Assembly: GCF_902506325.1 (NCBI RefSeq)
Contig: NZ_LR732328.1
Span: 496,001 to 560,000 of the forward strand
From: Limnobacter sp. 130
GTDB taxonomy: Bacteria; Pseudomonadota; Gammaproteobacteria; Burkholderiales; Burkholderiaceae_B
Direction of reading: 5' to 3'
Length of the DNA: 64,000 bases
Shown here: piece by piece, positions 1 through 64,000 of the stretch
How the letters are laid out: each line of letters starts with the position of its first letter
Position numbering within the stretch: position 1 is the first letter of the stretch
The notes under the pieces: model-generated
What the model was told of the DNA's origin: nothing
Database searches by the model: none
Seen by the model: the letters and a program-made list of their open reading frames with translations, nothing else
Made by a program: the position numbers and the translations under genes

Positions 1-594
1 GACGGCATTGGCGCCGATGTGAAATTGGACCACAGCCAAATGTTGACTGACCCCGAAGAGGCAGCCGTATTTGTGAAAGGCACACAGCTGGACGCCTTGG
101 CCATTGCCATTGGTACCAGCCACGGCGCTTACAAGTTCAGCCGCAAACCCACTGGCGACATTTTGGCTATTTCACGTGTGAAAGAAATTCACGCGCGCAT
201 TCCAAATACCCATTTGGTTATGCACGGTTCGTCCTCTGTGCCCGCGGAGCTGTTGGCGATCATCAACCAGTATGGCGGCAAAATGAAAGAAACCTACGGC
301 GTACCCGTAGAGGAAATTCAGGAAGCCATCAAGTATGGTGTGCGTAAAATCAACATCGACACGGATATTCGCCTGGCCATGACAGGTGCTGTGCGCAAAT
401 TTTTGTTTGAGAACCCCGACAAGTTTGATGCTCGCGAGTGGCTCAAGCCCGCGCGCGAAGCGGCCAAGCAAATTTGTAAACAGCGTTACATGGAGTTTGG
501 CTGTGAGGGGCAGGGTGCGAAAATCAAGCCGATCCCCATGAGCGAAATTGCCCAGAAATATGCCAAGGGTGAACTGGCCCAAATCGTTCAGTAA
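1..594 (+). CDS. fba: Class II fructose-1,6-bisphosphate aldolase (3' part)
   Basis: This frame is open from the first base, so the gene begins left of the window; 197 C-terminal residues are seen of a family that is usually about 350 long. The enzyme cleaves or forms fructose-1,6-bisphosphate from dihydroxyacetone phosphate and glyceraldehyde-3-phosphate in glycolysis, gluconeogenesis and the Calvin cycle. The zinc-ligand region HGSSSVP, the glycine-rich loop before YGVPVEEIQ and the phosphate-binding stretch KINIDTDIR are all present, which marks the metal-dependent class II (CbbA-like) type. A terminator hairpin follows at 620-650, so it ends its own transcript before purC. Confidence 0.95.
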
Positions 595-619
595 TCGATT
601 GCCAACCCGTTTGGAAGCT

Positions 620-650
620 CACGCGGGCTGTGCCCCGCGTGTTTTATTTT
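620..650 (+). terminator. Rho-independent terminator after aldolase gene
   Basis: An 8-bp stem CACGCGGG (620-627) / CCCGCGTG (634-641) with a 6-base loop is followed by a T-rich run (642-650). It separates the aldolase gene from purC. Confidence 0.85.
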
Positions 651-679
651 TAAAGCCTGAATCCCTAGAGGCCATTTGA

Positions 680-1576
680 ATGAGTACTGTGTTTGAAACC
701 AAGCTGACTTCCCTGCCTTTGCTGCACCGTGGCAAAGTTCGGGAAAATTTTTCTGTTGGCGACGACAAAATGTTGATTGTGGCCAGCGACCGCCTGTCTG
801 CATTCGACGTCATTCTGGATCAACCCATACCCGAGAAAGGCATGGTGCTGACTCAGATGGCCCAGTTCTGGTTCGATATTCTGGCCGATGTGGTACCGAA
901 TCACCTCACTGGTATTTCCCCTGAAACGGTGGTGTCCGTTGAAGAAGCGCCACAAATCAAAGGCCGCTCGATGGTGGTCAAGAAGCTGAAGGCCCTGCCC
1001 ATTGAAGCAGTGGTGCGCGGTTATCTGATTGGTTCAGGCTGGAAAGACTATCAGGCCACAGGTGCAGTGTGCGGCATTAAATTGCCCTCTGGCATGCAAA
1101 TGGCAGCCAAGCTGGATGAACCCATTTTTACACCGGCCACCAAAGCCGCCATGGGTGAACACGACGAAAACATTGATTTCGACACCATGAGCGATGTGGT
1201 GGGTCGTGATCTTGCCAAGCAAATCCGCGATGTCTCCATTGCCTTGTACACCAAGGCCAGTGACTACGCAGCCCGCCAGGGCATTATCATTGCCGACACC
1301 AAGTTTGAATTTGGGCTGGATGAAAACGGCGCCCTGACCTTGATGGACGAAGTGCTCACCGCAGATTCCTCTCGTTTTTGGCCAGCCGATCAATACCAAG
1401 TGGGTATTTCCCCACCTTCTTATGACAAGCAGTTTGTTCGCGACTACCTGGAAAGCGTACCAGGCTGGAACAAAAAGGCACCAGCGCCTACACTGCCACA
1501 AGACATCATCGACAAAACAGCGGCCAAATACCGTCAAGCCTATGAAATTTTGACTGGTCGCCTTTGGATTGGATAA
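680..1576 (+). CDS. purC: SAICAR synthase (phosphoribosylaminoimidazole-succinocarboxamide synthase)
   Basis: The product (298 aa) joins CAIR and aspartate with ATP to make SAICAR in cytoplasmic purine biosynthesis. The N-terminal [14 protein letters not shown]-binding segment, [15 protein letters not shown] and [15 protein letters not shown] are family hallmarks. The length of about 300 residues is that of the longer, yeast-like and betaproteobacterial form rather than the 237-residue E. coli form. It is the first gene of a plus-strand purine block and is followed after 4 bases by purE. Confidence 0.97.
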
Positions 1577-1580
1577 GAAT

Positions 1581-2102
1581 ATGACAGAAGCCACACACCT
1601 GCACACCTCCGACCATCCCAAAGTGGGCGTGGTTATGGGCTCGTCTTCCGATTGGGAAGTCATGAAAAACGCCGTGCAAGTGTTGCGCGACTTTGGCGTG
1701 GACTACGAGGCCCGCGTGGTGTCAGCCCACCGCATGCCTGACGAAATGTTTGCTTATGCAGAAACAGCCGCCACCCGCGGCATTCAGGTGATTATTGCCG
1801 GTGCAGGCGGTGCCGCCCATCTGCCAGGCATGTTGGCCGCCAAAACCATTGTGCCCGTCATGGGTGTGCCTGTGCCCTCCAAATACCTGCGGGGTGAAGA
1901 CTCGCTGTTGTCTATTGTGCAAATGCCCAAGGGCATTCCGGTGCACACCTTTGCCATCGGCGAAGCCGGTGCAGCCAATGCCGCCCTGGGTGCAGTGGCC
2001 ATTTTGGCCTTGACCGACTCTGAACTGAACCAGAAATTGCAGGATTTTCGCGTGAGCCAGTCCAATGTGGCCCGTGAAATGGAATTGCCCCCGTTGCGTT
2101 AA
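1581..2102 (+). CDS. purE: N5-carboxyaminoimidazole ribonucleotide mutase
   Basis: Class I PurE (173 aa) moves the carboxyl group of N5-CAIR to give CAIR, the substrate of PurC. GSSSDW near residue 20 and SAHRMP near residue 50 form the active site, and the GGAAHLPGM loop follows. ATG at 1581 is chosen over an in-frame TTG at 1569 that lies inside purC. The gene sits 4 bases after purC and 16 bases before purK, so the three steps are probably cotranscribed. Confidence 0.96.
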
Positions 2103-2118
2103 TTTTTAAGCCAAACAC

Positions 2119-3294
2119 ATGAGCAAGATCGAATTCAAAACAGCTAAACCTGGCCAATGGCTAGGCCTGTTGGGCGGCGGCCAATTGGGCCGCATGTTCT
2201 GCATGGCGGCTCAAAGTATGGGTTACCGGGTGCTGGTGCTCGACCCTGTGGCCAACGGCCCTGCGGGCTCTGTTGCCGACGACCAGGTGCTGGCCGATTA
2301 CATGGACGACCAAGGTTTGGCCAAACTTGCGCAGCGTTGCATCGGGGTCACCACGGAATTCGAAAATGTACCTGCTTTGGCGCTCGATACCCTGTCCAAA
2401 AGCATTCCGGTCAGCCCATCGGCTTTTTCGGTGGGTGTGGCACAAAACCGCATTGAAGAAAAAGCGTACATCATGGGTTGCGGAGTGCCCGTGGCACCCC
2501 ATGCAGCCATTCGCAGCATGGCCGACATCACTGATGACCTTTCAGGCTTGCTGCCTGGCATCGTGAAAACAGCTCGTTTGGGCTACGACGGCAAGGGACA
2601 AGTCCGCGTGAAAACGCTGGAAGAAGTACGCAAGGCGTTTGCTGATCTCAATGAAGTGGAATGCGTGCTTGAAAAGCGATTGACCTTGCAAAAGGAAATG
2701 TCGGTCATTGTGGCGCGTGATCACAAAGGCGAATGCGCCACATTCCCTGTGGCTGAAAACCACCACCGCAAAGGCATTTTGGCCACAACCATTGTGCCAG
2801 CCCGCATTGACGACGCCATGGCGGCCCAGGCCCGCGCCAACGCCATTTCAATTGCTGGTGCGCTCGATTATGTGGGTGTGTTGTGCGTTGAGTTTTTTGT
2901 GGTTGACGAGTTGGGTTTGGTGGTCAATGAAATTGCCCCACGCCCACACAACAGCGGGCATTACTCCATTGACGCTTGCGTAACCTGCCAGTTCGAGCAG
3001 CAGGCTCGTGTGCTTGCAGGTTTGCCCTTGGGCGACACGCGCCAGCACAGCCCTGCGGTCATGGTAAACCTGCTGGGTGACCTTTGGTATGGCGAAGATG
3101 GCAGCGTGCGTGAACCCGCTTGGGAAAAAGTGCTGGCCATTCCCGAGGTGAAGCTACACCTGTACGGCAAAGAACAGGCCAGGGTCGGGCGCAAGATGGG
3201 CCACATCACGGTGATTGCAGAAACCCTTGACCGTGCCCTGGCGGTTGCCCAAGAGGTGCGTGACATTCTGGGCATTGGCGATGACGACGACTGA
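2119..3294 (+). CDS. purK: N5-carboxyaminoimidazole ribonucleotide synthase
   Basis: This ATP-grasp enzyme (391 aa) carboxylates AIR with bicarbonate and ATP to make N5-CAIR, which PurE then rearranges. The N-terminal GLLGGGQLGRMF nucleotide-type loop, the KTARLGYDGKGQ ATP-grasp segment and the NEIAPRPHNSGHY active-site stretch are intact. The 3' end overlaps the start of the tsaC/sua5 gene by 14 bases, suggesting coupled translation. Confidence 0.97.
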   Translation: MSKIEFKTAKPGQWLGLLGGGQLGRMFCMAAQSMGYRVLVLDPVANGPAGSVADDQVLADYMDDQGLAKLAQRCIGVTTEFENVPALALDTLSKSIPVSPSAFSVGVAQNRIEEKAYIMGCGVPVAPHAAIRSMADITDDLSGLLPGIVKTARLGYDGKGQVRVKTLEEVRKAFADLNEVECVLEKRLTLQKEMSVIVARDHKGECATFPVAENHHRKGILATTIVPARIDDAMAAQARANAISIAGALDYVGVLCVEFFVVDELGLVVNEIAPRPHNSGHYSIDACVTCQFEQQARVLAGLPLGDTRQHSPAVMVNLLGDLWYGEDGSVREPAWEKVLAIPEVKLHLYGKEQARVGRKMGHITVIAETLDRALAVAQEVRDILGIGDDDD

Positions 3295-4312
3295 TTCGGG
3301 TGTGCCCCATGTGCATGCTGAATTGTTGGTCGCCAGTGATTCCCACATTCAGCGTTGTGCGCAGGCCCTGAAACAAGGCCTGTTGGTGGCTTTCCCCACA
3401 GAAACCGTGTTCGGCCTGGGTGCAGCCGTTAATCAATTGGTAGCGATCGAAGGCATTTTCAAAGCCAAGGGCCGCCCATCAGAACACCCTTTGATTGCGC
3501 ATGTGGCCCCCGGCGCCGATTTGACCGGCTGGGTGGCTGAAGTCACCCCCACCATGCAAAAGCTGATGGATGCCTTTTGGCCTGGCCCACTTACACTGGT
3601 TGTGCCCAAAGGTGCGTGCATGCCCTTGCAGGTCACTGGTGGACAAAGTTCCGTGGGTATTCGTTGTCCGTCACACCCGGTTGCCATTGAATTGTTAAAA
3701 GCCACCGGTGTACCGGTGGCTGCGCCCTCGGCCAATCGGTTTGGCAAAGTCAGCCCCACACGTGCAAGCCATGTGCTGGCTGAACTGGGTGATCGAATTC
3801 CGCTTATTCTTGATGGCGATGTGCCCGAAGTGGGCATCGAATCTACCATTGTTTCGCTGTTGAACGATCAACCGGCGATTTTGAGACCTGGAGCAATCAC
3901 CGCCGCCCAAATTGAGGGCGTATTGGGAGTTGCTGTAAAAACCCATGGTCAGGTGTCAAAAACACCGAATGCCAATCCCCGGGTTTCCGGTGCGCTTGAA
4001 AAGCACTACAGCCCGGATGCCAAAGTGTGGGTATTGAACGCGAACGAACTGTTTGTTGTACCCGTGCAGCAAAAAACATTGTGCGTGGGTTGGAGCGATG
4101 CCTTTCTGGCGCAGGCCGATGCATTGCGAGAAAAGCACGGAAAAGTCGTGGTCGAAGCCTTGAGCTACAACCCATCGGAAGTCGCCAAGGCACTGTATGC
4201 CACTTTACGGCAGGCCGACGAATTGGCCTGCAAACAAGTGTTGTTTGAGAAACCAGAAGAGTCTGCAGAGTGGGAAGCGGTCAACGACCGGTTGAAACGC
4301 GCTTCCGCTTGA
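3281..4312 (+). CDS. tsaC: L-threonylcarbamoyladenylate synthase (Sua5/YrdC/YciO family)
   Basis: The enzyme makes threonylcarbamoyl-AMP from threonine, bicarbonate and ATP, the donor for the t6A37 modification of ANN-decoding tRNAs. The YrdC domain covers roughly residues 15-205, with FPTETVFGLGA, KGRPSEHPL and APSANRFGKVSPT. About 140 further residues form the C-terminal Sua5 domain, so at 343 residues this is the long Sua5 architecture rather than the short TsaC form. ATG at 3281 lies inside the purK end; an earlier in-frame start would add 22 unrelated residues. TsaE, a later t6A factor, is also in the window (14311-14796). Confidence 0.92.
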   Translation: MTTTDSGVPHVHAELLVASDSHIQRCAQALKQGLLVAFPTETVFGLGAAVNQLVAIEGIFKAKGRPSEHPLIAHVAPGADLTGWVAEVTPTMQKLMDAFWPGPLTLVVPKGACMPLQVTGGQSSVGIRCPSHPVAIELLKATGVPVAAPSANRFGKVSPTRASHVLAELGDRIPLILDGDVPEVGIESTIVSLLNDQPAILRPGAITAAQIEGVLGVAVKTHGQVSKTPNANPRVSGALEKHYSPDAKVWVLNANELFVVPVQQKTLCVGWSDAFLAQADALREKHGKVVVEALSYNPSEVAKALYATLRQADELACKQVLFEKPEESAEWEAVNDRLKRASA

Positions 4313-4327
4313 ATCGCCCCAAGGGGA

Positions 4328-4707
4328 TTACATTTGCTGTGTTGGAATGTGCCCGCGCTGCTCGGCGATCACATTGTTGTCATCCACAAATACCAGCTTG
4401 GGCTGGAATGTTTTGCATTCCTGATCATCCAGGGTGCCGTAGGCTGCAATAATCACCAAGTCGCCTTTCTGCGCGCGGCGGGCTGCAGCCCCGTTCAGCG
4501 AAATCATTCCGCTTCCACGTTCGCCCTTGATGGCGTACGTTGAGAAGCGTTCACCATTGTCGATTACATAAATGTCAATGCGCTGGAACTCAATGATGCC
4601 GGAGGCCTCCAAGAGATTCTCGTCAATCGCACATGAGCCTTCATAATGAAGTTCGCAGTGGGTCACTTTGGCCCGGTGAATTTTACCGAGCAACATTTCA
4701 CGGTGCA

Positions 4708-4708
<1 letters not shown>
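4328..4708 (-). CDS. panD: Aspartate 1-decarboxylase (pyruvoyl enzyme)
   Basis: PanD (126 aa) makes beta-alanine from aspartate for pantothenate synthesis. The proenzyme self-cleaves between Gly24 and Ser25 (YEGSCAID) to form the pyruvoyl cofactor, and that site is intact. The NGAAAR and [10 protein letters not shown] stretches are typical. The start codon overlaps the panC stop by one base (TAATG), so translation is probably coupled. It is the last gene of the panBCD group and of a long minus-strand run. Confidence 0.97.
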
Positions 4709-6397
<1,689 letters not shown>

Positions 6398-6430
6398 GGT
6401 GTTTGCTCTCGTGTTTGGTGTGGTGCTTTT

Positions 6431-7072
6431 TTACTCAGACCAATTGAAAAACTCGCGGCGACCTTTCATGCCTTCGATCTGGTTTAACAGCAAATCAAAG
6501 TCTTCGGAATGGTCAACCGGGTTCAAATGTTCAGTGTTCACAATCAACAATGGGGCGTCGTCGTAGTGGTAAAAAAACCGGCTGTATGCATCGCTCAACT
6601 GGGACAAATACGCTTCGGTGATATTGGCCTCGTAGGGCGTGGCACGCTTTTGTACTCGTTCAATGAGTGCTTGTGGCGAGGCTTGCAGATAAATCACCAA
6701 ATCAGGCACGCTGGTCTGTGGGCTTTGGTGTTGGTAAATTTGCTGATACAGCTTCAGTTCTTCTTCGTCCAGCGTGAGGCTGGCAAACATGCGGTCTTTT
6801 TCCAGTAAAAAGTCGCTTATCACCATGTTCTCAAAAAAGTCTCGCTGGGTTAAGTCCCGCAGCTGGCCAATACGCTGGAAAAGGAAAAACAATTGAGTGG
6901 GCAGTGCGTAACGCGCGGGCTCCTGATAGAACTTCTCCAGGAAAGGATTGTCTTCGGGCTTTTCAAGCAATAGCTCGGCCTGGAATCGCTGAGCAATCAG
7001 TCGGGCCAGCGAGGTTTTACCCACGCCAATGGGCCCTTCAATTACGATGTGGCGATACTTTTCTGACAACAA
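6431..7072 (-). CDS. Deoxynucleoside kinase family protein
   Basis: A 213-residue P-loop kinase with Walker A EGPIGVGKTS at residues 12-21, followed by the family segments QLFFLFQRI and FLLEKDRMFA (DR motif). It belongs to the deoxyadenosine/deoxyguanosine kinase (dNK) family, which phosphorylates deoxynucleosides for salvage. The exact substrate cannot be read from sequence. In many betaproteobacteria this gene sits between folK and panB, as here, so the position supports the call but not a specific role in pantothenate or folate synthesis. Confidence 0.9.
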   Translation of the reverse strand: MLSEKYRHIVIEGPIGVGKTSLARLIAQRFQAELLLEKPEDNPFLEKFYQEPARYALPTQLFFLFQRIGQLRDLTQRDFFENMVISDFLLEKDRMFASLTLDEEELKLYQQIYQHQSPQTSVPDLVIYLQASPQALIERVQKRATPYEANITEAYLSQLSDAYSRFFYHYDDAPLLIVNTEHLNPVDHSEDFDLLLNQIEGMKGRREFFNWSE

Positions 7073-7147
7073 GTTTTAGTCTCCGGTGGGTGGCTTACGC
7101 GCGGCCTCAGTGTAGCGCAGGGGTGAAGCAGGTATTGGAAAAAAACT

Positions 7148-7627
7148 TCAAATTACAGTGACGATCTGGTCCAGCGTGGCGGGCAAGTAGTGTTTGGCTG
7201 GGCCCAGGCCGGGGATAAGAACGTCGGGATTCAACTGCAACAGCGGTTCCAGTACAAAGCGTCGAAGGTGCATGCGGGGATGCGGCACCGTTAATTGTGA
7301 TGTATTAACGATTTGATGGCCTACCAAGAGCACATCCACATCAATAGGGCGGGGGGCATTGCGAGTAGTACGAACTCGCCCCAACTTTGATTCAAGTGCC
7401 ATGCAGGATTGCAGCAGTTGCTCGGCACTGCCCAGCCATTGAATTTCCAGCACGGAGTTCACATAGTTTGGGCCACTTGCATCGACAGGCACACTTTCAA
7501 ACCTGGATGACTCTTTGACCGCGTTCACCAGCGGGTGGGCACGAAAATGATCGACCACCTCGTCAAACAGGGCCATGGGGTGCCCCAGGTTGCCCCCCAA
7601 GCCCAAATAGCTTGGTGTTGTGTTCAT
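7148..7627 (-). CDS. folK: 2-amino-4-hydroxy-6-hydroxymethyldihydropteridine diphosphokinase
   Basis: FolK (159 aa) pyrophosphorylates 6-hydroxymethyl-dihydropterin in folate synthesis. The N-terminal YLGLGGNLGHP, the middle ESVPVDASGPNYVN and the PRPIDVDVLLV metal/ATP-binding motif are present. ATG at 7627 is chosen because everything upstream in this frame overlaps pcnB and is unlike any FolK. The start lies 8 bases after the pcnB stop, an order (pcnB-folK) widely conserved in proteobacteria. Confidence 0.95.
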   Translation of the reverse strand: MNTTPSYLGLGGNLGHPMALFDEVVDHFRAHPLVNAVKESSRFESVPVDASGPNYVNSVLEIQWLGSAEQLLQSCMALESKLGRVRTTRNAPRPIDVDVLLVGHQIVNTSQLTVPHPRMHLRRFVLEPLLQLNPDVLIPGLGPAKHYLPATLDQIVTVI

Positions 7628-7635
7628 GGGGTCGC

Positions 7636-9093
7636 TCACTCCCCTTGCTGTCCTTGTCCGGTTTCGCCTGCATTGGCTGCGCCGGTACCCGGCTTGGGTT
7701 TTCTGCGGCGGCGTTTTTTCTTGGCAGCCCCATCGGTACCCGCCGGGGTGCCACGCAGCGCATCCAGCATATTCTGGCGATTGTTCACATCGCCATCGCT
7801 GAACTCGCGCCACCATTCGGCAAGTTCAGTGTCGGCATCTACATCACCAACCATGGCGCGCAATTCGTAAAAATCAAGCGATGCCCGGAATTTTTGTTGT
7901 TCAAGCATGCGGAATGGCGCTTTGCCTGCACGTTTTTCGAAACGGGGTTGAAATGCCCAAATTTCACGCATATCGCCTGTCAGGCGACGCGGAATAGCGG
8001 TGCGATCGGCTTGCTCGGCCAATACATCATCCATCGCTGCAAACAGGGCAGGGAATTTTAGTTCGCCTTGTTCAAGTTTTTCTTCCCAGTTTTCAAGCAC
8101 CAAATGCCACAGCAGGCAGGCGAACAGGAAGCCGGGGCTCAGTGGTTTGCCTTCCTTCACTCGCTTGTCGGTGCGTGCAAGGGCTTCGGTCAAGAAGGGC
8201 TCGCCCCGTTCATGTTCCAGAATGGCATCGAGCAGCGGAAATACGCCGTGGTGCAAGCCAGCTTCTCGCAAGCCTTTCAGGCAAGCCATGGCTGAACCGC
8301 TCATCAGCAGCTTCAGCATTTCATCAAACAACCGGGAAGCTGGCACGTTGCGCAACAGATCCGCCAGTTCCGCGATGGGCGCGTAGGTGGCTGGTTCAAT
8401 TGAAAAATTCAGTTTGGCGGCAAATCGCACCACGCGAAGCATGCGCACCGGGTCTTCGCGGTAGCGCAGGCTGGGCTCGCCAATCATGCGCAGAACCCGG
8501 GCTCGCAGGTCTTCCATGCCATGGTGGTAGTCCCACACCGTTTCAGTGCTGGGGTCGTAATACATGGCGTTCACTGTGAAGTCGCGGCGCGATGCGTCTT
8601 CATCTTGTCGACCGAACTCATTGTCGCGCAGCACTCTGCCATGTTCATCTTTCTCGTTGCTGGCACTGGCCAATGCCCGAAAGGTCGAGGTTTCGATGGT
8701 TTCCGGGCCGAACATGACGTGCACGATCTGAAATCTGCGCCCAATTACCCGCGCACGACGAAACAGTCGTTGGGTTTGCTCGGGGCTTGCATCGGTGGCC
8801 ACGTCGAAGTCTTTCGGGCGCATGCCCAGTAGCAAGTCGCGAACAGCGCCGCCAACAACAAATGCTTTGTAGCCTTTGCTTTGCAAGGTTTCGCACACGC
8901 GAATTGCATTGTGGCTAACCAGGCGGCGATCAATTTTGTGTTCGGCCACCCCCCATACCTTGGGTTTGTGCACGCCATAGCTGGCTTTGACTTTTCGCGA
9001 CTCACCCATATTGAGATGCGCCGCAGGTTTGGGAGCTTCTCGCCCCAGGGTCGCAGGCTTGGAAAACATTCGTTTAAAAAGTTTCTTTATCAT
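7636..9093 (-). CDS. pcnB: Poly(A) polymerase I
   Basis: PcnB (485 aa) adds poly(A) tails to RNA 3' ends and so promotes decay. The nucleotidyltransferase core VVGGAVRDLLLG and PKDFDVATDASPEQ (catalytic DxD) lies near residues 80-105; RRDFTVNAMYYD and RYREDPVRMLRVVRF are the class II tRNA-nucleotidyltransferase-like RNA-binding segments. The C-terminus ends in a strongly basic tail (KKKRRRRKPKP) as in other PcnB proteins, which separates it from CCA-adding enzymes. Its start overlaps the stop of the HAD gene by four bases (ATGA). Confidence 0.95.
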   Translation of the reverse strand: MIKKLFKRMFSKPATLGREAPKPAAHLNMGESRKVKASYGVHKPKVWGVAEHKIDRRLVSHNAIRVCETLQSKGYKAFVVGGAVRDLLLGMRPKDFDVATDASPEQTQRLFRRARVIGRRFQIVHVMFGPETIETSTFRALASASNEKDEHGRVLRDNEFGRQDEDASRRDFTVNAMYYDPSTETVWDYHHGMEDLRARVLRMIGEPSLRYREDPVRMLRVVRFAAKLNFSIEPATYAPIAELADLLRNVPASRLFDEMLKLLMSGSAMACLKGLREAGLHHGVFPLLDAILEHERGEPFLTEALARTDKRVKEGKPLSPGFLFACLLWHLVLENWEEKLEQGELKFPALFAAMDDVLAEQADRTAIPRRLTGDMREIWAFQPRFEKRAGKAPFRMLEQQKFRASLDFYELRAMVGDVDADTELAEWWREFSDGDVNNRQNMLDALRGTPAGTDGAAKKKRRRRKPKPGTGAANAGETGQGQQGE

Positions 9094-9755
9094 TTAAACA
9101 ACTCAAGTACAGGCCAGCCGCGAGCTTGTGCAATTTCAGCCAGTTTGTTGTCGGGGTTTGCAGCCACAGGGTGGGAAACGCATTCCAGAAGGGGCAGATC
9201 GTTGATCGAGTCACTGTAAAAGTGGCTGCTCTCGAAGCTGTCCATGGTCCAGTTTTTTTCCGCCAGCCAGTCGTTCAGGCGTGTTACCTTGCCCTCCCGA
9301 AAGCTCGGCAAGCCAGCCACTTTGCCAGTGTATTCTCCGTTTACCAGCTCAGGTTCGGTGGCAATCAAGGCTTCAATGCCGAATGCCTGTGCAATGGGTT
9401 GGGTAATAAAGCTGTTGGTAGCAGTAATGATGACACACACTGCGTTCTCGGCTTGATGCCGCTTGACCAACTCAATGGCACTGGCTTTCATATTGGGTCG
9501 AATCACTTCGGCCATGAATTCATTGTGCCAAACAGCCAGTTGTGTGCGCTTGTTGTCGCGTAGCGGGCGCAATTGAAAGTCGAGAAACTCGTCGATGTTC
9601 AGCGTACCCGCCTTGTAATCCGCAAAAAACTGATTGTTACGCGCCTCAAAATCGGCACGATCCAGTACACCTTTGTTGATGAGAAATTGCGACCATCCGT
9701 GGTCAGAGTCAATGGGCAACAGGGTGTTGTCCAGGTCAAACAGTGCGAGTTTCAT
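9090..9755 (-). CDS. HAD-superfamily phosphatase (HAD-IB / SerB-like)
   Basis: A 221-residue HAD hydrolase with motif I DLDNTLLP at residues 7-14, motif II IITATNS near 110, a motif III lysine near GKVTR, and motif IV YSDSINDLPLL near 182. This pattern and the helical cap after motif I fit subfamily IB (phosphoserine phosphatase-like). Related betaproteobacterial proteins next to hda and pcnB have been annotated as phosphoserine or histidinol-phosphate phosphatases, but the substrate cannot be decided here. The gene overlaps hda by 20 bases and pcnB by 4, so it is translationally coupled on both sides. Confidence 0.88.
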   Translation of the reverse strand: MKLALFDLDNTLLPIDSDHGWSQFLINKGVLDRADFEARNNQFFADYKAGTLNIDEFLDFQLRPLRDNKRTQLAVWHNEFMAEVIRPNMKASAIELVKRHQAENAVCVIITATNSFITQPIAQAFGIEALIATEPELVNGEYTGKVAGLPSFREGKVTRLNDWLAEKNWTMDSFESSHFYSDSINDLPLLECVSHPVAANPDNKLAEIAQARGWPVLELFK

Positions 9756-10431
9756 ATTCTCGAATTACCAGACTTTCTCGTCGTTTCATCCAGTGGCGCA
9801 GCAAATTCACGCTGACTGGTTTTTGTTGTTCAAGGGAAAAGCGATCCAGTCCGTCCATTACCGCCATCAGCGAACCCATGTCGCGCTGAAAATAGCGCAG
9901 CGCGTACTCAATCACTTCTTCGCTAAGTTGCAGGCCCCGTGATCTTGCCATGGCTTGCAGTGCTTCGTGTTTTTCCTGGTCGCTCAATGGTTGCACACGC
10001 AGGCACAAGCCTGCCTCAATGCGTGTGCGCAAATCGTCGCGCAGCTTTAACTCTGTTGTGGGGTGCTCACCCGCCAACACGATTTTACCGGGTTTGCGCT
10101 CTGCCATGCTTGAATTGAAAGCATTGAACAACTGCACCTGTGAATAGGGCGTTAGTCGGTCAATGTTGTCAATGATCAGTGCCTGCTCGTCGGGCCGAAA
10201 AACAAAGCGATTGCTGCCCGCAAATACATTCACGCCCAACTGGCTTGCCACGCCCCGCAGCAGATGGCTTTTTCCGCAACCGGACGGTCCGTAAATATAA
10301 ATAAACGGACTTGTCCCTTTCAAATTAATCAGTTCTCGCAATTCGTGCACAAGCTGTCCATTTTGTCCGATCAGAAAATTGGACAGAGTGGGCCTGGGTG
10401 GCGTGAACACATCGAGAAGCAACTGTTGCAT
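9736..10431 (-). CDS. hda: DnaA regulatory inactivator Hda
   Basis: A DnaA-like AAA+ protein (231 aa) lacking the DNA-binding domain IV. It works with the beta clamp to stimulate ATP hydrolysis by DnaA after initiation. Starting at ATG 10431, the N-terminus MQQLLLDVF carries a QL-type beta-clamp-binding motif. The Walker A YGPSGCGKSHLL and Walker B-like LIIDNIDRL follow. An ATG two codons upstream (10437) is also possible. It is divergent from purM, about 156 bases away, and starts the eight-gene minus-strand run ending with panD. Confidence 0.9.
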   Translation of the reverse strand: MQQLLLDVFTPPRPTLSNFLIGQNGQLVHELRELINLKGTSPFIYIYGPSGCGKSHLLRGVASQLGVNVFAGSNRFVFRPDEQALIIDNIDRLTPYSQVQLFNAFNSSMAERKPGKIVLAGEHPTTELKLRDDLRTRIEAGLCLRVQPLSDQEKHEALQAMARSRGLQLSEEVIEYALRYFQRDMGSLMAVMDGLDRFSLEQQKPVSVNLLRHWMKRRESLVIREYETRTV

Positions 10432-10587
10432 GGGCATTGCCAAAGCGGGGGGAATCGAGCAGCTCCCAATAATACCCTTGAATAGCACTTTTTACGCCTT
10501 GTCTCGGTTAAAATACACCCACTCGCGCTTGTGGCCACAAACCTGAAGCAAGCAACCCAGCTCCACAATTTTTCGGACCGAATTTCA

Positions 10588-11628
10588 ATGAATTCTCCCT
10601 TGACCTACAAAGACGCCGGCGTCGACATGCAAGCCGGTGATGATCTGGTTGATGCAATCAAGCCCTTGGCCAAACGCACCATGCGCCCTGGCGTATTGGC
10701 TGGTATTGGCGGTTTTGGTGCCATGTTCGAGGTGCCCAAAGGTTACAAGGAGCCAGTGCTGGTTTCCGGTACCGATGGTGTGGGCACCAAATTGCGCCTG
10801 GCTTTTGAATGGAATATTCACAACACCGTGGGCATTGATTTGGTGGCCATGAGCGCCAACGACATCTTGGTTCAAGGCGCTGAGCCCCTTTACTTTCTTG
10901 ACTACTTTGCCTGTGGAAAGCTTGATGTAAAAACAGCAGCCAGCGTAGTGGGTGGTATTGCTTACGGTTGCGAACAAGCCGGTTGTGCGCTGATTGGTGG
11001 TGAAACAGCCGAAATGCCGGGCATGTATCCCGATGGCGAATACGATCTGGCGGGTTTCGCTGTGGGTATTGTTGAAAAGTCTGAAATTCTGGATGCCAGC
11101 AAGGTAAAAGCGGGCGATGTTATTTTGGGTCTGGCTTCCAATGGCATTCACTCCAATGGTTTTTCTTTGGTGCGCAAAATCCTGGAACGTGCACAGCCCG
11201 ATTTGAACCAGATGTGCGACGGCATGCCCTTGCGTGAAGCCATCATGGCGCCCACGCGCATGTACGTAAAGCCTGTGCTTGAGTTGATCAAGAAAGTGCC
11301 TGTTCACGCGCTGGCGCACATCACTGGCGGTGGACTGGTTGAAAATATTCCACGTGTGTTGCCAGACAACCTGGTGGCTGAGCTGGATCGCGGTACCTGG
11401 CCAGAAACTGAATTGTTCAAGTGGCTACAAGAAAACGGCCAGGTGCCGTTTGATGAAATGAATCGTGTGTTCAACTGCGGCATTGGCATGGTCGTGGTGT
11501 TGCCAGCTGAGCAGGCCAAGGCTGCAATGGATTTGTTGAGCGCTGCGGGCGAGAATGTTTATCAGGTGGGTGTTGTCCGCCCGCGCGTGGAAGGTGAGGC
11601 GCACACACTCGTTCGGCCTGCCAACTGA
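10588..11628 (+). CDS. purM: Phosphoribosylformylglycinamidine cyclo-ligase (AIR synthetase)
   Basis: PurM (346 aa) closes FGAM to AIR with ATP in purine synthesis. The N-terminal [16 protein letters not shown], the [14 protein letters not shown] segment and the [17 protein letters not shown] loop are diagnostic. ATG 10588 is preferred over an earlier in-frame ATG at 10531 because [13 protein letters not shown] matches the usual start. It is divergent from hda; the same order is common in betaproteobacteria. Confidence 0.97.
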
Positions 11629-11756
11629 TTGTTGTTCATTTGATCCAAACCTGAATCAGCGAAAGCGGTTTGGGTTGGTTCAGCCTCGAAGCATGCTTAA
11701 AGCGGTACGGATAAACAACCCAGCCCTCGCCCTTTTCGCAATTGTGCTTTGGTTTT

Positions 11757-12014
11757 TTATTCCTGTGTGAGTTCAAGGAATTCGTCATTTATCAACCAAC
11801 CCTGCTTGCCGTCGCAGTTTACTTCAACATAACGATCTGTTTTGCCGTAAGAAAATCCTCCCTTTCTACAAATATCTCCTGTCTTCACGGTGAAATATTC
11901 GTTCCCGTTTACATGGTAAAAAACCTGTAATTCCTGGGTGGCTCTCCAATTTCCATTGGGTACATCAGAACTGCACCCCACTGTGATCAAAGCCAATATT
12001 GCAACTAATTTCAT
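11757..12014 (-). CDS. Small lipoprotein, candidate periplasmic immunity protein
   Basis: An 85-residue protein with a lipoprotein signal peptide: short basic start, hydrophobic stretch and a lipobox ending ITVGC with the lipid-accepting cysteine at residue 14. The remaining roughly 70 residues look like a small beta domain (FYHVNGNEYFTVKTG, YVEVNCDGKQGWLI), reminiscent of an SH3-like fold; this is inference. Its start overlaps the stop of the upstream hydrolase-like gene (ATGA), so it is made together with it. In effector-immunity pairs that act in the periplasm, the immunity protein is often a small lipoprotein, which is the best explanation here. Confidence 0.7.
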   Translation of the reverse strand: MKLVAILALITVGCSSDVPNGNWRATQELQVFYHVNGNEYFTVKTGDICRKGGFSYGKTDRYVEVNCDGKQGWLINDEFLELTQE

Positions 12015-12553
12015 TTGCTTTTCGGGTAGGTTATTTTCGTCGACAGTCTTTTTGAGCGCCCAAGTGCAATAGCCATGTCAGTTGGCGTAATCAAAGGTGA
12101 CCATCGGGGATCATGAGCCTGAATGCCAATGCCACCTAGCAATTCTGCTGCATTTGAAGAACAACTATCGCTTCCCAAATCATAAGGCGTGTTCGCCGAT
12201 ATTCGAGATTTAATTAAACTGAGTAATTTGCTTTTCTCCGTACTCGATATTCTAAGAACAAAACCAACAGAGTCGCGATTCATTTTTACTTGCTGTCTAA
12301 CCAAATAATTTGACTTTGAATCAACATCCCATCCTTTTGGTGCTCGACCGTACACCACATTGTCGATAATTATCGCAACATGTCCAAATTGTGATCCCGA
12401 ACTGATCAATCGTGAGTCACTTATGATTACCTCGAGGGTAGTGGAATCGGTATAAATCGACTTGACTTTCTTGTCGGTGTGTTCAGTGGTTTTAACGCTT
12501 GAAATTTTCCGAAGTTTTTCACCATTCGGGGCGGTAATTGTTTCTTCTGACAT
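12011..12553 (-). CDS. Permuted papain-like (NlpC/P60-related) hydrolase, candidate T6SS effector
   Basis: I do not recognise a named family. The 180-residue protein has GHVAIIIDNVVYG around His58 and PYDLGSDSCSSNAAELL around Cys131. A histidine before a cysteine, in these contexts, is the order seen in permuted papain-like enzymes (LRAT/YiiX type), while ordinary NlpC/P60 and Tae amidases have Cys first. No signal peptide is visible, which fits delivery by a secretion machine. It follows a PAAR protein by 6 bases and overlaps a lipoprotein gene by 4. Together the context suggests a type VI effector attacking peptidoglycan or lipids in the periplasm; the substrate is unknown. Confidence 0.65.
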   Translation of the reverse strand: MSEETITAPNGEKLRKISSVKTTEHTDKKVKSIYTDSTTLEVIISDSRLISSGSQFGHVAIIIDNVVYGRAPKGWDVDSKSNYLVRQQVKMNRDSVGFVLRISSTEKSKLLSLIKSRISANTPYDLGSDSCSSNAAELLGGIGIQAHDPRWSPLITPTDMAIALGRSKRLSTKITYPKSK

Positions 12554-12559
12554 TGAGCA

Positions 12560-13045
12560 TCAGCCTGCAATAAAGAAATTCAAATCTTTAATTTCGTCTT
12601 GTGTGTCGAAGAACTCCGTTTCCCCTGACTCGCTTGTTGTGAAAAAGCTTGTTGAACCATTCGGAAACTTCACACCATAGTAGGTGTTGGGCATCGGAAC
12701 GCCTTCTGAGTCACGCAAAATATATCTGTCGTTGAAGTGCAAATCATCAGGTCCAAAGTTGTAATCTAGGGGCCTTGCCGCGGCAATCAATGTTGCGCCG
12801 CATGCAACTTTGTCTCCGTGTGTGGCCACAGCCATGTAGTTATCCGTAAACAATCCAGAGCCTTCGACAATTGGAAACAAGTGAGGTTTACATTTTGGGC
12901 ATGTGACCATGTCGCCAACCCTGGCGATTGGGATTTTTCCGGGCCCCCAAGTGGTAGTGGGGCTACCTGAAATTACTTTGCCGCCATGGCTGGTGGCGTC
13001 GCCGACAACCACTTGGGCTTTGCCATTGATGATAGGTCTCGTCAC
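12560..13045 (-). CDS. PAAR-domain spike protein with small C-terminal beta domain
   Basis: Using GTG 13045 the product is 161 residues. Residues 11-90 are a PAAR domain (GDATSHGGKVISG, IARVGDMVTCP, VATHGDKVACGA) with candidate zinc ligands His20, Cys49/Cys52, His76 and Cys82. PAAR proteins cap the VgrG spike of type VI secretion systems. Residues 105-161 (YILRDSEGVPMPN...) resemble the transthyretin-like extension that docks cargo. An in-frame TTG at 13075 directly follows a stop codon and overlaps a -10-like GATAAT, so GTG, giving the common start MTRPI, is preferred. No vgrG, hcp or tss genes lie nearby, so this is an orphan cassette. Confidence 0.85.
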   Translation of the reverse strand: MTRPIINGKAQVVVGDATSHGGKVISGSPTTTWGPGKIPIARVGDMVTCPKCKPHLFPIVEGSGLFTDNYMAVATHGDKVACGATLIAAARPLDYNFGPDDLHFNDRYILRDSEGVPMPNTYYGVKFPNGSTSFFTTSESGETEFFDTQDEIKDLNFFIAG

Positions 13046-13172
13046 TTTGCGCTCAATTGCATTTGTAAACAGCAATTATCATCGCCTGATTCAAAGGCAA
13101 AAATCAATGTCGTACCTTGCCTTGTGTCACTCTCTCCAAGCACTGATTGGCTACGATCGGCTGCTGTTCATA

Positions 13173-14312
13173 TCAGTCACAGTTTTTGCCTTGTTTGTTC
13201 ACTTGAGTAATGGAGTTGAGTCCATCTTTTTGCAAATTTTCAACTGCCCAATCAATGTGCTCGCGCAAAAATGCGTTGGCACTTTCCCGCATCGCTAGAA
13301 GCGCATCTTTACTACCCGCCACCCCCACGCTATTTCCCGCGGCCACGGCCAAATTCCTCCTGAACCGTTTGTAACCGATTCGCCGAATGGCGCTGCCCTC
13401 GGTTCGCTTTAAAAACTCGGCTTCGGTCCACCGCATCATTTCAAACCAGTCAGGCTGATCGAATTCCTCTCGCGGATTGAAGTCGGCGTACTCTGCCGGT
13501 TTGGCAAATTTATTCCACGGGCAGGCCAGTTGGCAGTCGTCACAACCGTATATTCGGGTACCAACAAGCGGGCGTAGTTCAAGGGGTATTTCGCTGTCGT
13601 GTTCAATGGTCAGGTAAGAAATGCATAGCCGGGCATCAACCTGATAGGGTTTCACGATCGCGTTGGTGGGGCAGGCTGTCATGCAGCTGTTGCAGGTGCC
13701 GCAGTGGTTTTTTCCAAATTCGCCGCTTAGGGGCAGGGGCATGTTGGTGAACACCTCGCCCAGAAAAAATAGCGAGCCTTCATCTGGGTGAATCAACAAG
13801 GTGTGTTTGCCGCGCCAGCCCAAGCCTGCTTTGCGCGCAATTTCTACTTCGGCTGTGGGGGCACTGTCCACAGCCACACGAAATCCGAAGCCTTGTACTT
13901 CCGCATTCACGGCGTCGGCGAATCGTTTTAATTGTTGGCGAATTACTTTGTGGTAATCCCGTCCCCGGGCATACAAACTGACATAGGGCTTGTCCCGTGC
14001 TTCAATCTCACTCAGGGTTTTTTCGCTGAATGTCGCCGCATCGGGTTGGTTCAGCGTTGTTTCAGGTACGTAGGGCACGCGCAGTGATACGATTCGAATC
14101 GCACCGGGAAACAGGGTGTCTGCATTCAGGCGATTCAGTCCGTGGCGCTCCATGTAGGCCATTTCGCCATGCATGCCTTGGTTAAGCCAGGCTTGCAAGT
14201 GTGGTTCACAGGCCTGCAAATTGGTGTCGCTTACACCCATGCAGCCCAAGCCCTGCTTTTTGGCCACACGCTGTAACAATGCCCAGTTCTCTTGTTCTTG
14301 ATGAGCCTGCAT
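13173..14312 (-). CDS. queG: Epoxyqueuosine reductase
   Basis: QueG (379 aa) reduces epoxyqueuosine to queuosine at position 34 of tRNAs, using cobalamin and two [4Fe-4S] clusters. The ferredoxin-like cysteine motifs CGTCNSCMTACPTNAI and YGCDDCQLACPWNKF are both complete, and SLYARGRDYHKVIR and the RRIGYKRFRRNLAVA segment are typical. The start codon overlaps, head to head, the start codon of tsaE on the other strand (positions 14310-14313, CATG), so its promoter must lie within tsaE. Confidence 0.96.
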   Translation of the reverse strand: MQAHQEQENWALLQRVAKKQGLGCMGVSDTNLQACEPHLQAWLNQGMHGEMAYMERHGLNRLNADTLFPGAIRIVSLRVPYVPETTLNQPDAATFSEKTLSEIEARDKPYVSLYARGRDYHKVIRQQLKRFADAVNAEVQGFGFRVAVDSAPTAEVEIARKAGLGWRGKHTLLIHPDEGSLFFLGEVFTNMPLPLSGEFGKNHCGTCNSCMTACPTNAIVKPYQVDARLCISYLTIEHDSEIPLELRPLVGTRIYGCDDCQLACPWNKFAKPAEYADFNPREEFDQPDWFEMMRWTEAEFLKRTEGSAIRRIGYKRFRRNLAVAAGNSVGVAGSKDALLAMRESANAFLREHIDWAVENLQKDGLNSITQVNKQGKNCD

Positions 14313-14796
14313 GAAAACTTTTACCCGCTATTTACCCGACGACGCCGCAACCCACAGTGTAGGGGAAAAGCTGGCCAAACTTACACAAGCACCGCTTCGC
14401 GTCTATCTTTCCGGCCCGTTGGGCGCAGGTAAAACCGCTTTGGTGCGGGCTTTTTTGCGGGCTTTGGGTGTGCAAGGTGCGGTGAAAAGCCCAAGCTATG
14501 CGTTGGTAGAACCTTACAATTTCTCGAATTATTCTGTGTATCACTTTGATTTTTATCGATTCTTCGATCAGAATGAATGGGAAGAATCTGGATTTAGAGA
14601 TTATTTTGAGGAAAACGCCATTTGTTTGGTCGAATGGCCAGAGAAAGCAGGTGGTCTACTTCCTCAAGCCGATCTTGAAATTCAATTGAGTTATCACCAG
14701 CAAGCGAGCCCGGAAACAACGGGACGACGCATCGAGGTGAAGGCCCTGTCGATCAATGGGCAGCATTTGGTAGAAAAACTGAACGAACAACAATAG
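14311..14796 (+). CDS. tsaE: tRNA threonylcarbamoyladenosine biosynthesis ATPase TsaE
   Basis: TsaE (161 aa) is the small P-loop ATPase that supports TsaD/TsaB in forming t6A37. Walker A GPLGAGKTALVR lies near residues 35-46, KSPSYALVEPY and YHFDFYRF follow, and LVEWPEKAGGLLP is the family signature. The start codon overlaps that of queG on the opposite strand. The gene lies just before amiC (3-base gap), as in many proteobacteria. Confidence 0.95.
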   Translation: MKTFTRYLPDDAATHSVGEKLAKLTQAPLRVYLSGPLGAGKTALVRAFLRALGVQGAVKSPSYALVEPYNFSNYSVYHFDFYRFFDQNEWEESGFRDYFEENAICLVEWPEKAGGLLPQADLEIQLSYHQQASPETTGRRIEVKALSINGQHLVEKLNEQQ

Positions 14797-14799
14797 CCT

Positions 14800-16146
14800 A
14801 TGAATTCGCGTCGCGACTTGTTGAAAACTGTTGGAGCAGGAATGCTCCTGAAACTGATTCCTGTGGGCGCATTGGCTGCCGACCAGGTGAAGTTTGTCGA
14901 TGTGCGCCTGTGGCCCGCCGATGAATACACACGGGTCACGCTCGAGCACGCCGGCGCCATCAAGTACAAACATTTCCTGATTGAAAACCCCTGGCGCATG
15001 GTAATCGACCTGCTCGACATGCGGCTGGACAGCACACTGAAAGATCTGACAAGTCGCCTTCATCCGGATGACCCTTATGTTCAGCAAATTCGTGTTGGAC
15101 AATACGATGCGAACACTGTCCGACTGGTATTTGATCTGAAAGCGGAAGTCAAACCCGAGATTTTCACCATTGATCCGATTGCAGAGTACAAAAATCGGTT
15201 TGTGGTCGATTTTTACCCGAAAAATCCAACTGACCCTTTGCTGGCTTTGCTTCAGAAGTCTGACGACCCCGCCATGCGGGAAGATGAGATTTCTCGTGCC
15301 TTGCGTTTGGCTGAATCGGAAACAAACGGCAAGTTAAAGCTAGATGGTGCGTTGCCTGACAAAAACTCCAGCAAAACAGAAGTTGCCAAGGCTCAGCCCA
15401 ATGCGCCAGTTGAGCAAAAAACCGTACCTGAATTGAAGCGTATGGTGACTGTTGCAATTGATCCCGGGCATGGTGGTGAAGACCCTGGCGCAGTTGGAAA
15501 AGGCGGCACCTACGAAAAAAATGTGGTGTTGGCGATCAGTAAAAAGCTGAAAGCAGAAATTGACAAAATGCCCGGCATGCGTGCCATGCTGACTCGCAAT
15601 GGTGACTTTTTTGTGCCCTTGAACACACGCGTGCAAAAGGCCCGAAGCGTAAATGCGGACCTGTTTGTATCGGTGCATGCCGATGCTTTCATTCGTCCCA
15701 CTGCGGGCGGCTCATCGGTCTACGTCCTGTCCGAGCGGGGCGCCTCAAGTACAGCCGCCAAATGGATTGCCAACAAGGAAAATGCCTCTGATTTGATTGG
15801 TGGCGTGAACATCAAAGGCACCGATGCGCAATTGGCAAGGGTTTTGCTCGATTTGTCCACCACGGCCCAAATCAATGACAGCCTGAAGCTGGGCGACGCA
15901 GTACTGGGTAACCTGGGTAAGGTCAATCGCTTGCACAAGCCCCGTGTTGAGCAAGCTGGTTTCGCAGTGCTGAAAGCGCCTGATATTCCTTCCATCCTGA
16001 TTGAAACAGCATTCATCAGCAATCCGGAAGAGGAAAAAAAGTTGGCCAATTCGGCGCATCAGCAAGAATTGGCGGAGGCAATCGCCAAGGGTATTGCCAA
16101 TTACTTTGCCAAGAACCCTCCAGTAGCGCGCACTCCACTCACTTAA
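14800..16146 (+). CDS. amiC: N-acetylmuramoyl-L-alanine amidase AmiC type (Tat-exported)
   Basis: A 448-residue periplasmic zinc amidase that cleaves the stem peptide from MurNAc during cell separation. The N-terminus carries a twin-arginine signal (SRRDLLK at residues 3-9, then a hydrophobic stretch ending GALA). An AMIN septal-targeting domain follows (about 30-130), then a variable linker and the Amidase_3 domain with IDPGHGGEDPGAVG, the SVHADAF zinc ligand and ILIETAFISN. It is placed between tsaE and mutL, the usual proteobacterial order. Confidence 0.95.
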   Translation: MNSRRDLLKTVGAGMLLKLIPVGALAADQVKFVDVRLWPADEYTRVTLEHAGAIKYKHFLIENPWRMVIDLLDMRLDSTLKDLTSRLHPDDPYVQQIRVGQYDANTVRLVFDLKAEVKPEIFTIDPIAEYKNRFVVDFYPKNPTDPLLALLQKSDDPAMREDEISRALRLAESETNGKLKLDGALPDKNSSKTEVAKAQPNAPVEQKTVPELKRMVTVAIDPGHGGEDPGAVGKGGTYEKNVVLAISKKLKAEIDKMPGMRAMLTRNGDFFVPLNTRVQKARSVNADLFVSVHADAFIRPTAGGSSVYVLSERGASSTAAKWIANKENASDLIGGVNIKGTDAQLARVLLDLSTTAQINDSLKLGDAVLGNLGKVNRLHKPRVEQAGFAVLKAPDIPSILIETAFISNPEEEKKLANSAHQQELAEAIAKGIANYFAKNPPVARTPLT

Positions 16147-16176
16147 ACCCGGCTTGCTGGCACTTATAATGGGCGC

Positions 16177-18018
16177 ATGAACCATCGCCCCATATCCCTG
16201 TTGCCCGATGTCTTGATCAGCCAAATTGCCGCTGGCGAAGTGGTTGATCGCCCTGCGTCGGTGGTCAAAGAGCTTCTTGAAAATGCATTGGACGCCGGTG
16301 CATCTGAAATTACCGTTCGCATCGATGGCGGTGGTATTCAAAGAATTTGTATTCAAGACAACGGCAAAGGCATCCCGCAAGACGAATTGGAGTTGGCGGT
16401 TACACGCCATGCAACTTCAAAAATCCAATCGCTCAATGAACTTGAAAGCGTGATGAGCCTGGGCTTTCGCGGAGAAGCTTTGGCCTCAATTGCCTCTGTG
16501 AGTCAGTTCACTTTAAGCAGTTATCCAAAGCATCAAGACAGCGCCTATAGCATCAGCAATCAATCCGGGCAGTGGTTGCTTGAACCCTCTGCCGCCAGTC
16601 CCGGGACCACGGTTGATGTGCAATCGCTGTATTTCAGTACGCCAGCCCGTCGTAAATTCCTGAAAACGGAGCAAACCGAGTTTTTTCATTGCCTGGACGT
16701 TGTCAAACGCATGGCACTCGCCAATCCAGCAGTCACTTGGCTGGTGTATCGGGATGGCAAACTTCAAAGCCGCTTTCAGGAAAGCAGCTGGAGCGCGCGG
16801 GTCTTCAGTATTCTGGAAGCCATGGCCAACGGCGCTTCAAAACCAATCGATGTGCACGCTGCCGACATGCAACTACATGGTGCAGTGGGTTTGCCCGACG
16901 CGGCCCGTGGCAAGGGCGACATGCAGTTTTTCTATGTGAATGGCCGTTTTGTGAAAGACAAGTTGATCAACCATGCGGTGAGATCAGCTTACGAAGACGT
17001 GTTGCATGGGGACAAGTTTCCATCGTTCGTACTCTTTTTAAACCTTCCCGCCAATGAAGTGGATGTGAATGTACACCCTGCAAAAACCGAGGTGCGTTTT
17101 AGAAATGCCCGGGCGGTACACCAATGGGTACGTCATTCGATTCAGGCCAGCCTCGCACCGTCCAGGGCAGTAGTGCCACTTAGCGATTCGCCTGCCAGTG
17201 CCGATCAGGTCGCTGCGTCGACCCCAGTCAGCAGCAATGCGTGGCGTTCGTCCACGGGCTCAGCCCCCGTGGTGCAGGTTCAGGCCAAAAGCGCAGCGCT
17301 CCCTTTCTTGCGCGAGGAGCTGGCTGACTACATTCAGGCGTATCGTCCACTTGAACCGGCACCCCGGCCTGTACAGATCACCGCACAACCCAAAGAGCCA
17401 CAGGCAGAGCCACCTCGCGCCGCTGAAGATGCGGAATATTTGGGGCAGGCGATTGCACAGGTGCATGGCATTTATATTCTTGCTTTGCGAACGGATGGCA
17501 TGGTGGTGGTTGACATGCACGCAGCCCACGAGCGGGTGTTGTATGAGCAGTTCAAGAATGCGCTCGACAATCAACAAACCATTTCATCTCAAGAGTTACT
17601 GGTACCTTTATTGGTTCAAATTGATCCACGCCTGGCCAGCGAGGTCGACAATGGGCAACACCTATGGGAAAAGCTCGGGTTCAGGTTGAGCCTGATTTCA
17701 ACGCAAGAACTTGCCGTGCGTGCCGTACCCTCCATGTTGGCGGGCCAGGATTTGTCAGCGTTGCTGCAACAGTGGCTTGAGGACCTGCAGCTGTATGGCG
17801 TAGCTCATGTGCTTGAACGCCAGCGCAACGAATGGTTGGCGGGGCTCGCCTGCCACACAGCCGTGCGTGCCAATCGCAAGCTCACCATACCCGAGATGAA
17901 TGCGCTCTTGCGTTCCATGGAACGAACCGAGCGCTCGGACCAATGCAATCATGGCAGACCCACTTGGCGCCACTTCAGTTTGTCTGAAATGGACAAATGG
18001 TTTTTGCGCGGTCAGTGA
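16177..18018 (+). CDS. mutL: DNA mismatch repair protein MutL
   Basis: MutL (613 aa) couples MutS mismatch recognition to strand processing. The GHKL ATPase motifs ENALDAGA, DNGKGI and GFRGEALASI lie within the first 110 residues; VNVHPAKTEVRF closes the N-terminal domain. The C-terminal domain has DMHAAHERVLYE at about residue 446, which fits the endonuclease motif DQHA(X)2E(X)4E with Gln replaced by Met, so this MutL may nick DNA itself instead of relying on MutH. It is followed by miaA after 8 bases. Confidence 0.96.
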   Translation: MNHRPISLLPDVLISQIAAGEVVDRPASVVKELLENALDAGASEITVRIDGGGIQRICIQDNGKGIPQDELELAVTRHATSKIQSLNELESVMSLGFRGEALASIASVSQFTLSSYPKHQDSAYSISNQSGQWLLEPSAASPGTTVDVQSLYFSTPARRKFLKTEQTEFFHCLDVVKRMALANPAVTWLVYRDGKLQSRFQESSWSARVFSILEAMANGASKPIDVHAADMQLHGAVGLPDAARGKGDMQFFYVNGRFVKDKLINHAVRSAYEDVLHGDKFPSFVLFLNLPANEVDVNVHPAKTEVRFRNARAVHQWVRHSIQASLAPSRAVVPLSDSPASADQVAASTPVSSNAWRSSTGSAPVVQVQAKSAALPFLREELADYIQAYRPLEPAPRPVQITAQPKEPQAEPPRAAEDAEYLGQAIAQVHGIYILALRTDGMVVVDMHAAHERVLYEQFKNALDNQQTISSQELLVPLLVQIDPRLASEVDNGQHLWEKLGFRLSLISTQELAVRAVPSMLAGQDLSALLQQWLEDLQLYGVAHVLERQRNEWLAGLACHTAVRANRKLTIPEMNALLRSMERTERSDQCNHGRPTWRHFSLSEMDKWFLRGQ

Positions 18019-18026
18019 GCAGCACC

Positions 18027-18983
18027 ATGACTCCCGCAAGCACAGCTTCCATTCCCGCTTTGGCTGTACTCGGGCCAACCGCATCGGGAAAATCGGCGTT
18101 GGGCCTTTGGATGGCCGATCAAGGTTTTCCGATCGAAATTATCAGTCTCGATTCTGCGTTGGTGTTTCGCGACATGAATATAGGCACTGCCAAGCCGACG
18201 CCCCAGGAATTGGCCTTGGTGCCCCACCATTTAATCGACATCATCACGCCCAGCGACACCTTTAGTGCGGCCGAATTCGTCATTCAATGCCATGCACTGA
18301 TCGCCGACATACGCGCTCGGGGCAAAGTGCCCGTTATTTTGGGCGGAACCATGATGTATTACAAAACACTGGTCAGTGGCATGGACGATCTTCCTGTCGC
18401 CAATGCGGACATTCGGCAGGCCATTGAGCAACAGGCCCTGCAAGAAGGCTGGCCTGCCATTCACGCCCGCCTTGCTGAGGTAGATCCCGCCACGGCCCAA
18501 CGTTTGAAGCCCAATGACTCTCAGCGATTGCAACGTGCGCTCGAGGTCTTTCAAATTACAGGTCAACCTCTGTCAAGTTTTCATCAGCGAGACCAACAGG
18601 CTGATTTACGCATTCCCACGCTGGCGATTGAGCCCTCTGACCGGGCTGTGTTGCACAAGCGCATTGAATCGCGTTTTCTCACCATGCTGGATCAGGGGCT
18701 TGTTGAAGAGCTCATTGAGCTTCGGCACAATTATGTGTTGGACGAAAGCATGCCTTCCATGCGCTGCGTGGGGTACCGGCAGGTGTGGGAACACTTGCAC
18801 GGCCACTGTACCCGGCAAGACATGATAGACCGCGGAATTGCAGCCACCCGACAATTGGCCAAGCGGCAAATCACCTGGCTGCGTTCAACAGCCAACAAAG
18901 AGGTGGTAGATCCACTGCAAGCTGATTGGCTTGAGTCAGTTAAACCCTGGATACACAGGCAGATCGAGGCATTGTTGCCCTGA
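18027..18983 (+). CDS. miaA: tRNA dimethylallyltransferase
   Basis: MiaA (318 aa) adds the dimethylallyl group to A37 of UNN-reading tRNAs; MiaB, also in this window, then methylthiolates it. The P-loop GPTASGKSALG, SLDSALVFRDMNIGTAKP and GGTMMYYKTL are diagnostic. ATG 18027 is chosen; earlier in-frame codons overlap the mutL end. The mutL-miaA pair is the common proteobacterial arrangement, though hfq, which often follows, is not here; a convergent transporter gene follows instead. Confidence 0.96.
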   Translation: MTPASTASIPALAVLGPTASGKSALGLWMADQGFPIEIISLDSALVFRDMNIGTAKPTPQELALVPHHLIDIITPSDTFSAAEFVIQCHALIADIRARGKVPVILGGTMMYYKTLVSGMDDLPVANADIRQAIEQQALQEGWPAIHARLAEVDPATAQRLKPNDSQRLQRALEVFQITGQPLSSFHQRDQQADLRIPTLAIEPSDRAVLHKRIESRFLTMLDQGLVEELIELRHNYVLDESMPSMRCVGYRQVWEHLHGHCTRQDMIDRGIAATRQLAKRQITWLRSTANKEVVDPLQADWLESVKPWIHRQIEALLP

Positions 18984-19006
18984 AAGATCGCGTGTGTTTG
19001 GTCTGA

Positions 19007-19906
19007 TTAAAGCGGAAAACGCTGAGCAAGGGCAAACACCAACGGTAGGGTCATTGCAGCCCCCACGGTCGACATGGAAATAAGGCAGGCCACCAACGGT
19101 GCATTTCCGCCCATTCTTGCTGCCAGAATATAGGCACTGGATGCCGATGGAATGGCGGAAAACACCAGCAGCACAACAGCCTGTTCTTCTGGCAAATTCA
19201 TGAAGTGTGCGTACAACACGGCAAGCAGCGGCGAGACCATCAGTTTGATGAATAGCCACCAAATGGACACGGCCCAATTTCCCTTCAAACCGGAAAACAC
19301 CAACCCCGATCCCACTGCCAGCAAACCCAGTGACACGGCGGCTTGCGCAAGCCGTTCCAGTGTCAGCATCATGGGTTCTGGCACCTGAACACCCAGCAGT
19401 TTGGCTGCAATGCCCAGGCTGGTGCCAATAATGAGTGGGTTCTTCAAGATTTCAAGGAAGGCGGTAAATCGCCCACCCTTGCTCATGGTGCCAACAGCCA
19501 ACACATTGCACAGTGGCACACCAAGGGCCAGCAAAATGGCGATATTCGCGACAGCCGATTGCCCGCCCAAGCGACTTGCCAGGGCCAAGCCGATGTAAGA
19601 ATTAAACCGGTAAGCGGTTTGCAGGCCCGACGCAAAATCCACCCGTCCCATTTTGCTGACCAGCAGACCCAGCCACCCAAGCAAAAATGAAGCGAAAATA
19701 ACTGTGGGACCGCCCAATGCAAATGAGCCCACGGTGCTCACGTTGAAATTGCTCGATACCACCGAGAAAAACAGCAAACAAGGAAACAGCACGAAGTACA
19801 CCAGTTTTTCAATGGTGACCCAAGCCGCAGGTGCCATCCAGAAGCGACGCAGCAAGTAGCCCAGCGCGATGATGGCGAAATCAGGAAAAAGAAGCAGTGG
19901 AGACAA
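19007..19906 (-). CDS. AEC-family (auxin efflux carrier) transporter
   Basis: A 299-residue, very hydrophobic inner-membrane protein with about 10 predicted membrane segments arranged as two similar halves. The opening FPDFAIIALGYLLRRF, the central NPLIIGTSLGIAAKLLG and the later IPSASSAYILAARMGG are typical of the AEC (mem_trans) family, which exports or imports small organic acids such as malate or malonate. The substrate is not determinable. It lies downstream of erpA but beyond a strong palindromic terminator, so it may be expressed separately. Confidence 0.9.
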   Translation of the reverse strand: MSPLLLFPDFAIIALGYLLRRFWMAPAAWVTIEKLVYFVLFPCLLFFSVVSSNFNVSTVGSFALGGPTVIFASFLLGWLGLLVSKMGRVDFASGLQTAYRFNSYIGLALASRLGGQSAVANIAILLALGVPLCNVLAVGTMSKGGRFTAFLEILKNPLIIGTSLGIAAKLLGVQVPEPMMLTLERLAQAAVSLGLLAVGSGLVFSGLKGNWAVSIWWLFIKLMVSPLLAVLYAHFMNLPEEQAVVLLVFSAIPSASSAYILAARMGGNAPLVACLISMSTVGAAMTLPLVFALAQRFPL

Positions 19907-19930
19907 TGGGATGTATCTGTTTTGCCAATA

Positions 19931-19956
19931 AAAAACCCACCCTAGGGTGGGTTTTT
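19931..19956. terminator. Perfect palindromic terminator downstream of erpA
   Basis: A 26-base perfect inverted repeat (13 bp per arm, centre CCTAGG) with A-runs on the left and T-runs on the right, so it can work in both directions. It lies 37 bases after the erpA stop and 24 bases before the transporter start. Confidence 0.85.
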
Positions 19957-19993
19957 CGATCAGGTCTGGGGTGAATGCCAGCCCGCTTCCGGT

Positions 19994-20350
19994 TTACACC
20001 GAGAAAGAGGATCCGCAGCCACAGGTTGTTGTGGCATTTGGGTTCTTAATCACGAATTGTGCGCCGTTGATGTCTTCTTTGTAGTCAATTTCTGCACCAG
20101 TCAAATACTGGTAGCTCATTGAATCGATCAGAAGAGTCACTCCGCCTTTGTCCAAAGCGGTGTCGTCTTCGTTCACGTCTTCATCAAAGGTAAAGCCGTA
20201 TTGGAAACCAGAGCATCCACCACCCTGCACGAATACGCGCAACTTCAAGTTGGGGTTGCCTTCTTCATTGATCAGGTCGCGCACTTTGGCTGCTGCTGAA
20301 TCGGTGAAGACCAATACGCTGGGTTGTTCTGTCGTAGTTACTTCCATCAT
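19994..20350 (-). CDS. erpA: Iron-sulfur cluster insertion protein ErpA
   Basis: An A-type Fe-S carrier (118 aa) that delivers clusters to target enzymes such as those of isoprenoid synthesis and respiration. The three cluster cysteines are present: one in [12 protein letters not shown] and two in the C-terminal [10 protein letters not shown]. The N-terminus and the DEDVNEDD stretch favour ErpA over IscA. It is the last gene of the argC, DUF6776-like, bactofilin, erpA group and is followed by a terminator. Confidence 0.95.
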
Positions 20351-20371
20351 GTCCTGCCTATGTGCTGGATT

Positions 20372-20773
20372 TTACTTGCTTGATGCCAATGCCAGCCTGC
20401 TTGGCACCACTTCTTCACTTTCGTGATGCAGGGTACCGTCAACAACAGCACCTGGATGCATCTCTAATGCCCTATATCTTACGTCACCTGAGACATTTGC
20501 GGAAGGGTGTAGTTCCAGAAGCTGATTGGCTTCTATCGGTCCTTCGATCAGGCCGCTGACCACCACATGGCCCACGCGCACGCTGCCACGCACTTTGCCG
20601 GTCTCGGAAATGACCAAAAGTGATTGTGAGCTTTCATCGGCCACCACGTTGCCGTCCACCTCGCCGTCAATGCGCAGGCCACCTTTGAAATGCAAATCTC
20701 CTTTGAGCACCATGTCGGCACCAACCAAACTTTGAATAGGCAGCAGTCGCTTTGTATTTTTCTTCGAAAACAT
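20372..20773 (-). CDS. Bactofilin (polymer-forming cytoskeletal protein)
   Basis: A 133-residue bactofilin: a short basic N-terminus, then a central right-handed beta-helix domain with regularly spaced glycines and hydrophobics (GADMVLKGDLHFKGGLRIDG, GKVRGSVRVGHVVVSG) and a short tail. Bactofilins self-assemble into filaments without nucleotide and organise envelope processes such as peptidoglycan synthesis. The gene is 12 bases after a membrane-anchored coiled-coil protein gene and 21 bases before erpA; the pairing with the coiled-coil protein suggests the two work together at the membrane. Confidence 0.92.
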   Translation of the reverse strand: MFSKKNTKRLLPIQSLVGADMVLKGDLHFKGGLRIDGEVDGNVVADESSQSLLVISETGKVRGSVRVGHVVVSGLIEGPIEANQLLELHPSANVSGDVRYRALEMHPGAVVDGTLHHESEEVVPSRLALASSK

Positions 20774-20785
20774 GTGTAAACCCCT

Positions 20786-21502
20786 TCACAGTTTGATAGT
20801 TGATTGGGCGCGAATGGCACCCGCATCCAGAATTCTCATTTCTACGCTTTGCAGCTTGCTGTCTTCCGGAAGGGAAAACATGCCCGATACCCTTGAAAAA
20901 CGGGTCAGTGTGATTTTGAACTGGGGATCTTCTGAAGACTCTGCGTTCGGTAAAACTATGACACTGGATCCGTCTTTGTTCAACACTTTAATCAAGACCT
21001 GCACATTCAGGGTAATCTCCGGGCGCTGGCTACCCTGAATCACGAGTGCTTTGTAGCGGTATTGACCAGGAACCGTGTCCTTGTTCACTTGCAAACGCTT
21101 TAATGAAATAGCCCCCTGGAGGCTGCCCGGAATAAAACCTTCAAAAAATGCCAAGTCCTCTTTTAATTTCGCATTTTCTGACTCCAGGTTGCTGATCAGC
21201 AAATTCAACTTGCTGCGCGCCTCCTTGTCCAGTTTCACCAGCTCATTGGTACGTGAAATATCTTCCTGCATCTCGATGGTTTTGGTTTGAAGCTCAGCAA
21301 GTTGAGCATTCAACACTTCGATTTCCTGCGTAGAAAACAAGCCCTGTATAACGTTGCCTTTGGGGCCCCACAGCGCATAGGCAGCGCATGCGCCCAAAAT
21401 GACAAGGCCCAGCAGCAGGCCATAAGCGAATGCAAACCTGGAGGATCGTTTAACTCCCGGAAGCAGTGTTCGACGTGAATGATGTGTTTTTTTTGGGTTC
21501 AA
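20786..21502 (-). CDS. Membrane-anchored coiled-coil protein (DUF6776-like)
   Basis: A 238-residue protein of unknown function. Residues 1-20 are basic, residues 24-46 form a single membrane helix, residues 58-115 look like a coiled coil rich in Glu, Leu and Lys (EIEVLNAQLAELQTKTIEMQ), and the rest is a beta-rich domain likely in the periplasm. The family (DUF6776) is regularly found between argC and a bactofilin in betaproteobacteria, as here. A role as membrane partner of the bactofilin is inference. Confidence 0.8.
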   Translation of the reverse strand: MNPKKTHHSRRTLLPGVKRSSRFAFAYGLLLGLVILGACAAYALWGPKGNVIQGLFSTQEIEVLNAQLAELQTKTIEMQEDISRTNELVKLDKEARSKLNLLISNLESENAKLKEDLAFFEGFIPGSLQGAISLKRLQVNKDTVPGQYRYKALVIQGSQRPEITLNVQVLIKVLNKDGSSVIVLPNAESSEDPQFKITLTRFSRVSGMFSLPEDSKLQSVEMRILDAGAIRAQSTIKL

Positions 21503-21520
21503 ACTACGAAATCCTGATTA

Positions 21521-22564
21521 TTAAGGCGACAGCGGCAGCTGTTCCAAACCCATGTGTTCGGGCAGGTCAAACATCGCATTCATGGCCTGAACGGCCTGGC
21601 CTGCAGCACCTTTTACCAAGTTGTCGATCACTGAGACAATGACCAGGGTGTCGCGGCCTTGCGGGCGATGCAATGCAATGCGCACAAAATTTGAGCCGCG
21701 CACTGACTTGGTTTCTGGGAGGGAGCCCTTTGGCATCACATCCACAAAGTACTCTTTGGCATAGTGCTGCTCGTAAAGTGCCTGAATGTCGGTGTTTTTG
21801 CCCTGTTCGTTCAGTTTCACGTACGTGGTTGCCAAAATACCGCGCACCATGGGCACCAAGTGGGGGGTAAAAGTAATCTGGGTTTTCCGGCCCGAGATCA
21901 ATTCCAGGCCTTGTTCAATTTCTGGCAAGTGGCGGTGGCCGCTTACTCCGTAGGCTTTAAAGCTTTCAGCAGCCTCCGAGAACAAAGAGCCTACCGTGGC
22001 TTTGCGGCCAGCACCGGAAACGCCCGATTTGCAATCGGCCACAATGCTGCTTTCGTCGATCAATGGCGTATCCGCAACAAGGAGTGGCTTCAAGGCCAAT
22101 TGCACGGCAGTGGGGTAGCAACCTGCCAGACCCACCAGTTTGGCTTTCTTGAGCTCAGTGCGGGCCGACTCCACCAGGCCATAACAGGCTTGGCTAAGTA
22201 GTTCGGGTTCAGAGTGTGGCATGCCGTACCACTTTTCAAATTCAGCGGTATTTTTCAGGCGAAAATCTGCGCCCAGGTCGATGACACGAATGCCAGCGTT
22301 CACCAGTTCAGCGGACTGGGCCATGGCCACGCCGTGGGGTGTGGCGAAAAACACCACGTCACAATCTTTCAGTGATTCAAACTTAGGCTCTGTAAAAGCA
22401 ATGTTCACGCGCTTGCGCAGGGCAGGGAACATGTCGGCCACAGGTTGGCCCACTTCGCCGCGCGATGTGATTGCTTTCAGTTCGGCCTGCGGATGCAGGG
22501 CCAACAGGCGAAGAAGTTCAGAGCCTGTGTAACCGGTTCCGCCGACAATGCCTACCTTGATCAT
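21521..22564 (-). CDS. argC: N-acetyl-gamma-glutamyl-phosphate reductase
   Basis: ArgC (347 aa) makes N-acetylglutamate semialdehyde with NADPH, the third step of arginine synthesis. The dinucleotide-binding loop [17 protein letters not shown] starts at residue 5, FFATPHGVA and the active-site cysteine segment [13 protein letters not shown] follow. ATG 22564 is used; upstream in-frame sequence runs through the rpsI terminator. It lies downstream of rplM-rpsI, and argD, argF and argG are elsewhere in the window. Confidence 0.97.
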
Positions 22565-22584
22565 GACTAATCCTTGTGCTGAAA

Positions 22585-22614
22585 AGAAAAAAAGCCGCAC
22601 ATTTGTGCGGCTTT
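22585..22614 (-). terminator. Terminator after rpsI
   Basis: A 10-11 bp stem (AAAGCCGCAC / GTGCGGCTTT, 22591-22614) is followed in the minus direction by a long T-run. It lies between rpsI and argC, so it ends most ribosomal-protein transcripts before argC. Confidence 0.88.
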
Positions 22615-22676
22615 TGATTGTAACCCAGCTGGGAGGGCTGCTGGGTGTAAGCGTACTTTGATTATTAACGCTTGGT

Positions 22677-23069
22677 TTATCGCTTGGAGAACTGTTTGCG
22701 ACGACGAGCGCCACGCAGACCCACTTTCTTACGTTCAACTTCACGCGCGTCACGAGTAACCAAACCTGCTTTGGACAGAGTTGGCTTCAGTTCTGCGTCG
22801 AAGTCGATCAAAGCGCGAGTCAGGCCGTGACGAACTGCACCAGCTTGGCCAGTTTCGCCGCCGCCGCGCACGTTGACTTTGATGTCAAAAGTTTCAACGT
22901 TCTCGGTCAATACCAAAGGTTGACGTGCAACCATTTGGCCTGTTTCGCGAGAAAAGTATTCAGTCAAAGGCTTGCCGTTCACGATGAACTGGCCAGTACC
23001 TTTTTTGATAAAAACACGGGCCACTGAGCTTTTGCGGCGACCGGTTCCGTAATTGTATTCACCAATCAT
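22677..23069 (-). CDS. rpsI: 30S ribosomal protein S9
   Basis: S9 (130 aa) sits in the 30S head with its C-terminal tail reaching the P-site tRNA. The N-terminal [14 protein letters not shown], the [15 protein letters not shown] segment and the basic ending RRRKQFSKR with terminal Lys-Arg are all typical. It follows rplM by 8 bases, the universal rplM-rpsI pair, and is followed by a terminator. Confidence 0.99.
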
Positions 23070-23077
23070 GGTTCACC

Positions 23078-23506
23078 TCAGATTTCAAGTGGCTTGGGTT
23101 GTTGTGCGGAATGCGGGTGCTCTGCTTCAGCGTAGATCTTCAATTTCTTGATCATCGCATAGCCCAGAGGACCTTTTGGCAACATGCCTTTCACTGCTTT
23201 CTCCAGCGCGCGGCCGGGGAAGCGTTCTTGCATCTTGTCAAAGTTTGTTTCGTAAATACCGCCTGGGTAACCAGAGTGACGGAAATACTTTTTGTTCAGG
23301 CCTTTGGTGCCTGTAACACGCAATTTACCGGCGTTTACAACAACAATGAAGTCGCCTGTGTCGATGTGCGGTGTGAACTCAGGTTTGTGTTTACCACGGA
23401 GGCGGCGTGCAACTTCACTGGCTACACGTCCCAACACCTTGTCGGTGCCGTCGATCACAAACCACTCTTGTTTAACCTCACCGGGTTTCGCTGAGTAGGT
23501 TTTCAT
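23078..23506 (-). CDS. rplM: 50S ribosomal protein L13
   Basis: L13 (142 aa), an early 50S assembly protein. [30 protein letters not shown] and the C-terminal [26 protein letters not shown] segments are classic; only parts are needed for recognition. The ATG at 23506 is preceded by an AAGGAAA-type ribosome binding site. The leader of about 110 bases carries a predicted promoter at 23621-23650. Confidence 0.99.
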
Positions 23507-23620
23507 GATTTTTCCTTAAAGATAAAAAAGTGCTTTTTACCTGTCTCCCTACTTGTACATGCAGCCCACAATTAATATGCAGGTCGGCAGCCGAAGGGCT
23601 CTCCCAACAGGTAACCCGCG

Positions 23621-23650
23621 ATTTTAGCAAAGTTTTTTGCTTTCGGTTAA
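23621..23650 (-). promoter_or_regulatory. Predicted sigma70 promoter of rplM-rpsI
   Basis: On the minus strand, TTAACC (-35, 23645-23650) and TAAAAT (-10, 23621-23626) are 18 bases apart. Start of transcription is expected near 23614, giving a leader of about 108 bases. Confidence 0.45.
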
Positions 23651-23667
23651 ACTTTTTTGAGTGTTGG

Positions 23668-23795
23668 ATAAAAAAAACCCAAGCACTGTGAAGTGCTTGG
23701 GTTTAATCCACCAAAGGAGGAGGGTGGAGGAGACAACTTTGCACTGTGAAAGAAACTCTGCGATTGATGTGTCGTGGTTCATTCAAGTGACTACA
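23668..23795 (-). ncRNA. Candidate small RNA with anti-Shine-Dalgarno hairpin loop
   Basis: A transcript of about 130 bases is predicted between the promoter at 23802-23830 and the terminator at 23670-23704. A 6-bp hairpin UCCACC/GGUGGA (23707-23712 with 23723-23728) shows a 10-base loop CUCCUCCUUU, a near perfect anti-Shine-Dalgarno sequence, and another CUCC lies just upstream. Such loops are known in trans-acting bacterial small RNAs, and a betaproteobacterial family of toxic small RNAs with an anti-SD motif has been described. A 50-codon frame from ATG 23782 reads through the terminator and is less likely to be the product. Membership of the toxic family is inference. Confidence 0.65.
23670..23704 (-). 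terminator. Strong minus-strand terminator of the small RNA
   Basis: A perfect 13-bp stem (AAACCCAAGCACT 23675-23687 / AGTGCTTGGGTTT 23692-23704) with loop GTGA; in the minus direction it ends in eight T. The plus direction has only three T, so it is directional. Confidence 0.88.
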
Positions 23796-23801
23796 ATTTG
23801 A

Positions 23802-23830
23802 ATTCTAGAGACATTTCTGTTGCGGCGCAA
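23802..23830 (-). promoter_or_regulatory. Predicted promoter of the candidate small RNA
   Basis: On the minus strand, TTGCGC (-35, 23825-23830) and TAGAAT (-10, 23802-23807) are exactly 17 bases apart. No gene on this strand follows except the short terminated transcript. Confidence 0.5.
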
Positions 23831-24041
23831 GAGTCTGTTTTTGTTGTCCGAAAAAAGCAACTTATTCCACAATTTAAAAGTGGTTTAAAAAATTCCAACA
23901 AAAACAATAGCTTGTATTTAAAACTAGTGACTGAATAGTTATTTGTTAATTCAATCTAATAAAATAGAGCAGTTTCTCAACTTCTTTTCGCTAAATATTG
24001 TGCAATGCATAATGAGTGATTAATCATAAACAAGGAGCTTT

Positions 24042-24464
24042 ATGGAAGCCGAAGTTAGCTGGTCCGGGTTGCCCGGCATGTCATTTGTGGCCACAACCGG
24101 CAGTGGTCATATGTTGTGTATGGACGGAGCGCCAGATGGCGGGGGCAATAACCTGGCTCCGCGTCCCATGGAAGTGGTGTTGGCGGGCACTGGTGCATGT
24201 ACGGCTTACGACGTGGTGTTGATACTTCGCAAAAGCGGACAAGACATTCGCGACTGCAAGGTGAAAATGAGTGCAGAGCGCGCTGAAGAAGCCCCCAAGG
24301 TGTTTACCCGGATCAATTTCCACTTTCAAGTGATCGGCAGGGGGTTAAAGCCCAATCTGGTCGATCGGGCCATCAAGTTGTCGCACGAGAAGTATTGTTC
24401 AGCGTCTGCCATGCTGGGCAAAACCGCTGAACTGGTGTTCACGCACGAAATTATTGAAGATTAA
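24042..24464 (+). CDS. OsmC-family protein
   Basis: A 140-residue OsmC/Ohr-superfamily protein with the family segments PRPMEVVLAGTGACTAYDVV (first active-site cysteine) and HEKYCSASAML (second cysteine). OsmC-type proteins reduce organic peroxides with the cysteine pair, although this YhfA-like subgroup is less well understood. A good AAGGAG lies 6 bases before ATG 24042. Its stop codon shares the bases TTAA with the stop of the convergent coq7 gene. Confidence 0.92.
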   Translation: MEAEVSWSGLPGMSFVATTGSGHMLCMDGAPDGGGNNLAPRPMEVVLAGTGACTAYDVVLILRKSGQDIRDCKVKMSAERAEEAPKVFTRINFHFQVIGRGLKPNLVDRAIKLSHEKYCSASAMLGKTAELVFTHEIIED

Positions 24465-25147
24465 ATTTTCTGCGCAAGTGTGGTCATGACCTTTGACATG
24501 GCGGTCATGGCCAGTTTTACAGGCATGGGCAAATTGTTGGCGCCCTGGTCAATGGCAGTTTGCCCGTGCTCAATTTCATCCTGGCGCATTTGTTCCAGAA
24601 TTGCCCGTGATTGCTGATCGCCTGCAGGCAACCTGCCCAAGTGGTCATTCAGGTGTTTTTCAACCTGTTTCTCGGTTTCAGCCATGAAACCCAAGCTCAC
24701 CTTGTCGCCCAAGGTGCCTGCTACAAACCCCAAGGCAAACGCGCCGCCGTACCAGAATGGGTTCAACAGACTGGGGCGCGCGCCCAATTGGTCAAGCCTT
24801 TCCTGCGTCCAGGCCAAGTGGTCTGCTTCTTCTTTGGCCGCGTGATCGAACAGGGCTTTCTTTTCAGGATCTTTGCTGGCCAAGGCTTGCGCCTGGTAAA
24901 GCGCTTGCGCGCAAATTTCGCCAACATGGTTGACGCGCATCAAACCAATGACTTGTTCTTTTTCTGCGTCGCTTAACTGCTCGGCACGCAGATTTTGCCC
25001 GGCGGGGTTTGGGCGCTGTGCCACGGGCGTGGCTGCGAGTGTTTTCAGGGCTTTGTCGACTTCATTGAGCACTGCATCCACAGAGGGGAGTTTCGGAAGT
25101 GCAGGCAAACCCGGAAAACCGGGAAAGCGTGGGGGTTGATTTGGCAT
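24461..25147 (-). CDS. coq7: Ubiquinone biosynthesis hydroxylase Coq7
   Basis: A di-iron monooxygenase (228 aa) that hydroxylates demethoxyubiquinol, the penultimate step of ubiquinone synthesis, at the inner membrane. The iron-ligand motifs are in order: MRVNHVGEICAQALYQ, KEEADHLAWT, and late QDEIEHGQTA. A proline-rich N-terminus of about 45 residues precedes the ferritin-like domain. Betaproteobacteria commonly use Coq7 in place of UbiF. The stop codon overlaps that of the convergent OsmC gene. Confidence 0.95.
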   Translation of the reverse strand: MPNQPPRFPGFPGLPALPKLPSVDAVLNEVDKALKTLAATPVAQRPNPAGQNLRAEQLSDAEKEQVIGLMRVNHVGEICAQALYQAQALASKDPEKKALFDHAAKEEADHLAWTQERLDQLGARPSLLNPFWYGGAFALGFVAGTLGDKVSLGFMAETEKQVEKHLNDHLGRLPAGDQQSRAILEQMRQDEIEHGQTAIDQGANNLPMPVKLAMTAMSKVMTTLAQKI

Positions 25148-25308
25148 TACTACGCACCAATCCTGTGTTTTTTCAACGAAGTCTTCATTTTAGCAAGGGA
25201 TACACGTAAAATCCGCGGCAACGCGCAACGATTTACAACGTCCCCGTGTTGGCTCCTGTTTCTGTTCTGAAGCAGGTCTGCTTCATGGTGGCATATTTTA
25301 GGCAAACC

Positions 25309-26652
25309 ATGACTTCCAAGAAAAAACTCTTCATCAAAACCTTTGGCTGCCAGATGAACGAGTATGACTCCGACAAAATGGCCGATGTGCTGGGCGTCTC
25401 TGATGGGGTGGAGCGGACCAATACCCCCGATGATGCGGACATTATTTTGTTCAATACCTGTTCGGTACGTGAAAAAGCGCAGGAAAAAGTATTCAGCGAT
25501 CTTGGTCGAGTCAAGCACCTGAAAAAATCCAATCCCAACCTCATTATTGGGGTGGGTGGCTGTGTGGCCAGTCAGGAAGGCAAGGCGATCGTTGAGCGCG
25601 CACCTTATGTGGATGTGGTATTTGGTCCCCAAACCCTGCATCGCTTGCCGCAACTGATCAAGCAGCGTAGGGACACTCACAGGCCACAGGTTGATATTTC
25701 CTTTCCTGAAATCGAAAAATTCGACAACCTGCCCTTGGCCAAAAACACCGGTGCCACAGCCTTTGTTTCCATTATGGAAGGTTGCAGCAAGTACTGTAGT
25801 TTCTGCGTGGTGCCTTACACACGCGGCGAAGAAATTTCCCGCCCTTTCGACGATGTGCTCATGGAAATTGCTGACTTGGCAGATCAAGGTGTGCGAGAGA
25901 TCAATTTGTTGGGGCAAAACGTGAATGCCTACCGCGGCAAAATGGGTGAAACTGCTGAAATTGCAGACTTTGCCTTGCTGTTGGAATATGTGTCTGAGGT
26001 GCCAGGCATTGAGCGTATTCGTTTTACCACCTCGCATCCCAAAGAGTTTGGTCCGCGCTTAATCGAATCATATGCCAAGCTTCCCAAGCTGGTGGATCAC
26101 CTTCATTTGCCGGTTCAAGCGGGTTCCGACCGCATTTTGGCTGCCATGAAGCGCGGTTACACCGCACTCGAGTACAAGTCAATTATTCGCAAGCTGCGTG
26201 AAATTCGCCCCAATATCTCCATGTCTTCCGATTTCATCGTAGGCTTTCCCGGCGAAACTGAAGCTGACTTCGAGAAAACCATGGATTTGATCAACTCTGT
26301 GGGTTTCGATACCTCTTTTTCCTTTGTTTACAGCCCTCGGCCGGGCACGCCTGCCGCTGATCTGGAAGACGGTGTCGACCAGATCACCAAGCTCAAGCGT
26401 TTGGCCCGTCTACAGAAAACAATTCAAGACCACGCCACCAGCATCAGCAAGTCCATGCTGGGCACGCGCCAGAAGGTGTTGGTGGAGGGACCTTCCAAAA
26501 AAGACCCTGCTGAATTGGCTGGCCGTACCGAGAACAACCGGGTGGTCAACTTTGCCGGTAATCCCCGCATGGTGGGGCAAATCGTTGAGTTGGACATTGT
26601 GGAGGCCTATCCCAACTCCTTGCGTGGACTGGTGCCAATCACGGCTGCCTGA
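25309..26652 (+). CDS. miaB: tRNA-2-methylthio-N6-dimethylallyladenosine synthase
   Basis: MiaB (447 aa) is a radical-SAM methylthiotransferase that adds the ms2 group to i6A37 made by MiaA. The N-terminal UPF0004 domain ([36 protein letters not shown]) holds the auxiliary cluster; [18 protein letters not shown] is the radical-SAM CxxxCxxC site; a C-terminal TRAM domain follows. ATG 25309 matches the usual start [15 protein letters not shown]; a more upstream start at 25246 is less likely. corC follows directly, without the phoH-ybeY pair often found there. Confidence 0.96.
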
Positions 26653-26714
26653 TATCCGTCATTTTTTTCGGTTATCCTTGAGCCGTTATTGTTTGCAGAG
26701 GTTTATCCTCCCCC

Positions 26715-27629
26715 ATGTCAGAATCGAGTCCGTTGCAGGTCCCCAGTAAAAAAGAGCGGGGCCTGCTAGAACGTTTGTCTTCACTGCTACTTCGAGAGCC
26801 AGAGGACAGAGAGCAGTTGCTGGAAGTCCTTCAGCAGGCTCATGAAAGAAACCTGCTGGACGCCGATGCGCTTTCAATGATTGAAGGCGTCATGCAGGTT
26901 AGCGACCTTTCCGCAGGCGACATCATGGTGCCCCGCGCTCAAATGGACGCCATCAATGCCGAAGATTCCATCGATCAAATCGTCGCTTTTGCGGTAGAAA
27001 AGGCTCACTCGCGTTTTCCAGTCTATGAAGGCGAGCGCGACAATGTGATTGGTGTGTTGTTGGCCAAAGATCTTCTGCGCATTCATGCTGATTCTGAGGT
27101 CAATTTGCGCGACATGCTGCGCCCGGCGGTGTTCATTCCCGAAAGCAAGCGCTTGAATGTGCTGCTTCATGATTTCCGCCTGAACCGCAATCACATTGCC
27201 TTGGTGGTCGATGAATACGGTGGGGTGGCTGGCTTGCTGACCATCGAAGACGTGCTTGAGCAAATTGTGGGTGACATTGAAGACGAATACGATTTCGATG
27301 AAGAAGCCGACAATATTGTGAGCTTGGGCGGCGATCAGCTTGGTGTGTATCGCGTCAAAGCCCTGACCACGATTGAGCAGTTCAATGAAACATTTGGAAC
27401 GACCTTTTCAAACGAACATGCGGATACATTGGGCGGACTGTTGACCGACCACTTGGCGCGTTTGCCAGTGCGTGGCGACGTGGTTGAGTCGCCACCTTTC
27501 CGCTTCGAGGTGTTGCGTGCAGATGCAAGGCAGGTGCATTTGCTTCGAGTTCAAAAAATAGAACCTGCTCCAGACTCCCTTGATTCCAACCCATCCGCTG
27601 AAAATTCCGACTCCGACAGGCCCACTTGA
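26715..27629 (+). CDS. corC: HlyC/CorC-family protein (CBS-pair, transporter-associated)
   Basis: A 304-residue cytoplasmic protein with a CBS pair (about 65-190: DIMVPRAQMDAI, FPVYEGERDNVIGVLLAKDLL, EYGGVAGLLTIEDVLEQIVGDI in pieces) and a C-terminal CorC_HlyC domain. It lacks the DUF21 membrane domain. In enterobacteria CorC affects Mg2+/Co2+ efflux and in several bacteria it influences apolipoprotein acylation or envelope traits. The stop overlaps the lnt start (TGATG), so the two are coupled. Confidence 0.93.
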   Translation: MSESSPLQVPSKKERGLLERLSSLLLREPEDREQLLEVLQQAHERNLLDADALSMIEGVMQVSDLSAGDIMVPRAQMDAINAEDSIDQIVAFAVEKAHSRFPVYEGERDNVIGVLLAKDLLRIHADSEVNLRDMLRPAVFIPESKRLNVLLHDFRLNRNHIALVVDEYGGVAGLLTIEDVLEQIVGDIEDEYDFDEEADNIVSLGGDQLGVYRVKALTTIEQFNETFGTTFSNEHADTLGGLLTDHLARLPVRGDVVESPPFRFEVLRADARQVHLLRVQKIEPAPDSLDSNPSAENSDSDRPT

Positions 27630-29167
27630 TGTACTCCTTTTTTGCAGGCGCACTTTTGGGAGCGCCTTGGGCGTTGTCGTTTGCCCCGATTTCATTGTGG
27701 TGGCTAGGGCTGCTGTTGCTTGCGGTGTTGCCATTTGTTGCACTTAAAACACGTCGGCCCTGGCTGACAGGTTTGGCATTTGGCTGGTCGGCTTATGGGG
27801 TTGGTGTTTCCTGGTTGCATATCAGTCTGCATACTTATGGTGGCTTGCCATCGTTGCTGGCCTGGGCGGCTATCGCAGCGTTTACCCTGTATTTGGCACT
27901 TTTTCCTGCCTTGGCGCTGTGGTTCTACAACCGATTTATGTCCACCAATGCAGCATCCCCAACCGGGGAAGTGTTTAATGCGTTGTTGTGGGCTGCGTTG
28001 TGGACCTTCTTTGAGTGGGCCCGGGGTACCTTCATGACTGGTTTTGCCTGGTTGGGTTTGGGCGATGCCTTGGTCGATTCTCCATTTACCAATTTGTTAC
28101 CGTGGCTCGGCAGCTACGGCAGCTTGTTTGTTCTCATGCTGATTGGGCATTTGCTTGTGTCATTTGTGCTTACGCGCCGCAGTGGTTTGGCCTTGGCCGT
28201 GTCCTCTGTGCTGGTCGCTGCGCTGGTATTGGTGCAGTTACCGGTGAAAACCCAAAGTGCAGGCCCGTTGACGGTGGTGGGGGTGCAAACCAATGTGGAT
28301 CAAAGTATCAAGTTTGATCCCGAATTGATTGTGTCGAACATGCAAAAAACCTTTGCCCTTGGCGACACGGCCAAGCATGAGTTGGCCCAGCAAGGCGGTG
28401 GATTGCTTGTGTTTCCGGAAACTGTCAATCCTTTGGTGTGGACCGACACCCCCGAGGAATGGCGAACTACATTTCGTGACTTTGCCACTCCGGGGGAAAC
28501 AGCCGTGGTTATGGGGTCTGCAATTCAAGAGGGTTCACGGTATTTCAATTCAATTGTTATGTTTCAAGGCGATGAGGCGCTGAATGACCTGGAGGTGCCC
28601 AAAATAAGGCACGACAAACGGCATTTGGTGCCTTTTGGTGAATTCATTCCATTGGGTTTCAAGTGGTTTGTTGCCATGTTGAACATGCCCATGGGCGAGT
28701 TCACTTCAGGCTCGGGCCCACTGAAGCCCTTTTTGGTCGATGGCAATGCCTTGGCATCTACCGTGTGTTACGAAGACATTTTCAGTGGGGAGTTTGCAGG
28801 TTTGGTCGCCAATTCCACGCAAGAGCCAACGCTGTTTGTGAATTTAAGTAACCTGGCCTGGTTTGGTCAATCCTGGGCACTCGATCAGCACGCGCAAATG
28901 GGTCGAACCCGGTCTGCCGAGCACCGTAAGCCTGGATTAAGGGTGACCAACACGGGGATGTCTGGCTTTGTGAACGAGCATGGGCAGTGGGCTTTGCGGG
29001 TCGATCCCGGAAAGGCACTGGTGTGGTCGGGGCAAATCGAGGGTCGATTGGGGCAAACCTTCTTTGCGAAGTGGGGCAATCGCCTGTGGTTTTCGATTTG
29101 GGGAGTAGTCCTTCTACTGCTGTGCGTGCGTGAATGGCGCTTGAAGGCTTACAATAGAGCCCATTAA
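27629..29167 (+). CDS. lnt: Apolipoprotein N-acyltransferase
   Basis: Lnt (512 aa) adds the third acyl chain to lipoproteins at the periplasmic face of the inner membrane. The N-terminal half has about six membrane segments; the periplasmic nitrilase domain has the catalytic Glu in FPETVNP (residue 264), the Lys region VPKIRHDKRHLVPFGEF and the nucleophile Cys380 in VCYEDIF; a final membrane helix follows. ATG 27629 overlaps the corC stop by one base. Confidence 0.96.
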   Translation: MYSFFAGALLGAPWALSFAPISLWWLGLLLLAVLPFVALKTRRPWLTGLAFGWSAYGVGVSWLHISLHTYGGLPSLLAWAAIAAFTLYLALFPALALWFYNRFMSTNAASPTGEVFNALLWAALWTFFEWARGTFMTGFAWLGLGDALVDSPFTNLLPWLGSYGSLFVLMLIGHLLVSFVLTRRSGLALAVSSVLVAALVLVQLPVKTQSAGPLTVVGVQTNVDQSIKFDPELIVSNMQKTFALGDTAKHELAQQGGGLLVFPETVNPLVWTDTPEEWRTTFRDFATPGETAVVMGSAIQEGSRYFNSIVMFQGDEALNDLEVPKIRHDKRHLVPFGEFIPLGFKWFVAMLNMPMGEFTSGSGPLKPFLVDGNALASTVCYEDIFSGEFAGLVANSTQEPTLFVNLSNLAWFGQSWALDQHAQMGRTRSAEHRKPGLRVTNTGMSGFVNEHGQWALRVDPGKALVWSGQIEGRLGQTFFAKWGNRLWFSIWGVVLLLLCVREWRLKAYNRAH

Positions 29168-29192
29168 ATCAATCTCAAGAACTTACACTGCC

Positions 29193-30317
29193 ATGTCAAT
29201 TAGTCCAATCAACGAAATTGTTGAAGAAATGCGTGCGGGCCGCATGGTCATTCTCGTCGATGAAGAAGACCGTGAAAACGAGGGCGACCTTGTGTTGGCC
29301 GCCGATTTTGTTACGCCAGAAGCAATCAATTTTATGGCCAAATATGGCCGGGGCCTGATTTGCCTGACATTGACCGAAGCCCGTTGCCGCGAATTGGGTC
29401 TGCGCCCGATGGTGGCTGCCAACGGTTCTTCGCATGGCACCAACTTTACCGTGTCTATCGAAGCTGCTGAGGGTGTGTCCACTGGCATTTCAGCGGCTGA
29501 CCGTTCCCACACCATTCGTGTGGCAGTCAACAAAAACGCAAAGCCCGAAGACTTGGTTCAGCCTGGCCACATTTTTCCGCTGACTGCCGTAAACGGTGGT
29601 GTTCTTATGCGAGCCGGCCACACAGAAGCAGGCTGCGATTTGTCTGCAATGGCTGGTTTAAGTCCAGCTTCCGTGATCTGCGAGATCATGAAAGACGACG
29701 GCACCATGGCCCGTTTGCCCGATCTGGTCGAGTTTGCCAAAGAACATAACTTGAAGATCGGTACCATTGCCGACCTTATTCAGTACCGCAGCACCAAAGA
29801 ATCCCTGATCGAGCGCATGCACGAACGTGTCATTGACACCGTGCAGGGCCAGTTCAATTGCATTTCTTTCCGTGACAAGCCAACGGGCAGCGCACATTTT
29901 GCGCTTGTGTATGGCCAGTTGAACCCGGATACAGAAGCCTTGGTGCGTGTGCACGAACCCACCTCGCTGATCGACTTTCTGGAAGTGAACTTGTCGGAGC
30001 ACTCATTCTCGATTCCCGCAGCCATGAAGAAAGTGGTGGAAGAAGGGGCAGGCGTCATTGTGCTGCTGAACTGCGATGTCTCCTCTGACCGCTTGTTGGG
30101 GCAGTTTGCTTCGCTCGACGACATTGAGCAGCGTGGCACAACCGCACGCAAGGGCGCTGGCTCGAACCCGGACCTGCGAACCTACGGTATCGGCGCACAA
30201 ATTTTGCGCGATTTGGGTGTGAACAAAATGAAATTGCTGTCCCGGCCACGGAAAATGCCAAGCATGACCGGGTTTGATTTGGAAGTGTCAGGTTATGTCA
30301 ACGGAGAAACGAAATGA
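29193..30317 (+). CDS. ribBA: 3,4-dihydroxy-2-butanone-4-phosphate synthase with degenerate GTP cyclohydrolase II domain
   Basis: Residues 1-200 form an intact RibB domain ([23 protein letters not shown]-like substrate loop, [11 protein letters not shown]) that makes the four-carbon precursor of riboflavin. Residues 205-374 resemble RibA, but the zinc-binding cysteines normally following RVHSEC are absent (here [14 protein letters not shown]), so GTP cyclohydrolase II activity is unlikely. Such RibB-RibX-like hybrids are known in proteobacteria. A separate ribA should exist elsewhere. The stop overlaps the ribH start (ATGA), and only 25 bases separate it from lnt, leaving no room for an FMN riboswitch. 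Confidence 0.93.
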
Positions 30318-30820
30318 GCAACAGTCCAGGAAGTATGCCTGCTAATTTGAACGGCGATGGCATTCGTGTGGGTGTGGTTCAGGCCCGCTTCAACGAAGAA
30401 ATCACCAATGGCCTTTGGGCTGCCTGTTGCAGCGAGTTGCTGCGTTTGGGTGTGTTGAACGAGGATATTTTGCACATTACCGTGCCAGGTGCCATGGAAA
30501 TTCCAATTGCCTTGCAGCGACTGGCTTTTTCAGGTGAATTCGATGCCCTGATCGCTTTGGGCGCCGTGATCAAGGGTGATACCTATCATTTCGAGATTGT
30601 TTGCGGCGAGAGCGCGCGCGGCGTTTCAAGCGTGGCTTTGGCGCACGACGTGCCTGTGGTCAACATGGTCCTGACCACCTACACCGAAGAACAGGCCATT
30701 GAGCGCATTGAAGACAAAGGTGTTGATGCAGCGCGTTGTGCCGTGGAAATGGGCAATTTAATGATGACGCTGGACGACAACCTGCCCAGTGCTGATGACG
30801 AGGAAGAAGACGATGAGTGA
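30314..30820 (+). CDS. ribH: 6,7-dimethyl-8-ribityllumazine synthase
   Basis: RibH (168 aa) condenses the RibB product with the pyrimidine intermediate to give lumazine, the last precursor of riboflavin. VVQARFNEEIT, the VPGAMEIPIAL segment, LGAVIKGDTYHFEIV with the catalytic His, and LTTYTEEQA are all present. It ends in an acidic tail (ADDEEEDDE). Coupled to ribBA upstream (ATGA) and overlapping nusB by 8 bases downstream; ribH-nusB-thiL is a classic order. Confidence 0.97.
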   Translation: MSNSPGSMPANLNGDGIRVGVVQARFNEEITNGLWAACCSELLRLGVLNEDILHITVPGAMEIPIALQRLAFSGEFDALIALGAVIKGDTYHFEIVCGESARGVSSVALAHDVPVVNMVLTTYTEEQAIERIEDKGVDAARCAVEMGNLMMTLDDNLPSADDEEEDDE

Positions 30821-31301
30821 AGCCAGCAGGCCTGAATCAGGCAAGAGGCAAGGGCACACACGCAACGCTCGACGTCGATCCCGCGAATTGGCCTTGCAGG
30901 GTTTGTATCAGTGGTTTTTGAATCCCACCGAGGTCGGTGAAGTGGATGCGCACATTCGCAACGCCCCCGGTTTCGACAAGGCTGACCGTGAACACTATGA
31001 ATCGCTTTTGCATGGTTCTGTTCATCACCTTGAAGACTTGATGCATCAAATCCAGCCATTCATCGACCGACCTTGGGGTGAACTCAGCCCGGTTGAAAAG
31101 GCTGTTTTGGTACTTGCCAGCCATGAGATGAATACCCATGCTGAAATTCCCTATCGGGTTGTAATCAATGAGGCTGTCGAACTCACCAAAACCTTTGGGG
31201 GTACCGACGCTTTCAAGTTCGTCAATGGCGTGCTCGACAAAGTAGCCGCTCAGGCGCGTGATTCCGAAATCAAGGCCCAGGCGAATAGTCAGTCCAGCTA
31301 A
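30813..31301 (+). CDS. nusB: Transcription antitermination factor NusB
   Basis: NusB (162 aa) binds boxA RNA with NusE (S10) during rRNA antitermination. ARRRSRELALQGLYQWFLNP, the SPVEKAVLVLASHEM stretch and PYRVVINEAVELTKTFGGTDAFKFVNGVLDK are typical; each is partly sufficient for recognition. ATG 30813 lies inside the ribH end. A thiL gene with a TTG start follows after 15 bases. Confidence 0.96.
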   Translation: MSEASRPESGKRQGHTRNARRRSRELALQGLYQWFLNPTEVGEVDAHIRNAPGFDKADREHYESLLHGSVHHLEDLMHQIQPFIDRPWGELSPVEKAVLVLASHEMNTHAEIPYRVVINEAVELTKTFGGTDAFKFVNGVLDKVAAQARDSEIKAQANSQSS

Positions 31302-31316
31302 TACTCAAGAGGCGTT

Positions 31317-32393
31317 TTGGAATTCGACCTTATTCATCGCCATTTCAAAACGCCTTTTGGCCCGTTGGCGCGGGCCAATGCTGACACAGTCTTGCTTGGT
31401 ATTGGCGATGACTGTGCCGCACTTCAAATTTCTCCGGGTCAGAATCTATTCACCTCCACCGACACCTTGGTTGAAGGTGTGCATTTCTTTTCCGACGATG
31501 CGCCGCGTACAACAGGCTGGAAAGCACTGGCTTGTAATCTGTCGGACTTGGCTGCCAGTGGGGCCACGCCATTGGGATTCACCCTGAATTTAAGTTTGCC
31601 CGAGGTCGATGAAACATGGCTTGCCGGTTTTTCGGCAGGTTTGCTCGAGGTGGCCACCCGATTTAACTGCCCACTTGTGGGTGGTGACACCACGTCTGCC
31701 GGGTTGAATACTTTGAAAACCGTGTCGATCACCGTGTTTGGGCAAGCGGCCGCATCTCACCGCGGGTTCAACCGGGGGCATGCAAAAGCGGATGAGGGAA
31801 TCTGGGTTAGCGGCACCCCCGGGCTGGCTCGGCTCGGGCTTTTACTTGAATACCAAAAGCGTGGCCGTTTGGCGGAATGTTGCCGGGGTGCCGAGTTGCA
31901 AAAGGTCCAGGCCTTGTTGGCCGTATTGCCCGAACATCTGGTTCGGCAGGCTGTGAGCCGGCTTGAAATGCCAGTGCCGCGAATTGAACTTGGGTTGATG
32001 CTTCACGGCCTGGCCAGTGCCTGTCTGGACCTTTCCGATGGTCTAAGTGGCGATCTGGCTCATGTTTTAAAAGCCAGTGAAGTTGCAGCCGTACTTTCTC
32101 AGACAAGCCTGGAGTCCATTTGGCGGCATCTTTGGCCCGAAATTGATCAACACGCTGATGTTGCCGGGTTGTTGAAAACGCTGATTGCACAAACCTTGAA
32201 AGGCGGTGACGATTTCGAATTGTGCTGGACAGCCCACCCGCGACATCGCGATGCAATACAATCCTTGGGCGCGGGTCTTCATTGTGTGGGCATTATTGAG
32301 CAGGGAAGCGGACTGTGGCTTCGAACCCCGGGAGAAGAGCGCAAGCGTATTTCTGGAACTTCTTACAATCATTTTGCCGAGAGCAAGAATTGA
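31317..32393 (+). CDS. thiL: Thiamine-monophosphate kinase
   Basis: ThiL (358 aa) phosphorylates thiamine monophosphate to the active diphosphate. The start FDLIHRHF, LLGIGDDCAAL, the STDTLVEGVHF metal-binding segment, and VGGDTTSAGLNTLKTVSITVFG define the family. The initiation codon is TTG at 31317, with AAGAGG placed about 7 bases before it. pgpA follows, overlapping by 4 bases, the same nusB-thiL-pgpA order as in E. coli. Confidence 0.95.
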   Translation: MEFDLIHRHFKTPFGPLARANADTVLLGIGDDCAALQISPGQNLFTSTDTLVEGVHFFSDDAPRTTGWKALACNLSDLAASGATPLGFTLNLSLPEVDETWLAGFSAGLLEVATRFNCPLVGGDTTSAGLNTLKTVSITVFGQAAASHRGFNRGHAKADEGIWVSGTPGLARLGLLLEYQKRGRLAECCRGAELQKVQALLAVLPEHLVRQAVSRLEMPVPRIELGLMLHGLASACLDLSDGLSGDLAHVLKASEVAAVLSQTSLESIWRHLWPEIDQHADVAGLLKTLIAQTLKGGDDFELCWTAHPRHRDAIQSLGAGLHCVGIIEQGSGLWLRTPGEERKRISGTSYNHFAESKN

Positions 32394-32896
32394 CCTCAAA
32401 CCACAGTCGCAGACCGAATTGGCGTTTTATGTTGGCCCACCCGGCTCACTTGTTGGCCTTGGGTTTTGGCAGTGGTTTGGCGTGGTTTTTGCCGGGAACA
32501 TTCGGCACATTGATGGGTTGGTTGTTATACCTGTGGCTTGATCCCTACCTGGCTGGTAGCCAGTGGGTTTGGGCAATAGCTGGTGCCTTCTTGGCGGGCG
32601 TGTGGGCTTGCCAGGTTACGGGCAAAGCTTTGGGAGTTATTGATCACGGCGGCATTGTATGGGATGAAATCGTGGCAATCTGGCTGGTGTTGTTTGTGGC
32701 CTCCAACCACTTTTCCGGTCCAGCTGCCCAACTGGCCTGCGTGGCGCTTTTCCGGTTTTATGACATGGTGAAACCGCCCCCCATCCGTTGGTTCGACCGA
32801 CATTGGAAAAACGGTTTTGGTGTTATGTTCGACGACATCGTGGCGGCCTTCATGACGCTGCTTACACTGGCGGTTTATTTGTATTTTTTGAAGTGA
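32390..32896 (+). CDS. pgpA: Phosphatidylglycerophosphatase A
   Basis: PgpA (168 aa) dephosphorylates phosphatidylglycerol phosphate at the inner membrane. AHPAHLLALGFGSGL, PGTFGTLMG, the IVWDEIVAIW metal-binding helix and FRFYDMVKPPPI are family hallmarks; about four membrane segments are seen. The likely start is TTG 32390, overlapping the thiL stop; an internal ATG at 32429 would cut the usual N-terminal lead-in. pncC follows after 31 bases. Confidence 0.93.
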   Translation: MTSNHSRRPNWRFMLAHPAHLLALGFGSGLAWFLPGTFGTLMGWLLYLWLDPYLAGSQWVWAIAGAFLAGVWACQVTGKALGVIDHGGIVWDEIVAIWLVLFVASNHFSGPAAQLACVALFRFYDMVKPPPIRWFDRHWKNGFGVMFDDIVAAFMTLLTLAVYLYFLK

Positions 32897-32927
32897 ACCG
32901 ATTTTCCAACCTATTACGGGGAGCCTC

Positions 32928-33425
32928 TTGAGCAATCCAGACCAAGCACTTTTGCTGCAAATTGCGGACACATTCAATGCATCGGCTGGCAAACTCGGCG
33001 TGGTCGAGTCTTGCACGGGTGGTGGGCTTGGCGCGGCATTGACCAGTATTTCGGGTTCAAGTGACTGGTTTGAGGGTGGGCTGATTACCTATTCAAACAA
33101 AGTCAAAATGAAGTCAGTGTATGTTCGTGAGTCCACGTTGGAGCAACACGGGGCAGTCAGTGAAGAGTGCGTCAAAGAAATGGCCAATGGGGGCATGATC
33201 GCATTGGGTGTGGATTGTTGCCTGTCTGTGTCTGGCATTGCCGGGCCAGGGGGTGGTTCAGCCAACAAGCCCGTGGGCACAGTGTGGTTTGGCTTGGCGG
33301 TGCGGCACAGGTCAATTGAAGCTTTTCACCATGTTTTTGAAGGAGATCGTGACTCCGTTCGCCAGCAGGCAGTACAAGCCGGGTTAACTATACTTTCAAA
33401 AGTATCACTCAAAAAGGCTGTATAG
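32928..33425 (+). CDS. pncC: Nicotinamide-nucleotide amidase (CinA C-terminal domain)
   Basis: A single-domain CinA-C protein (165 aa) that deamidates NMN back to nicotinic acid mononucleotide in pyridine nucleotide recycling. VVESCTGGGLGAALT, the GLITYSNKVKM segment and VSGIAGPGGGSANKPVGTVW are typical. The start is TTG 32928 with a good GGGGAG 5 bases upstream. It precedes recA as in many proteobacteria, and a LexA box overlaps its 3' end. Confidence 0.94.
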   Translation: MSNPDQALLLQIADTFNASAGKLGVVESCTGGGLGAALTSISGSSDWFEGGLITYSNKVKMKSVYVRESTLEQHGAVSEECVKEMANGGMIALGVDCCLSVSGIAGPGGGSANKPVGTVWFGLAVRHRSIEAFHHVFEGDRDSVRQQAVQAGLTILSKVSLKKAV

Positions 33426-33433
33426 ATTTACAG
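33418..33433. promoter_or_regulatory. LexA (SOS) box upstream of recA
   Basis: CTGTATAGATTTACAG is a close match to the CTG-N10-CAG LexA operator. It overlaps the pncC stop codon (33423-33425) and lies 55 bases before the recA start, in the promoter region. It predicts induction of recA (and recX by readthrough) after DNA damage. Confidence 0.88.
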
Positions 33434-33487
33434 TAAAAATTGTGCAATAATTCAGAAATCGAAACCCAATTCAGTTGAAGGCAGACC

Positions 33488-34567
33488 ATGGAAGATCTCA
33501 GAACAAAGAACCAATCCTCAGAAAAAGTCAAAGCCCTGGCCGCCGCGCTTAGCCAAATCGAGAAGCAGTTTGGCAAGGGCAGTATCATGCGTTTTGGTGA
33601 AAATGAGATCATCGACGACATTCAGTCGGTATCAACCGGTTCCTTGGGTCTCGATATTGCCTTGGGCATCGGTGGCTTGCCACGTGGCCGCGTCGTCGAA
33701 ATTTATGGGCCTGAATCATCTGGTAAAACCACTCTGACTTTACAAGTAATTGCTGAAATGCAAAAACTTGGCGGCACCTGTGCGTTTATCGATGCTGAAC
33801 ACGCGCTCGATGTTCAATACGCTTCCAAATTGGGCGTTAATTTGCCCGATCTGCTGATTTCCCAGCCTGACACTGGCGAGCAGGCACTGGAAATTGTTGA
33901 TGCTTTGGTTCGTTCGGGTTCGGTAGACTTGGTCGTCATTGATTCGGTGGCAGCGCTAACCCCCAAAGCCGAAATTGAAGGTGATATGGGCGACTCACTG
34001 CCTGGCTTGCAAGCCAGATTGATGAGCCAGGCCTTGCGCAAATTAACGGCCAACATCAAGCGTACAAATTGCCTGGTTGTCTTTATTAACCAAATCCGAA
34101 TGAAAATTGGTGTCATGTTTGGCAGCCCGGAAACCACCACAGGTGGCAACGCCTTGAAATTCTATTCGTCTGTTCGTCTGGATATTCGGCGAATTGGTGC
34201 GATCAAAAAAGGCGACGAGGTTATTGGCAGTGAAACCCGCGTCAAGGTGGTTAAAAACAAGGTAAGCCCGCCATTCAAACAAGCTGAATTCGACATTTTG
34301 TACGGTCAAGGTACGTCTCGAGAGGGGGAGGTTGTTGATCTGGGCGTGTTGCATGGCTTCGTAGACAAAGCCGGTGCTTGGTATTCCTACAATGGCGAGA
34401 AAATTGGTCAAGGCAAAGACAACGCCCGTGACTTCCTGAAGGCCAATTCCGCAATGTCTGCCGAGATCGAGAACAAAATTCGTGAAAAGCTCGGTGTGCG
34501 TTTGCTTGAGGCTGCAGCGTCAGCCCCAGTTGCCAAGAAGAAGAATGAAGTCGAAGACGCCGAGTAA
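33488..34567 (+). CDS. recA: Recombinase RecA
   Basis: RecA (359 aa) forms filaments on single-stranded DNA for homologous recombination and triggers LexA cleavage. Walker [13 protein letters not shown] near residues 75-86, Walker [13 protein letters not shown], and the DNA-binding loops L1 ([18 protein letters not shown]) and L2 ([20 protein letters not shown]) are intact. The acidic C-terminus ends VEDAE. A LexA box lies upstream and recX overlaps the 3' end by 23 bases. Confidence 0.99.
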
Positions 34568-35105
34568 GCGTTCTTTCGGGGGTGCCACAGGCTTGAGCAA
34601 GCCCGTGGCCTCCGCCAAATCAAAGGCTGTTGCACTGCTCGCCCGAAGGGAGCACAGCCAGTCAGAACTTCGAGCCAAGTTATTACAACGCGGATACGAG
34701 TCCAGTGAAGTGGAGGAGGCCATTGAGTGGGCTACTTCACACCAATTTCAGTCTGATGAGCGTTTTAAGCTGAGTCTGTTTCGCAGGCGCGCGCCCACCT
34801 TCGGTGATAGGGCGATCACGGCTGAATTGGGACAACACGGTTTGGGCGACGTTAAATCGATTTCAGAAACAGACTCCGACGCACATACCCTGACCGGTGA
34901 AGAGGACAGGGCCTATGACTGGATCAAACGCAGACAGTTCTCAAGCCTGGACACTGTGTTGAACAGTGATGCGGGAATCGACCAGGCACAACTGTTAACT
35001 TTGAAATCCAAGGTATACAGAGGACTTTCCGCTCGCGGGTTTGAATTTGGCAACATAGAACGCGCCTGGCGTCGCATTCTAGCTGAGTTCAAATCCAATG
35101 CGTGA
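34545..35105 (+). CDS. recX: Regulatory protein RecX
   Basis: RecX (186 aa) caps and destabilises RecA filaments. The repeated three-helix units are recognisable by [20 protein letters not shown] and the later [18 protein letters not shown]. There is a basic N-terminal extension of about 30 residues. ATG 34545 lies within the recA end, so translation is coupled. The following 268 bases before sucC contain no gene. Confidence 0.9.
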
Positions 35106-35373
35106 TATCATCTCGCTCGGCTTATGTGTTTCCATAGAAGTGATAGTCTAGTTAAATAACGAAGCGTTATTCAACGACACAAGAAGCAAAGAAAGAGATG
35201 GATAAAAACCTTCATAGCATGCTCGGCATGCCTCGTCCTTGCCTCGGCTTTACGTCCGAGAACCCGCTTGCGCTGTCACGCGAAAAAAACACTCTCCACT
35301 TTACAATGTTGTCAGTTCAGTCGCCTTGTTGCGTCTAGCCGATTTGCATTAACTTTCCCAGCAAGGAATTCAA
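35106..35373. other. Structured intergenic region / sucC leader
   Basis: No protein or RNA gene is recognised. Several short inverted repeats occur: AATAACG-AAG-CGTTATT (35155-35171), GCATGC-TCG-GCATGC (35217-35231) and CTCGG...CCGAG (35243-35260). None has a T-run, so none is a clear terminator. The region probably contains the sucCD promoter and a long 5' leader. Confidence 0.4.
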
Positions 35374-36540
35374 ATGAAGATTCACGAGTATCAAGGCAAG
35401 GAAATTCTGAAGAAGTACGGTGTGGTTGTGCCAACCGGCTACCCCTGTTATTCAATCGACGAGGCCATGGCTGCCGCGGAAAAACTGGGTGGTCCGGTGT
35501 GGGTCGTGAAGGCGCAAATCCATGCGGGTGGTCGCGGCATGGGCGGTGGCGTGAAGGTTGCCAAAAGCCTGGCAGATGTAAAAACTTATGCAAGCCAAAT
35601 TCTGGGCATGCAGTTGATTACCCACCAAACCAGCCCCGAAGGCCAGAAAGTGAGCCGTTTGTTGGTTGAAGAGGGTGCGGACATCAAGAAAGAATACTAT
35701 GTGGGTATGGTCGTCGACCGTGTTACCCAACGTGTATGTGTCATGGCGTCAAGCGAAGGCGGCATGGAAATTGAAGAGGTTGCAGAGCACACGCCCGACC
35801 TGATTCACAAAGTGTATGTTGATCCCGTATCTGGTTTGACCGACGCAGAAGCTGACGATTTGGCTGTAAAAATTGGTATCCCCGCCGGTTCGGTGGCCAA
35901 GGCACGTGTCGCATTTCAGGGTTTGTACAAAGCCTTTTGGGAAACTGACGCCAGCCTGGCCGAAATTAACCCGCTCATTCTGACTGGTTCAGGCGACATC
36001 ATCGCCCTGGACGCAAAGTTGAACTTTGATTCCAACGCTTTGCATCGCCACCCTGAAATCGTAGCCTTGCGAGATTTGGCTGAAGAAGATCCGGCAGAAA
36101 TCGAGGCCAGTAAGTTTGACCTCAGCTACATTAGCCTAGACGGTAACATTGGTTGTTTGGTCAACGGCGCTGGTTTGGCCATGGCCACAATGGATACCAT
36201 CAAATTGTTTGGTGGCGAGCCAGCCAACTTCCTGGATGTGGGTGGTGGTGCCACAACCGAGAAAGTGACTGAAGCTTTCAAAATCATGTTGAAAAACCCC
36301 AACCTGAAGGCCATTTTGGTGAATATTTTCGGCGGCATCATGCGTTGCGATGTGATCGCAGATGGCGTGGTTGCTGCATCGAAAGCGGTGGGTTTGTCGG
36401 TTCCCTTGGTAGTGCGCATGAAAGGTACGAACGAAGATTTGGGCAAGAAAATTCTGGCCGAATCTGGTTTGCCGATCATTGCAGCGAACACCATGGGTGA
36501 GGCTGCTCAAAAAGTGGTGGCTGCTACCAAAGGTGCTTAA
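35374..36540 (+). CDS. sucC: Succinyl-CoA synthetase beta subunit (ADP-forming)
   Basis: SucC (388 aa) is the ATP-grasp beta subunit that, with SucD, converts succinyl-CoA to succinate with formation of ATP in the TCA cycle. [17 protein letters not shown], the [14 protein letters not shown] loop, LAEINPLI and [14 protein letters not shown] are characteristic. An AGGAATT ribosome site precedes ATG 35374. sucD follows after 53 bases. Confidence 0.98.
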
Positions 36541-36593
36541 GCGCCTGGTGCTCCACATTTGACAGCCATTCAACACGAAAAAGGATTTTCACA

Positions 36594-37481
36594 ATGTCTA
36601 TTCTCATTAACAAAGACACCAAGGTAATTACCCAGGGTATTACTGGTAAAACTGGTCAGTTCCACACGCGCATGTGCCGTGAATATGCCAACGGCAATAA
36701 CTGTTTCGTAGCGGGTGTGAACCCGAAGAAAGCCGGCGAGGACTTCGAAGGCGTGCCTATTTTTGGCACCGTGGCCGATGCCAAAAAGCAAACTGGCGCC
36801 AATGCCTCAGTTATTTATGTACCACCTCCCTTCGCGGCTGCTGCCATTTGGGAAGCAGTCGAAGCCGATCTGGACCTGGTGATTTGTATCACCGAAGGCA
36901 TTCCTGTTCGCGACATGATCGAAGTACGCGATCGCATGCGTCGTGAAGGCCGTAAAACAATCGTAGTCGGTCCAAACTGCCCAGGCGTAATCACACCTGA
37001 TGAAATCAAGATCGGCATCATGCCCGGCCACATTCACAAGAAGGGTCGTATTGGTGTTGTATCCCGCTCAGGTACCCTGACTTACGAAGCGGTGGGTCAG
37101 TTGAGTGAGTTGGGCTTGGGCCAGTCCACTGCCGTGGGTATTGGCGGCGATCCCGTGAATGGATTGAAGCACATTGATGTCATGCGCATGTTCAATGATG
37201 ATCCGGACACGGATGCTGTAGTCATGATTGGCGAAATTGGCGGTAGCGATGAAGAAGAAGCTGCGTTGTGGGTCAAGGACAATATGACCAAGCCAGTGGT
37301 TGGTTTCATTGCTGGTGTCACAGCGCCCCCCGGGAAGCGTATGGGCCATGCAGGTGCCATTATCTCTGGCGGTAAAGGTACAGCTCAGGAAAAACTGGCC
37401 ATTATGGAAGAGTGCGGTATCACTGTGACCAAAGACCCCTCGGTCATGGGTCAATTGCTGAAAAAGGCAATCGGCGCCTAA
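36594..37481 (+). CDS. sucD: Succinyl-CoA synthetase alpha subunit
   Basis: SucD (295 aa) binds CoA and carries the phosphohistidine intermediate. The N-terminal CoA-binding Rossmann unit ([26 protein letters not shown]), [14 protein letters not shown], and the catalytic His in [18 protein letters not shown] are present. Terminator at 37515-37555 closes the sucCD transcript. Confidence 0.98.
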
Positions 37482-37514
37482 GAGTCTGCACTGGGTCTCA
37501 ATGGCCAACTACGC

Positions 37515-37555
37515 AAACCCCACTGTTCACCCTGAATGGTGGGGTTTTTGTTTTT
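37515..37555 (+). terminator. Terminator after sucCD
   Basis: Stem AAACCCCAC / GTGGGGTTT (37515-37523 with 37538-37546) with a partly paired 14-base interior, then a T-rich run (TTTTTGTTTTT). It isolates the pilin gene from sucCD. Confidence 0.85.
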
Positions 37556-37637
37556 AACCCTAGCGGGGGTACTTCGCGCAGGCTGAACACCGAAGAATGG
37601 TCTCTCAACACCACTTTTCGATGTGAGGAATGCGACG

Positions 37638-38141
37638 ATGATTACTCCAAAAACCTTTACCCGAAGCAAGATTTCGAAGGGTTTTACCCTGATCGAATTG
37701 ATGATTGGCATTGCAATTATTGGCGTGCTGTCTGCCATCGCAATTCCAGCGTTTCAGGATTATCTGAATCGCGCCAAGGTCACCGAATTGATGAATATTG
37801 CCCAGTCTTGCAAGGCGGGTATTATCGAGTTCACCGCAACTACAAATGCATGGCCAGCCAACGCGGGCGATGCCGGGTGTCAGTCCAACGTAGCGGCCCA
37901 AAGTCAGTACGCACGTCAATTGCTGGTTGGTGCAAACGGAAGAATTCAGGTGACATTTCAAGCCAACACGGTGGCGGCCGGCATTGTTGCTAACAATTTC
38001 ATTGCCTTGATTCCATTCACAGGTGGAGTAAGGCATACAGACCCTTTGCAGCCTGTGGGAGAATGGCGCTGCGTAACTAATGTCACCGCCGAGTTCCGGC
38101 GCTACTTACCGGCAGCCTGCCGTAACAACAACGTTAACTAG
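37638..38141 (+). CDS. Type IV pilin-like protein
   Basis: A 167-residue prepilin. The leader MITPKTFTRSKISKG ends at Gly15, followed by Phe16 and the invariant Glu20 (mature position 5) in FTLIELMIGIAIIG. The mature protein of 152 residues has two likely disulfides, Cys58-Cys81 and Cys145-Cys161, the latter forming the D-region loop of major pilins. ATG 37638 has GAGGA 8 bases upstream; a GTG at 37623 is an alternative. No other pilus gene is nearby, and it stands alone between sucD and moaC, so it may be a major pilin PilA expressed on its own. Confidence 0.88.
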   Translation: MITPKTFTRSKISKGFTLIELMIGIAIIGVLSAIAIPAFQDYLNRAKVTELMNIAQSCKAGIIEFTATTNAWPANAGDAGCQSNVAAQSQYARQLLVGANGRIQVTFQANTVAAGIVANNFIALIPFTGGVRHTDPLQPVGEWRCVTNVTAEFRRYLPAACRNNNVN

Positions 38142-38144
38142 TAT

Positions 38145-38615
38145 TTATCGACTGAAATCACTCTTGCCGCCGCGTTTTTCCACTAGCTTGGTTTGCGTCA
38201 TCACCATGCCTTTGTCTATCGCTTTAAGCATGTCGTAAATGGTCAGAAGCCCTACCTGAACACCGGTCAGGGCTTCCATTTCAACGCCGGTTTTACCCAC
38301 TGTTTGCGCCGTACAGGTGCAGTGCACCTCGCACAGTTCATCGTTTAGTTCAAATTCAACAGCCAATCGAGTCAGGGGTAGTGGGTGGCAAAGTGGAATT
38401 AGATCAGAAGTTCGTTTGGCACCCTGAATTGCAGCAATTCGTGCCACTCCCAGCACATCACCCTTCTTGGCTGTCCCCGATTTCAAAACAGCGTAAGCCT
38501 CGCGGCCCAATTGTATGGTCCCTGTGGCCACCGCTTTGCGTTCTGTCTCGCTTTTGCCGCCCACATCGACCATGTGTGCATTGCCTTCCTGGTCAAAATG
38601 CGTGAGTCCGTTCAT
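38145..38615 (-). CDS. moaC: Cyclic pyranopterin monophosphate synthase
   Basis: MoaC (156 aa) forms cyclic pyranopterin monophosphate with MoaA, the first stage of molybdenum cofactor synthesis. [17 protein letters not shown], the [11 protein letters not shown] catalytic segment and [20 protein letters not shown] are invariant features. It converges on the pilin gene with a 3-base gap and is divergent from the BepA-like gene. No other mo gene is in the window. Confidence 0.97.
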
Positions 38616-38715
38616 TGTTGTAATCCCCTGCTAACTGATTTTCCAAACTTCAATGGTGCCTGCTGCATTTACCTAAATTTACCCATGGAAACACAACACA
38701 AAGCCCGAAGTTGAT

Positions 38716-38743
38716 TGAACTTGTTTTTCATCGCGCTATCATA
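38716..38743 (+). promoter_or_regulatory. Predicted promoter of the M48 protease gene
   Basis: TTGAAC (-35, 38716-38721) and TATCAT (-10, 38738-38743) are 16 bases apart. Transcription would begin near 38750, which supports ATG 38769 and excludes an upstream in-frame start at 38715. Confidence 0.5.
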
Positions 38744-38768
38744 CCCAGACTATCACCGTAAAAAGCCC

Positions 38769-40364
38769 ATGATGCGTCTTGATTTTCGGAAAAGTGTTGC
38801 GAGTGTGCTGTGCAGTACCCTGTTGCTGTCATCCTTGATTTCGCCTGTTGCGCATGCCGATGGCTTGAACAACTTGCCCAGTTTGGGCGATGCAGGCGGA
38901 GCAGAGCTGTCCGTTCAGGACGAGCGCCGTCTGGGTGCGCTGATCATGAAAGATTATCGTGCCTTCGGCGCAGTGAACACCGATCTTGAAATCACTGCGT
39001 ACATCAGTAGGTTGGGCAATAAAATTGTTCAAGCTGCATCTGAATCTCCTTCCAATTTTGAGTTTTTCCTGGTCACAGATAAATCGGTCAATGCATTCGC
39101 TATGCCTGGTGGCTACATCGGCGTGCACACGGGTTTAATTGCTGCGTCGCAAACCGAGTCAGAATTGGCCTCGGTGTTGGCACACGAAGTAGGGCACGTT
39201 ACCCAACGCCACATTGCACGTCGTTTTGGCCAACAAAAGCAGGCCAGTCTGGTCGCCACCGCGGCCTTGATTGCCGCCTTGCTGGTCGCCGGCTCCAACC
39301 CTCAAGCGGCCTCTGGTTTGATGGCTGCGGGTGCCGGGTACTCCATCGATCAGCAATTGGCTTTTTCCCGGGATGCAGAACGCGAAGCTGATCGGGTCGG
39401 TTTTCTAACGCTTCAACAAGCTGGATTTGACACCCAGGGTATGGTGGATTTTTTCGGACGTTTGCAAACAGCTTCCCGACTGTATGAAAACAACGCGCCC
39501 TCCTATTTGCGCACGCACCCCCTGACCACCGAGCGAATTGCTGACATCCGAAATCGGGCTGGCCTGGAAAGTGGTTCAAATCGTACCCGGAACCAGTCGA
39601 GTCTGGAATTTGAATTGATCAGGGTCAAATCAATCGTATTTGCAGAGCGCAGTAACCAGCAATTGCTTGATCGTCTGCGTACTTTCGAGTCGCCGAACGA
39701 GCAAGAGGGAATTAAAGGCCAGGTTGCTTTGACCTATGGACGTTCTTTGGTTCTGAATTCAATGGGTAAAAAGCAAGAGGCTCTTGCCGCCAGTGAAAAA
39801 GCCATTGAGTTGTTCAAGGCTGGGCAATCGGTGGTCAAGAAAACCGAAGTGCCACAGCTACTGCAAAGTCAGCACATGCGAATGGCCATGGATGTCAATT
39901 TGCCTTTGGCCTCTGCACCCATGGATCAGCGACCCGTGAGGGACCGCTCCGCACTGAATGCGCAGGAAAGAGCCCTGCTCGGGCAGCTGACCGCACTGCG
40001 CAATGATTTCAAAAGTGAAATGTCGATTCGCTTGCTGTATGCGGAGGGCTTGCAACGCTTGGGCTTGTTTGCTGAATCAGATGCCTACTTGAAAGAGTTG
40101 TCCCAAGCTTATCGTTCAGTGCCAGAGGTGTTCGATTTGCTCGCGCAAAGTGCCCTGGCGCTACGCCAGCCTGCGGAACATCACATGGCGTTGGCGCAGT
40201 CTTACAATGCCCGTCAAGCGTATTTGCCAGCCATTGAACAGGCTGAAATTGCCAAGCGTTATGCCAAGGATAATTATTATTTGTTAGCGGAAATTGATGC
40301 CAAACAACGCGAATACAAGCGCAAGGCTGACGCAGAGCGTGAATTCGCGAAATTCGGCAATTAA
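38769..40364 (+). CDS. bepA: Periplasmic M48 metalloprotease with TPR region (BepA-like)
   Basis: A 531-residue exported protein. The N-terminus is a Sec signal peptide (basic start, VASVLCSTLLLSSLISPVAHA). The M48 domain has the zinc site VLAHEVGHVTQRH and the third ligand region FSRDAEREADRVG. A helical TPR-like C-terminal half (about 280-531) follows. BepA of E. coli degrades or assists LptD and protects outer-membrane assembly. ATG 38769 is followed by a second ATG, either may serve. Confidence 0.86.
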   Translation: MMRLDFRKSVASVLCSTLLLSSLISPVAHADGLNNLPSLGDAGGAELSVQDERRLGALIMKDYRAFGAVNTDLEITAYISRLGNKIVQAASESPSNFEFFLVTDKSVNAFAMPGGYIGVHTGLIAASQTESELASVLAHEVGHVTQRHIARRFGQQKQASLVATAALIAALLVAGSNPQAASGLMAAGAGYSIDQQLAFSRDAEREADRVGFLTLQQAGFDTQGMVDFFGRLQTASRLYENNAPSYLRTHPLTTERIADIRNRAGLESGSNRTRNQSSLEFELIRVKSIVFAERSNQQLLDRLRTFESPNEQEGIKGQVALTYGRSLVLNSMGKKQEALAASEKAIELFKAGQSVVKKTEVPQLLQSQHMRMAMDVNLPLASAPMDQRPVRDRSALNAQERALLGQLTALRNDFKSEMSIRLLYAEGLQRLGLFAESDAYLKELSQAYRSVPEVFDLLAQSALALRQPAEHHMALAQSYNARQAYLPAIEQAEIAKRYAKDNYYLLAEIDAKQREYKRKADAEREFAKFGN

Positions 40365-40382
40365 TTGACGGGCAAAGCCAAA

Positions 40383-41357
40383 TCAGCCTTTGTGATAATC
40401 ACTGACCCGCTGCACTTCATTGGCCGAACCCAGCATAACCGCGCAGCGCTGGTGCAAATCTGTGGGTTGAATGTCCAGAATGCGTTGAGTGGCATCAAAG
40501 CTTTTGCCGCCCGCTTGTTCCACAAGCATACTCATCGGGTTGGCTTCGTACATCAGGCGCAGTTTGCCCGGTTTGCCGGGATCGCGCAGGTCTTTGGGGT
40601 ACATGAAAATGCCGCCCCGGGTTAGTACACGGTGCACATCAGCCACCATGGAGGCAATCCAGCGCATGTTGAAGTCTTTTCCGCGTGCGCCGGTTTTCCC
40701 TTCCAGCAATTCAGCAATATAACGTTGCACTGGTGCATACCAGTGGCGCTGATTTGACATATTGATGGCAAATTCCTTTGTGTCTTCGGGAATGTCCATG
40801 CTCTCACTGGTTTGAATATACTCACCTGCTTCACGATCGAGAGTAAAGGCCACCACGCCCTTGCCAAATGTCAGCACCAGTGATGTTTGCGGGCCATACA
40901 CCACATAGCCTGCTGCCAATTGTTCAGTTCCAGCCTGAAGGAAGCTTTCATTGGTAATTTCGCCCACATCGGGGTTGGGCAGCACTGAAAAAATGGTACC
41001 GATCGACACATTGACGTCAATATTGCTGGAGCCATCCAATGGATCGAACAGCACAAGGAATGGGCGATCTGAATGTCCGGGAACCGGAGAGCAATCATCC
41101 AGCTCTTCGGATGCCATGCCAGCCACCACACCAGTGGCGCCCAGCGCATCCAGAATCATGTCATTGGCAATAATGTCGAGTTTCTTTTGGGTTTCACCTT
41201 GTACGTTTTCCGAACCTGCACTACCCAACACACCGCCCAGCGCGCCTTTGTGAACCGCCGCGGAAATGGATTGCGACACTTCGGCAATTGCCGAAATCAA
41301 CACACCCATGTGCGCGTCGGCATGGTGTTCAAGGTATTGCGCCAAATTCATGCTCAT
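40383..41357 (-). CDS. fbp: Fructose-1,6-bisphosphatase class I
   Basis: FBPase (324 aa) removes the 1-phosphate in gluconeogenesis (and the Calvin cycle in autotrophs). The metal site [22 protein letters not shown] is recognisable in pieces; [11 protein letters not shown], the [10 protein letters not shown] segment and [19 protein letters not shown] are typical of class I. The gene follows pepN by 24 bases on the same strand. The aldolase that acts before it lies at the left edge of the window. Confidence 0.97.
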
Positions 41358-41381
41358 TCTTGTCCTCTGTTCAATTCAAAA

Positions 41382-44096
41382 TTAATGGGTGGCCGCATCC
41401 AGCGCTTTGCCGATCACTTCCCGTACATCGGGCGACAGCTGGTCTGTCTTGAAAATTCGCTCCAGCTGTTCTCTGGCTTTCTCCTGCAACGCGGGCACCA
41501 GTTTGGTCCAGCGGTCTAGGCCACGTGCCATGCGCGCAGCCACTTGCGGGTTAATGGTATTCAATTCGATCACCAGGTCTGCCCACAGCGAATAGCCTTC
41601 ACCCGAATGTGAGTGAAACACGCTGGGGTTCTGCATTGCAAAAGCAGCCAGAAGTGAACGTGCGCGATTTGGATTTTTAAGCGTAAATGAGGGATGCTTC
41701 AACAATGCACGCACTGTATTCAGGGTGTTGACGCTTTCATTGCTGGCGGGCACGGTGGCTTGCAACATGAACCATTTGTCCACGGCCAGCGCTTCGTTTC
41801 TGAAACGGTCAAAGAACTCTGAAAGTTCCGCTGGATTGGCTGGCCCATTGTGCACAATGTTGCTCAGCGACGCCATGCGGTCAGTCATATTGTTCGAGGC
41901 TGCGTACTGCGTCTTGGCGACAATCAGTTCGTCATCACCACCTGCAGCCACCAGATAAGCCAAGGCCACATTTTTCAATGCACGCTGGCTTGCAGCCACC
42001 GCGTTGTAGTCGTATGGTTGCCCAGGTGTGTGGCGCGCTTCGTAAATTTCGTTGAACTCGGCCCCAAAGGTACAGGCCAGCAAATCGCGCAGCGTGGTGC
42101 GTGCAAAATGCATGGCGACAGGGTCGACCAAGCCATCAAATGCCTCAAGCAAGGTTCCTTCACTGGGCAATTGCAAGGCCAAAGCCAGAAAGCCGTCCGA
42201 CAATTGCCTGTCATTCAACAGGTTACCCACAATTTGTACGGCCGCCTGCGTATTTGAACTGTCGGTTTGTCCGCGTTGCAAGTAGATGTCCAGAATGGCT
42301 TTGCCGTATACCTTTTGGCAGGCATCCCAGCGATTGAAAGGGTCGTTGTCGTGTCCGGCCAAAAAGATCAAATCATCTGTGTTGTGCGCAGTTTGCAGCA
42401 TCACCGGTGCGGAAAATCCGCGCAGTAGTGAAGGCACCACCGGTTTGTCCAGTCCGGTGAATACAAATGTTTGCTCTGCTTCGGTGAAGTCCAGTACATC
42501 GCCATGAAGTGCGCCTGGCTGGCCGACCAGCTTCAATGGCATGTCTAGTCCGCTCGCTTGATCGACAAAACCCAGTTTCACCGGAATGTGAAAAGCTGGT
42601 TTCTTGCTCTGCCCTGGGGTCGGGCGGCAATGTTGCTTCAGCGTCAGTTCCAGTTTGTCTTCTGTTTGTTTCCAGCTGGCAAACACTTCCGGGGTTCCAG
42701 CTTGGGAATACCAATGGCGAAACTGTTTCAAATCCAGTTCGGGATGGTCTTCTTGCAGTGCCGTTTCCATGGCGCTGACAAAATCTTCACAGGTCACAGC
42801 TTGACCATCGTGGCGTTCAAAATAAATTTTCATGCCGCGCTGAAACAAATGTTCGCCCAGCAGCGTGTGCTGCATGCGAATCACTTCTGCACCTTTTTCA
42901 TACACGGTGACCGTGTAAAAATTGTTGATTTCCTGATAACTGTCTGGCCGGATCGGGTGGGCCATGGGCCCAGCGTCTTCCGGAAACTGTGCGGCGCGTA
43001 GCACTTTCACATCTTCAATTCGCTTAACGGCGCGGGCAGAGTCTGCCTGTGCTTCGTCCAGCCCATCGGCCATCATGTCCGCTGAAAACTCTTGGTCGCG
43101 AAACACGGTTAAACCTTCCTTCAACGACAGTTGAAACCAGTCACGGCAGGTGACCCGGTTGCCGGTCCAATTGTGGAAGTATTCGTGGCCCACCACGCTT
43201 TCTACATTTTCAAAGTCAACGTCAGTGGCCAGTTCAGGGTTGGCGAATACAAACTTGGTATTGAAAATATTCAGTCCCTTGTTCTCCATCGCACCCATAT
43301 TGAAATCAGCTGTGGCCACGATCATGAAGCGGTCTAAATCCAGATCAAGGTCAAAACGTGCGCGGTCCCAGTCAATGGACTTTTTCAGGCTTTGCATGGC
43401 AAAGTCGGTTTTGTCGAGGTTGCCCGGCTCCACCCACACTTGTAACAATGCAGGCTTGCCATCGCCTTTTTGTACGGTTTCTTCCTGGCACACAAAGCGA
43501 CCAGCGACCAAGGCAAACAGGTAAGCAGGTTTCAGGAAGGGATCTTCCCAGCGCGTCATGTGCAAGCCTTCACCCAACTGCTTTTCTTCTAGCAAGTTGC
43601 CATTGGACAAACTGACTGGATGAGTGGCCTCGTTCGCAATCAGTGTGACGGTGAATTGGCTTAGAACATCGGGACGATCAGGAAAGTAAGTAATGCGCCT
43701 GAATCCCTGCGCCTCGCACTGCGTAAAAAAGTTGCCGTTGGATACGTACAGACCTTCCAGTCGAGTGTTTTGATCGGGTTGAATGTGAACTGTAATCTCA
43801 AGAACACCTGCCCGACCTGGGTTGTGAATGCTCAAGCCCGTGGGGCTCTGGGTGTAATGCTCTGGGTCGAGTTTCTCGCCGTTAAGCAGTACCATTTCCA
43901 GCTCCAGATCTTCCCCATCCAGTTCAAGAGGCACGTTATCTGGGGTGCTTTCATCCCAGCTCTGAAACTGCAAGCGGCTTGCCACCTTGGTGCGCGAAGG
44001 GTTTAGCGTGAAGGTCAAATCAGTCTGACTGATTTTGTAGTTCGGCGCGGTGTAGTCTTTGCGATAAAAGGTGATGGGTGCTTGTGCGTCTCTCAT
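41382..44096 (-). CDS. pepN: Aminopeptidase N (M1 family)
   Basis: PepN (904 aa), the main cytoplasmic aminopeptidase. The exopeptidase loop GAMENKGLNIFN and the zinc motif VVGHEYFHNWTGNRVTCRDW (HExxH with the downstream Glu in LKEGLTVFRDQEFS) are complete, and the four-domain length matches E. coli PepN. ATG 44096 gives the typical start; an upstream in-frame codon at 44138 lies inside the UreE-like gene. Confidence 0.97.
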   Translation of the reverse strand: MRDAQAPITFYRKDYTAPNYKISQTDLTFTLNPSRTKVASRLQFQSWDESTPDNVPLELDGEDLELEMVLLNGEKLDPEHYTQSPTGLSIHNPGRAGVLEITVHIQPDQNTRLEGLYVSNGNFFTQCEAQGFRRITYFPDRPDVLSQFTVTLIANEATHPVSLSNGNLLEEKQLGEGLHMTRWEDPFLKPAYLFALVAGRFVCQEETVQKGDGKPALLQVWVEPGNLDKTDFAMQSLKKSIDWDRARFDLDLDLDRFMIVATADFNMGAMENKGLNIFNTKFVFANPELATDVDFENVESVVGHEYFHNWTGNRVTCRDWFQLSLKEGLTVFRDQEFSADMMADGLDEAQADSARAVKRIEDVKVLRAAQFPEDAGPMAHPIRPDSYQEINNFYTVTVYEKGAEVIRMQHTLLGEHLFQRGMKIYFERHDGQAVTCEDFVSAMETALQEDHPELDLKQFRHWYSQAGTPEVFASWKQTEDKLELTLKQHCRPTPGQSKKPAFHIPVKLGFVDQASGLDMPLKLVGQPGALHGDVLDFTEAEQTFVFTGLDKPVVPSLLRGFSAPVMLQTAHNTDDLIFLAGHDNDPFNRWDACQKVYGKAILDIYLQRGQTDSSNTQAAVQIVGNLLNDRQLSDGFLALALQLPSEGTLLEAFDGLVDPVAMHFARTTLRDLLACTFGAEFNEIYEARHTPGQPYDYNAVAASQRALKNVALAYLVAAGGDDELIVAKTQYAASNNMTDRMASLSNIVHNGPANPAELSEFFDRFRNEALAVDKWFMLQATVPASNESVNTLNTVRALLKHPSFTLKNPNRARSLLAAFAMQNPSVFHSHSGEGYSLWADLVIELNTINPQVAARMARGLDRWTKLVPALQEKAREQLERIFKTDQLSPDVREVIGKALDAATH

Positions 44097-44119
44097 GCCG
44101 GGAAATCCTTTTTTACTGC

Positions 44120-44728
44120 TTAGTGGTCGTGGCCGCAATCGGGGCCGTGTTTGTGTTCATGCGCATGACCGTGCTCGTGGCTGTGACCATGGTCGTGGTC
44201 ACAACAGTCGTGGTGTTTGATTTCAGGCACCACAATTTCCAGCATTGGTGCAGTCAACGTGCCGAACTTCAGTTCGAAGTGTTCCAGCATGTGCATGCAT
44301 TCATGGCTGGCCACAATGCGAGCACCTGTGTCATTCAGTTGCACTGGCCAGAAATTCAAGCCAGCCACGTGCAGAAATTCTTCAAAACCTTTCTGGCCGC
44401 GGGCTATCTCAAACAGTTCTTCTTGCGCGGCTGCAACAACAGCCCACTCGTTGGTGTTGGACACCAGTTTGTCACCCACTTCAACCGTGTCGTGCAGGTG
44501 GCAAATCAGTGTGCTGCCATCGGTGGCCTTCACATCGTGAGGTACTTCCTGGCGCTCATCAAATGTCAGTTCAATCGTTTTGGCATTGCGCAGCAGCACC
44601 GAGGCCACTTTGTGGTTGGCTTTCACCAATTTGTTGTACACCACATCGTGGTTGTGGCCGCAATCGTGGCCGTGTTCGTGTTCGTGGTCATGACCATGGT
44701 CATGGTCGTGTGAATGGTCTGCGCTCAT
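44120..44728 (-). CDS. Histidine-rich UreE-like metal-binding protein
   Basis: A 202-residue protein with histidine-rich tails at both ends: 11 His in residues 5-27 and 13 His in the last 31 residues, with added Cys-Gly-His triplets. The core (about 29-170: IELTFDERQEVPHDV, DTVEVGDKLVSN, ARIVASHECMHMLEHFELKFG) aligns by eye with the UreE urease accessory fold, but the conserved dimer-interface GNRH is replaced by LNFW. No urease genes are in the window. It is probably a nickel, zinc or cobalt store or chaperone; the neighbouring zinc enzyme PepN is a possible but unproven client. Confidence 0.7.
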   Translation of the reverse strand: MSADHSHDHDHGHDHEHEHGHDCGHNHDVVYNKLVKANHKVASVLLRNAKTIELTFDERQEVPHDVKATDGSTLICHLHDTVEVGDKLVSNTNEWAVVAAAQEELFEIARGQKGFEEFLHVAGLNFWPVQLNDTGARIVASHECMHMLEHFELKFGTLTAPMLEIVVPEIKHHDCCDHDHGHSHEHGHAHEHKHGPDCGHDH

Positions 44729-44746
44729 GGCATGTCCTTAATTCGG

Positions 44747-45232
44747 TTAGTCTCGGAAGTTTTCGAAACCCAACGGTGTTTCTGTCACTTTCTGTTTCAG
44801 CAAGGCAATTGCACTTTGCAAGTCGTCGCGTTTGGCACCTTGAATTCGCACCGTGTCGCCCTGAATACTGGCTTGCACTTTCATCTTGCTGTCTTTGATT
44901 TCCTTCACCACCTGCTTGGCCAAGTCTTTGTCCAATCCGTTTTTCACGGTCACGGTCTGCTTGATTTTGTCGCCAGACATTTTTTCTTTCTTGTCAAAGG
45001 TCAGAAAGCGAACATCTACATTGCGTTTGGCGCATTTGTTGCGAATAATCTCCGCGACTTGCTCCAGTTTGAAGTCATCGTCGGCGTACACCATGATGGT
45101 GTTTTCGTTTAATTCCACCTTGGAATCCGACCCCTTGAAATCAAAGCGGGTACCAATTTCCTTGTTCACCTGATCAACCGCATTGCGCAATTCGATCAAG
45201 TCCGGTTTGCAGACCACATCAAAAGACGGCAT
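44747..45232 (-). CDS. yajQ: YajQ-family nucleotide-binding protein
   Basis: A 161-residue protein of the YajQ family, with the start [21 protein letters not shown] and the ending [10 protein letters not shown]. Members bind cyclic di-GMP or nucleic acids and affect gene expression; in Xanthomonas a YajQ protein is a c-di-GMP effector. Two tandem alpha/beta units are seen. It is first in the minus-strand group yajQ, UreE-like, pepN, fbp and is divergent from murB (51 bases). Confidence 0.96.
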
Positions 45233-45283
45233 AGTTCATTCCTTCAAGCATAATGCCTCATTGTAATCGCTAGACCATCCCCT

Positions 45284-46309
45284 ATGTCAGCCCACACTGT
45301 CACCCACAGCGTCGATCTGCAACCCTTGCACACCTTTGGTTTGCCAGTCCGTGCCCGCGAGTTGCGTTTGCTGGCCAATACAGCTGATTTGCTGGCTTTT
45401 GCCCGCGCCAGGCAAGAGCAAAAAGATTTTTTGTTGTTGGGCGAAGGCAGCAACACGGTGTTTACCACCCCACAAGTGGACGCCACGGTGTGGAAGGTGG
45501 CCTTGCTGGGGCGTCAATACCTGGGTTGTGATGGGGTTCATCACCATCTGCGAGTGCAAGCAGGTGAAAATTGGCATCACACTGTAGAGTGGACTGTAGC
45601 CATGGGCTGGGGGGGGCTGGAAAACCTGGCTTTGATTCCTGGTTGTGTGGGAGCAAGCCCTGTGCAAAACATCGGAGCATATGGGGTTGAACTGAAAGAC
45701 CGGGTATCCGCAGTACATGCATTTGATCTGGACACACAATCGGCACGAATTTTCTCGTTGGATGAATGTGAGTTTGCCTATCGCGACAGCGTTTTCAAGC
45801 ATGCGCAACTCGGTCGCTGTGTCATAACCGCAGTCGATTTCGCTTTGCCAGTTCAGTGGCAACCCGTACTGGGCTACGGCGACGTTGCTCGGCGAGTTTC
45901 CGATTTGGGCGCTTTAAGTCCCTTGAATTTATTAAAGGCGATCAGTGCCATTCGCACTGAGAAGCTTCCTGATCCCGCCGTGTTGGGAAACAGTGGAAGT
46001 TTTTTCAAAAATCCGATTGTAGACACTGCACAGGCTCAGGCCCTGATTCAGCAATATCCGAATTTGGTTAATTACCCGGCTGACCATGGCAAAGTAAAGC
46101 TTGCGGCTGGGTGGTTAATTGAGCAGTGTGGCTTGAAAGGCCATGTGCTGGGCGGTGTGGGTGTTTACAGCAAGCAGGCCTTGATTTTGGTGAATTTGGG
46201 TTCTGGAACTGGCAGCGACTTGTTGCAACTTGTTCAGCATGTGCAATCCAGTGTTCAGCGCAAATTTGGGGTATTGATCGAACCCGAACCCAATTTGATT
46301 CAAGCATAA
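45284..46309 (+). CDS. murB: UDP-N-acetylenolpyruvoylglucosamine reductase
   Basis: MurB (341 aa) reduces UDP-GlcNAc-enolpyruvate to UDP-MurNAc with FAD and NADPH for peptidoglycan. LLGEGSNTVFT, the NLALIPGCVGASPVQNIGAYGVE FAD-binding segment, and LGNSGSFFKNPIV with the catalytic Ser are present. The length and presence of the YRDSVFK loop show the type I (E. coli-like) form. The stop overlaps a terminator hairpin shared with argG. Confidence 0.96.
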   Translation: MSAHTVTHSVDLQPLHTFGLPVRARELRLLANTADLLAFARARQEQKDFLLLGEGSNTVFTTPQVDATVWKVALLGRQYLGCDGVHHHLRVQAGENWHHTVEWTVAMGWGGLENLALIPGCVGASPVQNIGAYGVELKDRVSAVHAFDLDTQSARIFSLDECEFAYRDSVFKHAQLGRCVITAVDFALPVQWQPVLGYGDVARRVSDLGALSPLNLLKAISAIRTEKLPDPAVLGNSGSFFKNPIVDTAQAQALIQQYPNLVNYPADHGKVKLAAGWLIEQCGLKGHVLGGVGVYSKQALILVNLGSGTGSDLLQLVQHVQSSVQRKFGVLIEPEPNLIQA

Positions 46310-46335
46310 AAAAACCGCCACATTGGGTGGCGGTT
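46308..46335. terminator. Terminator between convergent murB and argG
   Basis: A perfect 9-bp stem AACCGCCAC (46313-46321) / GTGGCGGTT (46327-46335) with a 5-base loop. In the minus direction it ends in seven T, overlapping the murB stop codon, so it serves argG best; the T-tract in the plus direction is weak. Confidence 0.82.
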
Positions 46336-46365
46336 CTTAAATTGAATTCACAACCGATTGATTAC

Positions 46366-47595
46366 TTAGCCGCGTTTCAATTTTGCGTTGGCGGCAATCC
46401 GCATGCGCAGGGCGTTTAACTTGATAAAACCACCTGCATCGGCTTGGTTGTAAGCACCGCCATCTTCATCGAATGTCGCGATATTCTGATCGAACAGCGA
46501 ATCGGTTTTCGAGTCACGGGCCACCACAATCACGTTGCCTTTGTAAAGCTTAATGCGCACCCAACCGTTCACTGTGCTTTGGGTGTGATCGATCAGGGTT
46601 TGCAGCGCCACACGCTCTGGCGCCCACCAGTAACCGTTGTAAATCATGCTTGCATAGCGGGGCATCAAGTCGTCCTTCAGGTGGGCCACTTCGCGGTCCA
46701 GCGTGATGGATTCAATGGCACGGTGTGCTTTCAACATAATGGTGCCACCCGGGGTTTCGTAGCAGCCACGGCTTTTCATGCCCACGTAGCGGTTTTCAAC
46801 CAGGTCAAGGCGACCAATACCGTGTTTGCCGCCCAAGCGGTTCAACTCGGTCAGCACTGTGGCTGGGCTCATTTTCTTGTCGTTCAGGGCAACAATGTCG
46901 CCTTTCTCGTATTCGATATCCAGGTACTCAGCTTCATCGGGTGCCGCTTCGGGGCTGACTGTCCAGCGCCACATGGCTTCCTCGGCTTCCGCACTTGGGT
47001 TTTCCAGGTGGCGGCCTTCAAAGCTGATGTGCAGCAGGTTGGCATCCATGGAGTAGGGTGCACCGCCTTTCTTGTGCTTCATGTCGATTTCAATGCCAGC
47101 GTCTTCTGCGTACTTCAGCAGTTTTTCGCGGCTTAGCAAATCCCATTCACGCCAAGGCGCGATAATTTTTACGCCGGGCATCAGCGCATAAGCACCCAGT
47201 TCGAAACGAACCTGGTCATTGCCTTTGCCGGTTGCACCGTGGGAAATGGCATCTGCGCCAGTTTCACGTGCAATGTCGATCAATCGCTTGGCGATCAACG
47301 GGCGAGCAATCGAGGTGCCCAGCAGGTACTCGCCTTCGTACACGGTGTTGGCACGGAACATTGGAAATACGAAGTCGCGTACGAATTCTTCGCGCACGTC
47401 ATCGATGTAAATGTTCTCGGGTTTGATGCCAAACTTCAGCGCTTTTTGGCGCGCAGGTTCAAGTTCTTCACCTTGGCCCAAATCGGCCGTGAATGTCACG
47501 ATTTCGCAACCGTAGGTGTCTTGCAGCCATTTCAAGATGACTGAGGTGTCCAAACCGCCTGAATAGGCCAGTACTACTTTATTAATATCGCTCAT
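46366..47595 (-). CDS. argG: Argininosuccinate synthase
   Basis: ArgG (409 aa) joins citrulline and aspartate with ATP. The N-type pyrophosphatase loop [17 protein letters not shown] opens the protein, and [16 protein letters not shown], the [12 protein letters not shown] segment and the C-terminal helix are typical. It is the last gene of argD-argF-argG, with 35 bases to argF, and is closed by a terminator. argH is not in the window. Confidence 0.98.
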
Positions 47596-47630
47596 GGTTC
47601 TCGATTCAAAAAGGGTTGTTACAGGTCCGC

Positions 47631-48542
47631 TTACTTGCGGCCCAACAAAAGGAATTCCATCAAGGCTTTTTGCGTATGCAGGCGGTTCTCTGCCTCATCC
47701 CACACCACACTTTTGGGCCCGTCAATCACTTCGGCCGCCACTTCCTCGCCCCGGTGGGCGGGCAGGCAGTGCATAAACAGTGCCTCCGGGTTGGCCACAT
47801 CCATCATTTCAGTGTCTACCTGAAAGTCAGCAAACGCGCGGCGGCGCGCCTTGTTCTCATTCTCAAAGCCCATGCTGGTCCACACGTCGGTGGTTACCAA
47901 GTCAGCGCCTTTGCAGGCGTCCATCGGGTCTTCGAACCACTCATGGTGGGTACCCTTGATATTGGTTTTAGCCGGGTCGATGTTGTAGTCGCTGGGTGTG
48001 GAAATATTGACTTTGAAGTCCAGCAATTCCGCAGCTTGTAGCCAGGTGGCACACATATTATTGCCATCGCCCACCCACGCCACTGTCTTGCCTTGAATGC
48101 TGCCGCGGTGCTCAATGAATGTAAAAATATCCGCCAGAATCTGGCAAGGATGGTATTCATTGGTTAGCCCGTTGATCACCGGCACACGGCTGTTGGCAGC
48201 AAAACGTTCGATAATTTCTTGCTCGTAAGTGCGGATCATTACAATGTCGCACATGCGTGAAATCACCTGTGCAGCGTCTTCCACCGGTTCACCGCGACCC
48301 AATTGGGAGTCTTTCGTGTTCAGGTAAATGGCCGACCCGCCCAGCTGGTGCATGCCCGCTTCAAAGCTCAGGCGCGTGCGCGTGGATGCTTTCTCGAAAA
48401 TCATCACCAGTGTGCGGTCTTGCAGCGGATAGTAAGGCTCATAACGCTTGAATCGCGCCTTCACGTCGCGCGACGATTGCATCAGGTATTCGAACTCAGC
48501 TTTACTGATGTCGTTGAATTGCAAAAAATGTTTGATAGGCAT
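47631..48542 (-). CDS. argF: Ornithine carbamoyltransferase
   Basis: ArgF (303 aa) makes citrulline from ornithine and carbamoyl phosphate. The carbamoyl-phosphate site [15 protein letters not shown], the [16 protein letters not shown] segment, [12 protein letters not shown] and the ornithine site [13 protein letters not shown] are complete. ATG 48542 gives the expected start MPIKHFLQF; an upstream frame to 48596 overlaps the argD end. Located between argD and argG. Confidence 0.97.
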
Positions 48543-48579
48543 TTTTGTAGACCGGCTTGCCTGGCAGGCCGGTTCCTCC

Positions 48580-49761
48580 TTATGCGGATTGTTCAAGAAA
48601 CGCTTTAATCAATGGGGCCAATTCCATGGCCAGCGTTTCTGCTTCTTCTTTTTTAATCACCAATGGTGGCAACAAGCGCACCACATTGTCTCGGGTCACG
48701 TTGATAATCAAACCTTTGTCGCGTGCAATGGCAACCAGTTCACCGCAAGGTTTCCACAATTCAACACCCACCATCAGACCGCGTCCGCGAATGTCTTTTA
48801 CACCAGCAATACCTGCCAGCTCGCGTGACAAAACGGCACGAATCAGTTGCCCCATTTGTTCGGCATGTTCCAGCAGACCATCCTCTTCCATGATCTGAAT
48901 GGTTGCCAGGGCGGCGACTGAAACCAAGGGGCCACCGCCAAAAGTGGTGCCGTGGGTTCCGGGTGTGAATACGTCAGCTGCCGGACCAGCGGCAAGGCAG
49001 GCTCCAATGGGCACACCCGATCCAAGCCCTTTGGCCAAGGTAATCACATCAGGCTGAATACCAGCATGCTGATAACCAAACCACTTTCCAGTACGTCCAA
49101 TTCCGCTCTGCACCTCGTCAATCATCAGAAGCCAGCCTTTGGCCGTACACAGCTTGCGCAACGCCTGAAGGTATTCCGTATCAGCCACATTAATGCCGCC
49201 TTCGCCTTGCAGCACTTCCAGCAATACGGCTTGAATTTCCGGATGTTCGTCAGCGGCCTGTTCAATGGCTGCAAAGTTTTTATACGGCACGCGTACAAAT
49301 CCGCCCGGCAAGTCGCCAAAACCCACTTTGGCTTTCGGGCTGTCGGTTGCAGCAAGCGTTGCCAGTGTGCGGCCATGCCAGGCGCGGTCCATCACAATGA
49401 TTTTCGCGTTCTCAATGCCCTTTTTGTGGCCGTAGTATTTCGCCAGTTTGATGGCTGCTTCGTTGGCCTCTGCGCCTGAATTACAGAAAAAAGCTTCCTG
49501 CATGCCAGAAATTTCGCACAGGCGGTCGGCCAGTTCAGCCTGTTCCACAATGCCGTAAAGGTTCGAGGTGTGAATCAGTTTGCCAGCTTGTTCCGCAATC
49601 GCTTTGACCAGTTTTGGGTGATTGTGCCCCAAACCGTTTACCGCGATACCGGAAAGACCATCCAGGTACTTTTTTCCATCAGTGGACCACAGCCAGGCGC
49701 CGTCACCGTGGGTGAAGGCAATAGGCTGGCGGGCGTAGGTTTTCATCAAGTGGTCTGTCAC
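48580..49761 (-). CDS. argD: Acetylornithine aminotransferase
   Basis: A class III PLP aminotransferase (393 aa) that converts N-acetylglutamate semialdehyde to acetylornithine. GIAVNGLGHNHP, FFCNSGAEANEAAIKLA, LMIDEVQSGIGRTGKWF and the PLP lysine in ITLAKGLGSGVPIGA are present. Placement immediately before argF and argG makes ArgD more likely than other members of this family; a dual succinyldiaminopimelate role is possible as in E. coli. A terminator of the upstream operon lies just before it, so it needs its own promoter in 49762-49805. Confidence 0.94.
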   Translation of the reverse strand: MTDHLMKTYARQPIAFTHGDGAWLWSTDGKKYLDGLSGIAVNGLGHNHPKLVKAIAEQAGKLIHTSNLYGIVEQAELADRLCEISGMQEAFFCNSGAEANEAAIKLAKYYGHKKGIENAKIIVMDRAWHGRTLATLAATDSPKAKVGFGDLPGGFVRVPYKNFAAIEQAADEHPEIQAVLLEVLQGEGGINVADTEYLQALRKLCTAKGWLLMIDEVQSGIGRTGKWFGYQHAGIQPDVITLAKGLGSGVPIGACLAAGPAADVFTPGTHGTTFGGGPLVSVAALATIQIMEEDGLLEHAEQMGQLIRAVLSRELAGIAGVKDIRGRGLMVGVELWKPCGELVAIARDKGLIINVTRDNVVRLLPPLVIKKEEAETLAMELAPLIKAFLEQSA

Positions 49762-49805
49762 GGTAAAACTCTCTATCAGCAGTGTTCAGGCAAAACGCGG
49801 GCTCT

Positions 49806-49845
49806 AAAAACAAACGCAGCCAATCGGTCGACGTGCGGCTGCGTT
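49806..49845 (-). terminator. Terminator after the slt / NDUFA9-like operon
   Basis: A perfect 9-bp stem AACGCAGCC (49813-49821) / GGCTGCGTT (49837-49845) with a 15-base loop; in the minus direction it is followed by TGTTTTTAGA. It lies between the NDUFA9-like gene and argD. Confidence 0.72.
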
Positions 49846-49884
49846 ATGCAAAGCGACATTGTACGATGAATCAAGGCTTAAGGG

Positions 49885-50859
49885 CTAGTCTTGCCGGTGA
49901 GCCCGGGTCCTAAATTCATCAAGATCAGAGGGTAAATGCTTGGCTCTCAAGTATTCATGGGCAACTACGGACAAGCACTCGTAGCTGGGCAAGGGAAACG
50001 CTCTGCCCGAGGTCCGAATATTGTCAATTTTCATCGAATCGACATTGTCTCGACTCATGAGCGGCTCTCCGGGTGCCAGTTCCATCAAAAACGCCTGGGC
50101 TTTTGCCGCAACATCTGGAATACCGAATATCAGCGGATTCTTGCCCACTGCACGGGCCGAAAGCCTCACCAACTCTTTGAGCGTGAATATCTCGGTGCCG
50201 ACCAGGTCATAGGTGTTGTGCAGCGTGTCCTTGCCCTGGTCCTCTACACATGCAAATACAGCTTTGGCGACATCACTGACGGACACCGGTTGAAAACGGG
50301 CGTCCGCGCCAGCCAATGGAATGAAAGGCGCAATCTTTGCAAGTGAGGCAAAGGTGTTCAAAAACTTGTCTTCACGACCAAACACAACCGAGGGTCGAAG
50401 AATTGTCCAGGCCAATCCGCTGTCTTTGACTACGGCTTCACCATCTGTCTTTGAGCGAAGATACATGGATGGTGCAGGGTTTTGTACGCCCACACCCAGC
50501 GCGCTAATGTGGACGATGCGCTTTGCACCATGCTTTGACATCGCTGTACACAACGCTTTTGGAAATTCAACATGATTGACCCGAAAGTTCTGGCCATACG
50601 GTTTACCCGGTTTGCTGTGAAGCACGCCCAGTAAATTCACGACGATGTCTTGCCCTGAGACAAGGCGACCCAAGGTGGCGCGGTCATGAATATTCGCTTC
50701 AACAATTTGACAAGTGGGCAGGGTCAGCAAATGCTTCGCCTTGTCATAGCGACGGGTAGGCACTGTAATTCGGTAACCCGATTTGGCCAGTTGATTACAA
50801 ACAGCCTGGCCCAGAAAGCCCGAACCACCGATTACCAATACATTTTTCGTTTTACTCAT
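49885..50859 (-). CDS. NAD(P)-binding SDR protein, complex I NDUFA9-like
   Basis: A 324-residue extended/atypical SDR protein with the dinucleotide loop VIGGSGFLGQAV at residues 9-20 and VNLLGVLHSKPG, HISALGVG, LRSKTDGEAVVKDSGL following in order. The active-site Tyr-Lys pair of classic SDRs is replaced by YLRSK. The family is related to the NDUFA9 subunit of mitochondrial complex I and is widespread in betaproteobacteria with unknown function. It follows the lytic transglycosylase gene by 19 bases and ends at a terminator. Confidence 0.85.
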   Translation of the reverse strand: MSKTKNVLVIGGSGFLGQAVCNQLAKSGYRITVPTRRYDKAKHLLTLPTCQIVEANIHDRATLGRLVSGQDIVVNLLGVLHSKPGKPYGQNFRVNHVEFPKALCTAMSKHGAKRIVHISALGVGVQNPAPSMYLRSKTDGEAVVKDSGLAWTILRPSVVFGREDKFLNTFASLAKIAPFIPLAGADARFQPVSVSDVAKAVFACVEDQGKDTLHNTYDLVGTEIFTLKELVRLSARAVGKNPLIFGIPDVAAKAQAFLMELAPGEPLMSRDNVDSMKIDNIRTSGRAFPLPSYECLSVVAHEYLRAKHLPSDLDEFRTRAHRQD

Positions 50860-50878
50860 AGCAACAGCATCAACCTAA

Positions 50879-52858
50879 TTACTTGGATCCGTAGATGATA
50901 CCCAGTCTTTGTTTCAAAGGGGTCGAGGCATTGTTCAACAGCAGGGAATAAGCCACCGTATTGGACATCACGTTCTTCACATAACCCCGGGTTTCATCAA
51001 AAGGAATCAACTCTGCAAAAATGGCCCCTTCAATTTGCCTGTCACCCAGGCGGCGTTTCCACAGGGAAGGGCGGCTTGGCCCCGCGTTGTACCCAGCCGA
51101 AGCCAGTACGGGTGACTGGTCGTGCTGCTCGAATACCATTTTCAGGTAACTGGTACCCAAGGTCAGGTTGGTTTCAATTTCGGTGATATCAGTTGGTTTG
51201 AAGTCGGACAAACCGATTTTCTTCGCTACATACTTGGCGGTAGCTGGCATTACCTGCATCAAACCACTGGCACCCACGCCAGAACGGGCAATGGTTACAA
51301 AGCGGGATTCTTGGCGAATCAAGCCGTACACCCACGATTCATCCACACCAATTTCCTTGGTTTTCGCTCGCATATTGTCGCGAAACGGCGTCAGGTAGCG
51401 CAAACCCAAGTCATGTTCAGCTTCGGTTCGGTCTGCGGCCGCAATCGCGCGGTCATACAACTGGTTACGTTCAGCCCAAGTGGCAGCAGCAAGTAATTGC
51501 CGGTCGTTCATTTGCGCAACTTGCAGGTTGAACTCCCAGAATCCTTCTGTACGCAAGCCCGCATCGTAAAGCGCAAGTGAGCGTGCTAGGCCCGGGTGTT
51601 TTTTTGCCCAATCCAGCTCTGCAGCACTCAACAATTCGGGTCGCTTGGGTGCTGTAACCGTATCACCCAGTTCTTCGTGAGCCAGTTTTCCATAAAAAGA
51701 AAACGGACTGCTGGCTTTGATCCATTCTTGTCTGGCCTCCACCAATTTGCCTGACTGTGCCATAGCGCGTCCGCGCCAGTAGGTCCAGGCCCGGTCTTCT
51801 TTCACGTTAGGGCTCATCTCATTGGTGGCCTGAAGCACTGCATTCCAGTCTTCTAAAAGGAGTGCGGCGCGCACTTTCCATTCCTGTTGTTCCTGGCTCA
51901 TCACGTCAGGGTTACTGCGCTTGAAGTAATTCAGTGCGTTTCTGTCCCACACCAAGCCGGCACGGTACCCAACGTGTGCCCATAACCATTGTTCCGAGCT
52001 TGGTGAAAGTTTGCTTTGGTAGTTTTCTGCAATTTGTCGTGCCACTCGTTCGTGGTCATCGACAGCTTTTCTGGCCAGTGCGCCTGTCAAATAAAGGTCA
52101 GTGTCCGTAGAGCGACTTGGAGATTTAAGATACTTGTCGGGATTGAAAATAGCCTCCCTCAAAGTTTGGCTATCAATTGCTTTGCCCCAAGCGGTGTCGT
52201 TGAATTCTTCAACGAACTTGATCGAATTTGTCAGCTGGTTTGCAGCCACCATTTGCAACACATGGCGATCCAGGTCCTGCGCGCTAACGCCTCCGCGCTT
52301 GTAAAGATTTTTCAATAACACCCGGCATGTTTTGGGCAAGCGTTTGTCAAACCCCAGTACAGCATCCAGTTTGTATCTCACCAACTGACCCTGCTCGGCG
52401 GAGTACATCAAGTCGGCACACTCAACCCCTTGATCTGGGCGATAACGCAAGTGTTGTCGCTGTTCCGCATAATCGGTCCATTGGGCGGTACGCGCAAGTT
52501 GCTCCAGCCAGTCGCGTCGTAGCGTTTCAGCAGGCCAACTGTTGTCGTGTTTGTTCAGCAACGGCAAAATTTCAGATTTATTCCATACCAATTCCTGGTC
52601 AGGGAATTGCTTCTCCACACCTTTCTGAAAAAAGCGAAACTGCCAAATGTCCACGTAGGGTCTAAATATGCTTTTTTGCGGCAGGTCGGCGGCCAAGCGG
52701 TTAAACTTGTCATACGCGCCATCGGCATACGCAGATTTGATTTGTTTGATCAACTCTGAATCACTTTCCTTGCTGGCCAAAGCGGGTTGAAATGCCATAG
52801 CGCCCAATACAAACAAGGGTAGCGAAATCCAACGTGAAATGTGGTGAGAAATTGTCAT
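50879..52858 (-). CDS. slt: Soluble lytic murein transglycosylase (Slt70-like)
   Basis: A 659-residue exported enzyme that cleaves the MurNAc-GlcNAc bond of peptidoglycan with formation of 1,6-anhydro ends. A Sec signal peptide (to about residue 28, QPALAS) is followed by a long helical superhelix domain and, from about residue 490, a GH23 catalytic domain with IRQESRFVTIARSGVGASGLMQVMP in parts (catalytic Glu in ESRF) and AGYNAGPSR. ATG 52858 is preferred because AGGA lies just upstream; ATG 52870 would overlap the divergent ygfA start. Confidence 0.94.
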   Translation of the reverse strand: MTISHHISRWISLPLFVLGAMAFQPALASKESDSELIKQIKSAYADGAYDKFNRLAADLPQKSIFRPYVDIWQFRFFQKGVEKQFPDQELVWNKSEILPLLNKHDNSWPAETLRRDWLEQLARTAQWTDYAEQRQHLRYRPDQGVECADLMYSAEQGQLVRYKLDAVLGFDKRLPKTCRVLLKNLYKRGGVSAQDLDRHVLQMVAANQLTNSIKFVEEFNDTAWGKAIDSQTLREAIFNPDKYLKSPSRSTDTDLYLTGALARKAVDDHERVARQIAENYQSKLSPSSEQWLWAHVGYRAGLVWDRNALNYFKRSNPDVMSQEQQEWKVRAALLLEDWNAVLQATNEMSPNVKEDRAWTYWRGRAMAQSGKLVEARQEWIKASSPFSFYGKLAHEELGDTVTAPKRPELLSAAELDWAKKHPGLARSLALYDAGLRTEGFWEFNLQVAQMNDRQLLAAATWAERNQLYDRAIAAADRTEAEHDLGLRYLTPFRDNMRAKTKEIGVDESWVYGLIRQESRFVTIARSGVGASGLMQVMPATAKYVAKKIGLSDFKPTDITEIETNLTLGTSYLKMVFEQHDQSPVLASAGYNAGPSRPSLWKRRLGDRQIEGAIFAELIPFDETRGYVKNVMSNTVAYSLLLNNASTPLKQRLGIIYGSK

Positions 52859-52868
52859 TGTTCCTGTC

Positions 52869-53438
52869 ATGAAAAAATCATTGCGGCAAAGTGCGTTGGC
52901 CTATCGAAATCAGCTGCAGCTTGATGAAAGCCATGCGCTGAGCCAAGACATCTCGATTTCTGTCTCAACTCTACTCCAAACATTCCAGCCTTGCACTGTG
53001 GGTCTGTTCTATCCCACGCGCGGCGAGCCGAATGTACTGGGCATCATGAATAATTTGGCCCTTAATGCCTTTTTATGGGCCTTGCCAGTGTGTTGCGAGT
53101 CCCCAACAGAACATTTTTTGCAGTTCGCGCAGTTTGCTCCCGACCTGGAATTGGAAGTTGGTCGATACGATATACCAGTTCCAAAATCCAAGTCCTGGGT
53201 TCAGCCTTCTGTCTTGATTGTTCCATGTCTCGCCTTTCACAGGAAAGGTGCCAGACTGGGATATGGCGCAGGTTGGTATGACCGCACTTTGAGTCAAATG
53301 TCGCACAAGCCCCTGGTAGTCGGTGTTGCCTACGCTTCGACTGAATCCACGTATGACTTTTCAGAAAAGCATGATGTGCTGCTCGATTATATTGCTACTG
53401 AGCGAGAGCTGATTTCCACTCGCCCAGGGTGTTCTTAA
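52869..53438 (+). CDS. ygfA: 5-formyltetrahydrofolate cyclo-ligase family protein
   Basis: A 189-residue MTHFS-family protein that converts 5-formyl-THF to 5,10-methenyl-THF with ATP. YPTRGEPN, the IVPCLAFHRKGARLGYGAGWYDRTL signature in pieces and VGVAYAST match the family. Its ATG lies only 10 bases from the divergent slt start, so there is no intergenic promoter space and no room for the 6S RNA gene that often precedes ygfA. The stop shares TTAA with the convergent metF stop. MetF also acts on one-carbon folates. Confidence 0.9.
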   Translation: MKKSLRQSALAYRNQLQLDESHALSQDISISVSTLLQTFQPCTVGLFYPTRGEPNVLGIMNNLALNAFLWALPVCCESPTEHFLQFAQFAPDLELEVGRYDIPVPKSKSWVQPSVLIVPCLAFHRKGARLGYGAGWYDRTLSQMSHKPLVVGVAYASTESTYDFSEKHDVLLDYIATERELISTRPGCS

Positions 53439-54256
53439 TAGCCGATTTGATCCAGAACAGACAACGTTGGTTGTGCATTGTTCATGGTGTAAAAGTGCAG
53501 ACCGGGGGCACCTTCCTTAATTAGTTGTTCGCACAGGTTCGACACGACCTCCAGCCCGAACGCGCGAATTGACTCTCGATCGTCACCAAAATGTTGTAAT
53601 CGGGTGCGCATCCATCGCGGAATTTCTGCACCGCAAGCGTCAGAAAAACGGGCAAGTTGACTGAAATTCGTGATCGGCATAATGCCGGGGATCAACGGTA
53701 TTGAAACGCGATGCTGAACCTGATCACGGAAATACAAAAAAGCATCCACATTGAAGAAATATTGCGTAATCGCTGAATTTGCACCGCAATTCACTTTGTG
53801 TACAAATGCATCCACATCGGCTGCTGGGCTTTTTGCTTGTGGGTGTGTTTCTGGATAAGCGGCTACCTCGATAAAGAAATGATCGCCTGTTTCCTGTCGA
53901 ATAAACTCCACCAACTCGCTCGCATAGCGAAACGAGCCTGTCTCCAACATGCCAGAGGGCAAGTCTCCACGAAGCGCGACGATACGCTTGATTCCGTTTT
54001 CTTTGTATTGTTTCAGCAAAGCGGCTACTTTCTCTTTGGATGAGCCGACGCACGACAGATGTGGCGCCGCCTCTTCGCCTGAAGCCTTGATTTCCAGCAC
54101 AGTTGAAAGTGTTCCGTCCTGGGTTGTACCACCGGCACCGAAGGTTACCGAAAAAAACTCGGGTTTTCGTTCAGACAGTTTTTCACGCGTAGCGCGCAAT
54201 TTCTCTGCGCCTTCATCTGTTTTCGCGGGGAAAAACTCAAAGCTGATATTCATCAT
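53435..54256 (-). CDS. metF: 5,10-methylenetetrahydrofolate reductase
   Basis: MetF (273 aa) reduces methylene-THF to methyl-THF, the methyl donor for homocysteine remethylation. SFEFFPAKTDEGAEKL, FFSVTFGAGGTTQDGT, and RIVALRGDLP are typical of the FAD-dependent TIM barrel. Two adjacent ATG codons (54256, 54253) may start it; sequence upstream in frame belongs to the tlyA end. It is last in ahcY-tlyA-metF, all behind the SAH riboswitch, which fits a role in recycling homocysteine. Confidence 0.95.
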   Translation of the reverse strand: MMNISFEFFPAKTDEGAEKLRATREKLSERKPEFFSVTFGAGGTTQDGTLSTVLEIKASGEEAAPHLSCVGSSKEKVAALLKQYKENGIKRIVALRGDLPSGMLETGSFRYASELVEFIRQETGDHFFIEVAAYPETHPQAKSPAADVDAFVHKVNCGANSAITQYFFNVDAFLYFRDQVQHRVSIPLIPGIMPITNFSQLARFSDACGAEIPRWMRTRLQHFGDDRESIRAFGLEVVSNLCEQLIKEGAPGLHFYTMNNAQPTLSVLDQIGY

Positions 54257-54275
54257 GGTGTGTTTATTCACTGTG

Positions 54276-55076
54276 TTATTGGTTCTCCGCAGCAAGTGAA
54301 TTCTTCGCTGCGTACACAAAATATTCCTGGTTGCCGTCACCACCCTTCAACTCACACGCGAAAAAATCATTCACGGTCAGGTCGAGTAGCGCGCAGCAAG
54401 TCTTCACATCGTTTTCCAGTTGAGCAATGAGGTTCTCGAGGTATTTCACCAAACCATTTTTCCCAATGTGTTCTGGTCCAACTTCAAATTGAGGTTTAAC
54501 CAAGAACAAACCTTCGCAATTCGCAGGCATAAGCAGCGCGATATTGGGCAGCACCTTGCGAAGTGAAATAAAACTCAAATCTGCCACAACCAGCTCAAAA
54601 GGCATGAATTCTGGTTTCAGTCTGACGATGTCCTGCTCAAGTTCGCCGGCATTCACTTTGTACAAGTTGATGCCTTCCATGGCCATTACAGCAGGATGTG
54701 CTCTCAGGCTGGGGTGTAGCTGATCCCGTCCAACATCAATTCCTGTCACGCTGAGCGCCCCACGTTGAAGAAGGCAGTCAGTAAACCCCCCGGTAGATTG
54801 CCCCAAGTCAATACAACGCTTGCCGCGGACTTCAATTTGGGTGTGTTCAAGCGCATGGTGCAACTTCAATCCACCGCGCGATACAAAACTAGGGGCATCG
54901 CAGTGAATCAATTCCAACGTCATGAAGGGCTCGATCTGCTGCGATGCTTTTTTGACAACAACAGGGGCATGAACTACACCATTGCGTACCAACACTTTTC
55001 CTTGCTCAATCAAAGTCTGTGCTTGCGCCCTTGAGGGGCACAAGCCTTTTTCAACCAAGGCCAGGTCAGCGCGCAA
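54276..55076 (-). CDS. tlyA: TlyA-family rRNA 2'-O-methyltransferase / S4-domain protein
   Basis: A 266-residue protein with an N-terminal S4 RNA-binding domain (about 1-60: RADLALVEKGLCPSRAQA) and an FtsJ-type Rossmann methyltransferase domain with SAM loop CIDLGQSTGGFTDCLLQRG (Gln where Ala is usual). In mycobacteria TlyA methylates 16S and 23S rRNA and was also called a hemolysin. It sits between ahcY and metF; being SAM-dependent it would share the SAH signal, but cotranscription may only reflect gene order. Confidence 0.9.
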   Translation of the reverse strand: MRADLALVEKGLCPSRAQAQTLIEQGKVLVRNGVVHAPVVVKKASQQIEPFMTLELIHCDAPSFVSRGGLKLHHALEHTQIEVRGKRCIDLGQSTGGFTDCLLQRGALSVTGIDVGRDQLHPSLRAHPAVMAMEGINLYKVNAGELEQDIVRLKPEFMPFELVVADLSFISLRKVLPNIALLMPANCEGLFLVKPQFEVGPEHIGKNGLVKYLENLIAQLENDVKTCCALLDLTVNDFFACELKGGDGNQEYFVYAAKNSLAAENQ

Positions 55077-55093
55077 GGGTAGGTCTGTCCTGA

Positions 55094-56521
55094 TTAATAG
55101 CGGTAGTGGTCCGGCTTGTAAGGGCCGTCCTGATTTACGCCAATGTAGCTCGCCTGTGCGGTGCTCAGTTCAGTCAACTGCGCGCCAATTTTCATCAAGT
55201 GCAAGCGGGCTACTTTCTCGTCCAGGTGCTTGGGCAATACATAAACACCCACGGGGTAGTTTTCCGTATTAGTCCACAGCTCGATTTGTGCAATCGTCTG
55301 GTTGGCAAAGCTTGAAGACATCACGAAAGAGGGGTGGCCAGTGCCGCAACCCAGGTTCACCAAACGACCTTCAGCCAACATGATAATGCGCTTGCCATCC
55401 GGGAAAATAATATGGTCAACCTGTGGTTTGATGTTTTCCCACTGGTATTTCTTTACGCTAGCAATGTCGATTTCATTGTCAAAGTGACCAATATTGCAGA
55501 CGATGGCCTGGTCTTTCATCTTGACCATGTGGTCATGGGTGATGATGTCCTTGTTGCCCGTGGCAGTCACAAAAATGTCAGCCTTGTCTGCTGCATAATC
55601 CATGGTCACTACGCGATAGCCTTCCATGGCAGCTTGCAGCGCACAGATCGGATCGATTTCTGTAACCCAAACCTGGGCAGACAGGGCGCGCAATGCCTGA
55701 GCAGAGCCCTTGCCCACGTCGCCATAACCAGCAACAACAGCCACTTTACCGGCAATCATTACATCGGTTGCACGCTTGATACCATCCACCAGTGATTCCC
55801 GGCAGCCATACAGGTTGTCGAATTTGGACTTGGTTACAGAATCGTTTACGTTAATTGCAGGGAAAGCCAAGTCGCCCTTCTTGTGCATTTCGTACAAACG
55901 GTGCACACCAGTTGTGGTTTCTTCAGTCACGCCCTTGATTTCTTTCAAGCGCTTGGAATACCAACTTGGGTCAGTCTTCAGCGTTTTCTTAATGGATTCA
56001 AACAGGCAAATTTCTTCTTCGCTGCCTGGGTTGTTCAGTACGCTGATGTCTTTTTCAGCCTTGGTGCCCAGGTGCAGCAACATCGTTGCATCGCCGCCGT
56101 CGTCCAGAATCATGTTGGAATAACCACCATCTGCCCATTCGAAAATGCGGTGGGTGAAATTCCAATAGTCGGTCAGCGACTCGCCTTTGAAGGCGAACAC
56201 AGGAATGCCGGCGGCAGCAATTGCGGCGGCAGCATGGTCTTGTGTTGAATAAATATTGCAAGAGGCCCAGCGCACTTCTGCACCCAGCGCTGCCAATGTT
56301 TCAATCAGCACAGCTGTTTGAATGGTCATGTGCAGTGAACCGGTGATACGGGCGCCTTTCAAAGGCTGGGATACCGCAAATTCCTTGCGAATGGCCATTA
56401 GGCCAGGCATTTCGGTTTCTGCGATTGCAATTTCTTTGCGGCCAAAATCGGCCTGAGACATATCGGCTACGAAAAAATCGTTTTCGCCGTTAGCGGTGAT
56501 AGGTTTTGCAATGGCGTTCAT
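55094..56521 (-). CDS. ahcY: Adenosylhomocysteinase (SAH hydrolase)
   Basis: AhcY (475 aa) splits S-adenosylhomocysteine to adenosine and homocysteine with bound [18 protein letters not shown], the NAD loop [20 protein letters not shown] (in parts), SDGDVNDS-type segment here [21 protein letters not shown] and the C-terminal [10 protein letters not shown] are all invariant. ATG 56521 has a strong GGAGGG upstream. An SAH riboswitch precedes it, so expression should rise when SAH accumulates. Confidence 0.98.
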
Positions 56522-56556
56522 CACGCCCTCCTTTTTAAAGTTCATAAAGAAAGAAG

Positions 56557-56632
56557 CGTGAGCGCCGTTGTTTATTTCTTGTTCGAGCCTAGCACCCCAA
56601 AAAGCATGGGTGTGTCGCAACGCTCCTCGAAC
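56557..56632 (-). promoter_or_regulatory. SAH riboswitch upstream of ahcY
   Basis: On the minus strand the leader reads CGAGGAGCGTTGCGAC near its 5' end, GCTAGGCTCGAAC in the middle and AACAACGGCGCTCACG at the 3' end, which are the conserved blocks of the S-adenosylhomocysteine riboswitch. CGAG pairs with CTCG, and GAGCG pairs with CGCTC around the core. The 5' end coincides with the start point expected from the promoter at 56640-56669. SAH riboswitches turn genes on when SAH is bound, here ahcY-tlyA-metF. Confidence 0.92.
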
Positions 56633-56639
56633 GGCCTAA

Positions 56640-56669
56640 ATTGTAACAGGGTTGGTTCAGGAAGGCCAA
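56640..56669 (-). promoter_or_regulatory. Predicted promoter of ahcY-tlyA-metF
   Basis: TTGGCC (-35, 56664-56669) and TACAAT (-10, 56640-56645) on the minus strand, 18 bases apart. The expected start near 56633 is exactly at the 5' end of the riboswitch. Confidence 0.55.
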
Positions 56670-56707
56670 GCGGTATTCAAGCGAGCCCTGTCCTGATCAA
56701 CCCTGTT
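56645..56707. repeat. Long inverted repeat after metK, overlapping the ahcY promoter
   Basis: Left arm 56645-56662 (AACAGGGTTGGTTCAGGA) and right arm 56691-56707 (TCCTGATCAACCCTGTT) are complementary over about 17 positions with a small imperfection near the middle. The arms flank a 28-base loop. The hairpin starts 4 bases after the metK stop, and its far arm covers the -35/-10 spacer of the ahcY promoter. Confidence 0.7.
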
Positions 56708-56711
56708 GGTG

Positions 56712-57878
56712 TCAAATGCCTGCGGCTGCTTTCAACGCTTCGGCTTTGTCCGTGCGTTCCCAGCTGAATTCTGGTTCCTCGCGGCCAAAGTGGCCATAGG
56801 CGGCTGTTTTTGCATAAATCGGGCGCAGTAAATCGAGCATCTGAACGATACCTTTGGGACGCAGGTCGAAATGGGCTCTGACCAATTCTGTAATTGCGCC
56901 GTCGTCAATTTTTCCGGTACCAAAAGTATTTACCATGATGGAAGTAGGGCGTGCCACGCCAATCGCATAGCTCACCTGCACCAGGCATTTTTCTGCCAAA
57001 CCAGCTGCGACAATGTTTTTGGCCACGTATCGACCTGCGTATGCGGCGGAACGGTCTACCTTCGAGGGGTCTTTGCCGGAAAATGCACCACCACCGTGGG
57101 GTGCGGCACCACCGTAGGTGTCCACGATAATCTTGCGACCAGTCAAACCACAATCGCCTTGAGGTCCACCAATTACAAAGCGGCCAGTCGGGTTCACCAA
57201 ATAACTGATGTCGCCTTTGATCAACTCTTTGGGCAACACCGGTTTGATGACCTCTTCAATCACCGCCTCCCGCAGCGTAGCCAACTCGATGTCCGGCGAA
57301 TGTTGTGTGGAAAGTACAACGGTGTCGATGCAATAAGGTTTTCCGTCTACATACTTGATCGTCACCTGCGATTTCGCATCGGGGCGCAGCCAAGGCAGTC
57401 GTCCATCCTTGCGCAACAGGCTCTGGCGTTGAACCAGCTGATGAGAAAGGCTGATCGCCAGCGGCATCAACTCACGGGTTTCATTGACAGCATAGCCAAA
57501 CATCAAGCCCTGATCGCCAGCGCCTTGGTCCAGGTCGTTGTCATGGGCTTTGTCCACGCCTTGAGCAATGTCCGGACTTTGTCGGTCGTAGCAAACCATC
57601 ACCGCGCAGCTTTTGTAGTCGATACCAAAATCGCCATTGTCGTAGCCGATTTTTTTCAAGGTATCACGCGCCACTTCGATGTAATTTACCTGCGCAGTGG
57701 TTGTGATTTCGCCAGCCATTACCACCAAGCCAGTGTTGGTCAAGGTTTCGGCAGCGACTCGTGCCTTGGGATCTTGTTCGAGAATTGCGTCTAATACCGC
57801 ATCAGAAATCTGGTCTGCTACCTTGTCTGGGTGACCTTCTGACACGGACTCAGAGGTGAAGAAGAATTCGTTAGACAT
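56712..57878 (-). CDS. metK: S-adenosylmethionine synthetase
   Basis: MetK (388 aa) makes SAM from methionine and [25 protein letters not shown] opens it (only part needed), [12 protein letters not shown] and the P-loop-like [19 protein letters not shown] are invariant. ATG 57878 follows GGAG by 9 bases. It is preceded by a leader of about 118 bases with a SAM-II-like aptamer, suggesting feedback by SAM. Confidence 0.98.
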
Positions 57879-57939
57879 TAAAAAAGCTCCAATAAAACAG
57901 GGGGTTATTACAGCCGCCATGTTCGATTGAAGCCCGGCG

Positions 57940-57998
57940 ACGCTTTAGCAGATTTGTTTTAGTTCGCCCCGCAAGTTGTCATTTAACTCAGCGAACTT
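57940..57998 (-). promoter_or_regulatory. Candidate SAM-II-like riboswitch upstream of metK
   Basis: On the minus strand a 7-bp stem GTTCGCT / GGCGAAC (57996-57990 with 57968-57962) closes a loop that begins GAGTTAAAT and ends CTTGCGG. It is followed by TAAAACAAATCTGCTAAAGCG. The stem position, the U-rich entry, the UUGC block and the GCUAAA block about 12 bases after the stem follow the SAM-II pseudoknot layout as I remember it. The 5' end falls at the start predicted from the promoter at 58003-58030. The ribosome site lies over 50 bases downstream, so an extra platform helix would be needed. SAM-V has a related core. Confidence 0.6.
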
Positions 57999-58002
57999 GG
58001 GA

Positions 58003-58030
58003 AATATACAACATTTGGAGGCGAAGGCAA
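58003..58030 (-). promoter_or_regulatory. Predicted promoter of metK
   Basis: TTGCCT (-35, 58025-58030) and TATATT (-10, 58003-58008) on the minus strand, 16 bases apart. The expected start near 57996 is the first base of the predicted aptamer stem. Confidence 0.55.
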
Positions 58031-58056
58031 AGCGAGGACTGGTTACAATCTGCCCC

Positions 58057-58923
58057 ATGATCAAATATTTGTTCAAAGTCCTGTCTGTATTTCCCTTGCC
58101 AATCCTGCACGCACTAGGCGCATGGTTGGGTTGGGCGGTATATGGTTTGTCGGCCAGTTATCGTCGAAAAATCGATGTCCACTCAAAAATCGCTTTTCCT
58201 CACAACGAGTCCTTGCGCTTGGCGGCTGTGAAAGGTTCGGTCAAGCATGCCGGAATGGCACTTTTGGAATTGCCTTTCCTTTGGGGATTGTCGACGCAAA
58301 AGGGTGCAGGGCGCTGTACCGATATTTCTGGTTGGGATGTTGTCCAAAAGGCTCAATCCAAAGGAAAAGGGGTTATTTTCCTAACCCCGCACATGGGCAG
58401 TTTTGAGTCCACGGCCCAGATATTTTCCACTCGCGCACCCATCACGGTCTTGTATCGCCCCAATCGCAAGGCAGAACTCCAAAATATCATCGAAGACAGC
58501 CGGGCCCGCGACAATGTCGCCTTGGCTCCCACCACGATTGGTGGTGTGAAAATCTTGCTCAAAGCCCTAAGGCGAGGCGAAGCGGTCGGGATGTTGCCCG
58601 ACCAGGTCCCGGCCCAAGGCGAGGGCATTTGGGCTCCCATGTTTGGTCAGCCTGCTTACACCATGACCTTACCGGGTCGACTGCATCAGTCAACCGGCGC
58701 TGTAATTGTTCTGGCAATCGGTTACCGAAAACCGGGTGGTAAAGGGTTTTGCCTTGAGCTTTACCCTGGCCCAGAATCTCTGAGTCCTGATCCCGTAGAG
58801 GCCGCCACACAAGTGAATGCTGAAATGGAAAAACTGATTCTGATGCATCCCGATCAATATTATTGGGGCTATGAGCGTTACAAGCCTCCCAAAGGTCAGC
58901 CTGGCCAACAAGGGCAATCATGA
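58057..58923 (+). CDS. lpxL: Lipid A biosynthesis acyltransferase (LpxL/HtrB-like)
   Basis: A 288-residue inner-membrane acyltransferase with an N-terminal membrane anchor (residues 8-28), the HX4E catalytic motif in TPHMGSFEST near residue 114, LYRPNRKAEL and MLPDQVPAQGEGIWAPMFG. It adds a secondary acyl chain to Kdo-lipid A or a similar lipid. ATG 58057 is chosen; sequence upstream in frame runs into the metK leader. The next gene is a paralogue that overlaps by 4 bases (ATGA), so the pair may add two different chains. Confidence 0.88.
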   Translation: MIKYLFKVLSVFPLPILHALGAWLGWAVYGLSASYRRKIDVHSKIAFPHNESLRLAAVKGSVKHAGMALLELPFLWGLSTQKGAGRCTDISGWDVVQKAQSKGKGVIFLTPHMGSFESTAQIFSTRAPITVLYRPNRKAELQNIIEDSRARDNVALAPTTIGGVKILLKALRRGEAVGMLPDQVPAQGEGIWAPMFGQPAYTMTLPGRLHQSTGAVIVLAIGYRKPGGKGFCLELYPGPESLSPDPVEAATQVNAEMEKLILMHPDQYYWGYERYKPPKGQPGQQGQS

Positions 58924-59795
58924 CGCAGTTATTGATTTCAATCTGGTTTGCTCTCGCGCGTTTGCCATTCTTCGCTTATCGATTCATCTCTACATCGGTG
59001 TCTGCATTGTTGGCCCTGGTGCTGTTTGTATTGGCCCGTGAGCGTCGCCGGGTTGCACTCACCAATCTTTCCTTGTGTTTTCCCGACTCGTCCAATTTCC
59101 AGCGCATTCGCTGGGCTTTGGCTCATATTTATTTTTACCTGCGTACATTTTTGGATCGGGCCTGGTTATGGTCGGGTAACGAAAGGGTAGTTCGTGACCG
59201 AGTTCGAATAGACAATCCCGAAGCTTTGGCTATTCTTGACACCGAGACTCCCACCATTTTTCTTGCACCCCATTTTTTGGGTCTGGATGCAGCGTGGAGC
59301 CGCTTGTGCCTTGAAATCGACATGGTCACCATGTATTCCAACCAGAAAAATCCGGTATTAAATTCGTTGATATTGGAGGGGCGGTCCAAATTCGGGGAGC
59401 AATTGCTTTTGTCACGCCAACAGGGCGTGCGTCCCTTGCTTGCAGCAATGAAAAAAGGGCGCCCTTTGTATTATTTGCCCGATATGGACTTCGGCGAGCG
59501 CGACTCTGTGTTCGTGAATTTTTTTGGTGTCAAAGCAGCCACTGTCACGGCGGTGGCCAGATTATCGAAATTGCTCAAGGCGCAGGTCGTGCCCGTCACC
59601 ACGAGATACTGCAATGGCCGTTACCTCATCCATATTCACGAACCTTTACCCAATTTCCCGCTGGAAGATGACACGGACTCTACACAAGCCATGAATCACC
59701 ACATTGAGTCTTGGGTCAAAGACAACATTCCACAATACTTGTGGTTGCACAAACGATTCAAAACCCGCCCAGAGGGTGAGTCAAGAATATACTGA
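58920..59795 (+). CDS. Second lysophospholipid / lipid A acyltransferase
   Basis: A 291-residue paralogue of the upstream gene, with the HX4D motif in APHFLGLDAAWSRL near residue 117, SNQKNPVLNSLI and YYLPDMDFGERDSVFVNFFG. The N-terminal helix (about 4-37) is a membrane anchor. It resembles the LpxM/MsbB branch, but which acyl position it serves cannot be told. The order metK, two acyltransferases, dapF is common in betaproteobacteria. Confidence 0.88.
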   Translation: MTQLLISIWFALARLPFFAYRFISTSVSALLALVLFVLARERRRVALTNLSLCFPDSSNFQRIRWALAHIYFYLRTFLDRAWLWSGNERVVRDRVRIDNPEALAILDTETPTIFLAPHFLGLDAAWSRLCLEIDMVTMYSNQKNPVLNSLILEGRSKFGEQLLLSRQQGVRPLLAAMKKGRPLYYLPDMDFGERDSVFVNFFGVKAATVTAVARLSKLLKAQVVPVTTRYCNGRYLIHIHEPLPNFPLEDDTDSTQAMNHHIESWVKDNIPQYLWLHKRFKTRPEGESRIY

Positions 59796-59834
59796 CACCT
59801 GAATTAAACAGATTGATGGCTCAACAGATCAAAG

Positions 59835-60710
59835 ATGACTAATCCGACAACACTCAGGTTCACCAAAATGCACGGTGCGGGCAACGACTTCGTTGTGCTC
59901 GATAACTGTGCCGGTCAAATTGACCTTAGTCCTGGGCTGATCAAGCGACTCGCCGACCGCCATTTCGGCGTGGGTGCAGACCAGGTCCTTGTTGTCGAAT
60001 CTTCTTCGCAGGCCGACTTCAAATACCGCATCTTCAATGCAGACGGACAAGAGGTACAACAATGTGGCAATGGCGCACGTTGTTTCGCGCAGTATGTGTT
60101 TGACAAAGGGCTCACTCAGAAAAATCAAATCACAGTGGAAACACTTGCTGGTATTATTCAGCCCGAATTGATCAGGCACAATTGGGTCAAAGTCAACATG
60201 GGGCCCGCTGAATTCAGTCCTGGCAATGTGCCATTTATTTCAGAAGGTTTGGTCACCCGAAAAGCGGGTGCCCTAACGCAATACAAGCTCCCGATCGATT
60301 TAGGTCCTGAGCTCGAAGAGCTGTGGGTTGGCGTCGCTTCCATGGGAAATCCGCATGTTGTGATACTTTTGGAACAACCTGCCTCTGATGAATTGGTTCA
60401 GCACCTCGGCGCAACCCTGGAATCACATCCCCGTTTTCCCGAGAGGGTCAATGTCGGTTTTCTTCATGTGGTGGATCGCAGCCAGGTTCACCTTCGCGTC
60501 TATGAGCGCGGCGTGGGAGAAACTCTGGCCTGTGGAACAGGAGCATGCGCGGCAGCTGTCGTGGGCATGAAAATGGGGCTTATTGCCGAGCGTGTAGACG
60601 TGGTCAAAGCCGGTGGAACGCTTACCATTGAATGGAGTGGGCAACAGGACAGTGATGTTTTGATGACAGGCCCAGCGCAAACAGTTTTTGAAGGAGAGTT
60701 TTACTTATGA
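59835..60710 (+). CDS. dapF: Diaminopimelate epimerase
   Basis: DapF (291 aa) converts LL- to meso-diaminopimelate for lysine and peptidoglycan. KMHGAGNDFVVLDN opens the protein. The two catalytic cysteines are in QCGNGARCF (first thiol in CGNGA) and ACGTGACAAAV. The stop overlaps the DUF484 start (ATGA). The order dapF-DUF484-xerC matches that of E. coli. Confidence 0.97.
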   Translation: MTNPTTLRFTKMHGAGNDFVVLDNCAGQIDLSPGLIKRLADRHFGVGADQVLVVESSSQADFKYRIFNADGQEVQQCGNGARCFAQYVFDKGLTQKNQITVETLAGIIQPELIRHNWVKVNMGPAEFSPGNVPFISEGLVTRKAGALTQYKLPIDLGPELEELWVGVASMGNPHVVILLEQPASDELVQHLGATLESHPRFPERVNVGFLHVVDRSQVHLRVYERGVGETLACGTGACAAAVVGMKMGLIAERVDVVKAGGTLTIEWSGQQDSDVLMTGPAQTVFEGEFYL

Positions 60711-61357
60711 CTGACGAGGCCGTTCAGGTTGCCGATTTTTTGAAGGCACATCCCGATTTCTTAATCAAGAACCCGGGTATTTTGGCTTTCATCAAATTGC
60801 CCGAGCAAAGCACCGGGAATGTGGCTTCGCTGCACGAGCGTCAAGTTCAAACCATGCGTGAGAAAGTCAAATCACTTGAACTCCGTGTCGTTGAATTGAC
60901 CCATGCTGCGGTTGAGAATCAAGCCATCATCGGCAACTTGCAGGCGATTACCCGCACATTGTTGACAGTCAAAGATGCAGTCGATCTACCTGCCGTGCTG
61001 GTAGACGCAATCCAAAAGAAATTTGTAGTACCAATTGTTCGTTTACAGCTGTGGAACGAAAGCGATTGTTCAATCGGTGATTCCGACAAGAGCCGGATTG
61101 ATGACATGAAAAATCTCTATTGTGGTTTTGCAGAAAATGCGCCGACCTTGTCGTTATTTGACGGAGAGCAAGTGGCACCCCGCTCGGTGGTGTTGATCCC
61201 TTTGCGTATTGGTGCCAGTCCGGTGACCTTTGGTTGTCTGGGTTTCGGCTCACCAGACAAAGACCGATTCTCGCCAACTTTAGAAACCGATTTTCTGAAT
61301 ACACTGGCTGAAACCGCATGCGCCGCACTGAGCAGACTCCAGAATCCGCAATCCTGA
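60707..61357 (+). CDS. DUF484 family protein
   Basis: A 216-residue protein with VADFLKAHPDFLIKNPGILAF near its start, a coiled segment with VASLHERQVQTMREKVKSLE, and a GAF-like domain (about 85-210: LLTVKDAVDLPAVLVD, LIPLRIGASPVTFGCLGFGS). The function is unknown, though it is nearly always found between dapF and xerC in proteobacteria. It overlaps dapF by 4 and xerC by 40 bases, a very tight coupling. Confidence 0.92.
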   Translation: MTDEAVQVADFLKAHPDFLIKNPGILAFIKLPEQSTGNVASLHERQVQTMREKVKSLELRVVELTHAAVENQAIIGNLQAITRTLLTVKDAVDLPAVLVDAIQKKFVVPIVRLQLWNESDCSIGDSDKSRIDDMKNLYCGFAENAPTLSLFDGEQVAPRSVVLIPLRIGASPVTFGCLGFGSPDKDRFSPTLETDFLNTLAETACAALSRLQNPQS

Positions 61358-62214
61358 TTCAGCGGTATCTGGATTTTCTGCGCCTGGAGCGTCGTTACAG
61401 CGACAACTCTGTGAAGGCTGCTCATCGTGACCTGCTTTTGATTCGCAGCCCACATGACCAAGTCACAGCCTCAGTACTCAAATCAATCCTCGCCCAGCGT
61501 CATGCAAATGGCGCTGCGCCAGCAAGCCTCGCCCGCATTGCTTCAAGCTGGCGGGGTTTTTTTAAATATTTGCTTAACAACGGCGCAATCGAGGCTGATC
61601 CCACCTTGGGCCTCAAAACACCCAAACTGCCTCGATCATTGCCCAAGGCGGTGGGAGTTGATCCTTTGGCAGCATTGCTTGCCATACCGCTTCCGCAACG
61701 GTTTCGGTTCGCCCAGGCGCATGTATTAATTGAACTTTTGTACTGCACTGGTTTGCGAATCAGCGAGGCTTTAACACTTCGGGTTGACGTCTTGAACGGG
61801 GCCGCAGAACTGCGGGTTATCGGGAAGGGAAGCAAGACCCGAATTGTGCCTGTGGTCGATGCGCTGCAAACGCGTTTCAAAGAATTTGTAGAACCTCGCC
61901 AGCGTCATTTGGTCAAGCTGGGCCGGTTGCAAGAAACTTCACTGTTCGTGTCCGCCAAGGGGCAGGCATTGACTGTCAGGCAAGCCCAGCGAGACGTCGC
62001 TGACCATGCTGCGAATTGCGGTTTGGGTCAACATCTGCACCCGCACATGCTGCGTCACTCTTTTGGAAGTCATTTGTTGCAAGGTACGCAAAATTTGCGA
62101 GCGGTTCAGGAGTTGCTGGGGCATGAATCAATTGCATCCACGCAGGTGTACACCGCACTCGATTTTGATCACCTTTCCAGCGTCTATGACAACGCATTTC
62201 CGCGTGCCAAATAA
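61318..62214 (+). CDS. xerC: Tyrosine recombinase XerC
   Basis: XerC (298 aa), with XerD, resolves chromosome dimers at dif. The N-terminal SAM-like DNA-binding domain (about 10-95) is followed by a catalytic domain with Arg in CTGLRISEALTL, Lys in GKGSKTRIVPV, HMLRHSFGSHLL, LGHESIASTQVYT with the nucleophile Tyr. Position after dapF-DUF484 identifies XerC rather than XerD. The first 40 bases overlap the DUF484 gene. Confidence 0.94.
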   Translation: MRRTEQTPESAILIQRYLDFLRLERRYSDNSVKAAHRDLLLIRSPHDQVTASVLKSILAQRHANGAAPASLARIASSWRGFFKYLLNNGAIEADPTLGLKTPKLPRSLPKAVGVDPLAALLAIPLPQRFRFAQAHVLIELLYCTGLRISEALTLRVDVLNGAAELRVIGKGSKTRIVPVVDALQTRFKEFVEPRQRHLVKLGRLQETSLFVSAKGQALTVRQAQRDVADHAANCGLGQHLHPHMLRHSFGSHLLQGTQNLRAVQELLGHESIASTQVYTALDFDHLSSVYDNAFPRAK

Positions 62215-62228
62215 GTAAATGCGCGGGT

Positions 62229-62888
62229 TTAGAGTGCGGATAGCAAACGCGTGGCCGCCAAACCCAATGTTTCATTGTCTTGGCGTGAAGTGTCGTTCGC
62301 GATCAGGCGGTTCAACATCTTTGCTGTGTTGTGTGTTGGATCATTGGCACTGAATCGTTCCCGTGCCTCGATCATGGAATCAATCACAGTGTCGGCATCA
62401 CTCCCGGCATTCTCTTTTGCATAGAGAATCGCCACAGTGTCCGCAAACAATTCTTGTTTGTAGACCATCTCTGGCTTTGGTCCAAAGCTTCCGGTGTGCT
62501 GAATACCACGAAACTCGTCCTCATTCACTTCGTAATTGGCCACGAAAGAACGACTTTCCCGGAAACAGTGTCCCATTTCGTGAGCAACGGATGCTGCAAT
62601 AATTTTTGGCCATTGTGCGCGGTTGTTTTCATTCAAAAATCTTCCCCATTGTGCCCACGCCGTTTCATTGGTGTTCACAATAACCACGCATTTACCGTTG
62701 GCATAAGCCAAGGCACCAAGGGGAGTAGGTTCTGGGCGCTCCGTTACAATCAAAGAGGGTTTTGTTCGCATGTCAGATTCCAGTTCGATCATGACTTCTC
62801 TTGCGATTTGCTCAACTTGTTGTGCTGGCAGTTGTGCCAGGTCAATTGAGCCAAAACCCAAACCCAGAGAAAGAAGGAATGACAGCAT
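62229..62888 (-). CDS. Secreted HExxH metallopeptidase-like protein of unknown function
   Basis: I do not recognise a named family. From ATG 62888 the protein is 219 residues with a short signal-like N-terminus (MLSFLLSLGLGFGSIDLA). HEMGH at residues 103-107 is a zinc-binding helix, and ELFAD at 146-150 could supply the third ligand, as ExxxD does in gluzincins. VVIVNTNETAWAQWGRF and WPKIIAASV surround it. A codon four residues upstream (62900) is also possible. It lies downstream of earP on the same strand but probably beyond a weak terminator. Confidence 0.65.
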   Translation of the reverse strand: MLSFLLSLGLGFGSIDLAQLPAQQVEQIAREVMIELESDMRTKPSLIVTERPEPTPLGALAYANGKCVVIVNTNETAWAQWGRFLNENNRAQWPKIIAASVAHEMGHCFRESRSFVANYEVNEDEFRGIQHTGSFGPKPEMVYKQELFADTVAILYAKENAGSDADTVIDSMIEARERFSANDPTHNTAKMLNRLIANDTSRQDNETLGLAATRLLSAL

Positions 62889-62953
62889 GGTTGAATCCAA
62901 GCGTTGAACTTGAATTCAGTGTCTGCCTTCCCTGTGTGTTTCTTTTTGCTGAG

Positions 62954-62977
62954 AAAAGCCTTATAAATCAGGCTTTT
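62954..62977 (-). terminator. Possible terminator at the end of earP
   Basis: An 8-bp perfect stem AAAAGCCT (62954-62961) / AGGCTTTT (62970-62977) with an 8-base loop overlaps the earP stop codon. The T-run after the stem is short, so termination may be partial. Confidence 0.45.
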
Positions 62978-64000
62978 CAAGCAAAGTAGGAGTCTGCAAA
63001 CGGCACCATGTAAGAACTTCCTTTACAAGTTCCCGACCGTTTAGAAGTCGAGTTTGCCACCTCATCGCATGGGTTTGTAATTCGGGTAGGTGCGGTAAAA
63101 GCGCTATCCAAATCTCGCCAAAATCGGCCTCTGTATCAATACCGTTCCAAGCCAGCCAGCAATTCCAAAGTGCCACTTTGCAATCCGCGTCAAGCCCCTC
63201 GGCATAAAGCTCGTAAAAGCAGGTCAGTTTTTCGGCATGTGCATTGTCTTCGGTGGGGTAAATTTGCCAAATAAGTGGTTTGCCCGCCAGTTGAGCCCGA
63301 ACAAATGAATCCTCGCCCCTCACGAACAATACATCGTGTTGCGCCAGCAATTCATCAAATTGACTTTGAGGCACGAATGGGAGCAGCTTTGCGCAATCTT
63401 GCGCTTTAAGCGCCATTCCATTCCCGGCAAGTCCAATTCGTATCGTGTGTTCGCGCTCATTCATCGAGTTGCAGGCATCAACTAACTCCCTTACCGGCGC
63501 ATTCGAATAGGCAAAAATGAAAATATCGAGACCTGTCTTTTTCGCTTGCGGTGGACAATCAAGCAAGTGCCTTGGGTAGTCGCAGTGAATGAGTCCACCA
63601 GTTTTTTCCGTAAAGCCAGGATAAAAAAATGTGGTCATGTGTCCCGTGCTGGGGTCCACAGAGGTACTCAAGTGAAAGCTTTCGACCCATTTTTCGGATG
63701 ACAGGTAATCAATCAGCAACCACGGAACACCAGGACAATTGTGTTTCAGTGCCACATCAAAACGAAATCGGGTTTGTTCACTCGATGTCCCGAAAGGCTC
63801 CAGAATCAGATCTGGCGCTCGCACTGCGGTGTCTTCAATCGCAGCTTGAGTTGCATCAATTAACGTTAACCTGTCAATGTCGTGAGTCGGGTACAGCGCA
63901 CTAAAAGTAGCAGAGTGGTCATGAAATAAATCTACGCTGTGCCCATTAGAGGCCAATGCTTTGGCCAAACGAAGGGAAAAACCAGCATCGCCGAAATTAT
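62961..64000 (-). CDS. earP: EF-P arginine rhamnosyltransferase EarP (5' end outside window)
   Basis: EarP transfers rhamnose from dTDP-L-rhamnose to Arg32 of elongation factor P, which helps ribosomes through polyproline stretches. The frame is open to the right edge and reads NFGDAGFSLRLAKALASNG there, the conserved EarP N-terminal loop, so the true start lies beyond the window and TTG 63968 is not the start. The C-terminal signature RGEDSFVRAQLAGKPLIWQ and the following YPTEDNAHAEKL bind the nucleotide sugar. efp usually neighbours it, probably just outside the window. Confidence 0.94.
   Translation of the reverse strand, partial: NFGDAGFSLRLAKALASNGHSVDLFHDHSATFSALYPTHDIDRLTLIDATQAAIEDTAVRAPDLILEPFGTSSEQTRFRFDVALKHNCPGVPWLLIDYLSSEKWVESFHLSTSVDPSTGHMTTFFYPGFTEKTGGLIHCDYPRHLLDCPPQAKKTGLDIFIFAYSNAPVRELVDACNSMNEREHTIRIGLAGNGMALKAQDCAKLLPFVPQSQFDELLAQHDVLFVRGEDSFVRAQLAGKPLIWQIYPTEDNAHAEKLTCFYELYAEGLDADCKVALWNCWLAWNGIDTEADFGEIWIALLPHLPELQTHAMRWQTRLLNGRELVKEVLTWCRLQTPTLLEKPDL

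Follow-up and report, generated by a model that had tools for sequence, protein, structure and literature searches.

metK encodes the enzyme that makes SAM, the main methyl donor of the cell, and the question raised by the locus described here is how the expression of this gene is set in betaproteobacteria. The metK gene considered lies in a stretch of 64,000 nucleotides (the window) from a genome close to Limnobacter, its MetK protein being 88% identical to that of Limnobacter litoralis, the closest named relative, and 97% identical to that of a marine bin. In the proteobacterial survey of Leyn et al. 2014 (PMC4239095; this and the other papers are cited from the parts of them available) a search for a regulator of betaproteobacterial metK was unsuccessful, and it was suggested that regulation of the gene is not conserved in this group or that metK is constitutive. 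Our best reading of the leader, from sequence comparison, is that it carries a metK-linked variant of SAM-II that acts on translation and is predicted to be turned off by SAM. A conserved SAM-II-like leader offers a possible answer to the missing regulation of betaproteobacterial metK, and one that can be tested with a single RNA.

Results

A candidate aptamer between a promoter and metK

Inspection of the minus strand directly 5′ of metK shows a stem with a loop block, and the sequence GCUAAAG. The pieces named in the original prediction of a SAM-II-like riboswitch, namely the stem GTTCGCT/GGCGAAC, the loop blocks and GCTAAAG, are present on this strand where it had placed them. Of the extent proposed, 57940–57998, the upper end is retained at 57998, whilst at the other end the aptamer reaches 57936, about 4 bases further. 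The working unit runs from the aptamer (57998–57936) onward to the metK start at 57878. A start at 57920, giving a longer reading frame, was set aside for 57878, which is preceded by the Shine-Dalgarno GGAG. The P1 loop in the window reads GAGTTAAATGACAACTTGCGG, and the parts of the locus, in window coordinates, are as follows.

58003–58030, minus strand: sigma-70-like promoter TTGCCT-16-TATATT (promoter scan; −10 spacing kept in relatives)
57936–57998, minus strand: SAM-II-like aptamer, 63 nt (covariance models, sequence profile, alignments A1 and A2)
57990–57996, minus strand: P1 5′ strand GTTCGCT (sequence, covariation)
57983–57989, minus strand: loop block GAGTTAA (alignment; its counterpart is GATTTG in 29 of 30 Rfam-grade SAM-II loci and CATTTG in one)
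57978–57980, minus strand: P2 (pseudoknot) 5′ strand GAC (covariation)
57969–57972, minus strand: P1a 5′ strand GCGG (covariation)
57962–57968, minus strand: P1 3′ strand GGCGAAC (covariation)
57948–57951, minus strand: P1a 3′ strand CTGC, with one G-U pair to GCGG (covariation)
57943–57949, minus strand: GCTAAAG block with putative SAM contacts (alignment; contacts transferred from the available part of a SAM-V structure paper)
57939–57941, minus strand: P2 3′ strand GTC, shared with the competing antisequestor (covariation, folding)
57936–57941, minus strand: antisequestor 5′ strand GTCGCC (pairing probability 0.99 with downstream bases in the transcript cut before the Shine-Dalgarno)
57926–57935, minus strand: sequestor 5′ strand GGGCTTCAAT (duplex energies, folding)
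57913–57918, minus strand: antisequestor 3′ strand GGCGGC (folding of the transcript cut before the Shine-Dalgarno)
57884–57893, minus strand: sequestor 3′ strand ATTGGAGCTT, containing the Shine-Dalgarno GGAG at 57890–57887 (duplex energies, folding)
56712–57878, minus strand: metK, SAM synthetase, ATG start at 57878 (TIGR01034, E 7.7e-182)

Two promoter-like sites were found in the 351 bases scanned, where 0.6 are expected, and the −10 hexamer of the promoter listed above begins 12 bases upstream of P1. Among metK leaders collected from relatives, a hexamer of the −10 type, with five or more of its six positions matching, begins 11–12 bases upstream of P1 in 89 of 123, or 85 of the 117 distinct leaders, and because this position relative to P1 is kept across leaders the RNA should begin with P1. 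A start of transcription at about the first base of the aptamer, where the original prediction had put it, is well supported by this comparison. The location directly behind a −10 box would also suit a conserved DNA site, such as an operator or promoter-proximal element; this explanation, like that of a leader peptide, does away with RNA structure and is weighed below against the covariation.

Rfam models make no call

The original prediction had named the Rfam models of SAM-II and SAM-V as a check. The first of these (RF00521, SAM_alpha) aligns to the element over its full length but scores 12.5 bits, where the gathering threshold is 36 (E 2.9 in 401 bases), and in a genome-wide search the element ranks fourth of 10 weak matches (E 5.5). 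By itself this score is at chance level and proves nothing, and by the curated score of Rfam the element is no member of RF00521. The SAM-V model gave no match at E up to 10 in 57750–58150, nor did the SAM/SAH model (RF01727) at the same limit. In the 16 genomes of the genus no RF00521 match lies above the gathering threshold; among the matches listed, the metK leader of one genome (G008, locus L121) gives 17.7 bits (E 0.15), and the best match in the remaining genomes fell outside the metK leader. None of 20 loci from relatives passes the threshold. Since Rfam makes no call in the 20 loci and 16 genomes scanned, annotation there misses the element.

That RF00521 gives just 12.5 bits, and that other places in the genome score equally, could mean that the element is real and its likeness to SAM-II a matter of convergence or chance. 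The reality of the element has to be decided by its relatives, because the RF00521 score alone reaches chance level only.

The element is conserved in front of metK

We examined 80 MetK loci, which are the nearest relatives in the genome collection and not a random sample, and found the element 5′ of metK in 73, of which 72 carry the search pattern and one (L062) a slight variant. It is absent from the other seven: four of methylotroph types (L024, L051, L075, L082) and three of Gallionella/Sideroxydans types (L059, L071, L076), labelled as Methylophilaceae, Methylotenera, Methylovorus, Gallionella, Gallionellaceae or Sideroxydans. Within the genus it precedes metK in all 16 genomes, our own included. 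A covariance model (R2) built from 25 metK leaders, 24 of them outside the genus, gives the window element 69.7 bits (E 3.3e-18), the next match in the genome having E 1.2; one row of R2 (L012) has an aptamer identical to that of G008, a genome counted in the genus. With L012 removed, a sequence profile of the 24 leaders has the element as its sole match in the 64 kb window (E 5.9e-16). Searches with a further model (R1, from 27 metK leaders) gave matches at E≤0.01 in 217 of 300 genomes from the order, a count that takes together the metK type and a second, GAUUU type (see below); across the phylum, 30 of 299 genomes have a match at E≤1e-4. On this comparison the element is a divergent SAM-II relative common to many genomes of the order, and no lone case.

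The 123 leaders were selected by a pattern demanding the GAC, TTGC and GCTAAAGNGTC blocks together with a MetK motif, so the invariance of these blocks among them is partly a matter of selection. From this set L004, L089, L121 and L125 were removed as duplicates, and L079 and L084, in which the MetK motif differs, were lost; 2 of the 117 distinct leaders have no recognisable Shine-Dalgarno, and the sequestor energies given below come from 115. High conservation of primary sequence alone also suits a protein site, and a structured leader read by a protein or another RNA, with no metabolite involved, has to be weighed as well. We return to it with the ligand contacts.

Three helices covary

In alignment A1, for which 27 leaders were taken from the 89 rows that the pattern search gave, three P1 pairs and two P1a pairs vary on both sides, whilst P2 (GAC/GUC) is invariant. 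In the wider alignment A2, of 110 matches from 100 selected loci, both-sided changes occur in 5/5 P1 pairs, 2/3 P2 pairs and 2/4 P1a pairs, though the P1 counts lean towards P1 because the alignment was fitted to it. In A2 95.8% of cells are paired, compared with 86.3% after shuffling and 23–49% after sliding. The gene labels in A2 are crude motif matches (metK 53, metX-like 3, metZ-like 10 and other 44 of 110), and at least L079, labelled other, is metK. As judged from these alignments, P1, P1a and the pseudoknot P2 covary, which indicates a P1 stem with an H-type pseudoknot between the P1 loop and the 3′ tail; the original prediction had looked to relatives' metK leaders for covariation of the stem, and there it is found. 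The spacers between loop and GCUAAAG measure 19, 21, 22, 26, 38 and 47 bases.

Compensatory changes in three helices, and spacers that do not follow three-base steps, make a DNA site or a leader peptide extremely improbable, in spite of the nearby −10 box.

Two loop positions are either A/A or G/G in 103 of 106 rows, and the 30 Rfam-grade SAM-II loci all have G/G. For the loop of SAM-II a homopurine pair, G-G or A-A, was predicted by Barrick and Breaker 2007, and our positions would correspond to theirs. The same source predicted a short SAM-II helix by mutual information, which P1a resembles.

A second type of element links the metK leaders to SAM-II

Of 299 genomes searched across the phylum, 49 have an RF00521 match above the cut-off. 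As Rfam-grade SAM-II loci we used 30 of the best of these matches (L154–L183), in genomes of another class that we take to be Alphaproteobacteria. R1 recovers 18 of them in the same position at E≤10 and leaves 12 unmatched. A second type of element, with GAUUUGA and CAGCUUGC, occurs in genomes of the order 5′ of metX-like or metZ-like genes, and those listed score 23–36 bits with RF00521. A bridging model (R3) was built from 27 elements of this GAUUU type; no betaproteobacterial metK leader went into it, and its rows include two metK leaders from another order of the class. In the genome of the window, R3 gives its best match to the element (E 2.2e-6, the next match having E 0.2), and a profile of the 25 rows left after removal of the two metK rows finds the element alone in the window, also at E 2.2e-6. 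The same model matches 30 of 30 Rfam-grade SAM-II loci at the Rfam position. Within the order it matches every one of 24 metK loci at E≤1, some of the matches being incomplete, and 17 of the 24 reach E≤0.01. Because R3 finds both sets, the second type bridges the metK type and SAM-II, and the comparison argues for a relationship by descent between the element and Rfam-grade SAM-II. With R3 and R1 joining the two sets at the right place and on the right strand, we regard a merely convergent or chance likeness as hardly credible. The matches to R2, R3 and the profiles, the 73 of 80 loci and the covariation together bear out the proposal of a SAM-II-like element before a betaproteobacterial metK.

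In several genomes the two types stand in tandem, a GAUUU element with G/G followed by a metK-type element with A/A (L130, L135, L139, L143–L147, L199, L200, L262, L263), and in six of the seven such arrays read the next gene encodes a small protein of about 100–110 residues beginning MYDC or MFDC. Scans of four of these proteins yielded none that passes a Pfam cut-off, and Pfam and NCBIfam searches of the small proteins behind tandem elements gave nothing above cut-off. In one family of the class (f55), ten genomes (L270–L273, L275–L280) have such an element, followed in seven of the ten loci, according to the reading-frame listing, by a protein of 102–106 residues; the two of these proteins that were scanned resemble a methyltransferase domain weakly, below the cut-off. 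Two loci of another class (L192, L281) carry a pair of consecutive SAM-II-like elements separated by a terminator-like stretch, and at L150 and L201 such elements precede what is, judged from sequence, an AAA ATPase-like protein.

A conserved helix can hide the Shine-Dalgarno

Over the 115 leaders the sequestor duplex has a mean energy of −13.4 kcal/mol, against −10.1 (sd 0.19) when partners are permuted between species, a control that includes partners of the same genus, and −8.2 with shuffled strands. This argues that a conserved helix can hide the metK Shine-Dalgarno. Terminator-like stems occur in only 4 of 115 metK leaders (about 1 in shuffled sequences) as opposed to 24 of 27 GAUUU-type elements (shuffled 0.5), and because of this difference metK control would not act by termination; none was found in the metK leader of the window.

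In transcripts cut before the Shine-Dalgarno, the antisequestor pairing exceeds 0.5 in 71 of 115, the window's among them at 0.99, and is 0.5 or less in 44. Equilibrium folding of the full leader was rejected as proof of switching, the Shine-Dalgarno being closed in both states: its mean unpaired probability over 115 leaders is 0.23 with the aptamer free and 0.22 with it blocked, and in the window leader it is 0.00 either way. As the Shine-Dalgarno of the full leader is hidden in either case, the decision of the switch would have to fall during transcription. In the cut transcripts, blocking the aptamer does not free the sequestor strand, whose mean downstream pairing is 0.26 free and 0.33 blocked (0.23 and 0.24 in the window's transcript). 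Pairing of the tail falls from 0.52 to 0.31 on blocking, partly by construction. Pairing of the tail with the P1 region was rejected as a general alternative, since it exceeds 0.5 in only 18 of 115. The platform is thus supported by conserved pairing, and the switching itself is predicted.

A proposed model for control of metK

Sequence comparison provides conservation, three covarying helices, a relationship to SAM-II, a conserved strand that can pair with the Shine-Dalgarno, and no terminator. On these grounds we think it likely that the metK leader is an OFF riboswitch of SAM-II descent that senses SAM and controls translation, for which we infer the ligand, the direction and the order of folding. 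The transcript would begin with P1, at its first base or close to it. With SAM in plentiful supply, the P1 loop and the GCUAAAG tail would close a pseudoknot around it (P1a GCGG/CUGC, P2 GAC/GUC), withdrawing the GUC of the tail from the downstream hairpin GUCGCC/GGCGGC; the freed GGGCUUCAAU could then pair with AUUGGAGC, hiding the Shine-Dalgarno and leaving metK untranslated. When SAM is scarce, GUCGCC/GGCGGC would form first and keep the sequestor strand in its loop while ribosomes load. The proposal of an OFF switch stems from the fact that the pseudoknot and the antisequestor hairpin share GUC.

The altered core and the expected ligand

The first U of the GAUUU block is a G in 113 of 117 distinct metK leaders and a U in 30 of 30 Rfam-grade SAM-II loci. 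In the 53 rows of A2 labelled metK this base is G in 46 and U in seven, two of the seven coming from another order. The pocket blocks GAUUU, UUGC and GCUAAA are otherwise kept, on a contact map that we transferred from the available account of SAM-V. Ligand binding in SAM-V is described there as virtually identical to that in SAM-II (Huang and Lilley 2018); in the SAM-V structure the counterpart of the changed base forms a weak pair with the adenine-holding uridine, and different bases lie opposite the sulfonium and the aminoacyl end. By analogy, the uridines facing the sulfonium, the uridine pairing with adenine and the adenine at the aminoacyl end would all be kept here. Because the mapped contacts are kept, recognition of SAM is expected, with altered selectivity possible.

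The exchange of G for U and A/A for G/G could on the other hand have shifted the selectivity of a SAM-II-derived aptamer, towards SAH, the balance of SAM and SAH, or another adenosyl compound. The consistency of the G is what such a shift would lead one to expect, as is the occurrence of both forms in tandem at 12 loci, some of them near-identical. We nevertheless hold this to be quite unlikely: the mapped SAM contacts are retained, the changed base being merely the weak partner of the adenine-binding uridine in the SAM-V text available, a metK context suits SAM, and a distinct Rfam-grade SAH riboswitch already precedes ahcY (56634–56553). The conserved contacts, together with the tie that R3 makes between the element and SAM-II loci, also weigh against a leader read by a protein or another RNA, which we consider very improbable.

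Unlikely, if slightly less so than a shift of ligand alone, is a bolder interpretation in which the metK type would form a separate class of a SAM-II/SAM-V superfamily, the core having been remodelled in one piece (U to G and G/G to A/A) for translational control with an altered ligand preference; tandems with the U and G/G terminator type might then gate uncharacterised small genes in two steps, possibly with two ligands.

Other RNA elements near and opposite the leaders

Scanning the window located a full SAH riboswitch (63.8 bits; 56553–56634, minus strand) before ahcY, so that metK and ahcY form one cluster with two different RNA elements, and also a Betaproteobacteria toxic small RNA (RF02278, 65.7 bits; 23669–23735, minus strand). 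In a search of five genomes, three exceeded the cut-off of RF02424 (Burkholderia sRNA Bp2_Cand287), and in all three the match lies on the strand opposite a SAM-II-like leader (L284, L285, L286); R1 matched the leader in two of the three and the pattern in the third, and after each leader there is a T run behind a stem. Possibly, RF02424 describes a SAM-II-type leader in the wrong orientation.

Discussion

Returning to our preferred reading, a SAM-sensing relative of SAM-II that controls translation of metK, it is useful to set it against earlier reports. SAM-II with terminators was already placed in betaproteobacteria by Barrick and Breaker 2007, and SAM-II in this group is also mentioned by Meyer et al. 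2009, both in the sections available; Leyn et al. 2014 (PMC4239095), in the accessible text, reported SAM_alpha only in Rhizobiales and Rhodobacterales. The literature searched, which includes accessible parts of PMC4239095, PMC6061858, PMC2258182, PMC1273637, PMC2704228, PMC2864571, PMC9373788 and PMC11109978 and lies mostly outside subscription papers, yielded no betaproteobacterial metK SAM-II element, and a search of PMC5352136 for residue names found nothing. The occurrence of SAM-II in betaproteobacteria as such is known, and it is for the translational metK type that we found no prior report. The core changes, G for U and A/A for G/G, track the split between terminator-linked and translational elements, which constitutes a natural experiment in the retuning of a pseudoknot aptamer.

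With SAM-II (RF00521) the element shares the P1 stem whose loop pairs with the 3′ tail into a pseudoknot, the GA.UU loop block, UUGC, GCUAAA and a loop pair that is A/A or G/G, as well as a gene context of methionine and SAM (here metK, TIGR01034), and one model, R3, matches both it and the full set of 30 Rfam-grade loci. It differs in its RF00521 score of 12.5 bits where 36 are called for, in the G for the first U of GAUUU, in having A/A where the 30 loci have G/G and a P2 of 3 bp (GAC/GUC), and in its metK target, its separate Shine-Dalgarno sequestor and the lack of a terminator-like stem in 111 of 115 leaders. The metXZ RNA element of Leyn et al. 2014 (PMC4239095), for which a pseudoknot and a terminator were proposed in the text available, is likewise betaproteobacterial and associated with methionine genes; it is described there as transcriptional and linked to metX and metZ. 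Our second type (GAUUU, G/G) with terminators is probably this same element, and a U and G/G core is ascribed to it through that probable identity. The SAM/SAH riboswitch (RF01727) of Rhodobacterales metK is, from the sources available, also a small SAM-binding RNA before metK, although its model has no match here at E up to 10. SAM-V likewise acts on translation, and binds its ligand in virtually the same way as SAM-II (Huang and Lilley 2018). In most SAM-V RNAs, according to the part of the literature available, the Shine-Dalgarno lies in the outer helix of the pseudoknot, whereas in the metK leader it is about 50 bases downstream, at 57890–57887 and outside that helix, the strand of which is at 57941–57939.
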